64,000 nt of DNA from Dissophora ornata (lineage: Eukaryota > Mortierellomycota > Mortierellomycetes > Mortierellales > Mortierellaceae). Positions 1 through 64,000 of the stretch are shown piece by piece. How positions within the stretch are numbered: position 1 is the first letter of the stretch; each line of letters starts with the position of its first letter. The notes under the pieces are model-generated. The model made no database searches. It worked only from the letters and a program-made list of their open reading frames with translations, and was not told where the DNA came from. A program made the position numbers and the translations under genes. The stretch lies in NCBI GenBank assembly GCA_025201705.1, contig MU616589.1, positions 13,706 to 77,705 of the forward strand. Direction: 5' to 3'.

Positions 1-9
1 TTTTTAACA

Positions 10-313
10 CCCTGACGAGGGGTGGCAATAGTTGCGTGGGCCCGACTGGTTATATAGCGTTGGTGGATACCTTCATTGCGGGATCTGTCCAGGACCCACA
101 CTTGACCCACACGACGCGGTTCATACGTTACTAAATAGCCTGCTGGGAAAGACGCACCTGGGTACCATGAAGAGGACGAGGAGGATAGATTTTTGGTAGA
201 GAATGTCTTGAAGTCTCTAAAACCCTGGAGGGGTAGCAATAGTTGCGTGGGCCCCACTGGCTTAGCCCATGGGAACGCAACTGGTTATAGCGTTGATGGA
301 TACCTTCATTGCG
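10..313 (+). repeat. Degenerate direct repeat, two copies
   Basis: The segment at about 10-88 recurs at about 222-313. Both copies share the core GGCAATAGTTGCGTGGGCCC (AGCAATAG... in the second) and the block GGATACCTTCATTGCG. The second copy carries roughly 28 extra bases in the middle (about 261-288). I cannot assign the repeat to a family, and the left copy may continue outside the window. Confidence 0.7.
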
Positions 314-1122
314 AAGGGTGACATAATTCGTAGATTTCTTAGATTTCCTCGCCACGTTATTAAACCAGAGAGACATGTTGTTATTGAAAAAAATGCAACT
401 CTGAGCACAGACATGGTTGCAATGACTCCACAAGACCTACCCTCAAACAACGACGCGCACTGGATGTAAAGGAAACCTGCAGAGTTACGGATGACCGCGC
501 GTGGGACAGCTACCTGTGCAGCTCTGCTATTTATTTTCTATAATATCTGGGGCATTTTGTCCGTAGAGCACAGCTTATAAATCCCTTGGCCCTGAGGGTC
601 CTTGTCATCCAAAAAAATGCGCGCACGGTCGTTTTTTTTAATGAAGCTACTTCAACGGTGGATGAAGGAGCACCGATGTCCAGCCCAGACAAGACGACAA
701 ATAGCGACGGCAGACAAGACAGAAATACACATACACAAGGGCCGAGGTCGAAGGATCTACACAACGACTGCACGACGACGACACACATAATATTATGGCT
801 CCCACGCCTGAACGACAGTCAGTCCCAATGAAGCTTGAAATTTGAACAGGTAGAATGTGGACTCAAGCTTAAGTCCCAATGATAGAACAAACGTGTTGTA
901 TAACAAGGGCTCAGTAAGCGGCAGTGGTTGACATTCTACTCTGACTGCTCGCTGATTAGCGGGGACCAGAGAAAATCTGCGCCTTTTTGGAGGTGAGTTC
1001 GGCGGACTATGGGTCTCAGTCCAGCTGTAAAAGGAGGAATATATTAGAGCCATGTGTTTTGTTAACCACAATCTTTGTCAGTTTCAGAGGCACTGAAAAG
1101 AACGCGGCAGCGCATACGATCA

Positions 1123-1200
1123 GCTGATGTTAAATGGTGGACTGTGGTGCACTGTGCGTGCCATGGAAGAACGGCCACAGTCCGATGGTTATGTGAACAT
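1123..1200 (+). pseudogene. Possible ankyrin-repeat remnant
   Basis: About 26 codons read like part of an ankyrin repeat: a tryptophan-threonine opening, then VHCACHGRTATVRWLCEH, which resembles the usual LHxAxxxGHxxVVxxLL pattern. No neighbouring repeat is visible, and stops or frame changes lie on both sides. It could be chance. If real, it is a relic of one of the ankyrin-rich genes common in these fungi. Confidence 0.2.
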
Positions 1201-2108
1201 ACAATGAAACTTCAGGCATACTGGCGAAGGCAGTTCATTGAATCGATAATTACGTGTAGCAGTTGAACTCACGGCAACAATATGACATGTTAGGCCATGC
1301 CCAATTGGTGCAGCGGACGGCAGTCAACGATTAGACGCCGCCACGAGTGGCTTTCCCAAAAACCGAGTGCAAGAGCACATTCGGGACTGGACTTCATTCA
1401 CATAGACTTCAATGCTTCGGATTTGCACAACAGCCCACCATGACGCATGTTCACCAGCCTACGGGACGAATATTTGAGTCTCGCAGGGCTAAAATGAGCC
1501 AAGGGTCTGGCAGCGGTGGGAAACAGAACTCTCAAAGGAACTGGAATAAGAAGGTTGTGCGAGGGGAAATTTATGACTCAGGATCGACTGGTGGTGATAG
1601 AACAGAGGACAAAGGGGGCTCATTTTGAGAACACATGGATTATCAAAGATCTATACAGGAGTTTAGTGCTTTGGCGTTTGATTGCCACGTGGAAACAGCT
1701 TTTGGAGAATACAACCCAGTTTTTGATCAGAATAGAATTTGGCCGGACTGGGATCTGTAACAAGAGGTGTGAAGACATTGCTTGGGAAACGTTTATTAGA
1801 ATCACCGCTATGGGCAAGCGCGCCAGGGGATGCACAGGTACTGGGGAACGTCTTCGTACGTGGTAATTTCACTATCTTAGTGGATATTGCAGTGGACTAA
1901 TGGAACAGTCGATCTGGATCAGCAGGCGCAATATCTACGTAACGGGTCACGGACTTGTGCCAAGTAGAATAAGGAACTGAGGTATCCCATTTAGCACAGC
2001 TCGGCGAGGATGCAACTCTGCTGTTTGTGGAAAGCATATTGGACGTGGCCCGGCGGAGCGCAAGTTCCATGTGGATCCCATTAGTATTACTGATCAAAAA
2101 TAGTTGAG

Positions 2109-2115
<7 letters not shown>

Positions 2116-2148
<33 letters not shown>
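2116..2148 (+). repeat. Poly-T tract (33 bases)
   Basis: An uninterrupted run of 33 T. It may be the tail of a reverse-strand retroposed sequence, but no element body is visible next to it. Confidence 0.9.
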
Positions 2149-2149
<1 letters not shown>

Positions 2150-4293
2150 TTCGTGTACGACAACTCGCTGGAATGGAAGTTTCACCTTAAGAGAGTGTTG
2201 GTCCATTATGGCTCACATCAGTTTGCAGCAAGTCGTAAATATGATTTAGTGGAGCGCTGTGCAAAAAAAATAATTAGCGAGGTAAATTATTTGGTTGCAA
2301 AAATGGATGGACCACACGCTGATGAATCGGCGACATGATAGACACATTTAACAGGGACATCTGAACGGGAATAAATTTTGTTTGAAATGGTTTGCATGCA
2401 CTAGATCTCTTTCTCTCTTCCGTCCTCGCCAAAAAGACATCAGAGAGCGCGGAAAGCAATTCATGTTTAAATAAAAAAACACACACACAAATATTGCTGA
2501 GCAGTACAGGATTGAGATTGCAGGTTACTCTCAGCCCCAAGTCATCCCGCTGCGTGAGTCAAAAACAATAATAATAAAAAGCTGGTTTGGATATTTCGCG
2601 ACCCGAGAGGAGGGAGAAGGCTAAATAAGGCGCGCAATTTCCAACGGCAGAGCACATAAAAATGTGCATGAGATGCACGATACACAATGCACGAGAGCGG
2701 CACAGATGCGAGAGCCATGACTGAAGGAAAACAAAGGAGATTGTTTAACAGTGCCAACATGCATGCCAAACCACACATGACGTTGAGAAAAGAAAAGAAA
2801 AGAAAAAAGCACGTCGTCGTTCAGTACCCTGAACCGCTGACGTCCAATTGCGCAATCAGCAAACACGAGAAATTATTCAGCACATGTGCTGGGTTCGCGA
2901 GACACAGACGACCCTATCTTATTCCGTGTGTCCCATGCACTGGCAAGGGATTCATATTCTCTAATATTTAACGAAGAGTCTGCATTTTATGTCTGCGTGC
3001 TTATCGAGGAACGTTCAGTGGTTGCTATGAGCTTTTGCCAGTAGGTTATATGACCTCAGGAATTCTTTGAAAATTCACGCAGAGAGAGATTTATGTGTTA
3101 CACACCAACCCCTGAACCTTGAAAGGACGAAGGGTAGGAGATCCGACATACAACACTTTGAACAATCACGATCTGACCCGTGGAGGGCCAAGAACCGCTT
3201 ATGACAAAGATCCTTCCGCACTAAAATAAATGTTTGCTGACTGAACCCGAAAGAAAAAAAGAAGGAAAGGAGTAATAATTTATTCCGCCGCTCACCAGAG
3301 CTTTTGAGTCCGTATTCAAAAGCCTTTGCTGCATTGCCGCGCACCAAAAAGTCCATCTGTCAAATTCTAATATACTGTTTAAAAAGTCAACGTCTCACTT
3401 CCGATTATTATTTTGAGATGTTTGAGATGGAGGAAAAATCGGGGTGACACGTTGTTGAGTCGTATTCTAGGTTTATTACGCGCTTTAGCAACACTTTTAG
3501 GCAAGGAAAACCTCACACCGAAGACAACAGAATAAACAGGTTATCCGCAAGCGCGATTGAGAGGCCTGAGAGCAAGATAGTATACAATAGGCTGAATAGT
3601 AGATACTTCCCCTTTAACAGAGGAAAAGGGTAAACAAACATTACATAGAGACATTAGCAAAAGAAAAACAAACAACGACTTACATTTCCTGTAAGCGACG
3701 CACGTTTTGTTTTACTTGTGAGATCGGAAGAGCTATTCAATTGGGCCGAGGGGTGGGCAGATTGTGATTCTATTGACACCACGTCTTTTGGTGAACCCAG
3801 CCTGCTATCCCATCTAGCCAATTTTGGTCCGCTAGTCATGAGGCGTAGATATTTTCAAAATGAGAAAAGAACATCGATTCAAAGACTTACATTGGGCGTC
3901 AAGTGCTTTCTTTTGGTGTCATCATTTCATTTTTATGTGCTTCCCAAAAGTCTAGAATTTTGGGAGTGAAGAAATGCATCGTCATTCGAACTCGCTTCCA
4001 ATTGACTTGCTGTTAAATGCTCTGATATGATGTACATGTCTACATAAATGAGGGTTTCTACTGTTATTCTAAAACTCGGACCGAGGGTTTTATGATGCGA
4101 ATGCTATAAAGGAAGGTACTTCATATGAGAAATGGATGGCGAAACCGAAAACCACATGTTGTAAACCCCAAAATAAAATATAAAAAAAATAAAAAAAAAT
4201 AGAAGGGATCGCGCTATAGACAATCGTCGTCAATACAGAGCGGAGAGTACATATCCAGGGTCACGGACATGTAGTGAAATCGAATGAGTAAGG

Positions 4294-6325
4294 TTAATGC
4301 TCGGGCCCCTCGAAAGGCGCATGCTTTTCCTCTGTAGAGTTTGTATGGTATTCCGAAGTTTCGTTTGTGGGAGTAGATTCTGGATGATCTTCCCGCTGTT
4401 GTTGCTGTCGCCGACGGCTAGTCGAGGACTCACCCCAGGCTGGGCTTTTGAGATCGGACCTTATCGATGAACCTGGATCCGTTGGTGAGGATGTTGCAGG
4501 ACTAGAGGCGTTGCTGTCAAACGTTTGGAGATTCAAAGATGACGTGGAAGAAGAGGAGGATGTGGATGGTAGAAGTAACTCGCCATTTGGACCCAGGAAG
4601 CGACTCTTCCGTCGCGTTTTGTGCTGATTTTTATCGCTCACAGCCCATTCCTCTGCAATTTTTTTCATACGCTTCATGAAGGCAATACAAAATGAAGAGA
4701 GAGGAAATTAGTTTCCGCGACTCGCATAACACACGACGACATAGCATGATTGCGTTTGATTTTTCGCGTGCCTTCTACCCCACCCCCCATCATACGCATG
4801 ATCTGCCGTTGCCTATTATTCTCCTTCTCCTTCCTCCTCCCCAATCACTCTTTTGTTTTGTTTACACTACGATTGACGAATGTGCTAAGAATGGCTTCGA
4901 TATTCAAGCCCACATGCAACTCCCTCCCTCAATCTAACGAGGCACCTCCCCAGCAATTGGGGTCCTTGAGCACATCTCATTTCCACAGAAATCCTTGCAT
5001 CCAAGAGCATCACCCCATCGCAAGAGAACGTTACAAATGAAAATGACATCAACGAGAGCACCGCAGATTTTGCGCGACGTTTGTTATCCCAGGGCCCACA
5101 CCACCTTCCTGGCCATTTTCAAACAATTTGGTATTTTGGTATTGAATGAGCTCAGATGAAAGCAGCTTGGACAATGCAGAGCTTTAGATTCAAATAATTG
5201 TTGCAATATATACAAAAAAAAATAGACGTGCCAAGGGATATGTGGTTCGGGGATTTTGGGGGGAATGAGATGCGGAAGTTTACGAAGTGTTCAAATAGAA
5301 TTAGGACCACCACATGGACCCATGATCAAGCGCAGCTACCCAAGGCTCCAGATTTTTGAATACCGCTGGAAGTAAGACATTGCTTCCAGATTGATTGTAT
5401 GCACACAAAAACGGTTTGTTTGGAGTAGAGTTGTGTATCTTACCTGCTGTGGTGTTAGCTCGGGATGACTTACGGCTAGCTGTCTGCTCCGCTGTTGCAG
5501 AAACCTATCGTAAACTGTCAGTCGTCTACTGACGCCAACCTTTTTCGACTTGTGCAGAATTTTCCCCGTCTTCGTTGTCTTTACGTTTGGATTGTTAGTT
5601 CTTCGAATAGATGCGCTTTGTATGGAAGAATCATCTGCTAACGCAGTTGATTCCGCAGCTGTCTCATCATCTGCGGGGTCGGTGGAATTTCTATTTCCTT
5701 CGACAACGACGCGTGAATGTCGAGAACGAGAGCTACTCGGTGCTGAAGGACCATACGGATGATTGTAGAGCGCTGAAAGTCTTAAGGGAGCGTCGTGTTG
5801 TGAGGCACCATCGCCTTGGTTCTCAACTGACGAATCATACAGCACTTCTTTAGAGGAACTATGCTCAGTGGCAGTGACCTGTGGAGTGCTTTCTGTGTTA
5901 TGGCTTGACGATTCCGGTGGAGAGCTGAACAATGAAAGTGAGGAGGGTCGTTTCGGCGATACGTGTGTTGGGTGGACAAGGAATGATATCGGAATGGCTT
6001 GATGTCTTCGAGCAGGTACGAGGGTTGACGATGGTTCACTGTGATTACGGGAAGGGGTCGTGAATGATGTTGAGGATGCAGGCTCATCCGGTGAGTTTAT
6101 AGTCCTCAACCCATACGAGTGTCTGGACGACTGATTCGACAGGGCTGCCGCGCTAGGCGAGGTGAAGTTCATGGCAGTGATCCTGCCATACCAAGAAAGC
6201 GGAGACGAAGGCGGAGATGATGGCGAGGAAGTAGAAGAAGGTTCTCGGGAGCCGACCTGTTCGATCGGGCGATTACTTTTGACTTGTGCAGCGGTTTTCT
6301 TGGAGGGGCGCCCTCTCCGAGTCAT
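4294..6325 (-). CDS. AT-hook / HMG-box-like (YABBY-like) nuclear protein
   Basis: Two exons, complement(join(4294..4671, 5444..6325)), encode about 419 residues. The donor is CAG|GTAAGAT at 5443 and the acceptor ends at 4672; the phase is 0 at both. Residues 2-10 (TRRGRPSKK) contain an AT-hook-like RGRP core. Most of exon 1 is Ser/Pro/Thr-rich and low complexity. Across the splice, YDRFLQQRSRQL...HPELTPQQ joins RMKKIAEEWAVSD, giving the (Y)xxF...P.l...e.mk.ia.eW pattern of HMG-box and YABBY domains at about residues 265-312. The box is therefore split by a roughly 770-bp intron, long for this window. The likely role is DNA or chromatin binding in the nucleus; target genes cannot be inferred. 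The ATG at 6325 is chosen because the AT-hook begins immediately after it. Confidence 0.7.
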
Positions 6326-6846
6326 GTTGCGACCAGGTCAGATGGAAGAGGTTTATTGGAAGAGTAAGGGACAGAGGTGGGAGGTCGCGTTCAAATCCGA
6401 GGCGGGCGATCAGAATGATCTTTTATCATTAGAGTACTAAAAGGGCGAGAAAAATAGACTTGAGAGGATGTGGAAAAGACAACACGCTGAGACGTAAGAA
6501 GATTAAGAAGAAGTCGAAAGTGGTTTCATAGCGTTAAAAAACCGTGGAGTGAATTATCGCTGCATAGGTGCGAGTGAGTCAAGGTCGTCACTGGAAGAAC
6601 CATCAGGATCAAAATGATGGGGAAGAGAAAATGGTAGCTAGCTTTTGAAAAGGGACATTACGATAATTGAACAATGAGTCGTCTACGGGAGGGAGAAAAA
6701 GAGGCGAGAGATGTTTCGAAGGATGGGAGAAAGGAAGGCTTGGGGGACGAGCAAGAAAGGAGGAGATGAAAGGAGGAGATGAATACAGAGTCCGGGCCAG
6801 CGAGATATTAAAGGATTGAGTTGGAGAGCGACAGAGAAACAGAAAG

Positions 6847-6901
<55 letters not shown>

Positions 6902-9599
6902 GAGAGAAGGAAAGAGAGATGAAAGAAAGGGAGAGAGAAAATGAGGGACTGAAGTGACCTGCAAAAGATGATCTTTTTAATGCTAGCCGTTTATCGTGTT
7001 GTCGTGTTGAGGAACAACACACTGTCCACGTCAAAATATTCAAAATATTCAATGTATTAAATTTTATTTTATTCTTGCGCTCACTTTTCTCATCATTCGA
7101 AAGTATGTGGTGACAGGACAACGCACAGAGCCGTGCCCATTGATCTCCAGCGTGTCGTGTGTCTTCTCAGAGATGCCAAAGAGTGGACAGGCAGTGCAAG
7201 GAGGAGGGGGCTGGAGTGGAGTCAAATGGCAAGAGTGGTAGAGAATGAGCGAGAGGGAGGAGGGACAGAGAAAAGATGCAGCGAATGGAGGAACGGGGCG
7301 GCAACGGGAAAAGAGAACGGGAGAGAATGAGCATGCATGGACTTGGATGCTGTTGCTCCAAAGGCGAATATGGATGCGGGTGTGGGTGGGGATGGAGGGC
7401 GCGGATGAGATGCGATGCGATGCAGGCCAGGATGAGAGTAAGTCAAGTGAGCAGCAATAAAAGAAAAAAGAAAGGGAGAGAGACCAGCACGTAGGCGCAC
7501 AACAAAAGGCGGGGGATAGAAAATACAGTAGGGACGAAGGTTTGCACCGGATTTACTATTGAATTGAACGTATTTTACAATGGGATGAACATACAGCCTG
7601 AGTGTAACGACAACAACAACAAAACCATTGAGCACAACTCGACCGAAAGATGCGTTGTGGTAATTTACTCAAGTTCCTCCGTCTAGCATCCTTCTGTCCT
7701 CGCAGATGCGGCTCTTCCGCACTACATCATAACAATGACGGCGATTGTCGCAGCGACTTTTTCAACCACATCTGTAATCCTGGAGCATGCTCTTCATGTT
7801 AGGCGTTGCTCATGTTTTCGTTAGGATACCAGAAAAAGACATCTGGAGAATGTTTACTGTACATATTCTAGTCCATAGCCGTATGTATTCGTTTTGATGA
7901 TGATGCTGCGTTCTCTCAGCCAGTCTTTAGCTCTTCACTTATTTGTTCCCTCGCCACTAGGTGGTTGTGTGGCGACCGGAGTATATTGGAGGAACACTGC
8001 CGTCCAGACAGGCATATCCTTGGATCTGGGGCTACCATGCGAAGTTCAATTCTTTGTGCCTAAATAATAGCAAATCTTAAATTGAACTGTGTGTTCAGAA
8101 CTAAACAATAATTTCCCGCGCTTTTTTTATCCGTCCAACATCCTCGGAAATACGCTGACTGCACTTCCCAACGAGTGTTTTCGGACCGTCAGTTCGGGTC
8201 CATTCTCCAATGATTAATGTGTTTATATCCTTGTTCTCTGGAGTAGCGGTGTAACGGGGATCCGAGGAGCATTTTTAGCCGAGGGATTAAAAAACTTGGC
8301 ATCTTTTTTTGACAATAAAATATGATCGCATGACGAGCGCCTGACCCATAATTCCAGTCTTGCTTTCATCAATATCTCTCTGATCTTTGGCAGCGCAGTC
8401 TTTCGACAAACACATTTATGTGGCAATGCATAGCTAAGTTCTTTCCAAACCCACCGATTAGAAAGAATCACAATTCCTATTTGGAGAAATTGGCCCCTCG
8501 CTTACAAGAAATGTAATACATCAATGGAAGCATCCTAGTTTCTTTTCCCAACCTTATTGCGCGAAGACAAGAACTAACTTGCGGTCCTTGGCGCTTCTCG
8601 GACAAATCCTTAGCTTCCAACCAGATTGACAGTTTTTCTTGGACACAAAGAGCGACACAAATTAAATGGTTGTGCCCTAACCACCTTGTACTCGGAGAGC
8701 CTGTACACGTTGGATAACCCCAGCAAGAAAGAATACAGAAGCCTCTATGGAGATGATGAGTGCTGTTATGGATTTCATCATTGCGCAGAAACCTTTAAGG
8801 AGATGACGAGTGCTGCTTTGAATTCATCGCCACCGACAAAGATACACATCAATGGATAAGACTTCTGCCAAGGGTGGAAGTTTGCATGGCTGTGGGCTAT
8901 GTACTGCTACTGAAGATGAGTGTATACTAATTAGCGAGAGCACTCAACAGAGGCAATGTTTTAATATTACTGCTGCGACGTAGTCCTCAATCGGCGGTAT
9001 AGCATGCAGCGCAGTTTGCTCTTGTTTGCATTGAACAATGAATATGTTGACGTTTCGTACGCTAAATTTGATACTTTCATGACGCTTCTCTTGCGAGCGT
9101 CGGCTCTATGTCATTGTGCGGGGAGGGACGACGACTAAACGGCACTCGGTGTGCTCTGCCAGCCTTCGGTTAAGTTTCAAGCACGAGGGTATTTAGGACA
9201 GAGTGGCAACGCGTGTTGCGCTTTCGAAGGATATAGGCACGTGATGCGTTATGATGGCCTGATTTCTTATCCGGGCCCTCATTGGCCAACGGATTGATCT
9301 GTCGCCTCTCCCAAAGGTTCGCTTGAGGACGGCCTCCCTTGGAGGGCACGGCCAGGGGTGTACAGGTGTGCAAGATCAATGGAATTCCCATTTTCGACCC
9401 CAGCCAACCATATCCACAGGCAGCACGCACCAGCTCCCCTCAATCTCCTTTCATCTGTTTTTTTTCTCATTCGCCCTGATCTCATCTCCTTTCCCTCCCT
9501 GCCCTACCCATCACGCCTGCTCGCTTCTTGCCTTTACCGTGCAGTCTTCCTCTTCTTCCTCTTCTTCGTTATCTTCCTCTTCTTTACCTGCAGCAAACT
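6326..9599. other. Intergenic region
   Basis: This 3.3-kb region between the AT-hook gene and squalene synthase contains a (GA)n microsatellite with purine-rich flanks to about 7,480. An imperfect internal duplication of about 30 bp occurs near 8748-8780 and 8800-8831. A strongly pyrimidine-rich leader at about 9436-9597 precedes the squalene synthase start. I see no convincing gene. Confidence 0.6.
6850..6897 (+). repeat. (GA)24 microsatellite
   Basis: About 24 perfect GA units lie in a longer purine-rich stretch. The open frame made only of Ser/Leu codons on the opposite strand is an artefact of the repeat. Confidence 0.95.
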
Positions 9600-11290
9600 A
9601 TGGCCTCTGCTATCCTTGCCTCACTCTTCCACCCATCCGAGGTGGTGGCCTTGGTCCAGTATAGGCTGTCGTCAAAAGCCAATCCAGACTACAGCAACAA
9701 CAAGACCAGAGAGCGTCTCTACTTCTTCTTGAACATGACCTCTCGCAGTTTTGCTGCTGTCATCCAGGATCTGGACAGCGAGGAGCTCAAGGACGCGGTA
9801 AGTCCGACAGGAATTGCTCATTTCCTTGCTGACACGTCCACCTGAGTCTTGAGAATGGTGACAATGATCCGACGCAACCTTCAAACACCAACCGCCATCG
9901 ATGTGTTCTCTATAGATTTGCCTCTTCTATCTCATTCTCCGCGGTCTTGACACTATTGGTGAGAAATCATCTTTGCGACATTTATCTACGCCATTCGGAT
10001 TTAAATCTCTTGTTCGGTGCACTGATATCTATTTCCTTGTTGCCCTCCCTACCATTAAATCCGCAGAGGACGATATGACCATTGATCTCGATGTCAAGAT
10101 TCCTTACTTGAAGACATTCCACGAAATCATCTACCAGAAGGGCTGGAACTTCACAAAGAGTAAGTTTGTTCAGCACTGGACACTAGGAACGACAGTGTAA
10201 ACTCCCTCCCGCTTCACTGCAGAGAGGCAGACAGTGCAGAACTACAATTTCACGTCTCACACGACTGTTCTTTAATTGTGCTTTAGATGGCCCTAATGAA
10301 AAGGATCGTCAGTTGCTCGTTGAGTTTGACATTGTTATCGACGGATTTTTGCAGCTGAAGCCTGTCTACCAGGCCATTATCGCGGACATTACCAAGCGCA
10401 TGGGCGACGGAATGGCCCATTACGCCACGGCCGGAATTCGTGTGGAAACAATCGCGGATTACGACGAGTACTGCCATTATGTTGCCGGTCTTGTTGGATT
10501 GGGATTGAGCGATATCTTCAGTGCTTGCGGAGAATGTAAGATTCTGAGGTGGTACTATGGATGTGTATCCTGATTTACTGCGCCCCATCGAGCTAACAAA
10601 TGACGTGAAATGAATCCTATAGCGCCCATGCTCGCTGAAAGAAAGGATCTGTCCAATTCAATGGGTCTCTTCCTCCAAAAGACCAATATTATTCGCGATT
10701 ACTTGGAAGACTTGCACGACAAACGTCGTTTCTGGCCAAAGGAGATCTGGGGCCAATATGCTGACAACATCGAGGATTTGATCAAGCCAGAGAACAAGGA
10801 GAAGTCCCTAGAGTGTCTGAGCCATATGGTTATGAATGCCATGGAACACATCAAGGACGTGCTCGAGTATCTGAATATGCTTCAGAACCGGTCCATCTTC
10901 AGATTTTGCGCCATCCCCCAAGTGATGGCTATTGCCACCCTGAACATGCTCCACACTAATTACATGATCTACATACGGGAGAACATCAAGATCCGCAAAG
11001 GAGAGACTGTCTGGCTGATGAAGCAGACAGACAACATCAACGCTGTTGCTGCCATTTTTAGACTTTACACTCGTCAGATCAATATTAAGTCCAACCCTCT
11101 GGACCCTCACTTTGTGGACATTGGTATCATCTGTGGAGCGACTGAGCAGACCTGCGTGAGCAAATACCCGGGATCGACAGCGGAATTGAAGCGTCTTCAG
11201 GCCGGTGTGATGGCAGGCACAAGCGGCAATGTTTTGACTGCAGCAGCGGTTGTCGCCGGCGCTGTTGTTCTCAAGGGCGCATTTGCATAA
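9600..11290 (+). CDS. ERG9: Squalene synthase (farnesyl-diphosphate farnesyltransferase)
   Basis: Five exons, join(9600..9797, 9916..9958, 10067..10159, 10287..10535, 10623..11290), give 416 residues, a normal length for the family. The enzyme condenses two farnesyl diphosphates through presqualene diphosphate to squalene with NADPH, the first committed step to ergosterol, at the ER membrane. Both Asp-rich substrate/Mg motifs are present. The first, LDTIEDDMTI, is created across the exon 2/3 junction, where a split GAG codon restores the Glu; the second is DYLED in exon 5. Also visible are the conserved GLGLSDIF and [18 protein letters not shown] blocks. The C-terminus ends in a hydrophobic Ala/Val-rich segment suited to a tail anchor. 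The ATG at 9600 follows a long pyrimidine-rich leader and gives the usual N-terminus. All splice phases agree. Confidence 0.95.
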
Positions 11291-11541
11291 ACCACACAGG
11301 GGGCGTTGCAGATTAGCAGCATTAGCAAAGTCATACCATACAACTTTCCTCATAGTTCATCATCAACAATACAACATTTTATGACAAAGTGGGTTTTGGG
11401 GTTTTGGTGGTTCACACGGGCCTCAAATATCATTTTGGTGGCACTGACTGTGGCTTACCAGCAGAAAAGGCAGTCTCGAGCAAAAGTGTCCAAGCACAAG
11501 GCAGCAATGCAGCTCATTCGTTTCGCAACGCACTGCCAGCA

Positions 11542-14500
11542 ATGGATTACTCCAACGTCCGGGTGTACGCGAAACACCTCCAGCCACCCAGCGTTATTCA
11601 TCAGGCATGCATTGGAGACTGGACCAGACATCGACAAGCGCCAGGAGAAAGCAACCAGGCGCAAGGGCAAGCTCAGCTTGACGTGGTTTTTGGAAAGGTT
11701 TGAGGAACTCCATGCATATGCGTAGTGGAGATATCAACAAGGAGCAGAAGGAGGGAGACTCATGATTCTGGTTTTGTGAATTCAGGGGTCCTACTTGTCT
11801 CTATATAGATTTATGGCAGATGAGACGGGTCATGACTCACGTCCGACAGGCTCGTTCAACCTGGTGCACGAACAGCCTGTGTTTGGGACCATTAAAGACA
11901 TGAAGACGCTCTGTTGCGTATTTGATTCAGAAGACGAGAGCAATCTGGGGATGGATATGGAAGTCGACCAGAAAGGTGATCGTCCTAGAATCGGATATCT
12001 CCCAAAATCCTCTTCACCGACCGTGTTGGTTGCAACGTCGGACTCTGGTGTGTTGTCGTTCTTCACGTTTTACTGCGAGGAACGTGATAAAGGTTCAGCT
12101 GAACAAGGACAGTTTTACATATTAAAGGAGGTACGCTTGTTACGGTCTCAGTGATAACCTCCTCTGTCACACTTCGAGCATTTGTTGCAATATCCTAATG
12201 ATATCATTTTCGATGTTATCGTGATGAACTTTTTAGATCGAGATTGCGGAGCCGGGATTTGACTATTCGCAAACAGGGGCGAGGATCGCTATTGACCCGA
12301 CGTAAGTCTTTCTGGATATCTCTGTAGCATAATGTGATTTATGGAGTAGTACTGACCTACCACTGTGCTTTTGCAACGCTTAAGCTCTCGGATCGTAGCT
12401 GTTTCAGCCCTCCAGAATTACATCAAGCTCGTTGTCATTAGAAACACAAGGAGATCAAATTTTGATCCCGTGGAGCGGGTAGGCAGCATTGCGACTTATT
12501 GATTTCTTTTATCGTCACCTCACGTTCTTACATCTTTAGAGGAATTCTCCGCAACCATTAGATATACCCAGTCAATCTGAAGGGAACAATACTTGGAATG
12601 GATTTCCTCACACCCGACACAGACGACCTTGCCATTCTAGCGGTGCTGTTCCATAGGTTCGTCAAAGGCTCACCTCCACAGCACCGCACATCAAAGCTAA
12701 AATGTGCTATTGACTACAATTCCCTTGCACCATATATCACCATTAGTAAGGAAACCTCGAAGTACCATATAGCCACCTTCCACATTGGCCTTCGGAATCG
12801 AACAGCCAGTCCTCTCTCTATTCAAGTCGGGACAAGTCAGCTTGGATCAAATCCCTTAAAATCAGTGTTACTGCTGAAGGCTTTGCCAAACATTCCGCGG
12901 ACTATGGTCTACATCGATGTACGTCCATCGCCATCAGGCGAATGCTGCTGCTTGGTCATGTTATGCTACACGTCGCCGATTCTGACAACTAACACGCGAG
13001 CGATATAATTCTAGGAGGAAAAAATCACTCTTGTTTCGGTGGGAACACCAGCTGAGCCGGGCTCATCCAACGCCACCAAGCACACATACCATTCGTCGCT
13101 GCAATTACTGACGATAGAGTCTTCTGAGAGCTCGAGCGATAGCACAGCAGCTCTGTCTTTGGGCGATGTTTTCCCCTTGATTTCAGCATGCACGACTCCC
13201 CCACGATCACCATACCTCGCCAGCGACCAGACACTCTACTTGGGAAGCGACACGTCTGAATTGTATCGGGTGAACATTCATCACCTGACTTATGCTATGC
13301 AATTTGAGCTAGTATCGGGGGAGAGGCCAGTAGGAAATGTCATGCAAGTTCTTGCTAGACATCTATTCACAGCGGAGCCTTTGTTAGACTTGGAACAGGA
13401 AATCGTTCTTAGCACCGACTATCTTGTTTATTCGAGCGACTATGGTGATGGTGGTGTATTAGCAGTCAGGGAGGAGGAGGATGGAATAGAGCTCTTCGCC
13501 ATCACGGAGCTTGAAAACAGCTCCCCTATTTTGGATTTCTGCGCGCGTGAGCCATCCTTCCCAGGGCGTGACTCCCTGTATGTGTGCTCTGGAATGAGGG
13601 GCGAGGGTTCCCTGAAGCGGATTCGATCTGGGATTTCAGTGGAGAGTTCTGGGAGCAGTGGAAACCAATTCTTCGCTGGCGCAACTGGTCTTTGGAGTGC
13701 TAAAGAGAGCGATAAGGATATCTTTGACTCGTTCTTAATCGTTTCTTTTATCCAGAGTACAAGATTGATGCGCAGCGGGAATGAAGGTAAGAGTAAGTAG
13801 AACTGGTGGTACATTCCTTCAGAGCTGGGTGCTGATTTCGGTGCTCCCCAATTTAACATAGGTAGTTTGGAGGATGTTAGCGAAAGCAGTGGGCTTGATC
13901 TTGCTCAAGCTACAGTTCATGCTGGGCGACTAAGAAACGGAATGATATTCCAAGTACATCGTTCAGGTGTTGTAGCCGTGGATCTTGTTGCTGGTATGGC
14001 ACTCTATTTGCTTTAGTTGCACCTGAGCTTTAGGTCGAAGTCGCTTTTACTAATTGTAAGAGCTTGTCGTTATCTTAGGGGTGCAGCACGTTTGGAAGTC
14101 TGATGGTGGCGTCATAACTTCGGCATATCTGATGAAAGACGGGGTTTTAGTCCTGGGTCAAATCTCAACCGGTGCGAGTAGTCTTATTGTGCTCGAATTG
14201 ATCCAGCATGAGGCGTCCAATGGCCAAGAATTTGCTGGGACCTCGTTTGTGGTGATTGCTTCAAAACCGCTTAAAGCGGAACCTACCACCATTCATTGCT
14301 GGACGCAAAGCTCTGGTGCAGTGGATGTTAACGGGGATGATGTTTTGTGCTGCGTTGGAACTCTGGAGCCTGCTGTCCTAGTTTTCGAAATCAAAGCGGG
14401 CGAAATCCGCGATGTCTACAGGGAATCAATGGGTAAGCGAATTAGGCAAAATGAAAAACTGCGCAGGAATCGACCTGCCATAATGGATACTCATATTCCA

Positions 14501-17421
14501 CCTTCCTTCCTTTTTTCCCTATTGTGTTGTCCTGTAAATATAGCTCAAGCTGGTCTTGAGAGTGTTGCGATTGCACACTCGATTTGCCTACTGAGGGGCC
14601 AGGACGGGCGACATAAGATCGTCGTGGGCATGCGTGATGGAAGCATTATCACCTACGACTGGATTAAACCTCGGGTGCAACAGAACTCGAGCAATGTCGG
14701 AGGAGCAATGTCGTCGCCGCGGCTCTATAGGGTTGGGATACTGCCAATTAAGTTCGCCTTTTCGAATGATACTTCCTTCTCCAACGCCCTGGTCCTTTCA
14801 GACAAGTTGTGGCAGGCGAAATTCGACAAGGAGTTGGAGATCCTGCCCATTCTCTTCGACAGTGAGGTAAGATGCGCTTGTTCTTGCACTATAGATGGCA
14901 GGATATGTTAAACGCATATCTGTCCTGTGTTAGTGCTAATATAAAGAGTGCAATTGGCTTTTACAGGTCTCTCAAGCGTGCTCGTTCCAGTCGGGTGACG
15001 TGGGACAGTCGTCCAAGACGGGGTTTGTCTTTATCGTGGATCATCAAGACATACAACTCGTTACACTGGAGGGATCGAGCAAGTACAGCCACCAAACACT
15101 TCCTCTAGGACGCGTACGTAATAAGTTCATACCTCCATTTTGTTGCGAGGCAGTATCGCGTCCATTACTGATTACCCACTTCTCCTTTCTTCGCCCCTAG
15201 ACGCCTCGAAGGATTCTCGATATTGCTTCCAAGAAATTACTGCTGATCGCCAGTGTAGGCGACGGGTTTCCATTCTCAGACTCAACTTTGCAACTAATCG
15301 ATCCAGACAGGTCAGCGCAACAAAAGCCGCGCCAAACGTGGGTTCAAATGACGTTGCTAAATCGAATGCGCTGTAACTGACTATGGGTTGGTATATTTTA
15401 CGAGCAGAGTTTCACACGACCCGGAATTGGAGAAACAGCATATTGTCGCTGAATTTGCATTAAAACAAGGCGAGGCAGTGTTCTCTCTGGCAGGTATGGG
15501 AAGAGCTTCACAAGCGGTGCAGGAGCAATAGATCCTGCCAGTGATATAAGACTGCAGACATTGGCGTTGCCAAGAGCAATCTACTCGAATATGGATGTAA
15601 CAATATTAACCGAGACCCCCATCCCGCTGCTAGAGTGGAAGATTCCTAGACCAAACAAATCCGACGCAGTATATATTTGCATTGGCACTGGTATCTTCTC
15701 GCCCACTGGATCTGAGGTGTCTGCAGCAGCTCCAAAGACGGGGCGTCTCGTGGTCTTGTCTGTCAAGCAATCCAAAGTAAGTAATGGCCTATATAGGTTC
15801 AGGTCCAATTTTGTGTACACAAAGCTCTGCTTTATCCGAATCCCTTAAGGTGCTAAATTTTATGGTCCTTTGCATCTAGAAAGTGGATCGTAGATTCAGA
15901 AAATTTGAGCTGGATTTGAGGTGGACGATGGCCATGCCCGCACCAGTCTTTGCCGTATCCACATTCTTAGACATGTAAACCTCGACTCCTTGTCCATCAT
16001 TGCAGATGCTTTTACGATTCCGGTGATGGCGCGCACTAGCCCAGATTTTGACGTTTATACACATTGATAATTATTAGGAAGCTGCTAATATCCAATGGGC
16101 CTGTCTTGAAATTATATGCTCTGGACCTGGAAAAGAAGACGTAAGAGATGTTAGACAGAGGTCGCGATTAGACTCGTATGTCCATTGAGAGCATGATGAC
16201 CCTGATATCTTTTTCTTGTCGTGCCAGATTGGTTGAGAACGCTGCACATCGGGAGCGGTGGCCAATCGTTCAAATATCAACTTCGGGAACTATGATCTGC
16301 ACAGGATCTAGACGCGAGTCCATGTGCTTCTATGAGTACCAACCAGGCGCTGAGGGCGAACGAGACAAGCTGCAATTCTTGAAGAGGTAACCTGAGCATT
16401 TTCCAAAAGTGCATTCGGTATATTCTGCGTAGCTGTCGCTGACGCCTTTCATTTTGTATATTTTTTATTTCATTATAGTGCACCAACGCAAAGACTGGTG
16501 TCGGACTGCATTGCGATATCGCCTGAATTTGCGGTGGGATCAGATATGTCTGGAGGCATTTTTGGACTGGGGTACTCTCGAGATGATCCAGGATGCCAGC
16601 TTACACTTATGGAAAGGTTCTCATTTCACTTGGGCGAAGTCGTAAATCGGATTCGGCTCGCGAAAATTTGGCCCGCAGATGTGCGTTCATTGTCAGGGTT
16701 CCCCTTGTCCCAACGCGCAGCCTCAGATAAAGGTAGTGGCAGTGTCACGGCCACTGCCACTGACAGGATTGAGGATGCACCGTTACTTAAGTGTCAACAA
16801 CCGTCGTCAGGGCAGATGTCATCCTGGATCCTTTTGCCTTGGACAGAGCCTGAGAACCTGACGTTGTCCACTCAATTGACGCAATCGTCTTCTTCCACAA
16901 AAGCTGCGCACGTCTCGTCTCAGGCACTCATTGCTTGCACTCTGATCGGTAGTATCCTCGGATTTTGGAGACTACAGCCTCAAGTCTACCTAATCCTCAG
17001 TTCTCTTCAGAGCGTCTTGCAGACCACCTATGAATGCCGTCCCATGCTGGGTAACATACATGACCGCTTTCGCAGTCTGTCCTCTCCAGGGCTTCATACG
17101 GTCGACGGCGATCTGTTGCATCAGTTCTTGAGGGTGGACCATGCACTACAGGTGGAGATTGTAAGTAGAGTGATCGGAGTGGAGCGAATTGTAGAGGAAT
17201 GGTTGCAGCAGATTGGCATTGGTACACAAGAGCGCGCGTTTTTGAAGTTAATTCCGAAGACGGTACCGGCGACAAAGGTGGAAGCTGAGATGACTGGCGG
17301 AGGCACTAGGGCGGGGGTCGCGTGCACTATGCACCAGCGAGATCATGTGTTGTGCAGAACTACAAATGTTGTTTGCCACATTGTTTTCTATCTGCTGAGC
17401 CTGGATTGGCATCAGCAATAA
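11542..17421 (+). CDS. MMS1_N / CPSF_A family WD-propeller protein (DDB1-CPSF160-SF3B3 superfamily)
   Basis: Seventeen exons reconstruct a continuous 1,447-residue frame: join(11542..11697, 11786..12130, 12237..12301, 12385..12478, 12562..12918, 13015..13786, 13862..13993, 14079..14432, 14544..14866, 14967..15113, 15201..15310, 15408..15493, 15634..15776, 15880..15974, 16078..16140, 16228..16386, 16479..17421). Signals typical of the superfamily include VYAKHLQPPSVIHQACIGDW near the start, LDVVFGKG, ILGMDFLTPDTDDLAILAVL, and a C-terminal CPSF_A-like region with HTVDGDLLHQFL. Members form triple beta-propeller scaffolds in 3'-end processing, splicing (SF3b) or cullin-4 ligases. The N-terminus does not match canonical CPSF160, DDB1 or SF3B3, so I think it is the less-studied MMS1_N paralogue also seen in plants. 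It lies 251 bp downstream of ERG9 on the same strand. The last roughly 60 residues look unusual and may hide a missed intron. Confidence 0.75.
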
Positions 17422-17501
17422 ATTAAAACTGGGAGGCATGAAATAGCTCGCCGCAGCCATTAAAATACATCTGAATCTCCACCCTCGCTTGCATTGAGGA
17501 A

Positions 17502-17822
17502 CTATTTCATAGCCCTAGCATAGTCCTTTTTCACTTCAGTACAGCGGAAGAACATCCTTCCAATGAGATAGTGTATATCGGGGTACGTTTTGTTGATAGC
17601 CTTGGAGAGCAGCGGTAGACTTTCGTCCTGCTCCTCCCTGGCGATAGCCAGATCATCGACACCATGTTCTTGTAATGTGTTCTCCATATCTGGAACCATG
17701 TCCTCTGCAGCTGGTCTCTTTTCGGGCGCCTGATGCCAGCGCTTTTTGATGCAAGCTACACACGTCTTGGAGGTGTCGTTTGGGACCTTCTCGGCGTACT
17801 CATTGGTAATGCAACCGATCAT
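17502..17822 (-). pseudogene. Kinase-Sel1 gene fragment
   Basis: About 106 codons without a proper start. The first half matches the end of a TKL-type kinase C-lobe: an ACIKKRWHQAPEKRPAAEDM block, equivalent to the usual C-W-x(3)-P-x-x-RP-T motif. The second half has one Sel1-like repeat (YLIGRMFFRCTEVKKDYARAM). Nothing upstream to 18.7 kb supplies the rest of the kinase, and no further Sel1 repeats follow, so this is a truncated relic of the architecture found intact at 62563-64000. Its tail lies only 80 bp from the 3' end of the CPSF_A family gene, in convergent orientation. Confidence 0.6.
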
Positions 17823-18703
17823 ACTGTCGTACGTATGTTCTGAATTCGGTGCTCGGTCGTCTCGATAACAACGTCGCTTTGCCGCTGGACTACACTACTA
17901 ATGAGAGGGACCCAAGATCGACTTGTTGATACTGAAACCAAGGTTTCTATCACCTGTCGGTCAAGAATGCTTAGATCAAGTTATTGAGCGCTCGCTGAAC
18001 TCGTGCGACTCGATATTACTCTTAATTACCTTGAGCACCCATCTTGGCGCTCAAACTCAGTACCTGTACCGGGAAGAGAATGAACAGACTTGATTTGACT
18101 TTGGAAAGTATACTCGATTCGCAATGAGGCGCTAAATCTGGATAGAATTTCATTTGCCTATGCTGGTGCGATCCTTCGCAGCGACACTCAGTGAATCGCT
18201 ACCAAACTCTCGGCTCCGCCACAACCCTCGGAAGTAAATTCAGGAACCATTGAAACATGAATGCCGTTGAAGAGTATTCCACCTTCTAGGACGAATCTTC
18301 AGCCCAAGGATTGGAAGTGCGTGATCGAGACCACAATGTATATCATTGGTCTATGTGTGAATGTGGATGATAGACAAAACATGAACTATCACTCTATGTC
18401 GTACTGAGCTCTGGGATGGCAACGAAATTTCCATCCAGGTTCACCAGCATACCGAGCTTCGCAAATGGCGTGTCAGAACTCGAATGCCAAGCTTTGAGAG
18501 GAAGTGTCCCTCGTTGGACGTTTGAGTTCTTCAGTTATTCAGTCATTACCAATTGGCTGCACCAGATTTATCTAAAATAAAGCGATATGGACACATATGT
18601 CGCATGGGTTTGTTGACGATATGAAGCACTTAAGATGCTTCCACAATTTAGGCGAAATGCCATAACTCTTTATGCGTGAAACACTGATGGTATATCTTTT
18701 CAT
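17823..18703. other. Intergenic region
   Basis: There is no recognisable gene. Upstream kinase sequence that would complete the 17502-17822 fragment was looked for on the minus strand and not seen. Confidence 0.5.
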
Positions 18704-20841
18704 CTAAGCGACAGGCACATCGAGTTCGTTACTAACCATCTTGAACAATTTTGTCAGGATGCCGTCGTTATCACGCAGACCCGAGTGCATGTACTCATTT
18801 GTGACAAAGAGCTGAATGCCCTTGATGCCCTTCGCCGTCTTTTCGGAGCACTCCCGCGCAACATACATGTCGTCGTAGTATAATGCTGCTGCAACAGGGA
18901 CAGTATTCCTGGCTAACACCTCTGGATCATAGAGCTTGGGCCAAGTGGTGCATTTGGCCAAGATGTCCGCACACTCCTTCAAGGGGCGAAGCGAGGCGTA
19001 GTCGTCCAACATCCAGTCATACATGTGTTCTCCTATAAATACGTTATTCATGTCAGAGATCACATTTGATTCTAAGCAAAGAAAAGGAAATAATAAAATT
19101 ACTGACCTGTGAAGTAAACAAGCTTGCTCGAATCGTCCTCATACGCCTCATACTCTTTGACAGAGTATTCGAATGTAGTTTTGAATTCCCCGCTCAGAAG
19201 CTTGGAGGCGGTCCAGTTGGAAGCCACGCCAGGTCCGTCGCAGTAAATGGATTCGTGCAAAACTGCATAGATGGGGGGGATATGCTCCTGAGCGGCCATT
19301 TCCGTCAAGAACGAGCTTGACAGCTCCTCTTTGCCATTCAAAGTCACAAAAGCCTGAAGACAGAGTGAGTGAAGACGATCCATCCCTCCAGAAATCCCGA
19401 ACCCCATGCCCATCTGCTGAAACTTGCGGGGTGTCAGGACACCACCATTGGCAAGTTTAACATTGTTAGTTGCCAGGTACTTCATGATCTTCTTGACACG
19501 TTTGACGTCCATAGGAAAGCGCTTGTAGTAGCGCTCCGTGTGCTCCATAACGCTCTTGTACGACTTGCGGTAGACGTCCTCCAGTGAGTCAAACACAGGT
19601 GGGATACCTCCTGTGATATATGCTGCTGTAACAGACTCTGGGCTAGACACATGGGTCGGGACGAAGTCAGAAACGTAAAGGCAGTGGACGCCAACGACAC
19701 AATATAAATTGCCCAAATCGCAACATGGTGCTTACAACATGGAAAGATAGGTCGTGATGCAGAATCCGCCGTAGCTCTGACCCAAAAGACTCCACTTCTT
19801 GTCCGTGCAGTTTGCTACAATGGAATAACACGAATAAAATAAATACAATATACAGTCCGTTTTCACGGCTACCAATCACGCATAAAAATGTATCCCACGC
19901 CAAAAGCAAAAGGACGAAAATCCCACGCCAAAAAAGTATAAAAAAGGTTCAAGAGCTTTCTTCTCACCAAGAATGGTTTCTCGAATCAATTCCGAGTCGC
20001 GCACAATCGAATCCGCGCGGAACTGCATAAAGTAGTCAGCTTGTTCCTGAGCAGTCTTGAACTGGGACAGTGCCTGAACAGTCATTGGAGTCGAAAGACC
20101 GGTTCCACGCTGATCCAGCAGCAAGACGTTGTACTTTTTAGCCGCAGTCTTGACCCAGCCCCTACATCACAAAACATTGAACCTCATTCAGCATGATATC
20201 CAGCTATACGTTACCAGTAAATAAAACAATAAAGCAAGAGCGGAAAAGTCAGGTACTACTCTAGTTCATTACGTGTTGTAGGCGGGCCCTTGAAATCCTG
20301 GCCCTCCCTGGAAAAAGATGAGCCAGGGCATCTTTTCTGAGTCAGCCTGCCTCTCAATTGCAACGACCTAGAACAAAATTGTACCCGTTTAGGATGATGT
20401 TGTTAGTTCAGAGCGTGCTACGACCAAGGGCATGCCTTATACACACGCACACAGAAACGGCTCGGAAAGGCATACTTTGCGGGCAAAAACGACGATGGTG
20501 TCCTTGCAGGAGGGGTCGGCGTGCTTGAGTGGCAGGTCGAAGTAGTAGTCCTGGGTCTTGAGGCCATTTGAGACAAAGCTCTCAACTGGCCCGGGGCGGA
20601 GGTATCCGCCTTTCCGGATGGCTGAGCTGTCCTGGGGTGTTGCCATTGCTGAAGCGAATGAGGATTGGAAGGGTGATGTGTTTGCGGTGGTGAGGAATGA
20701 GATCTGTTGTTTAGCGATCGGCTGCAGACTCGGACGGTAGTAACGAATAGCAAGGGCAGGAGAGTGATGAAGTCGAGCTGCTGAGGGGCGGAAGAGAGAA
20801 CAGAGGAGAGGAGAGGGCTGCTTGAAGCGAGCAGGCATCAT
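18704..20841 (-). CDS. Proline-iminopeptidase-like serine hydrolase (peptidase S33, alpha/beta hydrolase)
   Basis: Six exons, complement(join(18704..19032, 19107..19642, 19736..19814, 19968..20161, 20273..20367, 20476..20841)), give 532 residues with all phases matching. Signatures of the family in order are the oxyanion segment FFQGGPGFQGP, LLLDQRGTG, the nucleophile elbow LGQSYGGF, and TYLSMFPESV followed by ITGGIPPV. Known members release N-terminal proline or other residues from small peptides. The ATG at 20841 (or its neighbour at 20838) gives an Arg-rich, acid-free leader (MMPARFKQPSPLL...), possibly a mitochondrial presequence. A Met at 20646 would give the shorter cytosolic form typical of the family, so dual targeting is possible. 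Further upstream Mets extend open to 21015 but look less natural. Confidence 0.85.
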
Positions 20842-21258
20842 GATAAGGGAGGTGTTGGTGCGCGCAGTGGACGGGGTCACTCGTCGCTCTGTGTTTGTTT
20901 GTGGGAACAGATCGAGAAGTGGAGGCGAGCGAGCCATAAAAGGCATTGACGAGGAGGTGGGCTTTGAGCGATATGACTGGTCAATGAATAACACAGCCAA
21001 CGAATGTCTGTCCACAACATGGTGACACTCGGACGCGCTTATTGCATCAAGAAACCCGGTGTCGTCGTTACCTAATGGTGCGGTTATTAAGTCCCAATAT
21101 TCCTTTCTACCTACTTCCTGCCATACCTACCAGACCTTCTCACCTTCTCCATCCCATCGCCTCCAAGTTTTTCTTTCTCTGTTTCTTTGCCGTTCGCCAG
21201 CACCAAGCATCTCCCTGTCACTGCTGACTTTCACAACATCAAATAGGATATATCCGTC

Positions 21259-22470
21259 ATGGTCGTAATCGTCGCCCCGTCCAAGAAAGCCGCCATTATC
21301 TCCATATCCACCGCGCTCGGCATCGCCACCGGCTCCTCCCTCGCTTATACTCATCCGCGAGAACAAGCGTACCGGCCACAATCGCATATTCCGCTCCGTT
21401 CAACGTAACCTCCACTCACAGTTCCTCAAGGCCCAGGAATCGCTCGATGACCTCGTCGAAAATGACTTTCGTCTGATGCAGGTCCGTGTCAAGACACTGA
21501 GGACCCATCGTCTCTACCCAGGCGATGGCCAAGTCCAATTCCCCTCTCTCGGCCTCATCAATGAAGAAGACAAAGACGAACCCGACGCCGAAGTCGAAGA
21601 GACAAAGGAGGAATTGATCCGTGAGCGTAACCAAGGGTTTAAGGACCATGCCAAAGTCCGTCAAGGTTATAAAAAACTGGATGTCCTTGTCAAGGCACTC
21701 CACAAGCAACTCTTGCGATTGTAGGAGAGGGTGGACAAGGTCGATTTGAGCAATTGGCCAAGGTTGGGGACGAGACCCACGGCATCTCACAGGAGGATGA
21801 GTCCGAGATCTTGGCTTTTGAAAAGATCCAGAGGCGTAGGAGATCTGTTCTAGGCAGGGTCGATCATTGCTCAGCTTGATCGCATCAGTGCCAGCTACAA
21901 GGAGAGACTGCAGCACATCAAGGAATTTGAAAAATTGGAATGCATTGGCCTGGAGCCAAGTGATGATATCAAGCCTACAGTCGAGAGCGAGATGATGAAG
22001 GAGGGTGCCACATTCGCTGATATCGCCTTTCAGAACATAGAAGAGCTAGAGGTTCTGGCGTCGACCGAAGGTTTGGAGAAAACGAAACAAGGTGTCAGTT
22101 TTGCCGCTGTCGTCGCTGGGAACATGCCTGAAGGAGTCATCCGATAATGAGACCGAAGTCTTAGCCCCCACCGAGGACCTCGAAAAGATGAAGCAAGGCG
22201 TCAGTTTTGTTGGCGTTGTTGTTGAGAAGACAGCACCAAGGCTTTAGCCCCGACTGAGGACTTGGAAAGGATGAAACATGTGAGCAGCTTTGCGGATCGT
22301 CGCCGAAAATATCGAGGGGGAAGAGGAGGAAGTTGGAATTGATGAAGTAGGGAGTTAGCTTCGTAGAGATGGCCAAGTGCAATGTCGAGGAGCCGTCTAA
22401 GGAGGAGGAGATCCTAACCCTAACAGAAGATCTGAACACGATGAAGCAGGGCATCTCGTTTGCATCATTA
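21259..22470 (+). pseudogene. Decayed gene, possibly BAG-domain-like, with degenerate C-terminal repeats
   Basis: The frame opens with a possible membrane or signal segment (APSKKAAIISISTALGIATG), then breaks near 21345. It continues in another frame with coiled-coil/BAG-like helices (VRQGYKKLDVLVKALHKQ, and FEKIQRRRRSVL... after a stop at 21722-21724). At least four disruptions follow. The 3' part has four degenerate copies of a unit reading roughly L-A-P-T-E-D-L-E-K-M-K-Q-G-V-S-F-A, at about 22048, 22157, 22240 and 22411, in shifting frames. The BAG assignment is weak. It converges on the 4HB gene, whose 3' end is at 22670. Homopolymer errors may account for some breaks, but not all. Confidence 0.55.
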
Positions 22471-22669
22471 TATAGAACGACCGCTATTGTTGTAATGTAA
22501 TTCATAGCACGGCTCTCTAGAAGGAATAAACACCAGCATTGACAACCAGTCAGTTCGTAAATGCTTCTTCCGCCCACAAGCTGTTGTCTCGGTGGAGAGC
22601 GAAATGGTAGCGCCTCTTTTCAGCGATTAGTACAAAATTTCGTAGTCATTTATTATCCAGCACCATGAC

Positions 22670-25600
22670 TTAATGGCTCAAGATTTCCACCAACTTCTCA
22701 AGAGCTGTAGCCATTCTAGCTACGTTCGTGTCCAAGGACTCGAGGCGCTTCTCCAGCGTCGCCACGCTGCTTGAAAAAACAGCAGTGTCCAATGAGCTCG
22801 TCGCCTTCGAAACCTCTGAGATCGCAGCGGTGACAGAGGACGACGCCGCAGTGGCAATGGAAATGACAGGCTCGGCCGCTTGGACAGAGATTACGACTTT
22901 CTCATCATCCACATCGTCATCCACGACCACATCCAAAGGATCCTCGGGCTCGAGTTCTGGGAAGACAGCCTTTTCTTCAGCGTACTGAATGGGCCTCTCC
23001 TCGAGGTCTCCGTCGCCGTACATTGGGCATGCTGCATATCCTAATGCGGCTGTCGTCTTCTTGTCTCGCGACGATCCTTCAGTCACAAGCACCTTGAACC
23101 CGTAGACCCGACGGCAGCTCAAATCAACCAAGGCCCAGGCATCCCATTTGTGACTACCGTTATCGCGTCCGCAGCTTAGATCGACCTCGGTCACGCCCGT
23201 CTGCTCAGCCTTGTACACAACCTTGTTCAAGTCTTCGACCGAAAGTCTTGTGCCGTTAACGTTGACAACGCAAGTGGAGTCCGCATCGTCCTCTGTGACA
23301 CGAACGACACTTCTTGTCGAATCGAGAACATCGTCGACATGCAAGAACAGAATGTCCTTATCGTTCTTGGCAGCAATGCGACCCGAAGGATTATGGATAT
23401 ACTCCTGGACAAAGACACATTCTTCGCCTTCGATATCTTTGAACGTCAAACGAATGCGCATGGGGTGATGGAGTGCAACCATGGCCCAGTACCAACAGTT
23501 CTGCATAAGAGCGGCCTGGGCAGCGTTCCGACGAACGATAACTTCAAAAGGAATATCCAGAGACTGTGTTGGCGCGATCGAGGCTGGGAATTTTATATCA
23601 CCCAAATCCTGCGATTCGGCGGCTTTATACTCCTTGTCACCTACCAATCGATACTCCGCCTTGCAGGACGCCAATGTCACATACGTCTGGCTGTTTGGAG
23701 GTGCCTTGTTGAAGATACGAAGGGTACCCTGGAACTTGTCGGCGTTGTTGCGTACGAATTTGCCCTGAGTATTGGCCTGCATGTTGCCTTGAGGAATCAC
23801 TACCAGAGGCAGTCTGGTCCTAGCCTTGAACTCGCGCCGTTCACGCAAAGGAGTGGATCTCAGGATGTGGCCGACATGGCGATTCTCGGGAAATATGTAA
23901 GGTTCAGATGACTTGTAGATCTTGAACCTGGACTGTGAGAGCGTTTGGACCTCGCCTGTTAAAGATACAGTGTCGATGTCGATGGGAACGACCTTTACTG
24001 TGGCAACGTCGCTTGTAGCAACCTTGGAAGACAACTTCACACCATTGATTACACCGGCGTCGTTCAGAGTCCATTCTGCCATGGCATAGGCGCCCTCTTC
24101 GGGTGTCTTGAAGATCAAAGTCTTGCCCTTAACTTGTAGATTAGCGTTCGCCGTCTTGAGGTTTTCAGCATCAAACACTTGGAAATAGTAGGAGCTGTCA
24201 AAGTTGATGCGGCCAATATGGATAACCATCATGGGCTTGGTGATCCTTTCATGCCGAGTACGCCATCGCACCAATTTGCTGATGCTCGCCTTCTGGGACT
24301 GGTTAGTCAACATATCATTCTCGGAGACCACAGCCCACTCGTCAACAGTATCGCAGTACCCGAGAATGGCGTACGCATAGTCGTAAAAGGTGGTGTAAGG
24401 GTATTCGCAATGATGGACCGAACGATGGTTGGAGAACGTGCAGGGCGCTTTTTTGCCACAACAAGAGTATGTGCCGCTGACCTCCGAACTCTTGTGGAAT
24501 GAGCAGGCCTCGGGTCCGTTGGCAGATTCACGATACTCTTTGTCACACTGAACACAGGTGATACGCTGTTCGGCCTCTCGTTCGCGGACCTCTGTAGCCA
24601 AGGCTTTGATGGTTTCTGCAACTGTGTTGCTGGAGTTTTCCTTCAGCAATGTCTCGATACGAGACTGATTCTCGTCCAGGATATCCTCCATGCTTGATTG
24701 CATCTGATCCATGACCTGGTCGCTCATCGTCAACTGCAACTTTTTCGCAAACTCTTCCACTAGTTCTGGGCTGCTCTACACACGCCAGATTAGTCGAAAC
24801 AAAAGTGACATTAGAGTCATGAAGGCATTCTGCTTGTTTAAAATATAAAAGATAACCGGATCTTACATTGATTGCAGATTGTCCACCGTGCGCAGAAACA
24901 AAGATTCTGGCTTCCTCGTCCTGTGGATCCATAGGCACCGCTCTTGAGAGAACAGAGATGTCGCCAGTCTGCTGGATCTGCAAGCTAAGCATCAAATCCT
25001 GCGAGCATGTCGTGATCTTTTGGGCCATTTGAACAAAATTTTGACTGTTCGACATGTTGAGGCGTCTGGCAATGGCGCCTTGCTTGCGGTAGGCCTGGAT
25101 CAGTGAGGCGGCCTGTTTCAAAGTGTCGTTCATCTTTTCGATCACTACCTTGAGAGGATCGATGGCGTTGACCTTCTCCAGAACCGTGATGTTGCTGACC
25201 ATAAAGTTGATGCGCTCTAACAGATCCTTGCACTTTGCGTCTGCATCCCTAGCTTTTTGCTCGATATCGATGATGATCTACGGAGGACAAGTAGCAGGCG
25301 CCAGTCATCCGGGCGTTAATTTCAGCTTATGGTCATACGCACAGCTGGTGCCTGAATGGAAACAAAATGAGGCTGTACCTTTATGATGACAAAGGCAGGG
25401 GCGATGAATGGAACAGTCTTGCCAATATCCACTAGCTTGTCTGCTAGCTGGATGAGGTGATTCAGGGCAGGGTTCTTTTCAATATTCGCGATAACGTCCT
25501 GAGCTTGAGTAACTTCCATAACCTTGCTCGCCACGGCCTTTCCCTGGGTCAGAAAGGTAGAGCTTGTTGACGCTGCCGCCGTGGCAGCGATGGCCACATC

Positions 25601-26266
25601 GACACCCTTCTTGAGCGATTTCTCGTAAATAGATTCGTTCTCATCACCTTCCCGCAGGTCTTCAACCCTCTGTCGAATTTCCTGGATGCCTGAGCGGAAC
25701 GATTTGTCGATTTTTTTGATGTCTTCTTTATCAATGATACTGGTCCCTTCATCGACCGTGTTGATGTAGCTACTGCTGTCTTCCTGGGCCGGGATCGGCG
25801 GAAGCTTGCGGTTTGGTGGCTGTGTCGGGCTTGTGACAGAAGCGGTGGTGGTCATGCCGATGCTATTGTTGCTCTCGACACTTCCCCCGCTACTGGTACG
25901 AATAGGGTGCATGTTTTGAGCATGAACCATAGCGTGGAAGGCAGGACCCGTTGGCAATGGCTGGTGCTGCAGCTGGTGCATGTTTTGAAATTGGTTAGGC
26001 TGGTGCACGAAAGGTGGAGCGCCAGGCATGGGTCGGTTATTGAAACCAGGGAACTGTGGTAGCTGCTGATGCGGCTGTTGTCCTGGGAACCTGACGGGGG
26101 GGACAGGGTACCTGCCAGGGGGAGCCGGGTAATTGTTATTACCAAAAGGCGGGACCTGGCCAGGAACGGGATGGCCAGGAATAAGTGGCGGCCGGAACTG
26201 CTGGTTGTATTGGTAAGGCCGGTTCTGGCTCTGATTGAACCGTGGGTCATTATTGTTATTCGACAT
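22670..26266 (-). CDS. Large protein with MLKL N-terminal-like four-helix bundle and novel Cys/His C-terminal region
   Basis: Three exons, complement(join(22670..24775, 24867..25277, 25379..26266)), encode about 1,134 residues. Residues 1-150 are Asn/Pro/Gln-rich and disordered. About residues 190-425 are helical and resemble the MLKL N-terminal (4HB) domain of fungi and plants: GKTVPFIAPAFVIIKIIIDI, a CKDLLERINFM segment, AYRKQGAIARRL and DLMLSLQIQQTGDISVL. About residues 505-560 form a compact Cys/His cluster (C-x2-C, ...C-x2-H, CC, C-x5-H-x4-HHC), a likely zinc site. A long, possibly beta-rich region follows, then a C-terminal coiled-coil-like tail. 4HB domains of this kind in MLKL disrupt membranes or oligomerise; whether this one does is unknown. 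The start at 26266 is preferred over an upstream in-frame Met at 26296, which would add a hydrophobic stub. Confidence 0.75.
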
Positions 26267-27549
26267 CAGCAGGCAGATGCAGATTAGGAATTGCACTGTT
26301 CAGGAAAGGATGGTGTTACTGAAGATGATGAAGGGCTGGCTCGGACATCATTCCTGTTTATATGTTGCAGACTTGAGCCCTACCCTGTTCTCCTTTTACT
26401 CCTCTCAGGAACAGGAACGCACCGTCGCCTTTTAATTTCAAGCCCTTTGGACGGAACGTGCATTACTTTCGGCGGAAATGAGAGCAATTTCGCGACTCGC
26501 TCCAAAGGACAAAGAGTTTGGAGTTCTAACGTCGAGAAGGGCTCTGAAGGCAGTTGTCAGCCACACTTTGGGCCCAGACCGCGACAGACGACCTCTTTTG
26601 GGTCGTTGGGAGCGATCGGTGCATACTACAACCACATGCAATTACATGGCTCCATAACACACACCAATGGCAAAGTCGAGAGTTGTAGGATTGATCTTCG
26701 ATACGCACATGGTGCAATGCCCAAAACAAAAAACCACGCTACACCGCAATCAATTTTCGGGCCGGCTTCCAGTTGGTCTCACAGCTCCAGGGCGGGTGAA
26801 GATATGAGGGGCTGTACAGCCGCAGACAAGGGATTGGTTTCCATTGAGATGTCTGGTTGAAGTCCGCCAGGAAGAGAGGCGCAAGCGAACGAAATAAATT
26901 AGGGTAATAAGGTTCAGAAGGTGTGTTTCATCCGGACGCGCAGCGTATTTTCACGATCATTGCTATGTAGGACAGCAATCATGGTCCCCGACGGGAGCGG
27001 GGTAAAAAGATGGAGAGATTCTGTACAGGGTATTCTATGATCACAGTAGTTGCAATGACGCCATTGTCCAGACTGTCATGGTAGGGCAGTTACTGAAATA
27101 AAGTGTACTGTTTGGAGCACTGGGTGACATTCTTTTGTCGAATGAACTGCAATGATGAATAGTAGTTACCCCTACTGCTCCTGACTGTCCTCTCCTTGTT
27201 TCCCGAGTTTTTTTCTTTGATCCTGCAACCAGTTTGTCATCTGCTCAACAAAAGTTTTCTAGAACTTACTGCTTATTCTTTTGCCAGCGACGCGAGTCGA
27301 CTATTCTAGACCATGATGAAGCGAACATTCATTGTAGACAGATCGCTGACACCGCCATGATATACTTATTCTTTTCCGCTTCTTTCGATCTGATTTCATT
27401 CATTTTGTTTTCTAGCGCCTCCTTCTTGCATCAAGCATCCATCAATAGGCCCTTCTCGACACTCCATTCCCTTATACCTCTCGATTTATGATAGCCTCAA
27501 CAGCGTGAGCAGGAAATATCTACATCCAATCCTTGCAATCATAGCAAAC
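26267..27549. other. Intergenic region, divergent promoters
   Basis: The region lies between two divergently transcribed genes (4HB protein, minus; permease, plus). Open frames up to 189 codons occur on the plus strand at 26291-26860, but they show no domain and look like chance. Confidence 0.5.
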
Positions 27550-30500
27550 ATGGCGGGCTCTACTCCATCAATACATAAATTTGATGCAACACATCAGAAA
27601 CTAGACATTCCTTTGCGTCCTCTTCCATCAGCTATGATGGTCAATCCAACAACTGCAAGTGACAGGAACACTTTATATTCCGGGCGGCCCTCAATGTCAA
27701 CACGAATCGTCCGACCAGCGCCTTCACTGATAACGCTGGACGACCACAACTTGATTTCACTCGGATATAAGCCTGTAATGGTTGCAACACTATTTTTAGT
27801 AAATGAAACTGCCATGACCAATGTCGTTAACCTGCGTTCTTTTATGACCCAAACAGGTGATGTCAAGGAGTCTTCCATCAACCGGTCTGGCAGGGATTGC
27901 TCTCACCGCATCTAATGCGCTTTGTGGAGTCGTTGCACTGTACGGCTTACCACTCATGAACGGAGGGCCTAGCTGGGCAACTTGGAGCTACCTCATTGTT
28001 GGAACCATGTCCTGCATGGTCAGCTTGTGCCTAGCAGACCTGGCAGCAGCATATCCCACGGCCGCGGGAGTTCATCATTGGGTCTACCAGCTAGCTGCTT
28101 CTCGACAAAAGCCATTCTTAACATGGATGACGGGATGGTTGACAATGATAGGAGCAGTAAGATTTGTGCCAGAGAAAACTCAGTATATGACATTTTTACT
28201 GTTTTGGGCTAATGAAGGATCAATGCTGCACCCATTTTGTCGCTATATAGGTCGCATCGGCATCGTCGGTCGCCTTTTATTTTTCGTCAATACTAGGGCA
28301 GGCGCTTTATTTGCTTCACAAGATCGCATTCACACCAGGAATCCTTGTGATGTTTCATTTGGGCGCTGTACTTTTTTGGCAGCTCTTCAACTTGCTTCCT
28401 GTTCGAGGACTTAGCTACATTTCGACATTTTCTGGTAAAGGAACAGTGTATTCTTGCTCGAATTGATTTTACCATTTGCTCATCTTCCCAACAAACCTTG
28501 CAACTACCTAGGAATCTACATTGTGGGAGTGACAGCAACGGTCGCAATAATACTTTTGACATTTCCACCGCCTGTCGATGCTTCCATGATCCACATCCCT
28601 TTTTCTGTCCTTTTAAACTACTCCGGAAACCCGAGCACTCTCTACGCCTCGCTCAGTAGCACTCTGATGGCGTCCTTTGTCTTTTGTCCCCAGGATTCTA
28701 TTATTCGCATGGTAATTAACTAGCTCTTGCGACTGCTTGCGGTGCTTTAGCCTTATGCATGATTTCGCGGCTAATATTTGTTTTATTCGACAGTCTGAGG
28801 AGGTTCGACGTCCAGAACGTGTCATACCCAAGCTGGTGATAGCGTCTAGCGTGATCAGTCTGGCCCTTGGGTTCCCAGTAGTAATCGGGCTCAATTATGG
28901 AGTCATTCAACCCATGGAAGGATTGCTTGATGACGCCGCTCCTGCTGTCAGAGTAATCTTGGTGAGTTTGGCGGTTTCAACAATCGGAAAAACACGATTC
29001 AACCTTAAAACTCTGATCTTGCTGACGTTTTTCTTCGTTTGAAAGGTTGCCTTGGATCGACCACTCGGGGTGGTCTTTGTGTCATTGATCCTCGTCGGCA
29101 TCTTCTTCACTGGTTTTACACGTCTATCTTTGGCTACGCGTGTTGCATACGCTTTCTCACGGGATGATGGACTCCCCAAGTCGTCTTATTGGAACTACCT
29201 TCATGCACGTCATAAGACTCCTCAACGAGTTTCTTGGTTGGTAGCTGCGGCTTGCATGTCGGGGATCCTTCCGTTTTATTGGGGAGATAACAACGCATTC
29301 CATTGGATTGCTGCTCTATCGTGCGTCGCGACGAATATGAGTTTTGGTAGGAGAGCTTCAATTTTGTTCTTGGCAGTTACAAGAAGATCCTGCGAGTAAC
29401 ACCCTCACATGCATCTTATGCATCTCACCGCTAGTGATTCCATTCTGGATGATGCTCACTCGGGAAGGGGGATTGAACCATGTCTCTGGTCCCTTCACTC
29501 TCGGGGCTCTCTCTAGGCTCCTTTATACCATCTCAATTATCTGGCTCCTTTGTCTATCTGCAGTTCTGATGCTTCCAACTACATTTCCATTGACACGCGG
29601 AAACTTTAACTACGCACCAGCCGCAATCTTTGGGGCTATGACAATTGCGACACTTTCATGGCTCAAGGCTAGGTACCGTTTCACTGGAGCTGCCAAGAAG
29701 GGTAGCCGAGCAGTCCACCGCATATACACACCATCAAACCGTCGGTCTAGTAGGACTCTTTCCACTATCCATAACGTCCAAGATCATCAACATCACTCTT
29801 ATCGCCGAAACCGCGTCTCAACATCGTCTCAGTCACCCGAATCAGAACAGCAAGGTTTTCAGGATCTACGGACCCCATCTTCGACGCATCCCCATACAGG
29901 GTCCTCGAATCTCGGAGCGTCTGTGACCACAGAATTGGGGTACATGCAAAGCCAAGTCGTTGATGGATCGTTACAACTCCATATGATCGATGAGCCATGG
30001 CATCTGGGCGATCATCGCAGCTTATCGCCTACACACGGAACGACCTTGGATTCAAGGAGACGCAGTCATGGAGGCCATAGCCGCAACGGTGGGCAGGGCT
30101 ATTGCCATTACAACTACGCCAGTAGGCAGCAATCACAACGGACGATGGGCTCCGTCATCACTTCTACAACCTTGAACTCGTACCAGAGTCAGCCTCTGTC
30201 CGTTTCTGAAATTCCATTGTGTGGCTCACCTGAAATGGCGCCTAGAGAGATACGCACTGTAAAACCATTACTAAGCATTTTGCCTTCACAATGGATTTCT
30301 CAGAAACCGTGTTTGGAAGATGCCATGGGCCATCCTGGCAAGAAAAGCGTGGCTCCATTTCAGTCACCGGACGTGCAGGATACGACTCTGGTGATTGCAG
30401 AGAGCACAATTGTGCCTGAGATTTTGATTGCCCCTCCTACAACGATCAGCTCACGCGAAAGTCAAATTGAATCGCTCAGGTCTACATCTACCACATCTAC

Positions 30501-30855
30501 CTTTGAGATTCATATCGTGTCTGACCAAAAAAGAGAACATGAAGATCTTCGGGAGGATCGATATCGCACACCAAAAATATCCCCTCCAATCACACGACCG
30601 CCAAATGCAACCGAGAGTATATTTCCAGAGCTGGCCCATACCACAACAACCAGCAGTGGCAGTATTGGATGCGTTGCGGAGAGCAAGACAGAGCCCATTG
30701 ATGGGGATTATTTCAACATCCCAAGATTCTGGACATCGAAGCCTTCGTCGCCGTCACCAAGAACATCCATCAATGACCTGGAACGCGTGGTCCAGAGCAT
30801 CAGGATCTCCAGTCTAACAGGACTTCCCCTGGAACGAGCAATGCCAACGATCTAA
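27550..30855 (+). CDS. Amino-acid/polyamine permease of the APC superfamily with long cytoplasmic tail
   Basis: Seven exons, join(27550..27774, 27857..28156, 28251..28434, 28512..28711, 28794..28961, 29046..29346, 29435..30855), give 932 residues as read. Family landmarks are LISLGYKPVMSRSL before TM1, GLPLMNGGPSWATWSYLI, CLADLAAAYPTAAGVHHW, MSEEVRRPERVIPK, AFSRDDGLP and GPFTLGALS. This is the pattern of fungal GABA/choline/polyamine-type APC transporters, about 10-12 membrane segments. The last exon then adds some 380 residues of Ser/Thr/Pro-rich tail, unusual for the family. The stop at 30853-30855 is probably not authentic: restoring one C in the CCCC run at 30826-30829 keeps the tail open to 31184. 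The substrate cannot be read from the sequence. Confidence 0.85.
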
Positions 30856-31544
30856 GCTCGCCACATACCGAAACTGTTCGTCAAGATGGCAAGAGCGGTG
30901 TTTCATCGCAACGATCCATGATCTTCAACATGGATGTGGACGACTCATTCGAAGAAGAGTATCATCGTCAGTACCCTGTCGCCTCTGCCTTCCAATCCAC
31001 ACAGGATCTCTTCAGCCTTCCTGCTGCAATCGCCACTGTTCAAGAAGCCATATCACATCCATCACCAGCTTCATATCGATCTTCAGCTCTCTCCGACGAC
31101 ATGGCCTCAACCTCTAGTCTCGTGCGAAGTGAAACCTCCGTACTACCAACACGACCCCAGCATAAAGAAAACGACGATAAATAGCAAGCAGTTGCTCGGT
31201 GGGCAGAGGGCCAGGGCAAAATGCACGAGTGGTGGAAGCAGAAGAGGGAAGCAAAAGTCATACAAGAACTACGAAAAGCAAGTTCATCGACCGCCTCCGT
31301 GACTTCAAAGGCGTCAAAGGGTCTTTCAAATCCAGTACGAAGCAAGGTTGGCCAGGAAGTGCGACTATCAGGACCTGCATATGGACAGACATTTAAGCCC
31401 TTGAAGGTGCTACTCGAAGGGGATGCGTCCGTTGATATTTTTAGCGAAGGCCATGGATTTGAGGACCTGAAGAACGATGGGGTATTGCTGGAAAGAGTAG
31501 AAGCTTTGGATGCAGGGGTTGGGAGGCCACGAAAGTTCATATAA
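30856..31544 (+). other. Continuation of the permease C-terminal tail in a shifted frame, with an in-frame TAG
   Basis: Directly after the nominal permease stop, another frame stays open and reads like natural tail sequence (NANDLSSPHTETV..., DVDDSFEEEYHRQYPVASAF...). It reaches TAG at 31182-31184. The same frame then continues as QAVARWAEGQGKMHEWWKQK and on to a TAA at 31542-31544. Possible explanations are a one-base assembly error plus either a short 45-bp intron (31140-31184, GT...AG), a true stop at 31184, or stop-codon readthrough. Confidence 0.5.
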
Positions 31545-31767
31545 ATCCATGTACAGCATCCGATGCTGTCTGTGTTCGCGAGCAGATAGAGGCCATTGTG
31601 TGCTGTTGAAATATGCAAGTGTGTGTTTATTGTGCTTTCAAGAAATATAAAATTACATGGGGGTGGGCGTATAAGTGAATTAGCATTCAACTTACTCGCC
31701 ATGTCGTGAGAGGTAAGAAAGAGATATGACCAAAATCTGGAAGGATGAGTGTCGCTATGATGGTGGC

Positions 31768-32916
31768 CTAGAACTTTGGACGACGTTTGCGAGCAGTGAA
31801 CTTAGAGTCATTGGCAGTCTTGTCTCCCTTGGCACGCAGTTGGTCCTTCTTTTTCAGAACCCAATTTTTATCCTTAAGAGCCTTGCGCTTGCCGGACCGG
31901 GCACGAGAGTCGTTTCTCCTGTAGAAGTAACATTGATAGCGGTCAGAAGAGAACGTATGTTAGTGATATTCGGTTATTCCCAATAGTTTGCCATGTCGCT
32001 GCATAAGAGCAACACGAATTTACTTTTTGGAGGTATATTGAACACCAGACTCTTCAGGCTCGCCATCTTCGTCCTCTCCGAGAGCCGCAGGAAGTTGCTG
32101 CTTGACACCATTAATCTCCTGTCCCGCAAACAAGCAGAGATAAAACTTTTTTGCCTTCTTCGAGTTGGGGTAGTCGACAACCAGACCTCCCTCGAAACCA
32201 CAGCGGACAGCGCATCCCATGATCAATTGGACCTGGTCATCGTTCTCTGGGTAGAACTGGAAAATGGCACGGGCGCCCCGTCTCAAGGAAGAATACAATG
32301 TCGAGAAGAAGCGAGTCAGGCGAGCCTTTGGGTGGTGAGAGCTCTTATCAGCATTGCAGAGCCACTGCAGCACAGAGATGGAGATGCAGCCGTCGAAGGT
32401 TCCGGGACGGAAAGCCATTCCCTGTCCTGCATCCTGAAGAAAAAGATCACCGGTGGCTTCCTGTTCAAGAGCGACCTCCAACATAGCGGGCGCAATATCA
32501 AACCCAACCCAGACGTGCCCTTCCTCGTCCAGGACCTCTCCACTGAGTCCCGATCCGCAGCCGACGTCAAGAATGTATCCAGAGTATCCCTCGGGCAGAT
32601 TCAGCAACTCGACAGCACGACCAGCCATTTCTGCTTGAATAGCTGCAATGCGAGAGCTATTGTCGACAAGTAGAGAGGAAAGTTGAGTACACTGGGCGCC
32701 GGATTTTCTAGATCCCTTATGATATTGCCCTGTGAGCTTCCATTGGTGGCACATACTTTCCGGTATACTTTGCCGCCTCCTCGCCTCCATAGACCTATGT
32801 CAGGTCAAGCGAGAGTGTGTTAGTGACAAACCAACATTTGAAACGTACTTGCACCACAACCGAGCAATGAGCACGCTTACGATTTCTGGTGGCGCCTGGT
32901 GTTCTGGTCGTGACAT
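31768..32916 (-). CDS. BUD23: 18S rRNA (guanine-N7)-methyltransferase Bud23
   Basis: Four exons, complement(join(31768..31918, 32024..32656, 32757..32794, 32881..32916)), give 285 residues, the usual size. The family N-terminus [12 protein letters not shown], then [15 protein letters not shown], is assembled across two tiny exons (36 and 38 bp). The SAM-binding motif I is [11 protein letters not shown], and [13 protein letters not shown] follows. The C-terminus is the Lys/Arg-rich WBS_methylT extension ending in ARKRRPKF. With Trm112 as partner, Bud23 methylates a guanine in 18S rRNA (G1575 in yeast) during small-subunit maturation in the nucleus. All phases agree, and no defect is visible. 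Confidence 0.95.
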
Positions 32917-33404
32917 TGTTAATGTTGGGTGTGATGAGAATCGGAGCTGATCAACCTTCTTCAACAGTGAAACGTGCGGTTGCTGAAAGAAAAAAAAAAA
33001 GTGCCTTGGCACTGAAAACACTGTGGCTTGTCAGTCCAAAAACAGTCCATGGTGCCACCAAAAAATGTTTCAATCCAGACAACGACTATACTCGTGAGGC
33101 CTGTCTTGATTGCATTTTTTTCTCATCGATCTACGCCGTTTTGAAATCATCCCATCCATTCTGGACCTCATTTCTCAATTCTCTGCTGTCGTCACCCCAG
33201 CTTTGCCAGGTGAGTCGTGCTCAGCCTGACGACTTTTCTCTTCATCGTCATCGTGAATTCCATCAATCCATCTTCTCGCTAATAAATCGCCCTTCCACCT
33301 GTTTTTGCCACCGCGGTGTTGTTCAGCGACCTTATTTCTGTCAAACTTCGCGCAAAGACACGTTCTGGCGTTTGTTCCTGAGATCCTCATTCCCAGTCAT
33401 TAAA
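32917..33404. other. Intergenic region upstream of BUD23
   Basis: This stretch separates the BUD23 start (minus) from the first codons of the transposase relic (plus). It has a poly-A run at 32988-33000 and pyrimidine-rich patches. No gene is supported. Confidence 0.5.
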
Positions 33405-35288
33405 ATGGAGCGACGAGGTTAGTGAATCTTGAATTATTTTTTTTCAATTTTTTTTTCTAATCCATCTTTCTCTTGTTCAGCAAGGAAGAGACAACAGAGG
33501 GAAGAGCAGGAGGAAAAAGCAGATCAACAAGCTGTTCATAATGACCGACTCAACTGCTGTGGGAGGCACTCGAGGAAGAAGAGGATAATGATGACTTGAT
33601 GCTGGCACAGGCATTGTCTCTGTCTACTACTGAACTTCCTTCAAGGACGCAGATCAATCCTTTGTTGTCCATGACGGAACACTAATCCGCTGCGTGGGAT
33701 AAGGCCAACAAACTACAACGCCGACTCAAGGATCAAAATCGTCAAATGAAGGAGATGGAGCAGAAACTGGATTTTGGGGCGAATGTACAACTTGGCACGG
33801 CCATCCGAATAGACAGATATAAGCGGCGAAGGGGCAAGAAGCTGACAGAGGATGAGAGACGCGCTGTTCTCCATTGCTTTGAGGTGTGCACCGAGGAAAA
33901 GAACAGAGGAAAGAGAGTTGCAACCGTGGACCCATTCCTACTAACTGCCGTGTACTTCGGGGTCTCGCAGAACACAGTTAGAGATGCTGTCTTTGGCCGG
34001 AACTTGGAAGACCGTCGAGGTATGCATGCCCGTTATAGCTCTGTACGTCTAATGGCATCAGATCTTCGCCAAAAGGCAGCAGAACTAAATCTTGCTGGAT
34101 GTGTTGTTACTCTCAACCGTCTTCGTAAGTTCATACGAGAGTCATGGCCCAGCAGCTACAAGATTCCAAGCAAGGAGACCATCCGAGATGGGATTCCAGT
34201 ACAAGGACTCAGGAAAGACCAAGAACTTTGTGGATACCCCTAAAATCTAGCGACTCAGGCGTTAGTACTTACAGCAGCGACACTCGGACCGATTCGAGGA
34301 TGCGTTGTTCGTTTGGCTTGATGAGTCCTATTGCAATCACTAGCATGTCAATAAAAAGGTTGTTGCCGTCTTGACATTCATTTGGATATCCACTGATGGA
34401 CTATTACATTTTAGACATGGTTCGCCCCTGGAATGACGGTGCTTCGAAAGAACGGTGGCAAAGGGAGGCGATGTGTTATTGTACATGCTGGTAGCGAAAA
34501 GGGATGGATAGGAGAACCGCGTATCTGGGAGGCTATTAGCAGCAGCCTTTCTGACTACTACGAGAATATGAATGCCAAGATTTTTGAGGATTACACCGAG
34601 AAATTGTGCCGCCATTGCATGGATGCTGGTTACAAAGAGGTTGTTTTCTGCATGGACAATGCCAAGTATCATCGATGCGAGTTTATTGGATCAGCTGATG
34701 AAGAAACTCGCAAGACTCTCTCAACACTCAACAAATCTGAACTCATTCAACGGCTGCTTGGACTAAACAAGGATCTTAACGAGGATGATCTGAAGAAATG
34801 CAAGAAGGCTGACTTGTACGGGATGGCTAAACAGCCAGAGTACCAAGTACCCCTGGCAGTGAAGGTGTGATCGTTCAAAGGTAAACGTGATTTATTATTT
34901 TTTAACGCTTTCTAATAGATTTGGCTATCATGTACTGTGGCTTCCTCCCTATCATCCAGATCTCAACCCTATTGAGGAAGCATGGGGGCTATCAAAGAGC
35001 CATGTATCGTATGAAAATGACGGATCGGATTTCCTCAAGGTCAAAGATCTCATCATTGAGGGAATAGAAAAGGCAGGGCTATCTTGGCCTAAACTTGTCA
35101 AACGAGCCATTCATACCGAGATGAAATACATCAGAGAGGAGCGCATCCGTATCAATGAGGCTCCGGGCACTCCGTTTATCATAGAGACAGATACAGAGGA
35201 TGATGAAGAAAAAGAGGAGGAGAGTGAGGAGGAAGATTTGGGAGAACAACTGGACCTGAGTGATCTTCAAGATGGTCTATGTTTATAA
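33405..35288 (+). pseudogene. Decayed Tc1/mariner-IS630-type DDE transposase gene
   Basis: Translation in pieces gives a DDE_3-type transposase. A basic N-terminus (MERRARKRQQREEQ, split by an intron at 33419-33480) leads to a helix-turn-helix-like part (DPFLLTAVYFGVSQNTVRDAV). The catalytic segments follow: FVWLDESYCNH (first Asp), FCMDNAKYHRC (second Asp) and LPPYHPDLNPIEEAWG (Glu). Introns are visible at 34359-34414 and just before 34919. The gene is broken by in-frame stops at 33683, 34248, 34263 and 34341 and by frame changes near 33555, 34185 and 34868. All four stops can be derived from CAA or CAG by one C-to-T change. The acidic C-terminus (DTEDDEEKEEESEEEDLGEQ) is intact. No terminal inverted repeat was found by eye. 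Confidence 0.75.
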
Positions 35289-35389
35289 ACTCAGTACGGT
35301 CTTCCATCTTCGAAATTTGACCTCGCGCATGCGGACGCTGGACCATCACTCACATCTAATCTTTATTTGACACCAAGGCGAAGTTCAGG

Positions 35390-35665
35390 ATGAACTCAAA
35401 GCTGGTTGAGACAGAGTTGAAGAAGCTCAAGAAGCCTCAGATATATGAAATGGCCAAGCGTCCAGAGTACCAGGTGCCCTTGGCAGTGGAGGAGATTACT
35501 CGCAGGTGAATTCCTCATCGACTTCATTATCATACAAAGAAAAGAAAAGAAAAGTGGTGCAGCCAATCTCATACACCGTTTACTTCTTATTCTTTGTACA
35601 GCCATGGCTACCATGACCTAGGGAGGAGCTTCATGATGAACTTTAATACTACATTAAAATGGTAG
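35390..35665 (+). pseudogene. Partial second copy of the transposase 3' region
   Basis: About 100 bp beyond the transposase end, the sequence encodes ELKKLKKPQIYEMAKRPEYQ then VPLAVEEITR. This is a diverged copy of the transposase segment DLKKCKKADLYGMAKQPEYQ then VPLAVK. A matching donor (CGCAG|GTGAAT, 35506) and acceptor (35601) follow, and HGYHDLGRSF replaces the FGYHVLWLPP of the next exon before a stop. The unit looks like a tandem partial duplication or a second nested relic. Confidence 0.6.
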
Positions 35666-35936
35666 CAAAGTCTTTTTTTTGGGCGTCAAGAGTGTAATCA
35701 CATGGGTATAAATCAGTTTTCTTCATTTTAGCTTCTTTCATCATTCATAGTCTGTTATGGTCTCGTCATCGCTCAGAAGACTGATGTACACTATAAAATC
35801 ACTTTGCACCTTTGTTTTAACTCCTGCCATACATTGTAATTTGTTCCCCTGCTCCTTGCTCCTCTGCTCAACTTTTCTCCTCACCCTCCACTCCCTACTC
35901 CTTGAACGTCCTCTCAACAGTCAACTCTCTCACTTG
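35641..35936. other. Short intergenic region
   Basis: Apart from the end of the relic copy at 35665, only T-rich and pyrimidine-rich promoter-like sequence is seen ahead of the XPG-like start. Confidence 0.4.
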
Positions 35937-38900
35937 ATGGGGGTCGAGGGTGTCTTTCCTCACCTAGAGGAGCAAAAAGTACTAACGCCTCGTGTGGACA
36001 TGGCCAACATCCGGGGCGTGCATGTCGACGTGCTCAGCCTCTATCACTCGTATATCAAGTCGACCCACAAAAGATTGACCTACGACGCTTTTCGACAAGA
36101 GCCCAACAGCGTCCAACATGCCGCCATCAACTCACAGATGGCCCAGTGTCTTCACAATAAGCTTTCCAAGACGTTTACTCAAACCCACGACACTGTACTT
36201 CATCTCGACGGTCCATCGACGTCTCAGAAGGCGCGGGCGCGAGGGGCAAGGAGAAGCCGAAGAGCCAAGGACCTGCAAGATGTGAGGGATCTCTCGGAAA
36301 AGATTCTAATGATCGTGGCCACCGCCAACACCACTTCGGGCTCCAAGAGAAGGACGCAGAGACGCAAGCTGCTTCGACTGAACCAAAAGTTGAAGGAGCG
36401 TTGGGGTATGGCAAGGACAATCGATACAGGAATGAAGGCTGACCAAGCAGCTGGATTAGAGGAGCTTGGCTGGGAGATGTGTCGTTGCCAAGGAGAAGCA
36501 GATGTCTGCATCGGTCGGAGGGAGAATAAGCTCGCTGGCCAGGTTGTGGTGGCCTCATGTGACTCCGATATGCTTTTCCACGGTGTAAAAGAGCTGCTTA
36601 GGAAGGAGCCTGGAGCCGACGTCTACACCTCTTATAGCGTTGCGGATGTGATCCAGATGCTGCAGGTGAACGAGGCGCAGTGGGTTGTGGCCGGCGTCGT
36701 CACAAACAACGATTACACCGGGCAAATCCGAGGTCAGTCATTCAAGAAGAACTTGGCCGTACTCCGCGAGTGCGACGCCGTCGACAAGCAGGACATATTG
36801 CATCAATATTGCGCAAAGATGGGGGTCAGCAGCACAAGATTCGACTCTGCAACGGACGTCGTTTTCAAGAGGCTCGAGACGACAGAGACCGACTCGACAA
36901 GCAGCGATGGAGTCGACGGCGATATGAAAGAGATGGTGAACGTTGTCACCAAGTACGTGAAGCAGTAAGTGTCAGGGGGCTTCAGGAATTACCCATTGTC
37001 TATTTTCAACTGCTGAACGACTATTTATTTTCGGTAGGACAAGGACAAACAAAGCGCACGAGGCTTCTGGCCCATAGGAGGGGGTGGCCAAGAGTCCATG
37101 ACTGCAGGGAGTGTCACAGCCAGCAAAGACAAGAGCAGCAAGCGCTCGGCTCTGTAAGTTAATAATTGCTACCTTCCATTGACGAAGAAAAAGAAATAGC
37201 GATGCTGATCCATCCTGCGACATCACTTAGGCGGTGTACCTCTGGCAATGAGTACAGGGCCAAGGAGTTCACCTAACCCGTCTTCAGTGCAGATGATGAG
37301 TCGGGTCCGGCCAAGCGCAAAGCTCAGAAGCAGCTGACCAAGAAGCGCATGAAGCAAGCTCGGAAGCCTCGCCAAAATGTTAAACGGGATCGCGCGTCCA
37401 AAAGGGCGCGACAGGAGCAAGAAGTTCAAGACGCAGGAATTCTAAAGAAGCGCCGCAAGCGCAACCCTGGAAATATGATCGGTGATGTTCTGAAGAGTAC
37501 CCACCACATTGTCACTCTAAACGTCGGTACAGTCGATCATCGGCTTCGGGTGGGTTTGGAAAAGAACTACGGCAGCAGCAGTCAGGGTGTCCACCAACAC
37601 ATTATCTCGACTATCCAGGATATCGTAAAACTCAACACCGATTTGCTTCGATGTGGTGTCATGGCCGTCATGAACTTCATTAACACCGTCGTGTCCGACA
37701 ACCCATCCATCAACATCACCTCCAGCGACATTGCCACTCGACGCGAGAATTTGCAATTCATCGCATATGACAAATATGGGTACTTCGGCACGTTGGTCAA
37801 GGCTCTGTACCGTGGAGAGGACAGCATCAAAGGGCGCGGCCCCAGCTTTGACGCTGCAGTGAGGACGGCCGAGATGTTCAAGGCTATGCCTGGCGACAAG
37901 GGCAGACTGATCCAGAGGATCGGGAGCTGTTTAGATCACTCAGCACCATCGCACATTATGGAGCAGGTCGGCCAGACTCTGAGCGACATGGTGCGGTGCC
38001 ATATCAGGGCGTTTGTCTCGGAGCTGAGGAAAAGGTATGCACACCGACCATGTTTTTTTTTTTTTTTTTCCTTTTTCTCGAGTCTGTCTGGTAAATATCC
38101 GCATGTACTGACAGCCTTCCCTTCCTTGTCTTCATCAATACGCTACATCTACTAGGTAGCAACATGGAGCCCCGAGTGGGCAGCTACTCAGGACGGATTG
38201 GCGTTGTTAGAGACGATCGACGACCTCGGCGTATCCCCAACCCATGACCCCGTGTCCCTGTTTTGGATCTTGAACACGACGCTGCCGGCTACGAAGCGTC
38301 TGGCATACCTCCCCATGCCCGTGTTCAAGGACAACTTTTGTGTTGTTAGCGAGAAGCAGCTCATGGAGGCAGTCATGAGACTAGGATGCAGCAAAGCAGC
38401 AAAATATAGTGTCGTCGAGTTGTTTGGGGAGTCAAAAGCAGCGCAGGAAATGACGCAGTCGCACCCTAGAGAACTCTTTCGCCGGTTGTTCTTTCATGGA
38501 AAACAGACCAACTACGACCGGCATGCCGGTGTGGCCAACCCCAGCAACAAGACGATTCCTCACCTGCTTGATTTGGAGACGTTGCCATGCCATGACGAGT
38601 TGGAGTCTCTCGAACACGAGGATGCGTCTTCGGCAACATACAAGAACGCGAAGGATTATGTCAAGACTGCCGTCAAAGAGCATGTGCTAGCGCTAGATGG
38701 TGCCACACGAGCCTGCAAGTACGCCCTTTCAGGCAGCCTACACATTGATGGCCAACAACCCAAAATCCACGCACACAGTTTGGTGCACCCAATGAAGAAG
38801 CCTGAGGCCAACACCAGCTCCGCACCGCCCACCTCCTCCACCAGGTCCAAAATGGATTACCTGCCTGTCGCCATTCCCGACCCGGAGGCATTAGAGAGCA

Positions 38901-39846
38901 AGTTCGGCGACCAGGACAGCCACGTCGTCCTTGGAAAGCATTCGCTCCGAGCTGCGTCCAAACCATTTGGATCGAGAAGCTGTCGATGATCTGGAGGAAG
39001 CGCTCAATGCTTTCCAGCACTTGACCTCCATTGAGACGCTGACCGATGTGCTCAAGGAGCACTATCCAAGAATGAGGGGCCTTGGACGCAGCACCCGGAG
39101 TCAGGAGTTGGCACACATTTGGCGAGTCTTTGATACGATGTAAGTGTTAAGTTACTTTGGAGAATATGCTTGACAAAATATTTTAGTACACGATACTAGC
39201 CTTGGTCTCCTATTTGGTTTGATATTTTATTAGGATGGACATGTGGGAGGGGCTAACTTCGACAAGTGGCTGGCGGGAAGGCTGGTTTGCTTCCAACGTC
39301 CACGGCCCTCTGCTTTCTATCATCAAATCAATCGACAATACTGAGTACGGGATGACGGACATAAAGAGCAGGGCATTGGACCTCCACAAGGAAGACCTGC
39401 GACACGATGCCCTGCTTTTCCACGTCGGACTGAAGGTCGATTTGGTCGTGATGGAAGCAAAGCTGCATTCCCAGCTAGCAGGACGGCGGGCCGACCTCAT
39501 GAATGTCGAGAAGGCGATGATAGCCAACCTCCGCCTTCTTCTGCGCCACGTTCCTGATGACGATCCGCACCGCATCGCTGGGGCGCGCACTTTCGGCACC
39601 CTTTGCTCAGGATACACCATTTCGTTCCTGGAGGCGCGACTAGATTGTGGCAATTACCTCATCTATGTCGTGGGCAAAACGGAGGTGCCGATACAAGCCT
39701 CGATGTCGTTCAAGCTCGCTGACACGGTACAGGCGGCGATATCTTTCAAAAGAAGAATTCAGGCAAGCGTGGATTGTGTGCTCCATGCCCGATCCATCTC
39801 AAGCCTGAATTCTTCCACTGGATCATCAGGATCGATACTAGCCTAG
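35937..39846 (+). CDS. XPG/FEN1-like nuclease-domain protein with large uncharacterised C-terminal region (frame-disrupted as read)
   Basis: The start MGVEGVFPHLEE is the XPG N-terminal pattern. Acidic active-site positions of the FEN1/XPG superfamily are kept: VHVDVLS, VLHLDGPST, CQGEADVCIG, ASCDSDML and TNNDYT. Exon 1 runs 35937 to 36956 or 36964. Further exons are 37038..37153, 37288..38034, 38156.., ..39139 and 39234..39846. After about residue 345 comes a basic linker (KRKAQKQLTKKRMKQARK), then about 800 residues I do not recognise. Three joins are out of phase: exon 1/2 (repaired by one more G at 36965), exon 3/4 (one more A at 38030-38033) and within exon 4 (one C fewer at 38920-38921). 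They may be assembly errors or early decay. A structure-specific nuclease is the natural inference; the substrate is unknown. Confidence 0.6.
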
Positions 39847-39910
39847 ATCTTCCCACAACCATCATCGTTTCATTATTTCATTTCAGAAAAAATAAATAAC
39901 GTACGCCATC

Positions 39911-39928
39911 AAAAAAAAAAAAAAAAAA
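39911..39928 (+). repeat. Poly-A tract (18 bases)
   Basis: The run of 18 A lies about 65 bp after the XPG-like stop codon. An AATAAA-like signal (aaaaataaataa) stands just before it, so it may mark a genomically encoded or retroposed 3' end. Confidence 0.8.
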
Positions 39929-40346
39929 GTTTCAGCCCTGGAGATATTCCTCATCAAGTTTTGAGAAGGGAAGGTACATACATCGATCTACAACTTTGCT
40001 CTATGAGTTAACATTAATGTTGCAGGGCCATAGGGACAGGCACGATGAGATTTTGTTACGCAGAAACGGCGGCGATGGTGGGATCCTCTTCAGGAGCAGT
40101 GGCATCCGCAAGAGCTGCGTCAGTGTCAGCGTCAGCGTCAACATGGCAATGTTGGCACCTACGCTCGCACACGGGCTCGCAGTTGCGCTTGCACCTTTCC
40201 CTGCATTCATAATCAGATCCGTCATACGCAATGCAATTGGAGAAGCACCCCTCCTCGTCTTCATGGCATGCCTTCTTGCACTCGACCTCACAGGGCTTGC
40301 ATCTCTCCTGGCACTTATGCTCGCCAACCTCGCACCTTCCCTTGCA

Positions 40347-41171
40347 CTAGCCCTTGCCAGACCCGCATTCCTTCCCGCATGCCCACTCCCTATCCTTGCA
40401 TGCGTCATCGCACTCCTTATCCCAAGTCTCGCACGCCTCATCACACACCTTTTCAGCTTTCCCACATCCCTCCCTGCAGTTATTCTTGACTTCGCACAGC
40501 TCGCAAAGCGTCGGAATCACGCAAGCTTGGAGGCAAAAATTGCACACAGTTTTGCAACTCGCTGATAAACCTATGGGAGAAAGTCCCTTAGACTGTGTGC
40601 ACGTCTCTAGGCAATTGCTGCTGGCACAAATATCACCGCAGATTTCTTCTTTCCCATCAACTTCACTGAATATGTCCGTGCACCTGACAATGCAGCTCAA
40701 GTGCCCTGAGCAAACGTCTTGGGACGTCATTTCAAAAATATCCGTGCATGTATCAATAGCCTTCGTGTCGCAGCCCAAGTTGCATGGACCCTCGGCGTCC
40801 TTGCACTTATTCTTGCACTCGCCTTTGTGGTGCTCGCAATTGCCCTTGCACTCGCCCGTTCGGTTCCTGCACTTTTCTTCGCAACCATGCTCGAGCTTGC
40901 ACTCTTCATCACACTCCTGCCCACCAAACTCGCACTTGGCCTTGCACTCATGTTCGCACTCGGGGAAAGGAAGCGTGATGATCTTGTTTCTGCACTTCTT
41001 GTGATGGTGTTGGTGATGCTTTTTGTGCCAAAGGGCTTCCTCCACAATTGTCTCAGCACTTGACGACACCAGCGTGGAGGCCTCGACCCTAGTCTGCGGG
41101 ACCTCTTGTATGGCAACCGAGGAAGCGACGGCAAAGGTAGTGATCAACAGAACACTGAACAGGTTCTTCAT
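40347..41171 (-). CDS. Secreted Cys-rich protein with CxxxC repeats
   Basis: The single exon gives 274 residues. Residues 1-20 (MKNLFSVLLITTFAVASSVA) are a clear signal peptide. A His-rich patch (HKKHHQHHHKK) follows near residue 50. The rest has 36 cysteines, mostly in C-x3-C pairs (CEHEC, CKAKC, CDEEC, CEEKC...) separated by short charged loops. This suggests an extracellular disulphide-rich or metal-binding protein; I cannot name the family. The frame stops at TAG (40349-40347) but then stays open to TAA at 40058-40056. That gives 96 more residues with 15 more cysteines in the same C-x3-C rhythm (CKGRC, CQERC, CKKAC...), so the true or ancestral protein was about 371 residues. No introns are needed. 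Confidence 0.75.
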   Translation of the reverse strand: MKNLFSVLLITTFAVASSVAIQEVPQTRVEASTLVSSSAETIVEEALWHKKHHQHHHKKCRNKIITLPFPECEHECKAKCEFGGQECDEECKLEHGCEEKCRNRTGECKGNCEHHKGECKNKCKDAEGPCNLGCDTKAIDTCTDIFEMTSQDVCSGHLSCIVRCTDIFSEVDGKEEICGDICASSNCLETCTQSKGLSPIGLSASCKTVCNFCLQACVIPTLCELCEVKNNCREGCGKAEKVCDEACETWDKECDDACKDREWACGKECGSGKG

Positions 41172-41641
41172 TTTTGAGAAAGTGGATCTTGGAGATTGTT
41201 AACGGGAGACTGCGTTGATTCTATCAGATGTGGGAGGGAAAGGCGGCAGGATGGGCTAAAGATGACAAGAAAGAGTGATGTTCTCAGGATTTAAAAATAA
41301 TGAAGAAAATGCTTTTGCGCACATCAATCACCATTTGTCGCCATCATCGGTGCTTATTCAAGTTGATACCAAGGAGTTTGAAAGCCCGCATTCCATGCAT
41401 TTCGAGTATGTCCGGCATCAAGGGCTTCAACAGAAGAAAATAAGGGGAAAATGGACGTTAGTGGTGGTTGTGAAAACAGAGATGACAAGGATCTGTCCCT
41501 TCATTTAACAGCGCAAAGAACGAGAAATCTGCCTAGAGAATTTGATTTGTTCGACGCATTGATGAAGGCAGGAATATTTATCCTGAGCTGGAATGACACC
41601 ATTATCATGGGTTCATTGAAAAAGACGGTTACACCTCTACG

Positions 41642-41700
41642 AGTGTCAGGCAACCCCCAAAATGTTAACCTCCAAAATAGAGTGGGTAATCTCCAAAATC
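41642..41700 (+). repeat. Left terminal inverted repeat
   Basis: Reads AGTGTCAGGCAACCCCCAAA, then ATGTTAACCTCC, then GGTAATCTCCAAAATC. Its reverse complement matches the right arm with a few substitutions. Confidence 0.7.
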
Positions 41701-42265
41701 AAGGTGCACCGTCAACAGGTTTCAGAAAATGCCCTGAGTTCTTTTTCAACTCTGCTCTTTTTTTTTCAATTGGATACTCGCGTATCGACTCGACAGCAGC
41801 TGGAGTTTCGTTTCCAGGCTCAAGCTGAAGTCGAAGCTGAGCTTCAGCCTTGACTCGACGGCCGTCAACAGCAGCCGGCAGCTAAAGGCACAAAGTAAGA
41901 GGACGGATAACAAGTGACTGGAACCTGCTCGCTCACATCCCCAAGGTGTTCAAGCTTAACATCAGGCTTCGACTTGATGAGCGGAAACAGCGATACTCCA
42001 GAAGGCTAGGCGCTTACTGTCAAGAAAAACTAGTGACAATAGCAAGAGGGGCTAGATAGCGATTCCTCGATAACAGTTGTCGCCACCTTATGATATTTGC
42101 TAAATCTACATCATCAGACTCGACACCAGTCTCTTCGCCATTGACATATATGACTTCTTGGGAAGTGCTTGGGAGAGATACCCCATACAGAATGTCAATA
42201 TGGGAGTCATCCTCCAAATTCTGGATCTGCAGGACCGCGAAATTAAAACCGTACGGGTCTTGAGA

Positions 42266-42568
42266 CTACGAGCTCTGGCTCTCAGGGCGAGGTGTGGGGG
42301 ATGACAGATCAAACTCGTCTTGTGGGGGCTCGCCCTTGACAGTCTGGGCTAAACTGTTGTCGCGTCCTCTTGCAGTTTCAGAAGAGGGCTGACGCACCTG
42401 GACCTGGATAGAAGTAGGTTGATGCACCTGTGTCTGAGAAGGAGTGGGTTGGCGAGCATCGATATGATAGAGGATATTGTCAATCAGCTCCTTCTGGTCT
42501 TGGGTATGAGCAAAGGGCCTGAAAACTGCAGCAGCCATTTTCATAACTGAAGAAAAGATGTCTGCCAT
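42266..42568 (-). CDS. Small hypothetical protein inside the inverted-repeat element
   Basis: A 100-codon frame from the Met of MADIFSSVMKMAAA to a stop at 42266. Its Gln/Pro/Val-rich centre has loose repeats (TQVHQPTSIQVQVRQPSS). A further frame at 42020-42231 could be a second exon, but no good donor-acceptor pair joins them. I do not recognise it, and it may not be coding. Confidence 0.25.
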   Translation of the reverse strand: MADIFSSVMKMAAAVFRPFAHTQDQKELIDNILYHIDARQPTPSQTQVHQPTSIQVQVRQPSSETARGRDNSLAQTVKGEPPQDEFDLSSPTPRPESQSS

Positions 42569-42583
42569 TGCGATTGGATGCAA

Positions 42584-43263
42584 TGTTGTAGCAGGTGTGA
42601 ACTGGGGGTTGAAGTGGAGACGATGCAGAGCAAACGGTGCCCGTGGCCGATCTTCATATATGTTTCCTCTTTTTTATTTTTGGAATTGAAGTGTGGCATC
42701 TTTTGGCATCCATGGGATCTTCGGTACCCTTGGGATCCTCGGCGTTCATATGAATCCTCAAAGTCCATAAGAATCTCCGATGTTTATATGAAATCGGTGT
42801 CCATAGGTATCCTTCACTTAAAAGCGCGTCTTCAGCAAAAGAAAAAAAAAAAGCGGGATCAACGCGTCTGCACATTATTACCCAATTATTTTGGTAGTAA
42901 AGTTAGTTGAATATGCGGTGAAAAATCGCGCATCTATGCGCTCAGAGTCGGACTGGAGGCCCCGAGAGAGGCCCCGGCACCAGGCATGGATACCTCACAT
43001 GTGAAAGTAGCCTGTACATGCTATTTGTGAAACCTGTTGATGGTGCATCGATATTTTGGAGGTTACCCTCTTTATTTTGGGGGTTAACGAAATGCCATCA
43101 TCGCAATTTAGGAGGTTAACATTTTAGAGGTTACCTGACACTGTTCTGGGGATTCGAGCCTACTGGCCAGGGGCGGCCGTGAAAGAACATCGACACGTCT
43201 GCTGGACCAGTGCATCTCCATGGTTTCTATCGTTTATTAGCTCTCTGGATGTAGCATTTCCCT
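42584..43263. other. Non-coding stretch
   Basis: Contains the right arm of the inverted-repeat element and A-rich sequence near 42838-42852. No gene is recognised. Confidence 0.5.
43048..43142 (-). repeat. Right terminal inverted repeat
   Basis: Contains ATTTTGGAGGTTACCC, ATTTTGGGGGTTAAC and TTTAGGAGGTTAACATTTTA, ending CCTGACACT. Relative to the left arm it holds an extra unit of about 30 bp. Confidence 0.7.
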
Positions 43264-43650
43264 TCACTCTGTGTCTTTGACAAGTTTGACACTATCAAAC
43301 TCCATGAACATGAACTCCCCCTCGACAGTCTGGTGGCCCTCATATTCAATGCGGTATCCATTGTACAGTTCGGGAACAGTCAGGACCATCGTATGGAACT
43401 CGCCCAGCTCACCGCCCATGTCAACTTCCTTCTCTCTCAGCTCAAGGGTATCCTTCATAAACGTCGATGTCAGCAACAACATCTCCCCTTCAACAATAAA
43501 AGTCGTCATGTACTTCGTATCGACCCGCAGTTGGCATTCGCTGGAGAACTTGCCCCTTATTGACCAAATCCTTTCACCGGTGCTGAATCCATCAGTGATC
43601 CAAATCTTTTCACCGGTGAACAATCCGGTCAGATATCCAAATCCTTTCAC
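43264..43650 (-). CDS. Hypothetical protein with duplicated TGE(K/R)IW motif
   Basis: A 128-codon frame. The N-terminal 30 residues are two copies of a short motif (LFTGEKIWITDG, FSTGERIWS) encoded by a local tandem DNA repeat that continues upstream. The remainder (about residues 33-128) looks like a compact beta-rich domain (YMTTFIVEGEMLLLTSTF..., YNGYRIEYEGHQTVEGEFMF) that I cannot assign. The repeat suggests the 5' end may be altered or the true start lost. Confidence 0.35.
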   Translation of the reverse strand: MKGFGYLTGLFTGEKIWITDGFSTGERIWSIRGKFSSECQLRVDTKYMTTFIVEGEMLLLTSTFMKDTLELREKEVDMGGELGEFHTMVLTVPELYNGYRIEYEGHQTVEGEFMFMEFDSVKLVKDTE

Positions 43651-43712
43651 CGATCAACTTCACCGGTGCTGAATCCATCGGTTAACCAGATCTTTTCACC
43701 GGTTACAATCAC
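43566..43712 (+). repeat. Tandem repeat with CACCGGTG palindromes
   Basis: About four imperfect copies of a 30-45 bp unit built on TTTTCACCGGTG and CTGAATCCATC(A/G). Each carries the CACCGGTG/ACCGGT palindrome or a variant of it. Confidence 0.75.
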
Positions 43713-43763
43713 TGAAATTATTTCAGTTGTGATCTAGCCATGCCCAATGTATTGGTGCTGTTG

Positions 43764-43765
<2 letters not shown>

Positions 43766-43817
<52 letters not shown>
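43766..43817 (+). repeat. (TC)25 microsatellite
   Basis: About 25 CT/TC units, starting about 30 bp beyond the 3' end of the TYW3-like frame. Confidence 0.95.
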
Positions 43818-43819
<2 letters not shown>

Positions 43820-43848
43820 TCTTCGTTTCTTTCTAACCCACGGTTTAT

Positions 43849-44322
43849 TTATTTGTCTTCCATCAAGACGACTCTGTGAGCCTCCGGTCCGAAAAGCATC
43901 TCGACAATCCAGTGCTGGTCATTGGAATCCTTTTGCTGCGATGGAAAGACGACGGGGTCGTGGCTGACATAAAGCCATTGCCCGCCTTTTGCCCGCTTGG
44001 CTGCCTCAATGGCTGCCAGTGATGTGTTCTCTTCATATCCTCTTGATACCTGTGGATCCTCCTCTTCAAAGCCATCGATGCCGGTGTATTGTGTCGAGTC
44101 TACAGCAGCAACGGTAGCTTGCTGGGATTCGTCCAGACCTTCGAGATAGGTGCAGATGCGTCCAGAACAGGAGGAGGTAGTGACATAGTCCTGGTGGTTG
44201 TTGATAAGGATGATGAGCGGCAGCAGCGGTTCATCCACGTATCCTTTGGGGGACTTGTCAGGCGTGTTCGAGTTCAAGGCTACGAGGATCGTCTTTTTGC
44301 GGGTGGCGAATCCATCAGACAT
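43849..44322 (-). CDS. TYW3-like (wybutosine-synthesising methyltransferase) N-terminal fragment
   Basis: From the Met of MSDGFATRKK the frame gives 157 residues with hallmarks of TYW3: DKSPKGYVDEPLLPLIILIN, the conserved TTSSCSGRI and GGQWLYVSHDPV. TYW3 methylates an intermediate of wybutosine at position 37 of tRNA-Phe. Family members run about 250-270 residues. The C-terminal half, which normally contains FEPxxLHV-type and GFRxSG-type blocks, is missing: the frame ends at 43849 close to a TC microsatellite. It is therefore probably truncated and inactive, or a missed intron hides the rest, which I could not find downstream. An open extension upstream to 44622 has no TYW3 similarity. Confidence 0.6.
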   Translation of the reverse strand: MSDGFATRKKTILVALNSNTPDKSPKGYVDEPLLPLIILINNHQDYVTTSSCSGRICTYLEGLDESQQATVAAVDSTQYTGIDGFEEEDPQVSRGYEENTSLAAIEAAKRAKGGQWLYVSHDPVVFPSQQKDSNDQHWIVEMLFGPEAHRVVLMEDK

Positions 44323-44658
44323 TGTTCTTTTGTTGTTGCTGAGTTGGTTGATCAAAGAGCTTTTATTTTTTTGGGCTGAACTCTTTTGTGACTGTCCGTC
44401 ATTTTCAGAAGACAGTTGAACGCGCCGCCATCTTTGCAGCGCTCGACATACCCGAGATCCTTCTCTGCGCCGACAGAGTGCTTTGGCCTCAACGAGGTCT
44501 GGTTCGATTGCCTTCATATCTACAGAGGCCGACGATCCATGAAGCGGACAATCGTTGGCGTCGTTGTCGGGCGGTTGCTGTAGATCCGCGAGAATGGTGT
44601 ATGATGTTTTGGCGGTCTCCATTATCGTGTTCTTGGTGACAGGATTTCGTCGTGTACG

Positions 44659-45030
44659 CTAGTCTTGCGACAATTTGACTATGGCATTCTCTAGGCCCGA
44701 CCGCCTTTGCTTCAACACGTAGTAGGCAGTAGCGGGGGAGTTTCTTTGCCTTTGCAGGAAACTCCTCCCGGTGCTCGTATATCTCGCGTATCGTGGACTT
44801 TGGGATATCACACCCAATAAGTCGCCGAATGAGACCTTGTGCAGAATGTCAGCCTGCCGAAGAATAAAGATATAGTCGTATACGTCGATGTACTCGAGTT
44901 TCTTGTGTATGGGATAGCACGTCTTCAACATTGATATTTTGTTGTCGTCGCGTGTTGGGAGCACAAGTGCCGACTCCATATACTCGTTCTTTGCACAATC
45001 GAGAAGGATTTGATACTGCTCCAGTCGTCT
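44659..45030 (-). CDS. Hypothetical exon, possibly part of the neighbouring XPG-like gene
   Basis: An open stretch of about 123 codons starts after a possible acceptor (GAGCAG, ending 45031) and reads naturally: RRLEQYQILLDCAKNEYMES..., KLEYIDVYDYIFILRQADIL..., then a stop at 44659. It lies downstream of the XPG-like frame on the same strand and could be its 3' exon. I recognise no domain. Confidence 0.3.
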   Translation of the reverse strand, partial: RRLEQYQILLDCAKNEYMESALVLPTRDDNKISMLKTCYPIHKKLEYIDVYDYIFILRQADILHKVSFGDLLGVISQSPRYARYTSTGRSFLQRQRNSPATAYYVLKQRRSGLENAIVKLSQD

Positions 45031-45468
45031 CTGCTCTCAATGTCTTAATCTCAGATTTGGTGAACGTTTTGTTTCTTAGTGGGGCTACGCTGGCCGGAGG
45101 CACACCCGTCTTCTTTTCTGAAGCCAGTTGGGTCGACGTCGAGTCTTGCCCATGTTTGTTGGTGGCGATTGCTGCTTACTGCCTGCGTTGTCTACAGTGA
45201 ACGTCATCTAAAGCCGACAAGAAAAGAAAACGCAGATCAATAGATTTTGATTCTCTTGACAAAATAGCGTTGTCCGCATGTCGAAAAGACGAGTGGATGA
45301 AAAGTTACAAAAACCCAGCGTTCTGGTTGGTCTGAAAGACTGTGACTGCCGAAGTTATGTTTTGGATAGGGTACGGGATGCATGGGTGGGGATAATGGAC
45401 TGGTGGTGCGAAAACTATGATAAACGGCACCGTAAAAAATGGCTTCAAATCATGAATTTAAAGCGTCG

Positions 45469-46287
45469 TTATTGTTGTTGATGTTGTTTTGTCGACAAGC
45501 TTGGCCCCTTCAAAGTCAAGAGGAGCGGGCCACTGCCCATCGCGGAGAAACTGCAACACAGCGTTGGACATATTAACAGGAGATCACTATCGGTCGAAAC
45601 AACTACGAGATTTGGGTTCTCTCGTGCCTTCCTGGCGACACAGACATCAAATTGACCAGCACATTTGGACAACTTGAGGTGTTGTTTTTTTGTGGCCAGC
45701 TGCCGTTTCCCATGGGCAAAGGCTTTCTGTGTTGTTGGTGGACCATCGTAGTGAATGAAATCATCGGACTTTTTGTAAAATTTGTCGTACATCTTGTTCA
45801 GGACATTGGCTAAGAGGGGCCAAACAACATCGCGAGCCAAGTTCAGTTCGTGATATACATCCGTCGGAGGATGTGAAGGAGGCGGTAGTGCATCAGAAGC
45901 CGAATAGAGCAGGCCCGTTGACGATGATACCTGCTGAGTAGTCGTTAAGTAGGTCGAAGAAGTATTGCAAGCCAAAGTCGGGTCCGGAGCCGTAGATAGA
46001 TGAAGTGCAAACAGGTCCGACGCGAGACCCTTGGTTGCTACCGGGGACGGAAAAGGTGATCCTTGATCCCAGTGGGCAAGGCGAAGGACAGGACCAGGGA
46101 CTCCAACGGAGACATCTTCCTTGGCCATCTTTTTCAGCTGCTTGAGCAACAACCGTCCCTCTGTGGTCTTGAATTTCATATAGGAAACGGCAGAACCATC
46201 AATCTCGCAAGGACTTTCCTTCCGGGGATCAACAAGTTTGATGGCTTCGCAATCTTTGATAAGTTCGAAAGCCTGAGTTACCCCCAT
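45469..46287 (-). pseudogene. Second XPG-like gene, shortened and probably degenerate
   Basis: Starts MGVTQAFELIKDCEAIKLVD in XPG style and keeps two recognisable blocks: IHYDGPPTTQKAFAHGKR and NLVVVSTDSDLLL (XPG-I acidic pair). Between them the spacing is much shorter than in the 35937-39846 gene. The catalytic Glu of the E-A-D block is Gln here (CAGQFDVCV). After STDSDLLL the frame degrades, while another frame reads NAVLQFLRDGQWPAPLDFEG, which looks like the authentic continuation. Loss of a key acidic residue and the broken frame argue for a non-functional nuclease, unless splicing is misread. Confidence 0.5.
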
Positions 46288-46771
46288 CCTAGAGACAGAT
46301 AGGCAAATAGAACAAGTTCGAGTTAATACTTAGAATGGGGTGGGAAGGAAACATGTCGATGTTCACGGTGACTAAAGCTAAAAAAAAGTGGCGTTCGCAA
46401 TCTTACGTGATTTCAGCCAAGAACGCAGGTTTAATTAGGGAGACCCTCCCTCTCCCTCTCCCAAGTCGGAACAACGTTCGAATCGTGGCTCTTTCTTGGA
46501 TTATTCGGATAGTGGATCAGACGAGAAAGAGAGAGAGAGTTTTTAACTTTTTGCTCACCCCTTAATTACCCCTTTGTTCATGTGTACTGCGGTTGCGGAT
46601 TTTCAGGGCGATTAAGGGGCTCCTGCCCATTGACCAAAAAAAAAAGAGATCTCTCCATTGGCTCCATTAGGCGCTTCTCTCAATAAATATTTCCCGGCCT
46701 TTGCTGCGTGATCACATCACGTCTCCTTCCTCATCCTTCTCCTGCCCCTACAGTCTGTAAATTGATCTTCG
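46288..46771. other. Divergent promoter region
   Basis: Lies between the XPG-like relic (minus) and listerin (plus). No gene or RNA is recognised. Confidence 0.5.
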
Positions 46772-49700
46772 ATGCCGCCCAAAACTACACCCCGCGTAAA
46801 GGGAAACGTGAAAGCCGCAAGCAGCAGGTACAATAAATTCTCCTGGCCGATTGATGATCCATATCGACCTTCGTCACAGATAACCTGACATGGCTATTCT
46901 ATAAATATAGTCGCGCAGCAGAGCTCGCTAGCGCAAGCTCAACAGGCTCCAGCCTTCCCATGTCAGCACTCGGAGGATTCGCTCAATTCGCCACACCAGC
47001 CTTCTCAGCTTCCTCGACCTATGTCGCGTCCACAGCACCCCGCAGCACCCCACCAAACCGATCTGGATCCTCCAGCCCTGCGCTACCAACTTCAGGGTCG
47101 TCACCAACCTTTGGAGGTCTCGACTCCGAGGTAGTCAGTGTGATCAGAAACGGCGAGCTCTCGATGATTATCAAGCGGCTCATGTCTAAGCGGGATACCA
47201 CGACGAAAGTGAGGGCCCTTGAAGATCTGGAAAAGTGGGTCAAGGCTCAGCCCGAAGATGATGAATCCGGGTCGAACGCTTGTCAGGAGGCAGTTGGGCC
47301 TTGGATCAAACTCTACATCAAGCTGACAACCGACGTGGACCGACGTGTGCGACTCATGACGAACAGCGTTCATCTTTTGCTTGTGAAGCGTGTCAAGAAG
47401 AAGCTAGCGCCCTATTTGAAGGAGGTCGTTGGTGCCTGGGTCGGGACTTTCTTTGACCCCACAAGGGATGTTGCACGAGTGGCCATGGAGGCGTTCAAGG
47501 TAACTGTCTGCAAACGCAATCGCGATCCGATCGATCTCCTTCTATTGGCACGGTTCCGACTTACTGATTTCCTGACCACCGACCTTAACATAGAGTGCAT
47601 TCCCGGACAACAAGCGAGAACACGTCATCTCTTTTTGCTTGCAGGACATGATATACTACATCTCTGAGATCCTTCTTAACAAGACACCTGAAACTCTCAG
47701 TGATCCGCGCTTCAACACTAAAGAGGAGATGGATACGCGTTATGCCAGAGTCGCCTCTAGCTCATTGTATACCCTCGGATATATCATCGGTGAGTAATCT
47801 GAACAAGACATGTACAATGGCGACTGTTATGTTTTGTGTTTGCAAATCGTTCTAATCTTTATCATAATTTTTCAATAGAAACACTTTCTCTCGAGTCTTT
47901 AGAAAAAGGTGCAGGCGACATTGGACAATTGCTGGATGAGGCTCAATTGTGGAAGTTCTTTGGCCATGCCAACCCATTAGCTAGGAGAGCGAGCTACAAC
48001 ATGCTACGTACAATCACGACAAAAGCGCCTGGTTTGATCAAGGAGCGGCTGACCCTCATTAGCAAGCACTTCTTCCCCTCGGCCTTCTCAGATAAGGATA
48101 CAGCCACTCATGGAGATCTCTGGGATGCTCTCCTTGTCTTCACGAAGGCTTTCCCCGAATCATGGACAATCACCGCAGACAAGAAACCAACTATGACTCT
48201 CTTTTTTGGATTCTTGAAATCTGCTGGTTATGGATCGGCTAATGTCACATACCGCAGCATTCTCCCGCTTATCGCAGGCTGGAGTGATGAGTCTGTTCTG
48301 GGAAAGAATGGAACTGGATTTCCATTTGTCAGAGACTTTTTCGAGAATTTTTGGAAAGGGTTCGAGAACCCCAATATTGAGAAGGAATCAGGATCGACAT
48401 CCATGTTCTTGGAGGCCTATGTCGAATGCATGGTCTACTTTATCGTGCGATTTGGGTAAGTGCGATATGGACAGTGAAGTGCAGCCTTTGTAATAGTCAA
48501 CGATGTAGACATTTCTAACATTCGTTTTATACCTCGATGTGCAGCAAATCGGAATCAACAAAGCAAGGACAAGATGCCGTTTTCTCCGCCTTCGTTAATC
48601 TTGTAAAAACGTATTTGACATCCACCGACAGTGGGAAGACTTCAGCCAAGTTTGCTCAGGATGAACAAGGAGTTGCCAGGAAGATCAGTGTTCATCTTGT
48701 CCGGTTACTCAGTAGTCCCTCAGTCCGGGAACGTGCCATTTCGGATTTGTGGGAACCAATTGCAGCAACCATGTGCGAAGTCATCTCAAGTGAGCCAACA
48801 GATGTTTACGCAAAGTGTGGAAAGCGGGCTGTCATGCTATTGAGTGGGGTTTCAAGTATTGCTAGCGAGAAGCAGAGTGGTTCGATTACCGAGCTGGCCG
48901 AGAAGACCGCAGACCAGCTTGTCCAGCTTGTGGCTAAGCAATGCTCAGGAAGTATGTTGGCATTGTACATGAATCTCTTCAGGGCATCTTTTAAGTATTT
49001 TTGATTTTAACCTTTGTGATATTTCTTTACAAAGCCCAATCGTTTGGACCCTCGCAGCTTCTTTCCTCGTTAGCCGTCCATTTTGAGGTTGTCGTGTTCA
49101 CCAATCCTGCTAGCCAAAAAGCATTACACGACTTTTTCAAAATGCAGTTCGCCGACATGCTCCTGACCTCTGAGGATGCAGAGTCTTCCACCAACACTGC
49201 TGCTGAAGGTGATGAGTCCCTGCTCCATCTTCTTGATCTCTTTGCAGGGTATTTGGGCAATGCAAAGGATAAGGATTCTGCATCTGAAGTCTGGAAACGC
49301 GTTATGGATAAGGTTCTGAAGGAAACAAACCAGGGGTGCAGCCAGGAGCGACAGAGGGTCATTTTGCAGGGTCTGATTGACCGTACCTCGACTATTACTC
49401 CAGCCTTTGATCTGAAGCTGGATAGCATCAACGACTTCGTGACAAATGTCGTCGTCAACCAACAATACAAAGGATCTGTTTCGGGTGAGCAGTTGCTTTC
49501 AAGCGTCTTACACTCCCAGACTTCTATTCCCGACCACACCAAACTCGACATAATCGATACCCTCTCGCAGCGTTTGGACTTGTTCCTCTCGGACGTCAGG
49601 GGAGGTCATGGCACAGGAAAGAGCGAAGAAGCGACCTCTATACTCGCTATCACGCTGAAGTCTCTTAAGGATATGGCAACTCTGTCGATTGAAAACAGCG

Positions 49701-52700
49701 AAGAAGGGCCTTTCAGGCAGATCGTTATTGCCGTGTTCGACCTCAGTCTTCAGCCAGAGGAGCAAGTGAGCGAGGCAGGTCAAAAGAATATGAACGAGTT
49801 GCACAGATTGTCAGAAGAATCCGAGGACATTCGATTCTTGTTACGCGAGTGTTTGACAGAGCACATTCAAGATAACATCCAGAACTTGCAACGGTTCACA
49901 AGGTACGATCTTGTCAGTCTGTTCGACAGGTATATTCCAAAAGTCATATTCTACTCTAGAGACTGATATCTGTTTTATGTAACACTTTAGCCCTGAAGAC
50001 CTTGCTAATGAGGCAGTGAAGTTGGCAGATCTGCTCAATTTGTCGGACCTGTCGGAGCGATTTGGATTGCTTAGCAGTTTCTTCTTTGATAAGGAGCATT
50101 GGAGTGCATTGTACGAGAATTTGTCAAGCAACGGACCGCATCCGTCATTAGCTATTTTGGATCCTGTTGTGGAAGCCTATTATGCGGAAAACCCGTCGCG
50201 AGTATCCACCGCAAAGGAGTCCTTGCCGGCGATTCGGTACGACAGCTTTGGACTCTCCGCCTACGGTCGATTGGCACTCTTCACGTTTGACCTGTTAAAG
50301 AAGGAAGATGTCACGGTCTCTCTCTTCCTGTTGTTCCCCGAAAAGATGACCTGGGTTTTGTCTGAGCTTTTGAAGGTCCGGCAAGGCTGTCTCGATGCCT
50401 TCCAGACACCCTCCTCTGATGCTGGCATCCTTTATTCACCTGACCTGCATGTGGATGGTAATGCAGTTGTATTCAGGACGCTGTTACGTGAGTTAGGTGC
50501 TATGGTGACGAACTGGATCACACTTGCTCTCGAGGAGAGTTGGGAGTCGCAGATAATCGAGGCTCTGACCAGCGGCGCATCAGGACTGTCAACAGCTGAT
50601 GTCGATGATGACAATGACGACTCTGGATGCAGCGCCGCACCTTTTGCTCTAGAGGCTATCAAAGTGCAAGATGGATTCAACGAACGCGTGTTGGCGGATG
50701 TTGTGAAAGCGCTGGCCCAATCGGACACGACAGAGATATCTTCTGCGAATGCGAAAGGGTGGTGCCAACTCCTGAAAAACGAAAAAAGTACGCGATCACT
50801 TTTAAAATAATGCCATCTTTGTATTGATTGGGAGTTGTATTAGACCAATGGCTAATTTTGGATTTTCTTGATTACAGTCCCTCTAGCTATATCCACCGGA
50901 TTAGTCAATGCTCTCAGGAAGAGGCTAGAGAACACCAGCGAATTCACCAATCTGCTTAACCAGTGGGTCACAACGCCAGCAAAACCCAGCGAAGTGTCGA
51001 TTCAACATTTAGAAACAACGCGCCGTTTGACCCTGCTGGTCGCTTCCCTCAGAACTTCGAACAGCGATGAGTCTCGTATCAATCTGCCACAAATCCGCGC
51101 CATGAATCTTCTGCAGTCGATTCGTCGCTGGGTCTCGGACTCAGATGCGCTACGAAACTTTGACGACCAGAGCGAACTTCCTATCCACTCGTTGTTGCTC
51201 CAGCTCATGAGCGCTCTCGCCTATCAGGTTCAGGAACTTTCCGGCGCCCATTGGGAGATGATGTTTGGATTTATCTCGTCCGTATTTGCTGGACTTGAAG
51301 AATCAGAAGTTAGCCCGTTCACGACACTTGTTCTGGAGAGAACTTGCCGATTGGCGATAAACCTCATCGAACTCGGAGAGGAGGAGGATGATATTCTGAG
51401 CGCATGGGAGGAGCAGAACGAGGGCATCTTGGTCTCAGCTATGCGTCTCATCGGACGTGCGGAATCCAAGTCAGAGACGGCTTCCTTTAGGATGGACCGT
51501 CCTGTCCGCCAGTACTTGGAGGCCCTGTCTCATCTCTGTGAACGCGCCCCGGAGAGTCTGGTTTTGTCTCACGGCTCAATTACAGAACAGTGTCGCCTGT
51601 TGATGGAGCCCCTGACCGCATTGCAGATGTTGGCTTACAAGCAGTTGCAGACAATTTTGATCGAGCAGGTTCAAACTTTGTCAATTCAGATGGAAATCAA
51701 GGCGCCCATCAGTCCAGCCATGGATTTGGCGGAAGGAGAGGACCCAACCAACATCAGCACTAGCGGGGATTCTGAGGACAAGATGACGGAGCCCAAGTTC
51801 CCTGCCTCACTCTGGCGCATTATCTCGAACCCTCCCAAGGGATTCCCTGCCATGGATGTGGACGTCGACGCAGACGATGAGATGAATTTGACGGAAGAGT
51901 TTTCGCTCCTCTCGGCCAGTCACGCTCATGATGACGAAGATGAGGAAGGATACGGAAATGGCGCAGGTGTTGCAGCCAAATCTGAGAAGATCGTGTCGCA
52001 TGCTGTGCTTGGGTACCTTTTGGCATGGAAGCTTGCCTTTGCCATCTTTGAGAATACGGTACATACTCTGGAGGTCAACCTGATGGTTGTAACATTGTTC
52101 TTCCATGGCAGCCGTGCTAACCGCTTTTATCATCTTGAAAATAGACGTACACAGTCAAGTCACGCTTGGTGGACCAGCTCCGGACATCATCCACCATGGA
52201 TGAACTCCTGCCTTATCTGTTCCATCTCCTCGGAATTCATTCTGCCTCTTCCTTGATGAACGATTCGTCCTCCGGCAATCAGACAGCCTCGGCATCCTCT
52301 AACGAGGCCAAGTCTGTGGAACCTTTTGATCTGGGTCGCTGGGATATTACGGATTATCAGGTCACTGGTTTTGATCTATCCTCTCCCGAGATTGGGTTTC
52401 CATTGCTCGCAGGACATCTTTACTACACTTGTCTTGCCAATGTGCCGAGCTTAGTCCGCATTTGGTGGACGGAATGCAAGATGCGCCAACTAAGCATCTC
52501 GGTTGAGTCTCTAACAGAGAAGTGCTTTTCTCCATTGCTAATCACGCGTGAGCTAAACTCGCTAGCGAAGGCACAACAGGCTCCTACTCAAGGAGGACAA
52601 GCTGCTGCTGCTGCAGCGTTATCAGGCGTATCTGATGATCTGAATGAACTGCAGATCAAAACATCCAAGGCCACGTCTGAGGTTACAGCGTCGTTCCAGA

Positions 52701-53077
52701 TTGATGAGGCGACCATGGAGATTGTCATCCGATTACCGACCAACTTCCCTCTGCGCCAGGTAGAAGTCGAGGGACTGCAACGTGTAGGAGTGAAAGAGGC
52801 CCGATGGAGGGCATGGTTACTTGCTGTTGCAGGAGTGATCGCAGCACAGAACGGATCGCTGATCGATGCGCTGTCGTTGTTCAGGCGGAATGTTGGATTG
52901 CACTTTGAGGGGGTTGAAGACTGCACCATTTGTTATTCGATTGTGTCGCTGCAGGATCGATCGTTGCCAAACAAGACGTGTAAGACTTGCAAGCATCGAT
53001 TCCACGCTTCCTGTTTATACAAGTGGTTCAAAACCTCGAACTCTTCTAGCTGTCCTCTCTGCAGAACGTTGTGGTGA
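46772..53077 (+). CDS. LTN1: E3 ubiquitin ligase listerin
   Basis: Nine exons, join(46772..46827, 46911..47499, 47645..47789, 47879..48455, 48545..48951, 49035..49902, 49991..50787, 50878..52058, 52145..53077), yield 1,850 residues, with every phase consistent. The N-terminal half is HEAT-repeat-like, with the family opening GGFAQFATPAF and VIRNGELSMIIKRLMSKRDTT. The last about 50 residues are a RING-type finger: CTICYSIV, then KTCKTCKHRFHASCLYKWF and CPLCRTLW (C-x2-C, C-x2-C, H, C, C-x2-C). Listerin binds 60S subunits carrying stalled nascent chains in the ribosome-associated quality-control complex and ubiquitinates the chain. It converges with the GPCR gene, 394 bp away. Confidence 0.95.
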
Positions 53078-53471
53078 CATGGCAAGGCTCACTTCGTCTT
53101 TTGGAGGTTTAATGCAACGTCAACGCAGATTCAAAATAAAAGTAAAAATTGGGAGAGAGGATAGAACTAGCGCCTCAATGCCATTATGTTGCTTCTCTGG
53201 AGTAGTCTCTAGGAGTGTCCTCGACTAAGGAATATGGAGCCCGAGAGCGAGATCTGCGACCTACTGCCTTCAGCTGATGTGGTCGCATTATTGAAAGCAA
53301 CTTCGCGAACCGATGTAGCGCTTCCTGACAAGAAACTTCCACTAGGGTCTGCTGTAGCGGCTGCTAGCGCTTCTGACGAGGACCAACCTGCGGACACAGC
53401 GGCTGCAGCAACCGAAATGACCTGTGCAGAAGGAATAACGCCGTGACTGGACCTGGCTAATATCCCAGAGC
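53078..53471. other. Shared 3' intergenic region
   Basis: The stretch lies between the convergent LTN1 and GPCR genes and has an AATAAA-like signal at about 53135. No gene is supported; a 70-codon plus-strand frame overlapping the GPCR 3' end looks like a shadow. Confidence 0.5.
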
Positions 53472-56400
53472 CTACATTCCATGCAGTAGCACTTCTTCGG
53501 CGACCACTGCCTCCAATTCCAAATTCCGGGTCATACAAGTCCTCGTCCTCATCGTCCTCGGGGTCTCCATCTTGCTGAAGTTACTATTCTTGTGAGCTGT
53601 GGCGGTGGTGGGGTGGGTGTATTGGGGTATGGGCACTGGGGTTTGGAGCAGCAGTGCATCGGATTGAGATATTGAGTTGGGCATTATGAATGTTGCAGAA
53701 GCGGAATCATCACTTCCTGGAGTTGCAGATGATTTTGGCAGTGATTCTTGCTGCAGCACTCTTTCCCTCACTGCCGCTGGTCCACAAGTGTTGTTGAGGT
53801 GATCTATATCTCGCCCATCTTCAGCCAGGAGACTGGCCATTAAATTAGCTGATTCCAAACCAGGAGAGCGCCCTGTGGAATAAATCTTCATGACAGGCTC
53901 TCTCGAAGGAAAAGTCGAAGTGGCAGGCGCAGGATGAGAAGGTGATAGAGCGATCAGATCGTCCTCCGAGAAAAGGTTCATCCAGCCGTCCAGACTTGTT
54001 TGACTTGGGAAACGAATGAGAATCGTGCCAGAGTTGTTGGTAGTTGCTCGGACGGTTGGTTTGCTCTCCGTGACAACTTGAGTCATAGTGAGCATAAGAT
54101 AACTGGTTGACCTCCCTTCAGCACTCTATGGCGAGGTTTAGATTGCGGAATAAATGCCTGTGACTCGACGACAAGATGATTCTTCTATTTTCGACACAAA
54201 GAGAACATTTATACTTACATCAACAGACATGAAGGCATGGGCTTCGGGGATGAGAATCAAGGTGGCCATAGACCAGTGGGAAAGAAGACTTGCGATAGCG
54301 TTTCGTTCGACGAGGATCGGGAGCAGGAACTATGTTGGGCGATTTAAGGACAGTTAGGAGATGAGTTACGGACCCGTCGATTCCCTTCCTTCTATCTCTG
54401 TGTGCGACTTACGACATATGAATCCAACTAAAAGAATGGCACCCAGTATCAATCGCGTCTTCAGTTAGCAATATGGTTCTGGTGCAGTTGAGCAACGGTA
54501 GCTAAAACAATGACAGGCACTTACTCTGAGCTCAGTCCCATCTTGGGGACTCTCGGCCTTCGTCCCCGGCTGCAGTCTCGTGCGCAAGGGCTTGGGCTCG
54601 CTTGGTGGCGCGAATCCAACATGTCTTGCTTTCCGCTTGCTTGAGTTTCCAGCAGGGAGCTCACTCCCAGCAATAACTGTGACGCCGTCACCGCAAGACC
54701 CGTGTCCTAATCGCGGCGGTGTTCTGCTCTGAGTCTTCTCTCCTCCCTCACCCGCTTCTTGGTCTGCCTCCTCGCCCTGCAAGTCTTCCTTACCCATAAA
54801 AGCCCCACTTAAGATTTCGCTCCGAGAAGCATCTTGCTTATGCTTTTGGAGAGTTGAGCATACATCCACAGATCAATAGGATTGCTAGTCGATGCCCCTG
54901 CTTCGGAAAAGGGTAGCACGCCGAGCACGCGTCTCGCAAGTCTTTCCTGTATTGTTTCCTCCCCTTCCTCCGCTTCTGCTCCCCCCGCGAGCCCTGAGTT
55001 CAGAACAATGGCCCTCTGGATTGTATTGATATCCTTGCCTTGATTATTTTCTTTGTCATGACTATAGACACCAATCAACGTTGATGCTGTCGCATCTGAC
55101 CCGAACCTGCCCCTGAAAACAGTCGCGGCATTTGGCACTTCAATTTGCGTAAAGTTGTCATTTCGAAGATCACTCGGCAGTTGTCCCGATGCAGGTGCGC
55201 CATCGCCTCCCATCAAAATCGTATCAGATGCAAAAGTGCCGTTACAGTGATTTTCACGACGCTGTTGATTGGCTCGGCCGCCGTTCTAGAGTCTGCCTGT
55301 CAGCTGTTGGTTGCCATTTCGATTCGCCTGAAAGATCCTCCAGAACTTAGGAACAAAGAGAACCAGGAGAGCGAGGAGGAAGGTGGCATAGGTGCAGATA
55401 ATGGTCATGTAAAACGCGACCATATAGAGATCTGGGGGGAATGCTTGTGCAATGATGATGATGACTGTGAAAATGAGGACGTTACTATTAAACATGAGAA
55501 CAACAATAATAATAAAATAAGCATCGTTGATGGCGCGCAGCCCATTGGTGCTGATGACAATTATTTGATAACATGTGAGCTTACTAGAGCACCAACGCGA
55601 TCTGCCGCGCCTCGTTCCACAGATATGCCACATTCCGAGTCATGAAGGCCAAAAACGCTCCAAACACAACCATTAAAACAGGCACAATCGCCGAAAGGAT
55701 GTACCAAATCAACGGTGCCCTCGCACACTTGCAGCTCACCCACCGGTACTTTCGAGTATTGATATTCGTTGGCAAGGGCGTGTCGATAATAACCTCCACG
55801 ACCATGGGGATGATCGACAGAATGACTGCCATAGCGACAACGCTGAGCAGCATCCGTGTTTTGAAGACATGACTCTGAACCGTGACACTGTTGAAGATTC
55901 GGTAGATCCGGTAATTCTTGACCACTAAAGATCTAGATGATTGTTTTCAAGCGTGTAAGATAAGGAGTGAGGAAACCGAGCGACAGGCATGTCGAACGTG
56001 AATGAAAGGATTGGTCGAGTAGATGCACTCTTTACCCTGATAGGAGTGATACCGCAAGGAAGCAGGAGATCACGAGCTACGCATGAAGCTTTTGTTGGGA
56101 CACCCACATGAAGGAGACACCAAATGAACACGAGCAAGATCCCCGAAAGCTCGCACACGCAAAATGTAGGGCTATTTCCAGCGACCCTTAGATTTAGCCA
56201 AATTTCATGCACGATTTGATCCCAAATGAAGGGGATTTTTTTTCTGTTGTTGTTACCTGGACGCTTTGATAATGATGTTGTTCCGAAAGTAATATACCAG
56301 AGCTACACATATTGACGTGGTCGCGATCCCGAGGATGCATAAGACTCCATAGATGATACCAGCCGAATTGTTCCACCTTGGGTTTTGGACTTTTTAAGCA

Positions 56401-58852
56401 AAATCCGAGAAGGGGTTAAGCTGGAGCGACATGTTGGTGGACTTCCAAGGTGCGGCAAAAAAATGCGACACGATACAATGTGACTTACGGGTCCAATCAG
56501 GCGCATCATGAGGAAAAGAACAATGGCCATCTCTGCAGGGTGCTTCTCTGAGAACAGTGTAGTTTTTGCCAATAATGGAGGCAAAGAGGATACTTGTACC
56601 GTTCTGCAGACTCGACGCGCTATAATACCTGGATCAGAACGCGTGGAGTATTTTTGGTTTTTAAAAAACAATTGTTTCCCTTTGGTTCCAGAAAAAAGGC
56701 ATCTGACGTTACCCCTCTTTTCGGTCGCAATTCAGGTCTAGAGTGACTGGTCCGGAGGGGCCATTGTAGGGCCGTGTCTGATAGTAACTTGGGACGTCAA
56801 TATCCTTCGTATGATTTCCCGATATGACCTCGCAGATGAACGGACTGCTTGGAGATAAGTCATTCACAGCACTTCCTAGCGTCCTTCGAACAAACTAAGA
56901 ATAGAAACAACGTCAGGGTCCTTAATGCAGGCAACAGTTTACATATCATAGCCTTAGTCAGACTCAATCTTACATCGCCATAGACATTAGCCATCATCAT
57001 GACGCAAGAGTACACTTCAGCCTCACTGTGTCCCAAAACTGGGTCCGCGGCTCCTGGATAATCGCTCGGGTCCAATTGCATCCATACGGCGAGGAAATTC
57101 TCGTAGGGCTCGTACCCCTTGAGGTCCCAGCCATTCTCGACCATAATCACGCCGTCATACTCACTGGCATCAGGCTCCATTCGGATTTGGTCCGAAATAT
57201 CATTCGCGGTCACCCACCCATACCTCGGTCCCACAAAACCAGCGTTTCTAACACCAGTTTGCAGTGGAAATTCTGGCAGTCAGAGGGAAAGTGGGAGGCA
57301 ATAGATATGTAAGTGCTGAAAGAAAACCACTTTTGATGTGCCAGATCCTTACTTCATTTCGCGCAGGACATTGTATTGAGTTGGACCTGTTGCGATCAAC
57401 ACATGGATAAGAGATTGGTTTTCCTTGATACTGTCTTTCACAGCCTGATATGTTGAGTCTTCAAGAACCCCACCTGTATTAAGAGGCTGATAGTCCAACA
57501 CAGTGACGCCCAAATTTCTTGCTTTCTGTTCAAAGTACTCGCGTCCTAAAATCATTTTTAATTGTTAGTATTCATTACTAACTGCATATTAGCCTGTGTG
57601 ATTCGCATAAAGACTTACCGGCCCAGCCCAAGGCTTCAGAGTCGTATATGAACAAAACGCGATACCACCCTATATGCTTTATGACCTCGAACACGGCGTC
57701 GAGAAGCACATTCGTTGTAGGGATGGTGCGATAGAAATACCGAAATAAATTGGTGTTGGAAAGCATGGTGTTTGCTAATAGGAATAAAGCGTTGGGGCCA
57801 TGGTCATTAAAATGAAAAGCTGCGATAAACTGGTGGCCAACGCAACGGCTTTAAACAGTTGAATAAGATCAAGATATTACTGGAGGCGAAGGAGCATTGT
57901 GGAATTTCAACACTCGAGGTCATAAGCGCTTCATACTTTGTGAGATCCGACGCGAGGTCACCAATTACGCCACCAACCTGTATGTATCATCGAATAAAAA
58001 ATAGTAAGCATGGAGTTTTCAGTTCATGTTTCCTAGTTGAGCGCGAATGATCTTGCATTTCTTTTGTAGTACCTTGGCGCTAATCAATGATCCTGCAGCA
58101 GTAAGGGCGGCGGCTCCTCGCGTTGCCGTTGAAAAGTAGGGGTCCTGGCTATCCCGCAATACGATCGACATGTTGATCCCTAATGTTAAATAAATTCAAT
58201 TATCCGCGCTCTGGAAAGACTATTATGTATGGCCAACGTGAATCATTATATCCGTTACCTGGAATGACTTTCTGTATATTGACATCATTTACAGCCATAC
58301 GAATGACCTATGGTTATTGTTAATACAAGAGGGTTTAGCGTCGACCAACTCAACGACACGAGTGGTGTCATACAAAACGAATGTACTTACTAATATCGCT
58401 TTTCGAATGGTAGTCGATTCGTAGTCAGAGGGGCTAGTGCTCAGTGACAATAGCACACCCAGCCGAAGAGTATTGTTTTGTGGATCCCAGTGGTTATGGT
58501 ACTCATAGTCCGTCAGTAAGCTAGGTTTCTTTGGCGGTCGAGGGATAGAGGGCATGGCGTTGTCGCTGTAAAACAACGGGGCATAGTATGGCGGTGAAAT
58601 AGCGGATGAAGCAGGAATCGGCGAAGACAATGGTGCGGGTACTGGTTGCAGCTGTCGTTTATTATGGTCGGACCGCGAGAGTGATGTATGGCCATTGCTG
58701 AAGGCGTTTTTGTGCTTCTTGCTCAAGGATCCTGGGAATGAGGGTGTTCGCAAGGAAGAAGACACTGTGATCGTTACTGATTGAGCACAAATCACCAGGA
58801 TCAGACCCAGGAAAACGAGAATCCATGGGATTTGACCTGCGCTTTTGACCAT
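53472..58852 (-). CDS. Class C (GABA-B-like) G-protein-coupled receptor
   Basis: About 17 exons. Supported ones, as high-to-low coordinates, are 58852-58391, 58307-58259, 58179-58073, 57977-57881, 57774-57619, 57545-57353, 57247-56974, 56894-56713, 56628-56489, 56389-56257, 56186-56036, 55932-55585, 55550-55297, 55206-54525, 54427-54413, 54329-54219 and about 54105-53472. A signal/anchor segment precedes a Ser/Pro linker and a periplasmic-binding-like ligand domain (LGVLLSLSTSPSDYE..., VGGVIGDLASDLTKYEALM, HIGWYRVLFIYDSEALGWAG, NAGFVGPRYGWVTANDISD). A seven-helix region follows (AGIIYGVLCILGIATT, ELSGILLVFIWCLLHVGVPT, VKNYRIYRIF, IINDAYFIII-like) and a long cytoplasmic tail with a domain reading ILIRFPSQTSLDGWMNLFS. 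The exon 13/14 intron appears to be GC-AG. Two one-base homopolymer differences (56035-56037 and 54844-54847) break the frame. The ligand is unknown. Confidence 0.8.
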
Positions 58853-60045
58853 CGTGGAGGTGAGAAGAGATGCTTTATATTTGGCAGACGGAAGTATGTA
58901 TGAGGGTTCAGTAGTGAGCAAGGAAGAACGGATCCTGACTGAAAGGCGATGTAATGGGAAAAGAGCAATGTCTTATTCCTGTCAAATCGATATAGCGCCC
59001 CAGATGCACAAGAAACAAGAAATATTCTTATTCCTTTTAGTACCGACGATGACTTGCAGCACCCACTGGTCCAAGAAATATCCTGCTCCTGGATGCTGTT
59101 CTTTCAACATGTGCAATTGAGACTTGATTGCCTAATGTACGAACACAGGATGTCAGAGGGTATTAATTGACAGATAATGCTCTCTCGTCAATGTTAAGAT
59201 TTCAATACGGCTTGATGACATACAAGAGGGATGGGGCACTACCATAGCCCCCCGCTCCTTTGTCCATTGCAAACGCCTTGCACGTACAGACGTACAGACG
59301 TAAGGCACAGGACAGAGCGTCTGCTTCAGCTAACTGTTGCTCAACGGTGTATTACAGCCACCGCAGCTTGCCTGGTTTATTTTTGGCGCATCTCCTCAAC
59401 GCGCTCCTCTCGTCCCTTACCTCTCCCACTCCACTCCTATCTCCTCTCCACGCCCCCCGTCGCATCGTTTTGCTTTCAGTGAGTCTTGCCTGACACATGA
59501 GGCTCCAGGGCTCCAGTAACGGAATCTAATGTTCATCTCTCTCTCTCTCACCCACTCACTCACTATTACCTTTTTTTTTTTGGCCAAGATCAACTAAAAA
59601 ACGCGCTCCCACTATATTTCTCCCAATGTACCCTCTGTTGTCAGATGCGTATTTGGAAGGGGCAGCCATAGCTTGGGATCTTTTTTGAAGCAGAGAGGGG
59701 AACCCACAAAGCCGTCAAGGAGGCAAATGCTTAGTCGCTAAGTCCAGACAGTGTATATTTCCGCGATATATGGCATATGAAAGCAAGGGTCGAAGTCCCC
59801 AAAATGCGGCGCTCGTAGACAACCAAGATTCAAACTTGCAAGTACAATACATAAACGTTCAAACTTTCAAAGGAATGAATTGATGGAGCTGCAGACTATA
59901 CATGTATGCAACAGCCTGGATATATGTGAGGAGGAGCAATGCCTTTGACTACAGAAAAAACGTGCCTTTGTGCAGCACTACATTCTTCATACAGTTAAAC
60001 TGGGGGTTACTCCTCGGGCTCAAAAACATGTTTCTTCAGGAAGGC
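58853..60045. other. Intergenic region
   Basis: About 1.2 kb between the GPCR start and the 3' end of the 4HB-pseudokinase gene. It is pyrimidine-rich near 59390-59570. No gene is recognised. Confidence 0.5.
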
Positions 60046-61332
60046 TCAAAGCTGGAGATTGGTCTCGACCGATAACAACTCCTCCGCAACTCTGTCCATC
60101 TTAGGTCTAGCGTTGTAGTGTCCCTGGAGGCACTTTGCCATCAGCGCGGTGTATTCTGCACAGATCCTGTTTCCTTCTACGGCCACAAGATCTTCTCCTT
60201 CTGCGGGCTCTTTACCAGTCGAGATCTCGTACATGAGAACCCCAAACGAGTACACATCTGATTCTGGAGAGGTTCCAGAGACAGCTCTCTCAGCAGGCCA
60301 CCATCTCTTGAGGCTTTTTTCCACTTCTGGATTGTATCCGGTAAGATCTCCATCCCCCTTGCACATCTCGAAGCCGGTAAGCATGGGCTCCAACTTGTCG
60401 GACAGCAAGACGTTGGCAGCCCGGATATCCCTGTGCACAACGCATACCTCGCTTGTCTTTTCCGCCGCCGTAATGTCGTGCATGAAGAGGAGTGCATCAG
60501 CTACCATGCGTGCAATGGTGACTTTCTGGATAGTAGTCAGCTCTCCTCTGTACTCGTTTAGAGGACCGTTGGCGGGCATGGCGGTTACAATCGCTCGTTC
60601 TCTGTAGATGCCATATATCGGTACAATGTTATTACAGTCCGACAGACATTGCGCCAACAAGATACCCTTTCTAACGTGCTCAATGCCGACGGGTGAAATA
60701 TCTTTGTGTAGTTCTCGAATGTATGCGGCTTCCCCTTTGTAGGTGCCTTTGTATATTGTGCCATATGGGAATGTTCCGATTTCCTCCCTCTCATTGCCGA
60801 GATAGTCTGGGTTTACGATCGCCCGCTCTTCAAGCTTGGGAGGTGTCCTTTTGGAGAGGAGTGCATTCCCAGCGTCCTTCTGGTTATTGGATACACTGAT
60901 GTCGTATCTCATGGCATCGTCTTGATTGGACTCGTCGTCGTCCTCGTCGTCTTCACCAGCATTGGCATCATCTTGGTCGGCCTTGGCACTGGAGATTGTA
61001 TTTTTGATTCTGGCTATCCAATCATCTAGCTCATCCAAATGCATCTCACAGATCTCGGGAATCCCTCCACTCCTGATTATACGCATAAGAAATCCAGAGC
61101 CCGCGAACTTTTTCATGTCCTTGTCGCATCGCGTTAGAAGTCCCACGAGCGCTTTTAAAGCATGATTTGCTGGAGTACCCAGGTCGCCGTCTTCCAGGAG
61201 TCCATTTATCCATTGGCATTTCCTCGCCAGTCGCTCACATATGCGCTTGTTGAACCTGACACGCTCAGCGCTGGCAGTGATACAGGTAACCAAAGTAGAA
61301 ACGACAGATATTGCAGTCGATATATCGTTCAT
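60046..61332 (-). CDS. MLKL-like protein: four-helix bundle plus pseudokinase
   Basis: One exon, 428 residues. Residues 1-112 are helical and resemble the MLKL N-terminal 4HB domain: AERVRFNKRICERLARKCQW, ALKALVGLLTRCDKDMKKF, MHLDELDDWIARI. An acidic brace-like linker spans 113-165. A kinase fold covers about 170-425. Its glycine loop is GTFPYGTIYKG (186-196). The beta3 Lys is replaced by Arg206 (AAYIREL). The HRD loop is intact (VVHRDIRAANVLL, D302). DFG is replaced by GFE at 320-322 (LTGFEM), and APE reads PAE. Loss of the Mg-binding Asp and ATP Lys predicts a pseudokinase. Animal MLKL has the same layout and also GFE at this place; it permeabilises membranes after phosphorylation by RIPK3. 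A death-executioner role here is inference. The gene is divergent from the kinase at 62563. Confidence 0.8.
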   Translation of the reverse strand: MNDISTAISVVSTLVTCITASAERVRFNKRICERLARKCQWINGLLEDGDLGTPANHALKALVGLLTRCDKDMKKFAGSGFLMRIIRSGGIPEICEMHLDELDDWIARIKNTISSAKADQDDANAGEDDEDDDESNQDDAMRYDISVSNNQKDAGNALLSKRTPPKLEERAIVNPDYLGNEREEIGTFPYGTIYKGTYKGEAAYIRELHKDISPVGIEHVRKGILLAQCLSDCNNIVPIYGIYRERAIVTAMPANGPLNEYRGELTTIQKVTIARMVADALLFMHDITAAEKTSEVCVVHRDIRAANVLLSDKLEPMLTGFEMCKGDGDLTGYNPEVEKSLKRWWPAERAVSGTSPESDVYSFGVLMYEISTGKEPAEGEDLVAVEGNRICAEYTALMAKCLQGHYNARPKMDRVAEELLSVETNLQL

Positions 61333-62562
61333 GACTACTCTTCTCCTCTCAGTGCTAATTGCCGCAGAGCAGTTCGCGTTTGGTAATGTGTGTACGGTGG
61401 GCCAAGGGTTGAACTACGTGGATGTTGGGAAAACAAAAGAAGGTGAGCAAGCGTCGTGAGAATAATAGATCTCTGGCGGCCCATCCCTTGAGTCGATGAT
61501 TTTGCTATTCTCAACAACATACATGATGTGGAGGTTGTGTGAGCTGCGTGGTGAGCGCGAGTGTGAGTGTGTGCGCGGGCCGCTTATGGGTAGGTTGTAT
61601 TTGCGAGAAAGTCTTTGTGGGTGTGTGTTCGGAGAGAAAAGGAAGAGAAGAACGATTCCCAAAAACGAGCTGTCGAAATCGATGGCGATGCGAAATTTTT
61701 ATTGCAAAGGCGATAATCCGAGGCGGGCATGGGCTTTGTGTTCCTGTGCTTTCTCTGTCGCTGTCAATCTCAAGTTCCCCTGAAAGTGTGTGACGCGAGA
61801 CTCTCCATATGATGATGCCGCATCTCAAGCAGCCAGAGAACAGCGCCAAATCTTTCCTCTATAAGCAACGCTAACGATTGATATATTCATTTGAGCTGTC
61901 CGGGGAGCAGTACAAAGGCTCCTGCAATGTTTGACAAGCGCTAGAATCTCCAGCTCCAAGATCAATTATCGTGACTGAGGTTCCTGCCGTGGACGGTAGT
62001 CTTATTGTCGCTGAGACTCATCCAGTCAAGACTGTAGACACCAAACCGTTGTATCAACAGTCTCCTTCGTTGCGCTGTCGAGGTGTATGGCCCTCCGTCA
62101 GGGCGTGTCCCTATTTTTTTTTAGCAGCCGATAAAAATGGAGTCGCTTATTTGGGGAGGGCGTGGGCGTCCAAATGCTTCTGTTTTTGAAAGTTGCATTG
62201 GCCAATGGGCATGAAAGATCTACGCCGTCATATTTTGCACCTCCTCTCTTCTTTTCACCAATCCTCTTCCAAACACCCGCGCATCAAGTAAGTCACTGAA
62301 AATCGGCGAAAAATAGTGCAGCGCACGAACTGGAAATGCCCAAAACACGAACTGTGTGTCAGCATCTCCGCTAACTCGAGCGCTTCTCCAAATCGTGCTT
62401 TTCTCTTCAAGTTTTATAGGTGAGTGTGTTATATTCTGCTGTGCATTTCCTTTTCCATGCTATCCAGGGTTCCCACTCTGAATTTCACACACATACTTTT
62501 GAACAGCTTGTTTAATAAACGACCTCGTATCGCCTCTTAAAACGGTTAATCGGCTTCTTAGC
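61333..62562. promoter_or_regulatory. Bidirectional intergenic region between the pseudokinase and kinase genes
   Basis: This 1.23-kb stretch separates two head-to-head starts. A donor-like AAGTAAGTC at about 62287 and the acceptor-like CTTCTTAG at 62561 just before the kinase ATG suggest a 5'-UTR intron for the kinase. CT-rich sequence lies at 62245-62270. No promoter element can be named with confidence. Confidence 0.4.
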
Positions 62563-64000
62563 ATGTCCGAGGTTCCAACCAACGGCTTTCCCGATTCATG
62601 GGGTGGACTGGGTGCAATTCCATTCCCTACCGATGAGACGATGATTGGAAGAGGAGCGTTTGGCGAGGTATACCGGTGGAACAGGGACGGTACCGAAATG
62701 GCTGTGAAAAGGATCCGAGTAACCGACGGGTACACCCCAGACATTGAAAGGGAGACGAATATTGTGTCCCGGCTGGTGCATAAGCACATCATCCAATGCT
62801 ACGGCGTGGAACGTGATGCGAACTATGTGTACATCGTCACAGACTATGCTGAAGGCGGCGATCTCAGTAGCGCCTCGCCAAGATTGGACTGGGAGGACAG
62901 GAAGAGAATCGTGGTGGAGGTGGCTCTCGGATTGGCCTACCTGCATAGTCAAGGTATCATCCACAGAGACATTAAGGGAGCCAATATTTTGTTGACAAAG
63001 TACAACGAGGCCAAGCTGTGCGACTTTGGGCTTGCCAAGGTCATGGCCTCGGCCACCTGTGCCTCAACATACACACCAAAAGGAACTCGGAAATGGATGG
63101 CGCCGGAGCTGATATCAGCCAGACCCAAATACTCTTCCAAATCCGATGTCTTTGCGCTCGGCGTCGTGATGCGCGAATTAGAACATGGAGACACACCACT
63201 GGATTACACGGCGATCATGACAAGATGCATCGACGAGGATCCTGATAAGAGGCCAACTCTAGAGGACGTTGTGGACGCCTTTCAAGTAGTGCCTCAGGTC
63301 CGCGACACGGCTACTGAGGAAGATCAGGTCAAAGCAGAGCAGGACTCTTCGGCTGAAGATGAGTACAAGCAAGGACTAAGGTTCTACAGTGGAGACGGCG
63401 TCGATGTCAACCGCGCCGAGGCTGCCGAAATATTTAGGAGGGCTGCGAACATGGGACACGCGAGAGCCCAGTATGTCTTGGGCAAGATGTACCAAGATGG
63501 AGATAGTGTCCTGCGCGATTACACCAAGGCTGCAGAGTGCTTCCAGAAAGCCGCCGACCAAGGATATGCACCTGCACGGACGGGCCTTGGCCTCTCGTAT
63601 CTTGATGGTGGAAAGGGTGTGCCACAAGATTACAGCAAAGCTTTAGAACTATTCCAAGCAGCAGCAAGCCAAGGATATATCGACGCATACCCTAACTTGG
63701 GATGGATGTACTCGTATGGACTTGGTGTCCCGAAAAACAACGAAGAGGCCGTAAAGTGGTATCGCCAGGCCGCTGAACAAGGATGTGCAGTATCGCAGGC
63801 CAATATGGGGGAATTATATGCCAAAGGCGTGGGGGTGGAACAGAACGTTGAGGAAGCTGCAAGGTTCAGGTTAATGGCTGCTGCTCAGGGACATACAGAG
63901 TCACAACACGAGCTGGGCAATATGTATGCGCTTGGCCTGGGTGTTTCCCGGGATCGCGCTGCAGCCTTGGATTGGTGGCACAAAGCAGCTGAGGGAGGAA
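62563..64000 (+). CDS. TKL-type protein kinase with C-terminal Sel1 repeats (continues beyond window)
   Basis: Open from MSEVPTNGFP to the window edge, 479 codons and no stop. The kinase domain (about 25-242) has all catalytic elements: GRGAFGEVYRW, beta3 Lys49 (MAVKRI), Glu63, HRD at 134-136 (IIHRDIKGANILL), DFG at 154-156 and WMAPE at 178-182. It therefore looks active. The C-lobe ends CIDEDPDKRPTLEDVV. From about residue 266, six Sel1/TPR-like repeats follow at about 36-residue spacing (ARAQYVLGKMYQDGDSV..., IDAYPNLGWMYSYGLGV...), and more are likely outside. Sel1 repeats are protein-protein scaffolds. Divergent pairing with the MLKL-like pseudokinase suggests a kinase-substrate relation (inference). 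No transmembrane segment or RHIM-like motif is evident. Confidence 0.85.
   Translation, partial: MSEVPTNGFPDSWGGLGAIPFPTDETMIGRGAFGEVYRWNRDGTEMAVKRIRVTDGYTPDIERETNIVSRLVHKHIIQCYGVERDANYVYIVTDYAEGGDLSSASPRLDWEDRKRIVVEVALGLAYLHSQGIIHRDIKGANILLTKYNEAKLCDFGLAKVMASATCASTYTPKGTRKWMAPELISARPKYSSKSDVFALGVVMRELEHGDTPLDYTAIMTRCIDEDPDKRPTLEDVVDAFQVVPQVRDTATEEDQVKAEQDSSAEDEYKQGLRFYSGDGVDVNRAEAAEIFRRAANMGHARAQYVLGKMYQDGDSVLRDYTKAAECFQKAADQGYAPARTGLGLSYLDGGKGVPQDYSKALELFQAAASQGYIDAYPNLGWMYSYGLGVPKNNEEAVKWYRQAAEQGCAVSQANMGELYAKGVGVEQNVEEAARFRLMAAAQGHTESQHELGNMYALGLGVSRDRAAALDWWHKAAEGG

Follow-up and report, generated by a model that had tools for sequence, protein, structure and literature searches.

A Sel1-repeat kinase gene and an MLKL-like pseudokinase gene kept together in Mortierellaceae: a candidate kinase-gated death switch

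Sequence comparison and structure prediction place a gene for a Sel1-repeat kinase together with a gene for a pseudokinase preceded by a four-helix bundle (4HB) in many Mortierellaceae, with the clades of the two proteins matched. By the same kinds of evidence, the pseudokinase protein has the architecture of MLKL with a dead kinase domain. Because of this MLKL-like build, and because the pairing recurs in related fungi, the pair may be the fungal equivalent of an already known death switch that a kinase triggers. The pair described here lies in a 64,000-nucleotide stretch of DNA, hereafter the window, from the soil fungus Dissophora ornata.

The gene pair and its copies in the D. ornata genome

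The features of the locus, in window coordinates, are as follows.

60046..61332, minus strand: 4HB-PK A, the 4HB-brace-pseudokinase gene, a single uninterrupted frame of 428 aa (Pfam, AlphaFold, Foldseek)
60991..61332, minus strand: predicted N-terminal four-helix bundle, residues 1-114; helix 1 hydrophobic, a short helix separating helices 3 and 4
60823..60936, minus strand: predicted brace-like helices, residues 133-158 and 165-170 (AlphaFold model)
60052..60789, minus strand: pseudokinase domain, residues 182-427 (Pfam PK_Tyr_Ser-Thr 183-419; motif counts)
60715..60717, minus strand: Arg206 codon, at the position of the VAIK Lys (aligned rows: Arg in 45 of 46, Gln in 1)
60367..60375, minus strand: GFE replacing DFG, residues 320-322 (aligned rows; alignment with mouse MLKL)
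60340..60342, minus strand: Thr331 codon, candidate phospho-site in the activation loop (T 39, S 2 and A 1 among 42 rows with a letter)
61333..62562, no strand: region of 1230 bp separating the two start codons
62563..64000, plus strand: Kin1, Sel1-repeat kinase of 533 aa in full, running past the window end (C28:76268-77866)
62635..63204, plus strand: core of the Kin1 kinase domain with intact motifs (HRDIKGAN, DFG, APE; MAVK by eye)
63352..64000, plus strand: Sel1 repeats of Kin1, continuing beyond the window (Pfam Sel1 E 2.8e-61)

A sequence-only reading had proposed a kinase with Sel1 repeats head-to-head with a 4HB-plus-pseudokinase protein, and both genes lie where it had put them, at 60046-61332 on the minus strand and with a start at 62563 on the plus strand. 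Full-length Kin1, which is complete in L001, matches the Pfam models Pkinase (E 7.2e-51) and, in the C-terminal part after the kinase domain, Sel1. With its catalytic motifs intact it is apparently an active kinase, as had been claimed, and a putative member of the tyrosine-kinase-like group. Pfam searches, which short motifs can escape, returned no RHIM model in Kin1 at E<=1 for the window part or E<=1e-5 for the full protein, and because RHIM was not found Kin1 is not classed as RIPK3. The pattern used to compare Sel1 units matched none in Kin1; in Kin2 it delimited 12 units with a mean identity of 48% and a top value of 69%, which is not striking for concerted evolution.

The module does not stop at the window end: another kinase and another pseudokinase follow. 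Genome-wide, D. ornata carries eight intact Kin1 genes and four intact pseudokinases, all four of the latter adjoining Sel1 kinases. Two further kinase loci, C226 and C12, retain pseudokinase relics, which lie upstream of Kin1 and share its strand, and at five of nine Kin1/Kin2 loci (C778, C237, C79, C183 and C810) neither a pseudokinase copy nor a relic was detected. Head-to-head orientation holds at the window locus and at C675. As a conserved feature this layout was rejected in view of the co-directional genes at C339, the relics at C226 and C12, and the Gamsiella gene model P0046, which reads from the pseudokinase tail into Kin1 and is likewise co-directional. The earlier reading's stress on a head-to-head layout with a probable shared promoter is thereby not supported. 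C566 was considered as a fused version of the pair and rejected, its N-terminal resemblance being weak (hhalign probability 3.4; E 0.046).

Several database proteins carry the tag BGZ58. Among these, the Kin1 proteins P0054, P0056 and P0072 are 100% identical to copies in the D. ornata genome, and P0017 shares 91-92% identity with the C339 copy. P0053 finds its best matches in this genome at 61% for its Kin1 part and 79% for its Kin2 part. Differences between BGZ58 proteins and the genome may reflect an allele, a paralogue or an assembly gap.

Likeness of the pseudokinase family to MLKL

In a Pfam search, 4HB-PK A matched PK_Tyr_Ser-Thr at E 5.6e-21 and MLKL_N at E 0.0065, the latter at 16.4 bits and below the 27-bit curated cut-off. 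Its AlphaFold model (mean pLDDT 86.4, pTM 0.88) predicts helices at residues 2-24, 29-48, 56-77, 80-88 (short), 90-114, 133-158 and 165-170, followed by a kinase fold in which the loop at 326-333 falls below a pLDDT of 50. The predicted bundle, the lost VAIK Lys and the change of DFG to GFE agree with the earlier description of a 4HB-pseudokinase protein. Submitted to Foldseek, the whole model found full-length mouse MLKL (4btf, E 4.7e-13) as its best PDB match, narrowly ahead of ordinary kinases, with an Lck kinase as runner-up (E 2.0e-12). MLKL was absent from the 50 VIA matches listed for the whole model, and many tyrosine kinases score above MLKL when the family profile is applied to the kinase domain.

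Taken alone, the N-domain is matched best among natural structures, as ranked by VIA Z, by MLKL executioner domains (human 6zvo/6zz1), with designed bundles tying by Z; its Foldseek E was 0.55, which is not significant. The helical bundle anticipated at the N-terminus is upheld as a predicted fold. Matches to this fold include the bundles of MLKL, plant MLKL (AtMLKL3, 6ka4) and NRG1 (NRG1.1, 7l7v). Cbl bundles were also found among them.

Family-wide features were read from an alignment (A1) of 46 rows, comprising 43 homologue hits, the window protein, L002 and L010. Three of 46 hits were omitted: P0002 (part of the window gene), P0046 (a fusion model) and P0047 (a sunflower kinase). Beside the substitution of the VAIK Lys listed above, the DFG site reads GFE in 42 of 44 lettered rows, GLE in one and GFG in one, with two rows gapped; the DFG Asp is Gly in all 44. 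Some residual catalytic activity of the family is nonetheless conceivable, because the HRD Asp survives in every one of 44 rows, unlike in MLKL. Thr331 is near-invariant within an activation loop that is otherwise variable and modelled at low confidence, and it could be a structural residue rather than a phospho-acceptor.

MLKL_N matched 21 of 46 family members at E<=0.1 (best E 4.6e-6), and two of the homologue hits, P0011 and P0018, carry a precomputed MLKL_N annotation; other Pfam models lacking kinase likeness matched one member each. Helix 1 is hydrophobic (mean Kyte-Doolittle 1.15 over residues 4-23 in 40 rows) and a positive stretch occupies residues 22-48 (mean net charge +4.1 in 42 rows), both being values without a control set. 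The hydrophobic helix is only suggestive of membrane action by the protein. Collectively, sequence and modelling make an MLKL-like reading of the entire pseudokinase protein well supported.

Recurrence of the pair and its proposed function

Conservation of the pair in relatives, on which the original proposal was to be judged, is borne out: a Sel1 kinase is adjacent, or on a contig of equal size, for 21 of 44 pseudokinase homologues, representing 13 named taxa. The other 23, among them nearly all Mortierella alpina copies, had no partner in the two kinase lists. In trees, two pseudokinase clades correspond to two kinase clades. The nine kinases paired with clade I pseudokinases group together in a single kinase clade (support 100/96; HRD in eight, HKD in P0069), and the nine paired with clade II pseudokinases group in another (support 100/100; HCD in all nine). 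The three motifs counted, HxD, DFG and APE, are all present in 20 of 20 partner kinase models. The N-lobe is short in several of the clade II partner models, and P0059, P0082 and P0107 begin after the VAIK region; the activity of these partners is therefore not certain. The pseudokinase tree was built from the 40 rows that reach 330 aa, the shorter P0019, P0022, P0023, P0042, P0044 and P0045 being dropped; P0022 was assigned to clade I solely because it is 67% identical to the window protein. For the kinase tree, kinase stretches of 180 aa or more were excised around the HxD motifs of P0048-P0127, and six Kin2 sequences were added; P0128-P0132 were omitted, and C810_K2 is missing because no HxD motif matched.

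We lean slightly towards a two-part, kinase-gated executioner, in which the Sel1 kinase switches on the MLKL-like pseudokinase. The Sel1 repeats or the kinase itself would sense a stimulus, and the kinase would then phosphorylate the pseudokinase activation loop around Thr331. Pseudokinase and brace would in turn release the N-terminal bundle, which, like MLKL after phosphorylation by RIPK3, might act on membranes and permeabilise them, leading to cell death or to sealing of the compartment. A non-self or parasite response is a plausible context, given that the kinase family has many copies and that some of its loci are broken or reduced to relics. Weighing against the executioner reading are the 23 homologues without a listed partner and the five Kin1/Kin2 loci at which no pseudokinase copy or relic was detected. 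More tentatively, and with the balance somewhat against it, Mortierellaceae might possess a locus-encoded necrosome without RHIM amyloid, in which multiplying and decaying Sel1 sensor kinases converge on a few MLKL-like 4HB-pseudokinases to bring about death by membrane lysis when non-self or a parasite is met. Were that so, kinase-gated MLKL logic would either predate animals or have arisen twice, and GFE would be a common solution.

The linkage and co-clade data would also fit a pseudokinase that serves the Sel1 kinase as allosteric partner or scaffold, as STRAD does LKB1, with the bundle as membrane anchor or dimeriser and an ordinary signalling output in place of death. The retained HRD Asp and full kinase fold would suit that role, as would the use of helical bundles as adaptors, Cbl bundles being among the fold matches. 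Yet the best whole-chain Foldseek match is MLKL, with domain order and GFE in common, and helix 1 is hydrophobic; we consider the scaffold role unlikely. The excess of intact Kin1 genes (eight) over intact pseudokinases (four) would suit a repertoire of sensors or guards, in which the pseudokinase is the executioner, the adjoining kinase a restrainer, guard or decoy, and the trigger lies elsewhere (proteolysis, an NLR or a ligand). Against this improbable arrangement, the conservation of the loop Thr agrees with phosphorylation of the activation loop, and no NLR or protease partner is known at these loci.

The two genes might also lack any functional link and be neighbours through local kinase multiplication and block duplication. 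Duplication in arrays is plain at the Kin1/Kin2 loci, and block duplication can pass linkage on among related copies. However, linkage spans both deep pseudokinase clades, 13 named taxa and different kinase partners, and relics survive upstream of Kin1 at two loci, C226 and C12. Furthermore, the pseudokinase matches the Kin1 copies at just 28-35% identity over matched parts and is therefore no fresh tandem copy. With the C19 kinase matching it at 30% identity and at an E-value similar to that of the Kin1 copies, its origin as a recent local duplicate of Kin1 is not supported. Mere neighbourhood appears very improbable.

Within the literature covered, with few subscription papers and no bioRxiv preprints in it, nothing was found on the pair or on such regulated cell death in Mortierellaceae. 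The pair names concrete candidate genes for that process, and with a kinase and a 4HB-pseudokinase conserved as a pair in a family of early-diverging fungi, the question of how kinase-gated necroptosis arose would become open to direct test.

Comparison with known systems

The parallel with RIPK3 and MLKL drawn by the sequence-only reading holds for the MLKL-like protein, as judged from its sequence and model. Kin1 would resemble RIPK3 in proposed role only, as an active kinase upstream of a 4HB-pseudokinase; RIPK3 has a C-terminal RHIM, whereas Kin1 has Sel1 repeats there and no RHIM match. Plant MLKL (AtMLKL3) and CC-R/RPW8 proteins (NRG1.1) were compared with the fungal N-domain by fold alone, and we know of no Sel1 kinase linked to either. 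Animal MLKL has the same order of bundle, brace and pseudokinase that is predicted for the fungal protein, and the GFE of mouse MLKL aligns to the fungal GFE at the DFG site, a likeness that may be convergent. Animal MLKL is described as lacking both the HRD Asp and the DFG Asp (PMC10211241), whereas the fungal family has lost the VAIK Lys but not the HRD Asp. In the fungus, moreover, the proposed partner kinase bears Sel1 repeats and is encoded in the adjoining gene.

Three accounts describe kinase-to-MLKL signalling in mammals and present NLRs and amyloid motifs as the main gates of fungal executioners (PMC12881547, PMC10197012, PMC10211241). The fungal HeLo/HELL executioners (HET-S, HELLP and their NLR partners) likewise use a 4HB-type killer domain and are described in two- or three-gene clusters (PMC12881547); the Mortierellaceae protein instead has a pseudokinase C-terminus and a kinase as neighbour. 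Sel1 proteins annotated to the MLKL family (TCDB 1.A.105) are reported from Glomeromycotina, an early-diverging fungal lineage to which, according to that report, the family is exclusive (PMC8778642). In contrast to these, Mortierellaceae encode the 4HB-pseudokinase and the Sel1 kinase as two separate genes.

Module layout and linkage in the Dissophora ornata genome

The sequence-only reading had placed a four-helix bundle-pseudokinase gene (4HB-PK) beside a Sel1-repeat kinase gene, and this arrangement was confirmed in the window (C28:13706-77705 of the 31.4-Mb assembly G000 of D. ornata, a member of the Mortierellaceae). The module extends past the window, where another Sel1 kinase (Kin2) and another pseudokinase (4HB-PK B) follow, giving the C28 gene order 4HB-PK A (-), Kin1 (+), Kin2 (+), 4HB-PK B (-).

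60046-61332, (-): 4HB-PK A, single-frame gene, 428 aa
From 62563 to beyond the window, (+): Kin1, Sel1-repeat kinase, 533 aa when complete
L001 (DNA piece of C28) 6492-9371, (+): Kin2, second Sel1 kinase of C28, 960 aa
C28 beyond the window, (-): 4HB-PK B, second pseudokinase, ~75% identical to 4HB-PK A

Family search revealed four intact 4HB-PK copies (A and B of C28, C339 and C675), each adjoined by a Sel1 kinase gene; the C675 copy lies head-to-head with its kinase, with 946 bp between start codons. At C226 and C12, Kin1 is preceded on its own strand by short pseudokinase-tail relics. A third, isolated fragment (C311:17272-17448 (-), residues 357-416, 61% identity) was also found, and an HxD-motif frame of at least 130 aa was not found in the 10 kb covered there. 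The assembly holds eight intact Kin1 genes, and Kin1-Kin2 tandem pairs occur at nine loci (C28, C12, C79, C183, C226, C237, C339, C778 and C810, with Kin1 broken at C339), at five of which (C778, C237, C79, C183 and C810) a pseudokinase was not seen. Kin2, up to ~1150 aa long and mostly Sel1 repeats, has HCD instead of HRD at 7 of the 9 loci. By rough arithmetic, about ten kinase loci of 20 kb cover <1% of the genome, and all three pseudokinase loci falling in that fraction is therefore far from chance, although block duplication could mean that C28 and C339 are not independent.

At C339 (L010, L014), Kin1 is broken but the 4HB-PK and Kin2 have open frames. On a BGZ58-tagged D. ornata contig, a 4HB-PK 91-92% identical to the C339 copy sits beside a Kin1-Kin2 gene model, a difference possibly reflecting strain polymorphism or a paralogue missing from G000.

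Linkage and matched clades among relatives

Homologues (46 proteins, or 44 without fusion P0046 and sunflower kinase P0047) were paired by eye with two kinase lists of 53 and 37 matches, using locus tags and same-sized contigs. A Sel1 kinase partner was seen for 21 of the 44, spanning 13 named taxa, three known as Mortierella sp. only. Fourteen partners have consecutive locus tags (e.g. BGX28_008245/008244, EMPS_09848/09847 and EC957_000160/000159), one is two tags off (BGZ58_011175/011177), four share an organism and contig size (P0006, P0014, P0020 and P0021) and two were read from G000 DNA (P0002 and P0025); one kinase is common to P0010 and P0014. Partners of the remaining 23 were not seen in the two lists, which does not show absence because these hold close relatives only. 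Outside this count, the P0046 gene model runs from a pseudokinase tail into Kin1.

The pseudokinase tree resolved clade I (20 of 40 rows, support 99/99) and clade II (14 rows, 100/99). Nine clade I partners fall in a single kinase clade (100/96), with HRD in eight and HKD in P0069, and nine clade II partners in another (100/100), all with HCD; one kinase per type had served to seed the kinase lists, which favours these types. Each kinase clade also contains kinases without a seen pseudokinase. Partners of the outlying pseudokinases P0020 and P0043 cluster together (98/77). Clade I partners P0053 and P0059 occur in the second kinase list too because their gene models continue into a Kin2-type kinase, and the Kin2-type segment of P0059 clusters with Kin2, apart from clade II partners.

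Likeness to MLKL

By phmmer, mouse MLKL aligned to residues 18-423 of the window protein (E 2.6e-11); a plant kinase scored slightly ahead, but over the kinase domain alone. Many tyrosine kinases likewise outscore MLKL on the kinase domain of the family profile, but the MLKL structures 4btf and 6lk5 are covered across almost the entire profile. With the whole model, Foldseek ranked full-length MLKL 4btf top (E 4.7e-13, 469 columns), its rmsd of 16.6 presumably due to differently placed domains, and ordinary kinases followed from E 2.0e-12; the best 50 VIA rows were all kinase matches, with MLKL absent. Folded by itself (mean pLDDT 78.3), the N-domain had natural matches to MLKL executioner domains, Arabidopsis NRG1.1, AtMLKL3, Rx-CC and Cbl, interspersed with designed bundles and IncA and not significant on their own. 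With a threshold of E<=0.1, 21 of the 46 family members matched MLKL_N. Together with the linkage, these data support an MLKL-like window protein with a co-inherited kinase.

MLKL_N-like sequence occurs elsewhere. A large, apparently spliced gene ~35 kb from the pair (window 22670-26250 (-)) contains such a stretch at 24912-25247 (E 4.8e-7, above cut-off), and its 696-aa C-terminal frame lacked a Pfam family match at E<=0.01; a second separate match lies at C45:82923-83231. At C566 (L024, 823-4469), a weakly bundle-like N-terminal stretch precedes a kinase domain, with HKT in place of HRD and NFR in place of DFG, and Sel1 repeats. This gene is perhaps an all-in-one relative, whose N-terminal kinship is tentative.

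Catalytic motifs and comparison with known systems

Pseudokinase rows carry Arg for the VAIK lysine (45 of 46 aligned) and Gly for the DFG Asp (44 of 44 with a letter there), with complete GFE in 42 of 44. All 44 retain the HRD Asp, and 37 have the complete HRD. Activation-loop positions 327-330 are variable, and the Thr331 column is T in 39, S in 2 and A in 1 of 42 rows. HxD, DFG and APE are all present in 20 partner-kinase models, as in Kin2 P0049 and fusion P0046; three partner models start downstream of the VAIK region, and N-lobes are short in several clade II partner models.

An account of this kinase/4HB-pseudokinase pair was not found in the literature searched, and a term search of the main text of one cited paper returned neither Mortierell- nor Sel1. 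According to PMC8778642, MLKL-family homologues carrying Sel1 repeats occur exclusively in Glomeromycotina. MLKL is described as without both the HRD and DFG aspartates in PMC10211241, and GFE also occurs in mouse MLKL, as read from its phmmer alignment to the window protein. The proposed necroptosis-like module is partly supported, through the MLKL-like protein and its co-inherited kinase, and its action is inferred from MLKL: by analogy with PMC12881547 and PMC10211241, the partner kinase would act on Thr331 of the pseudokinase, and the N-terminal bundle would damage membranes.
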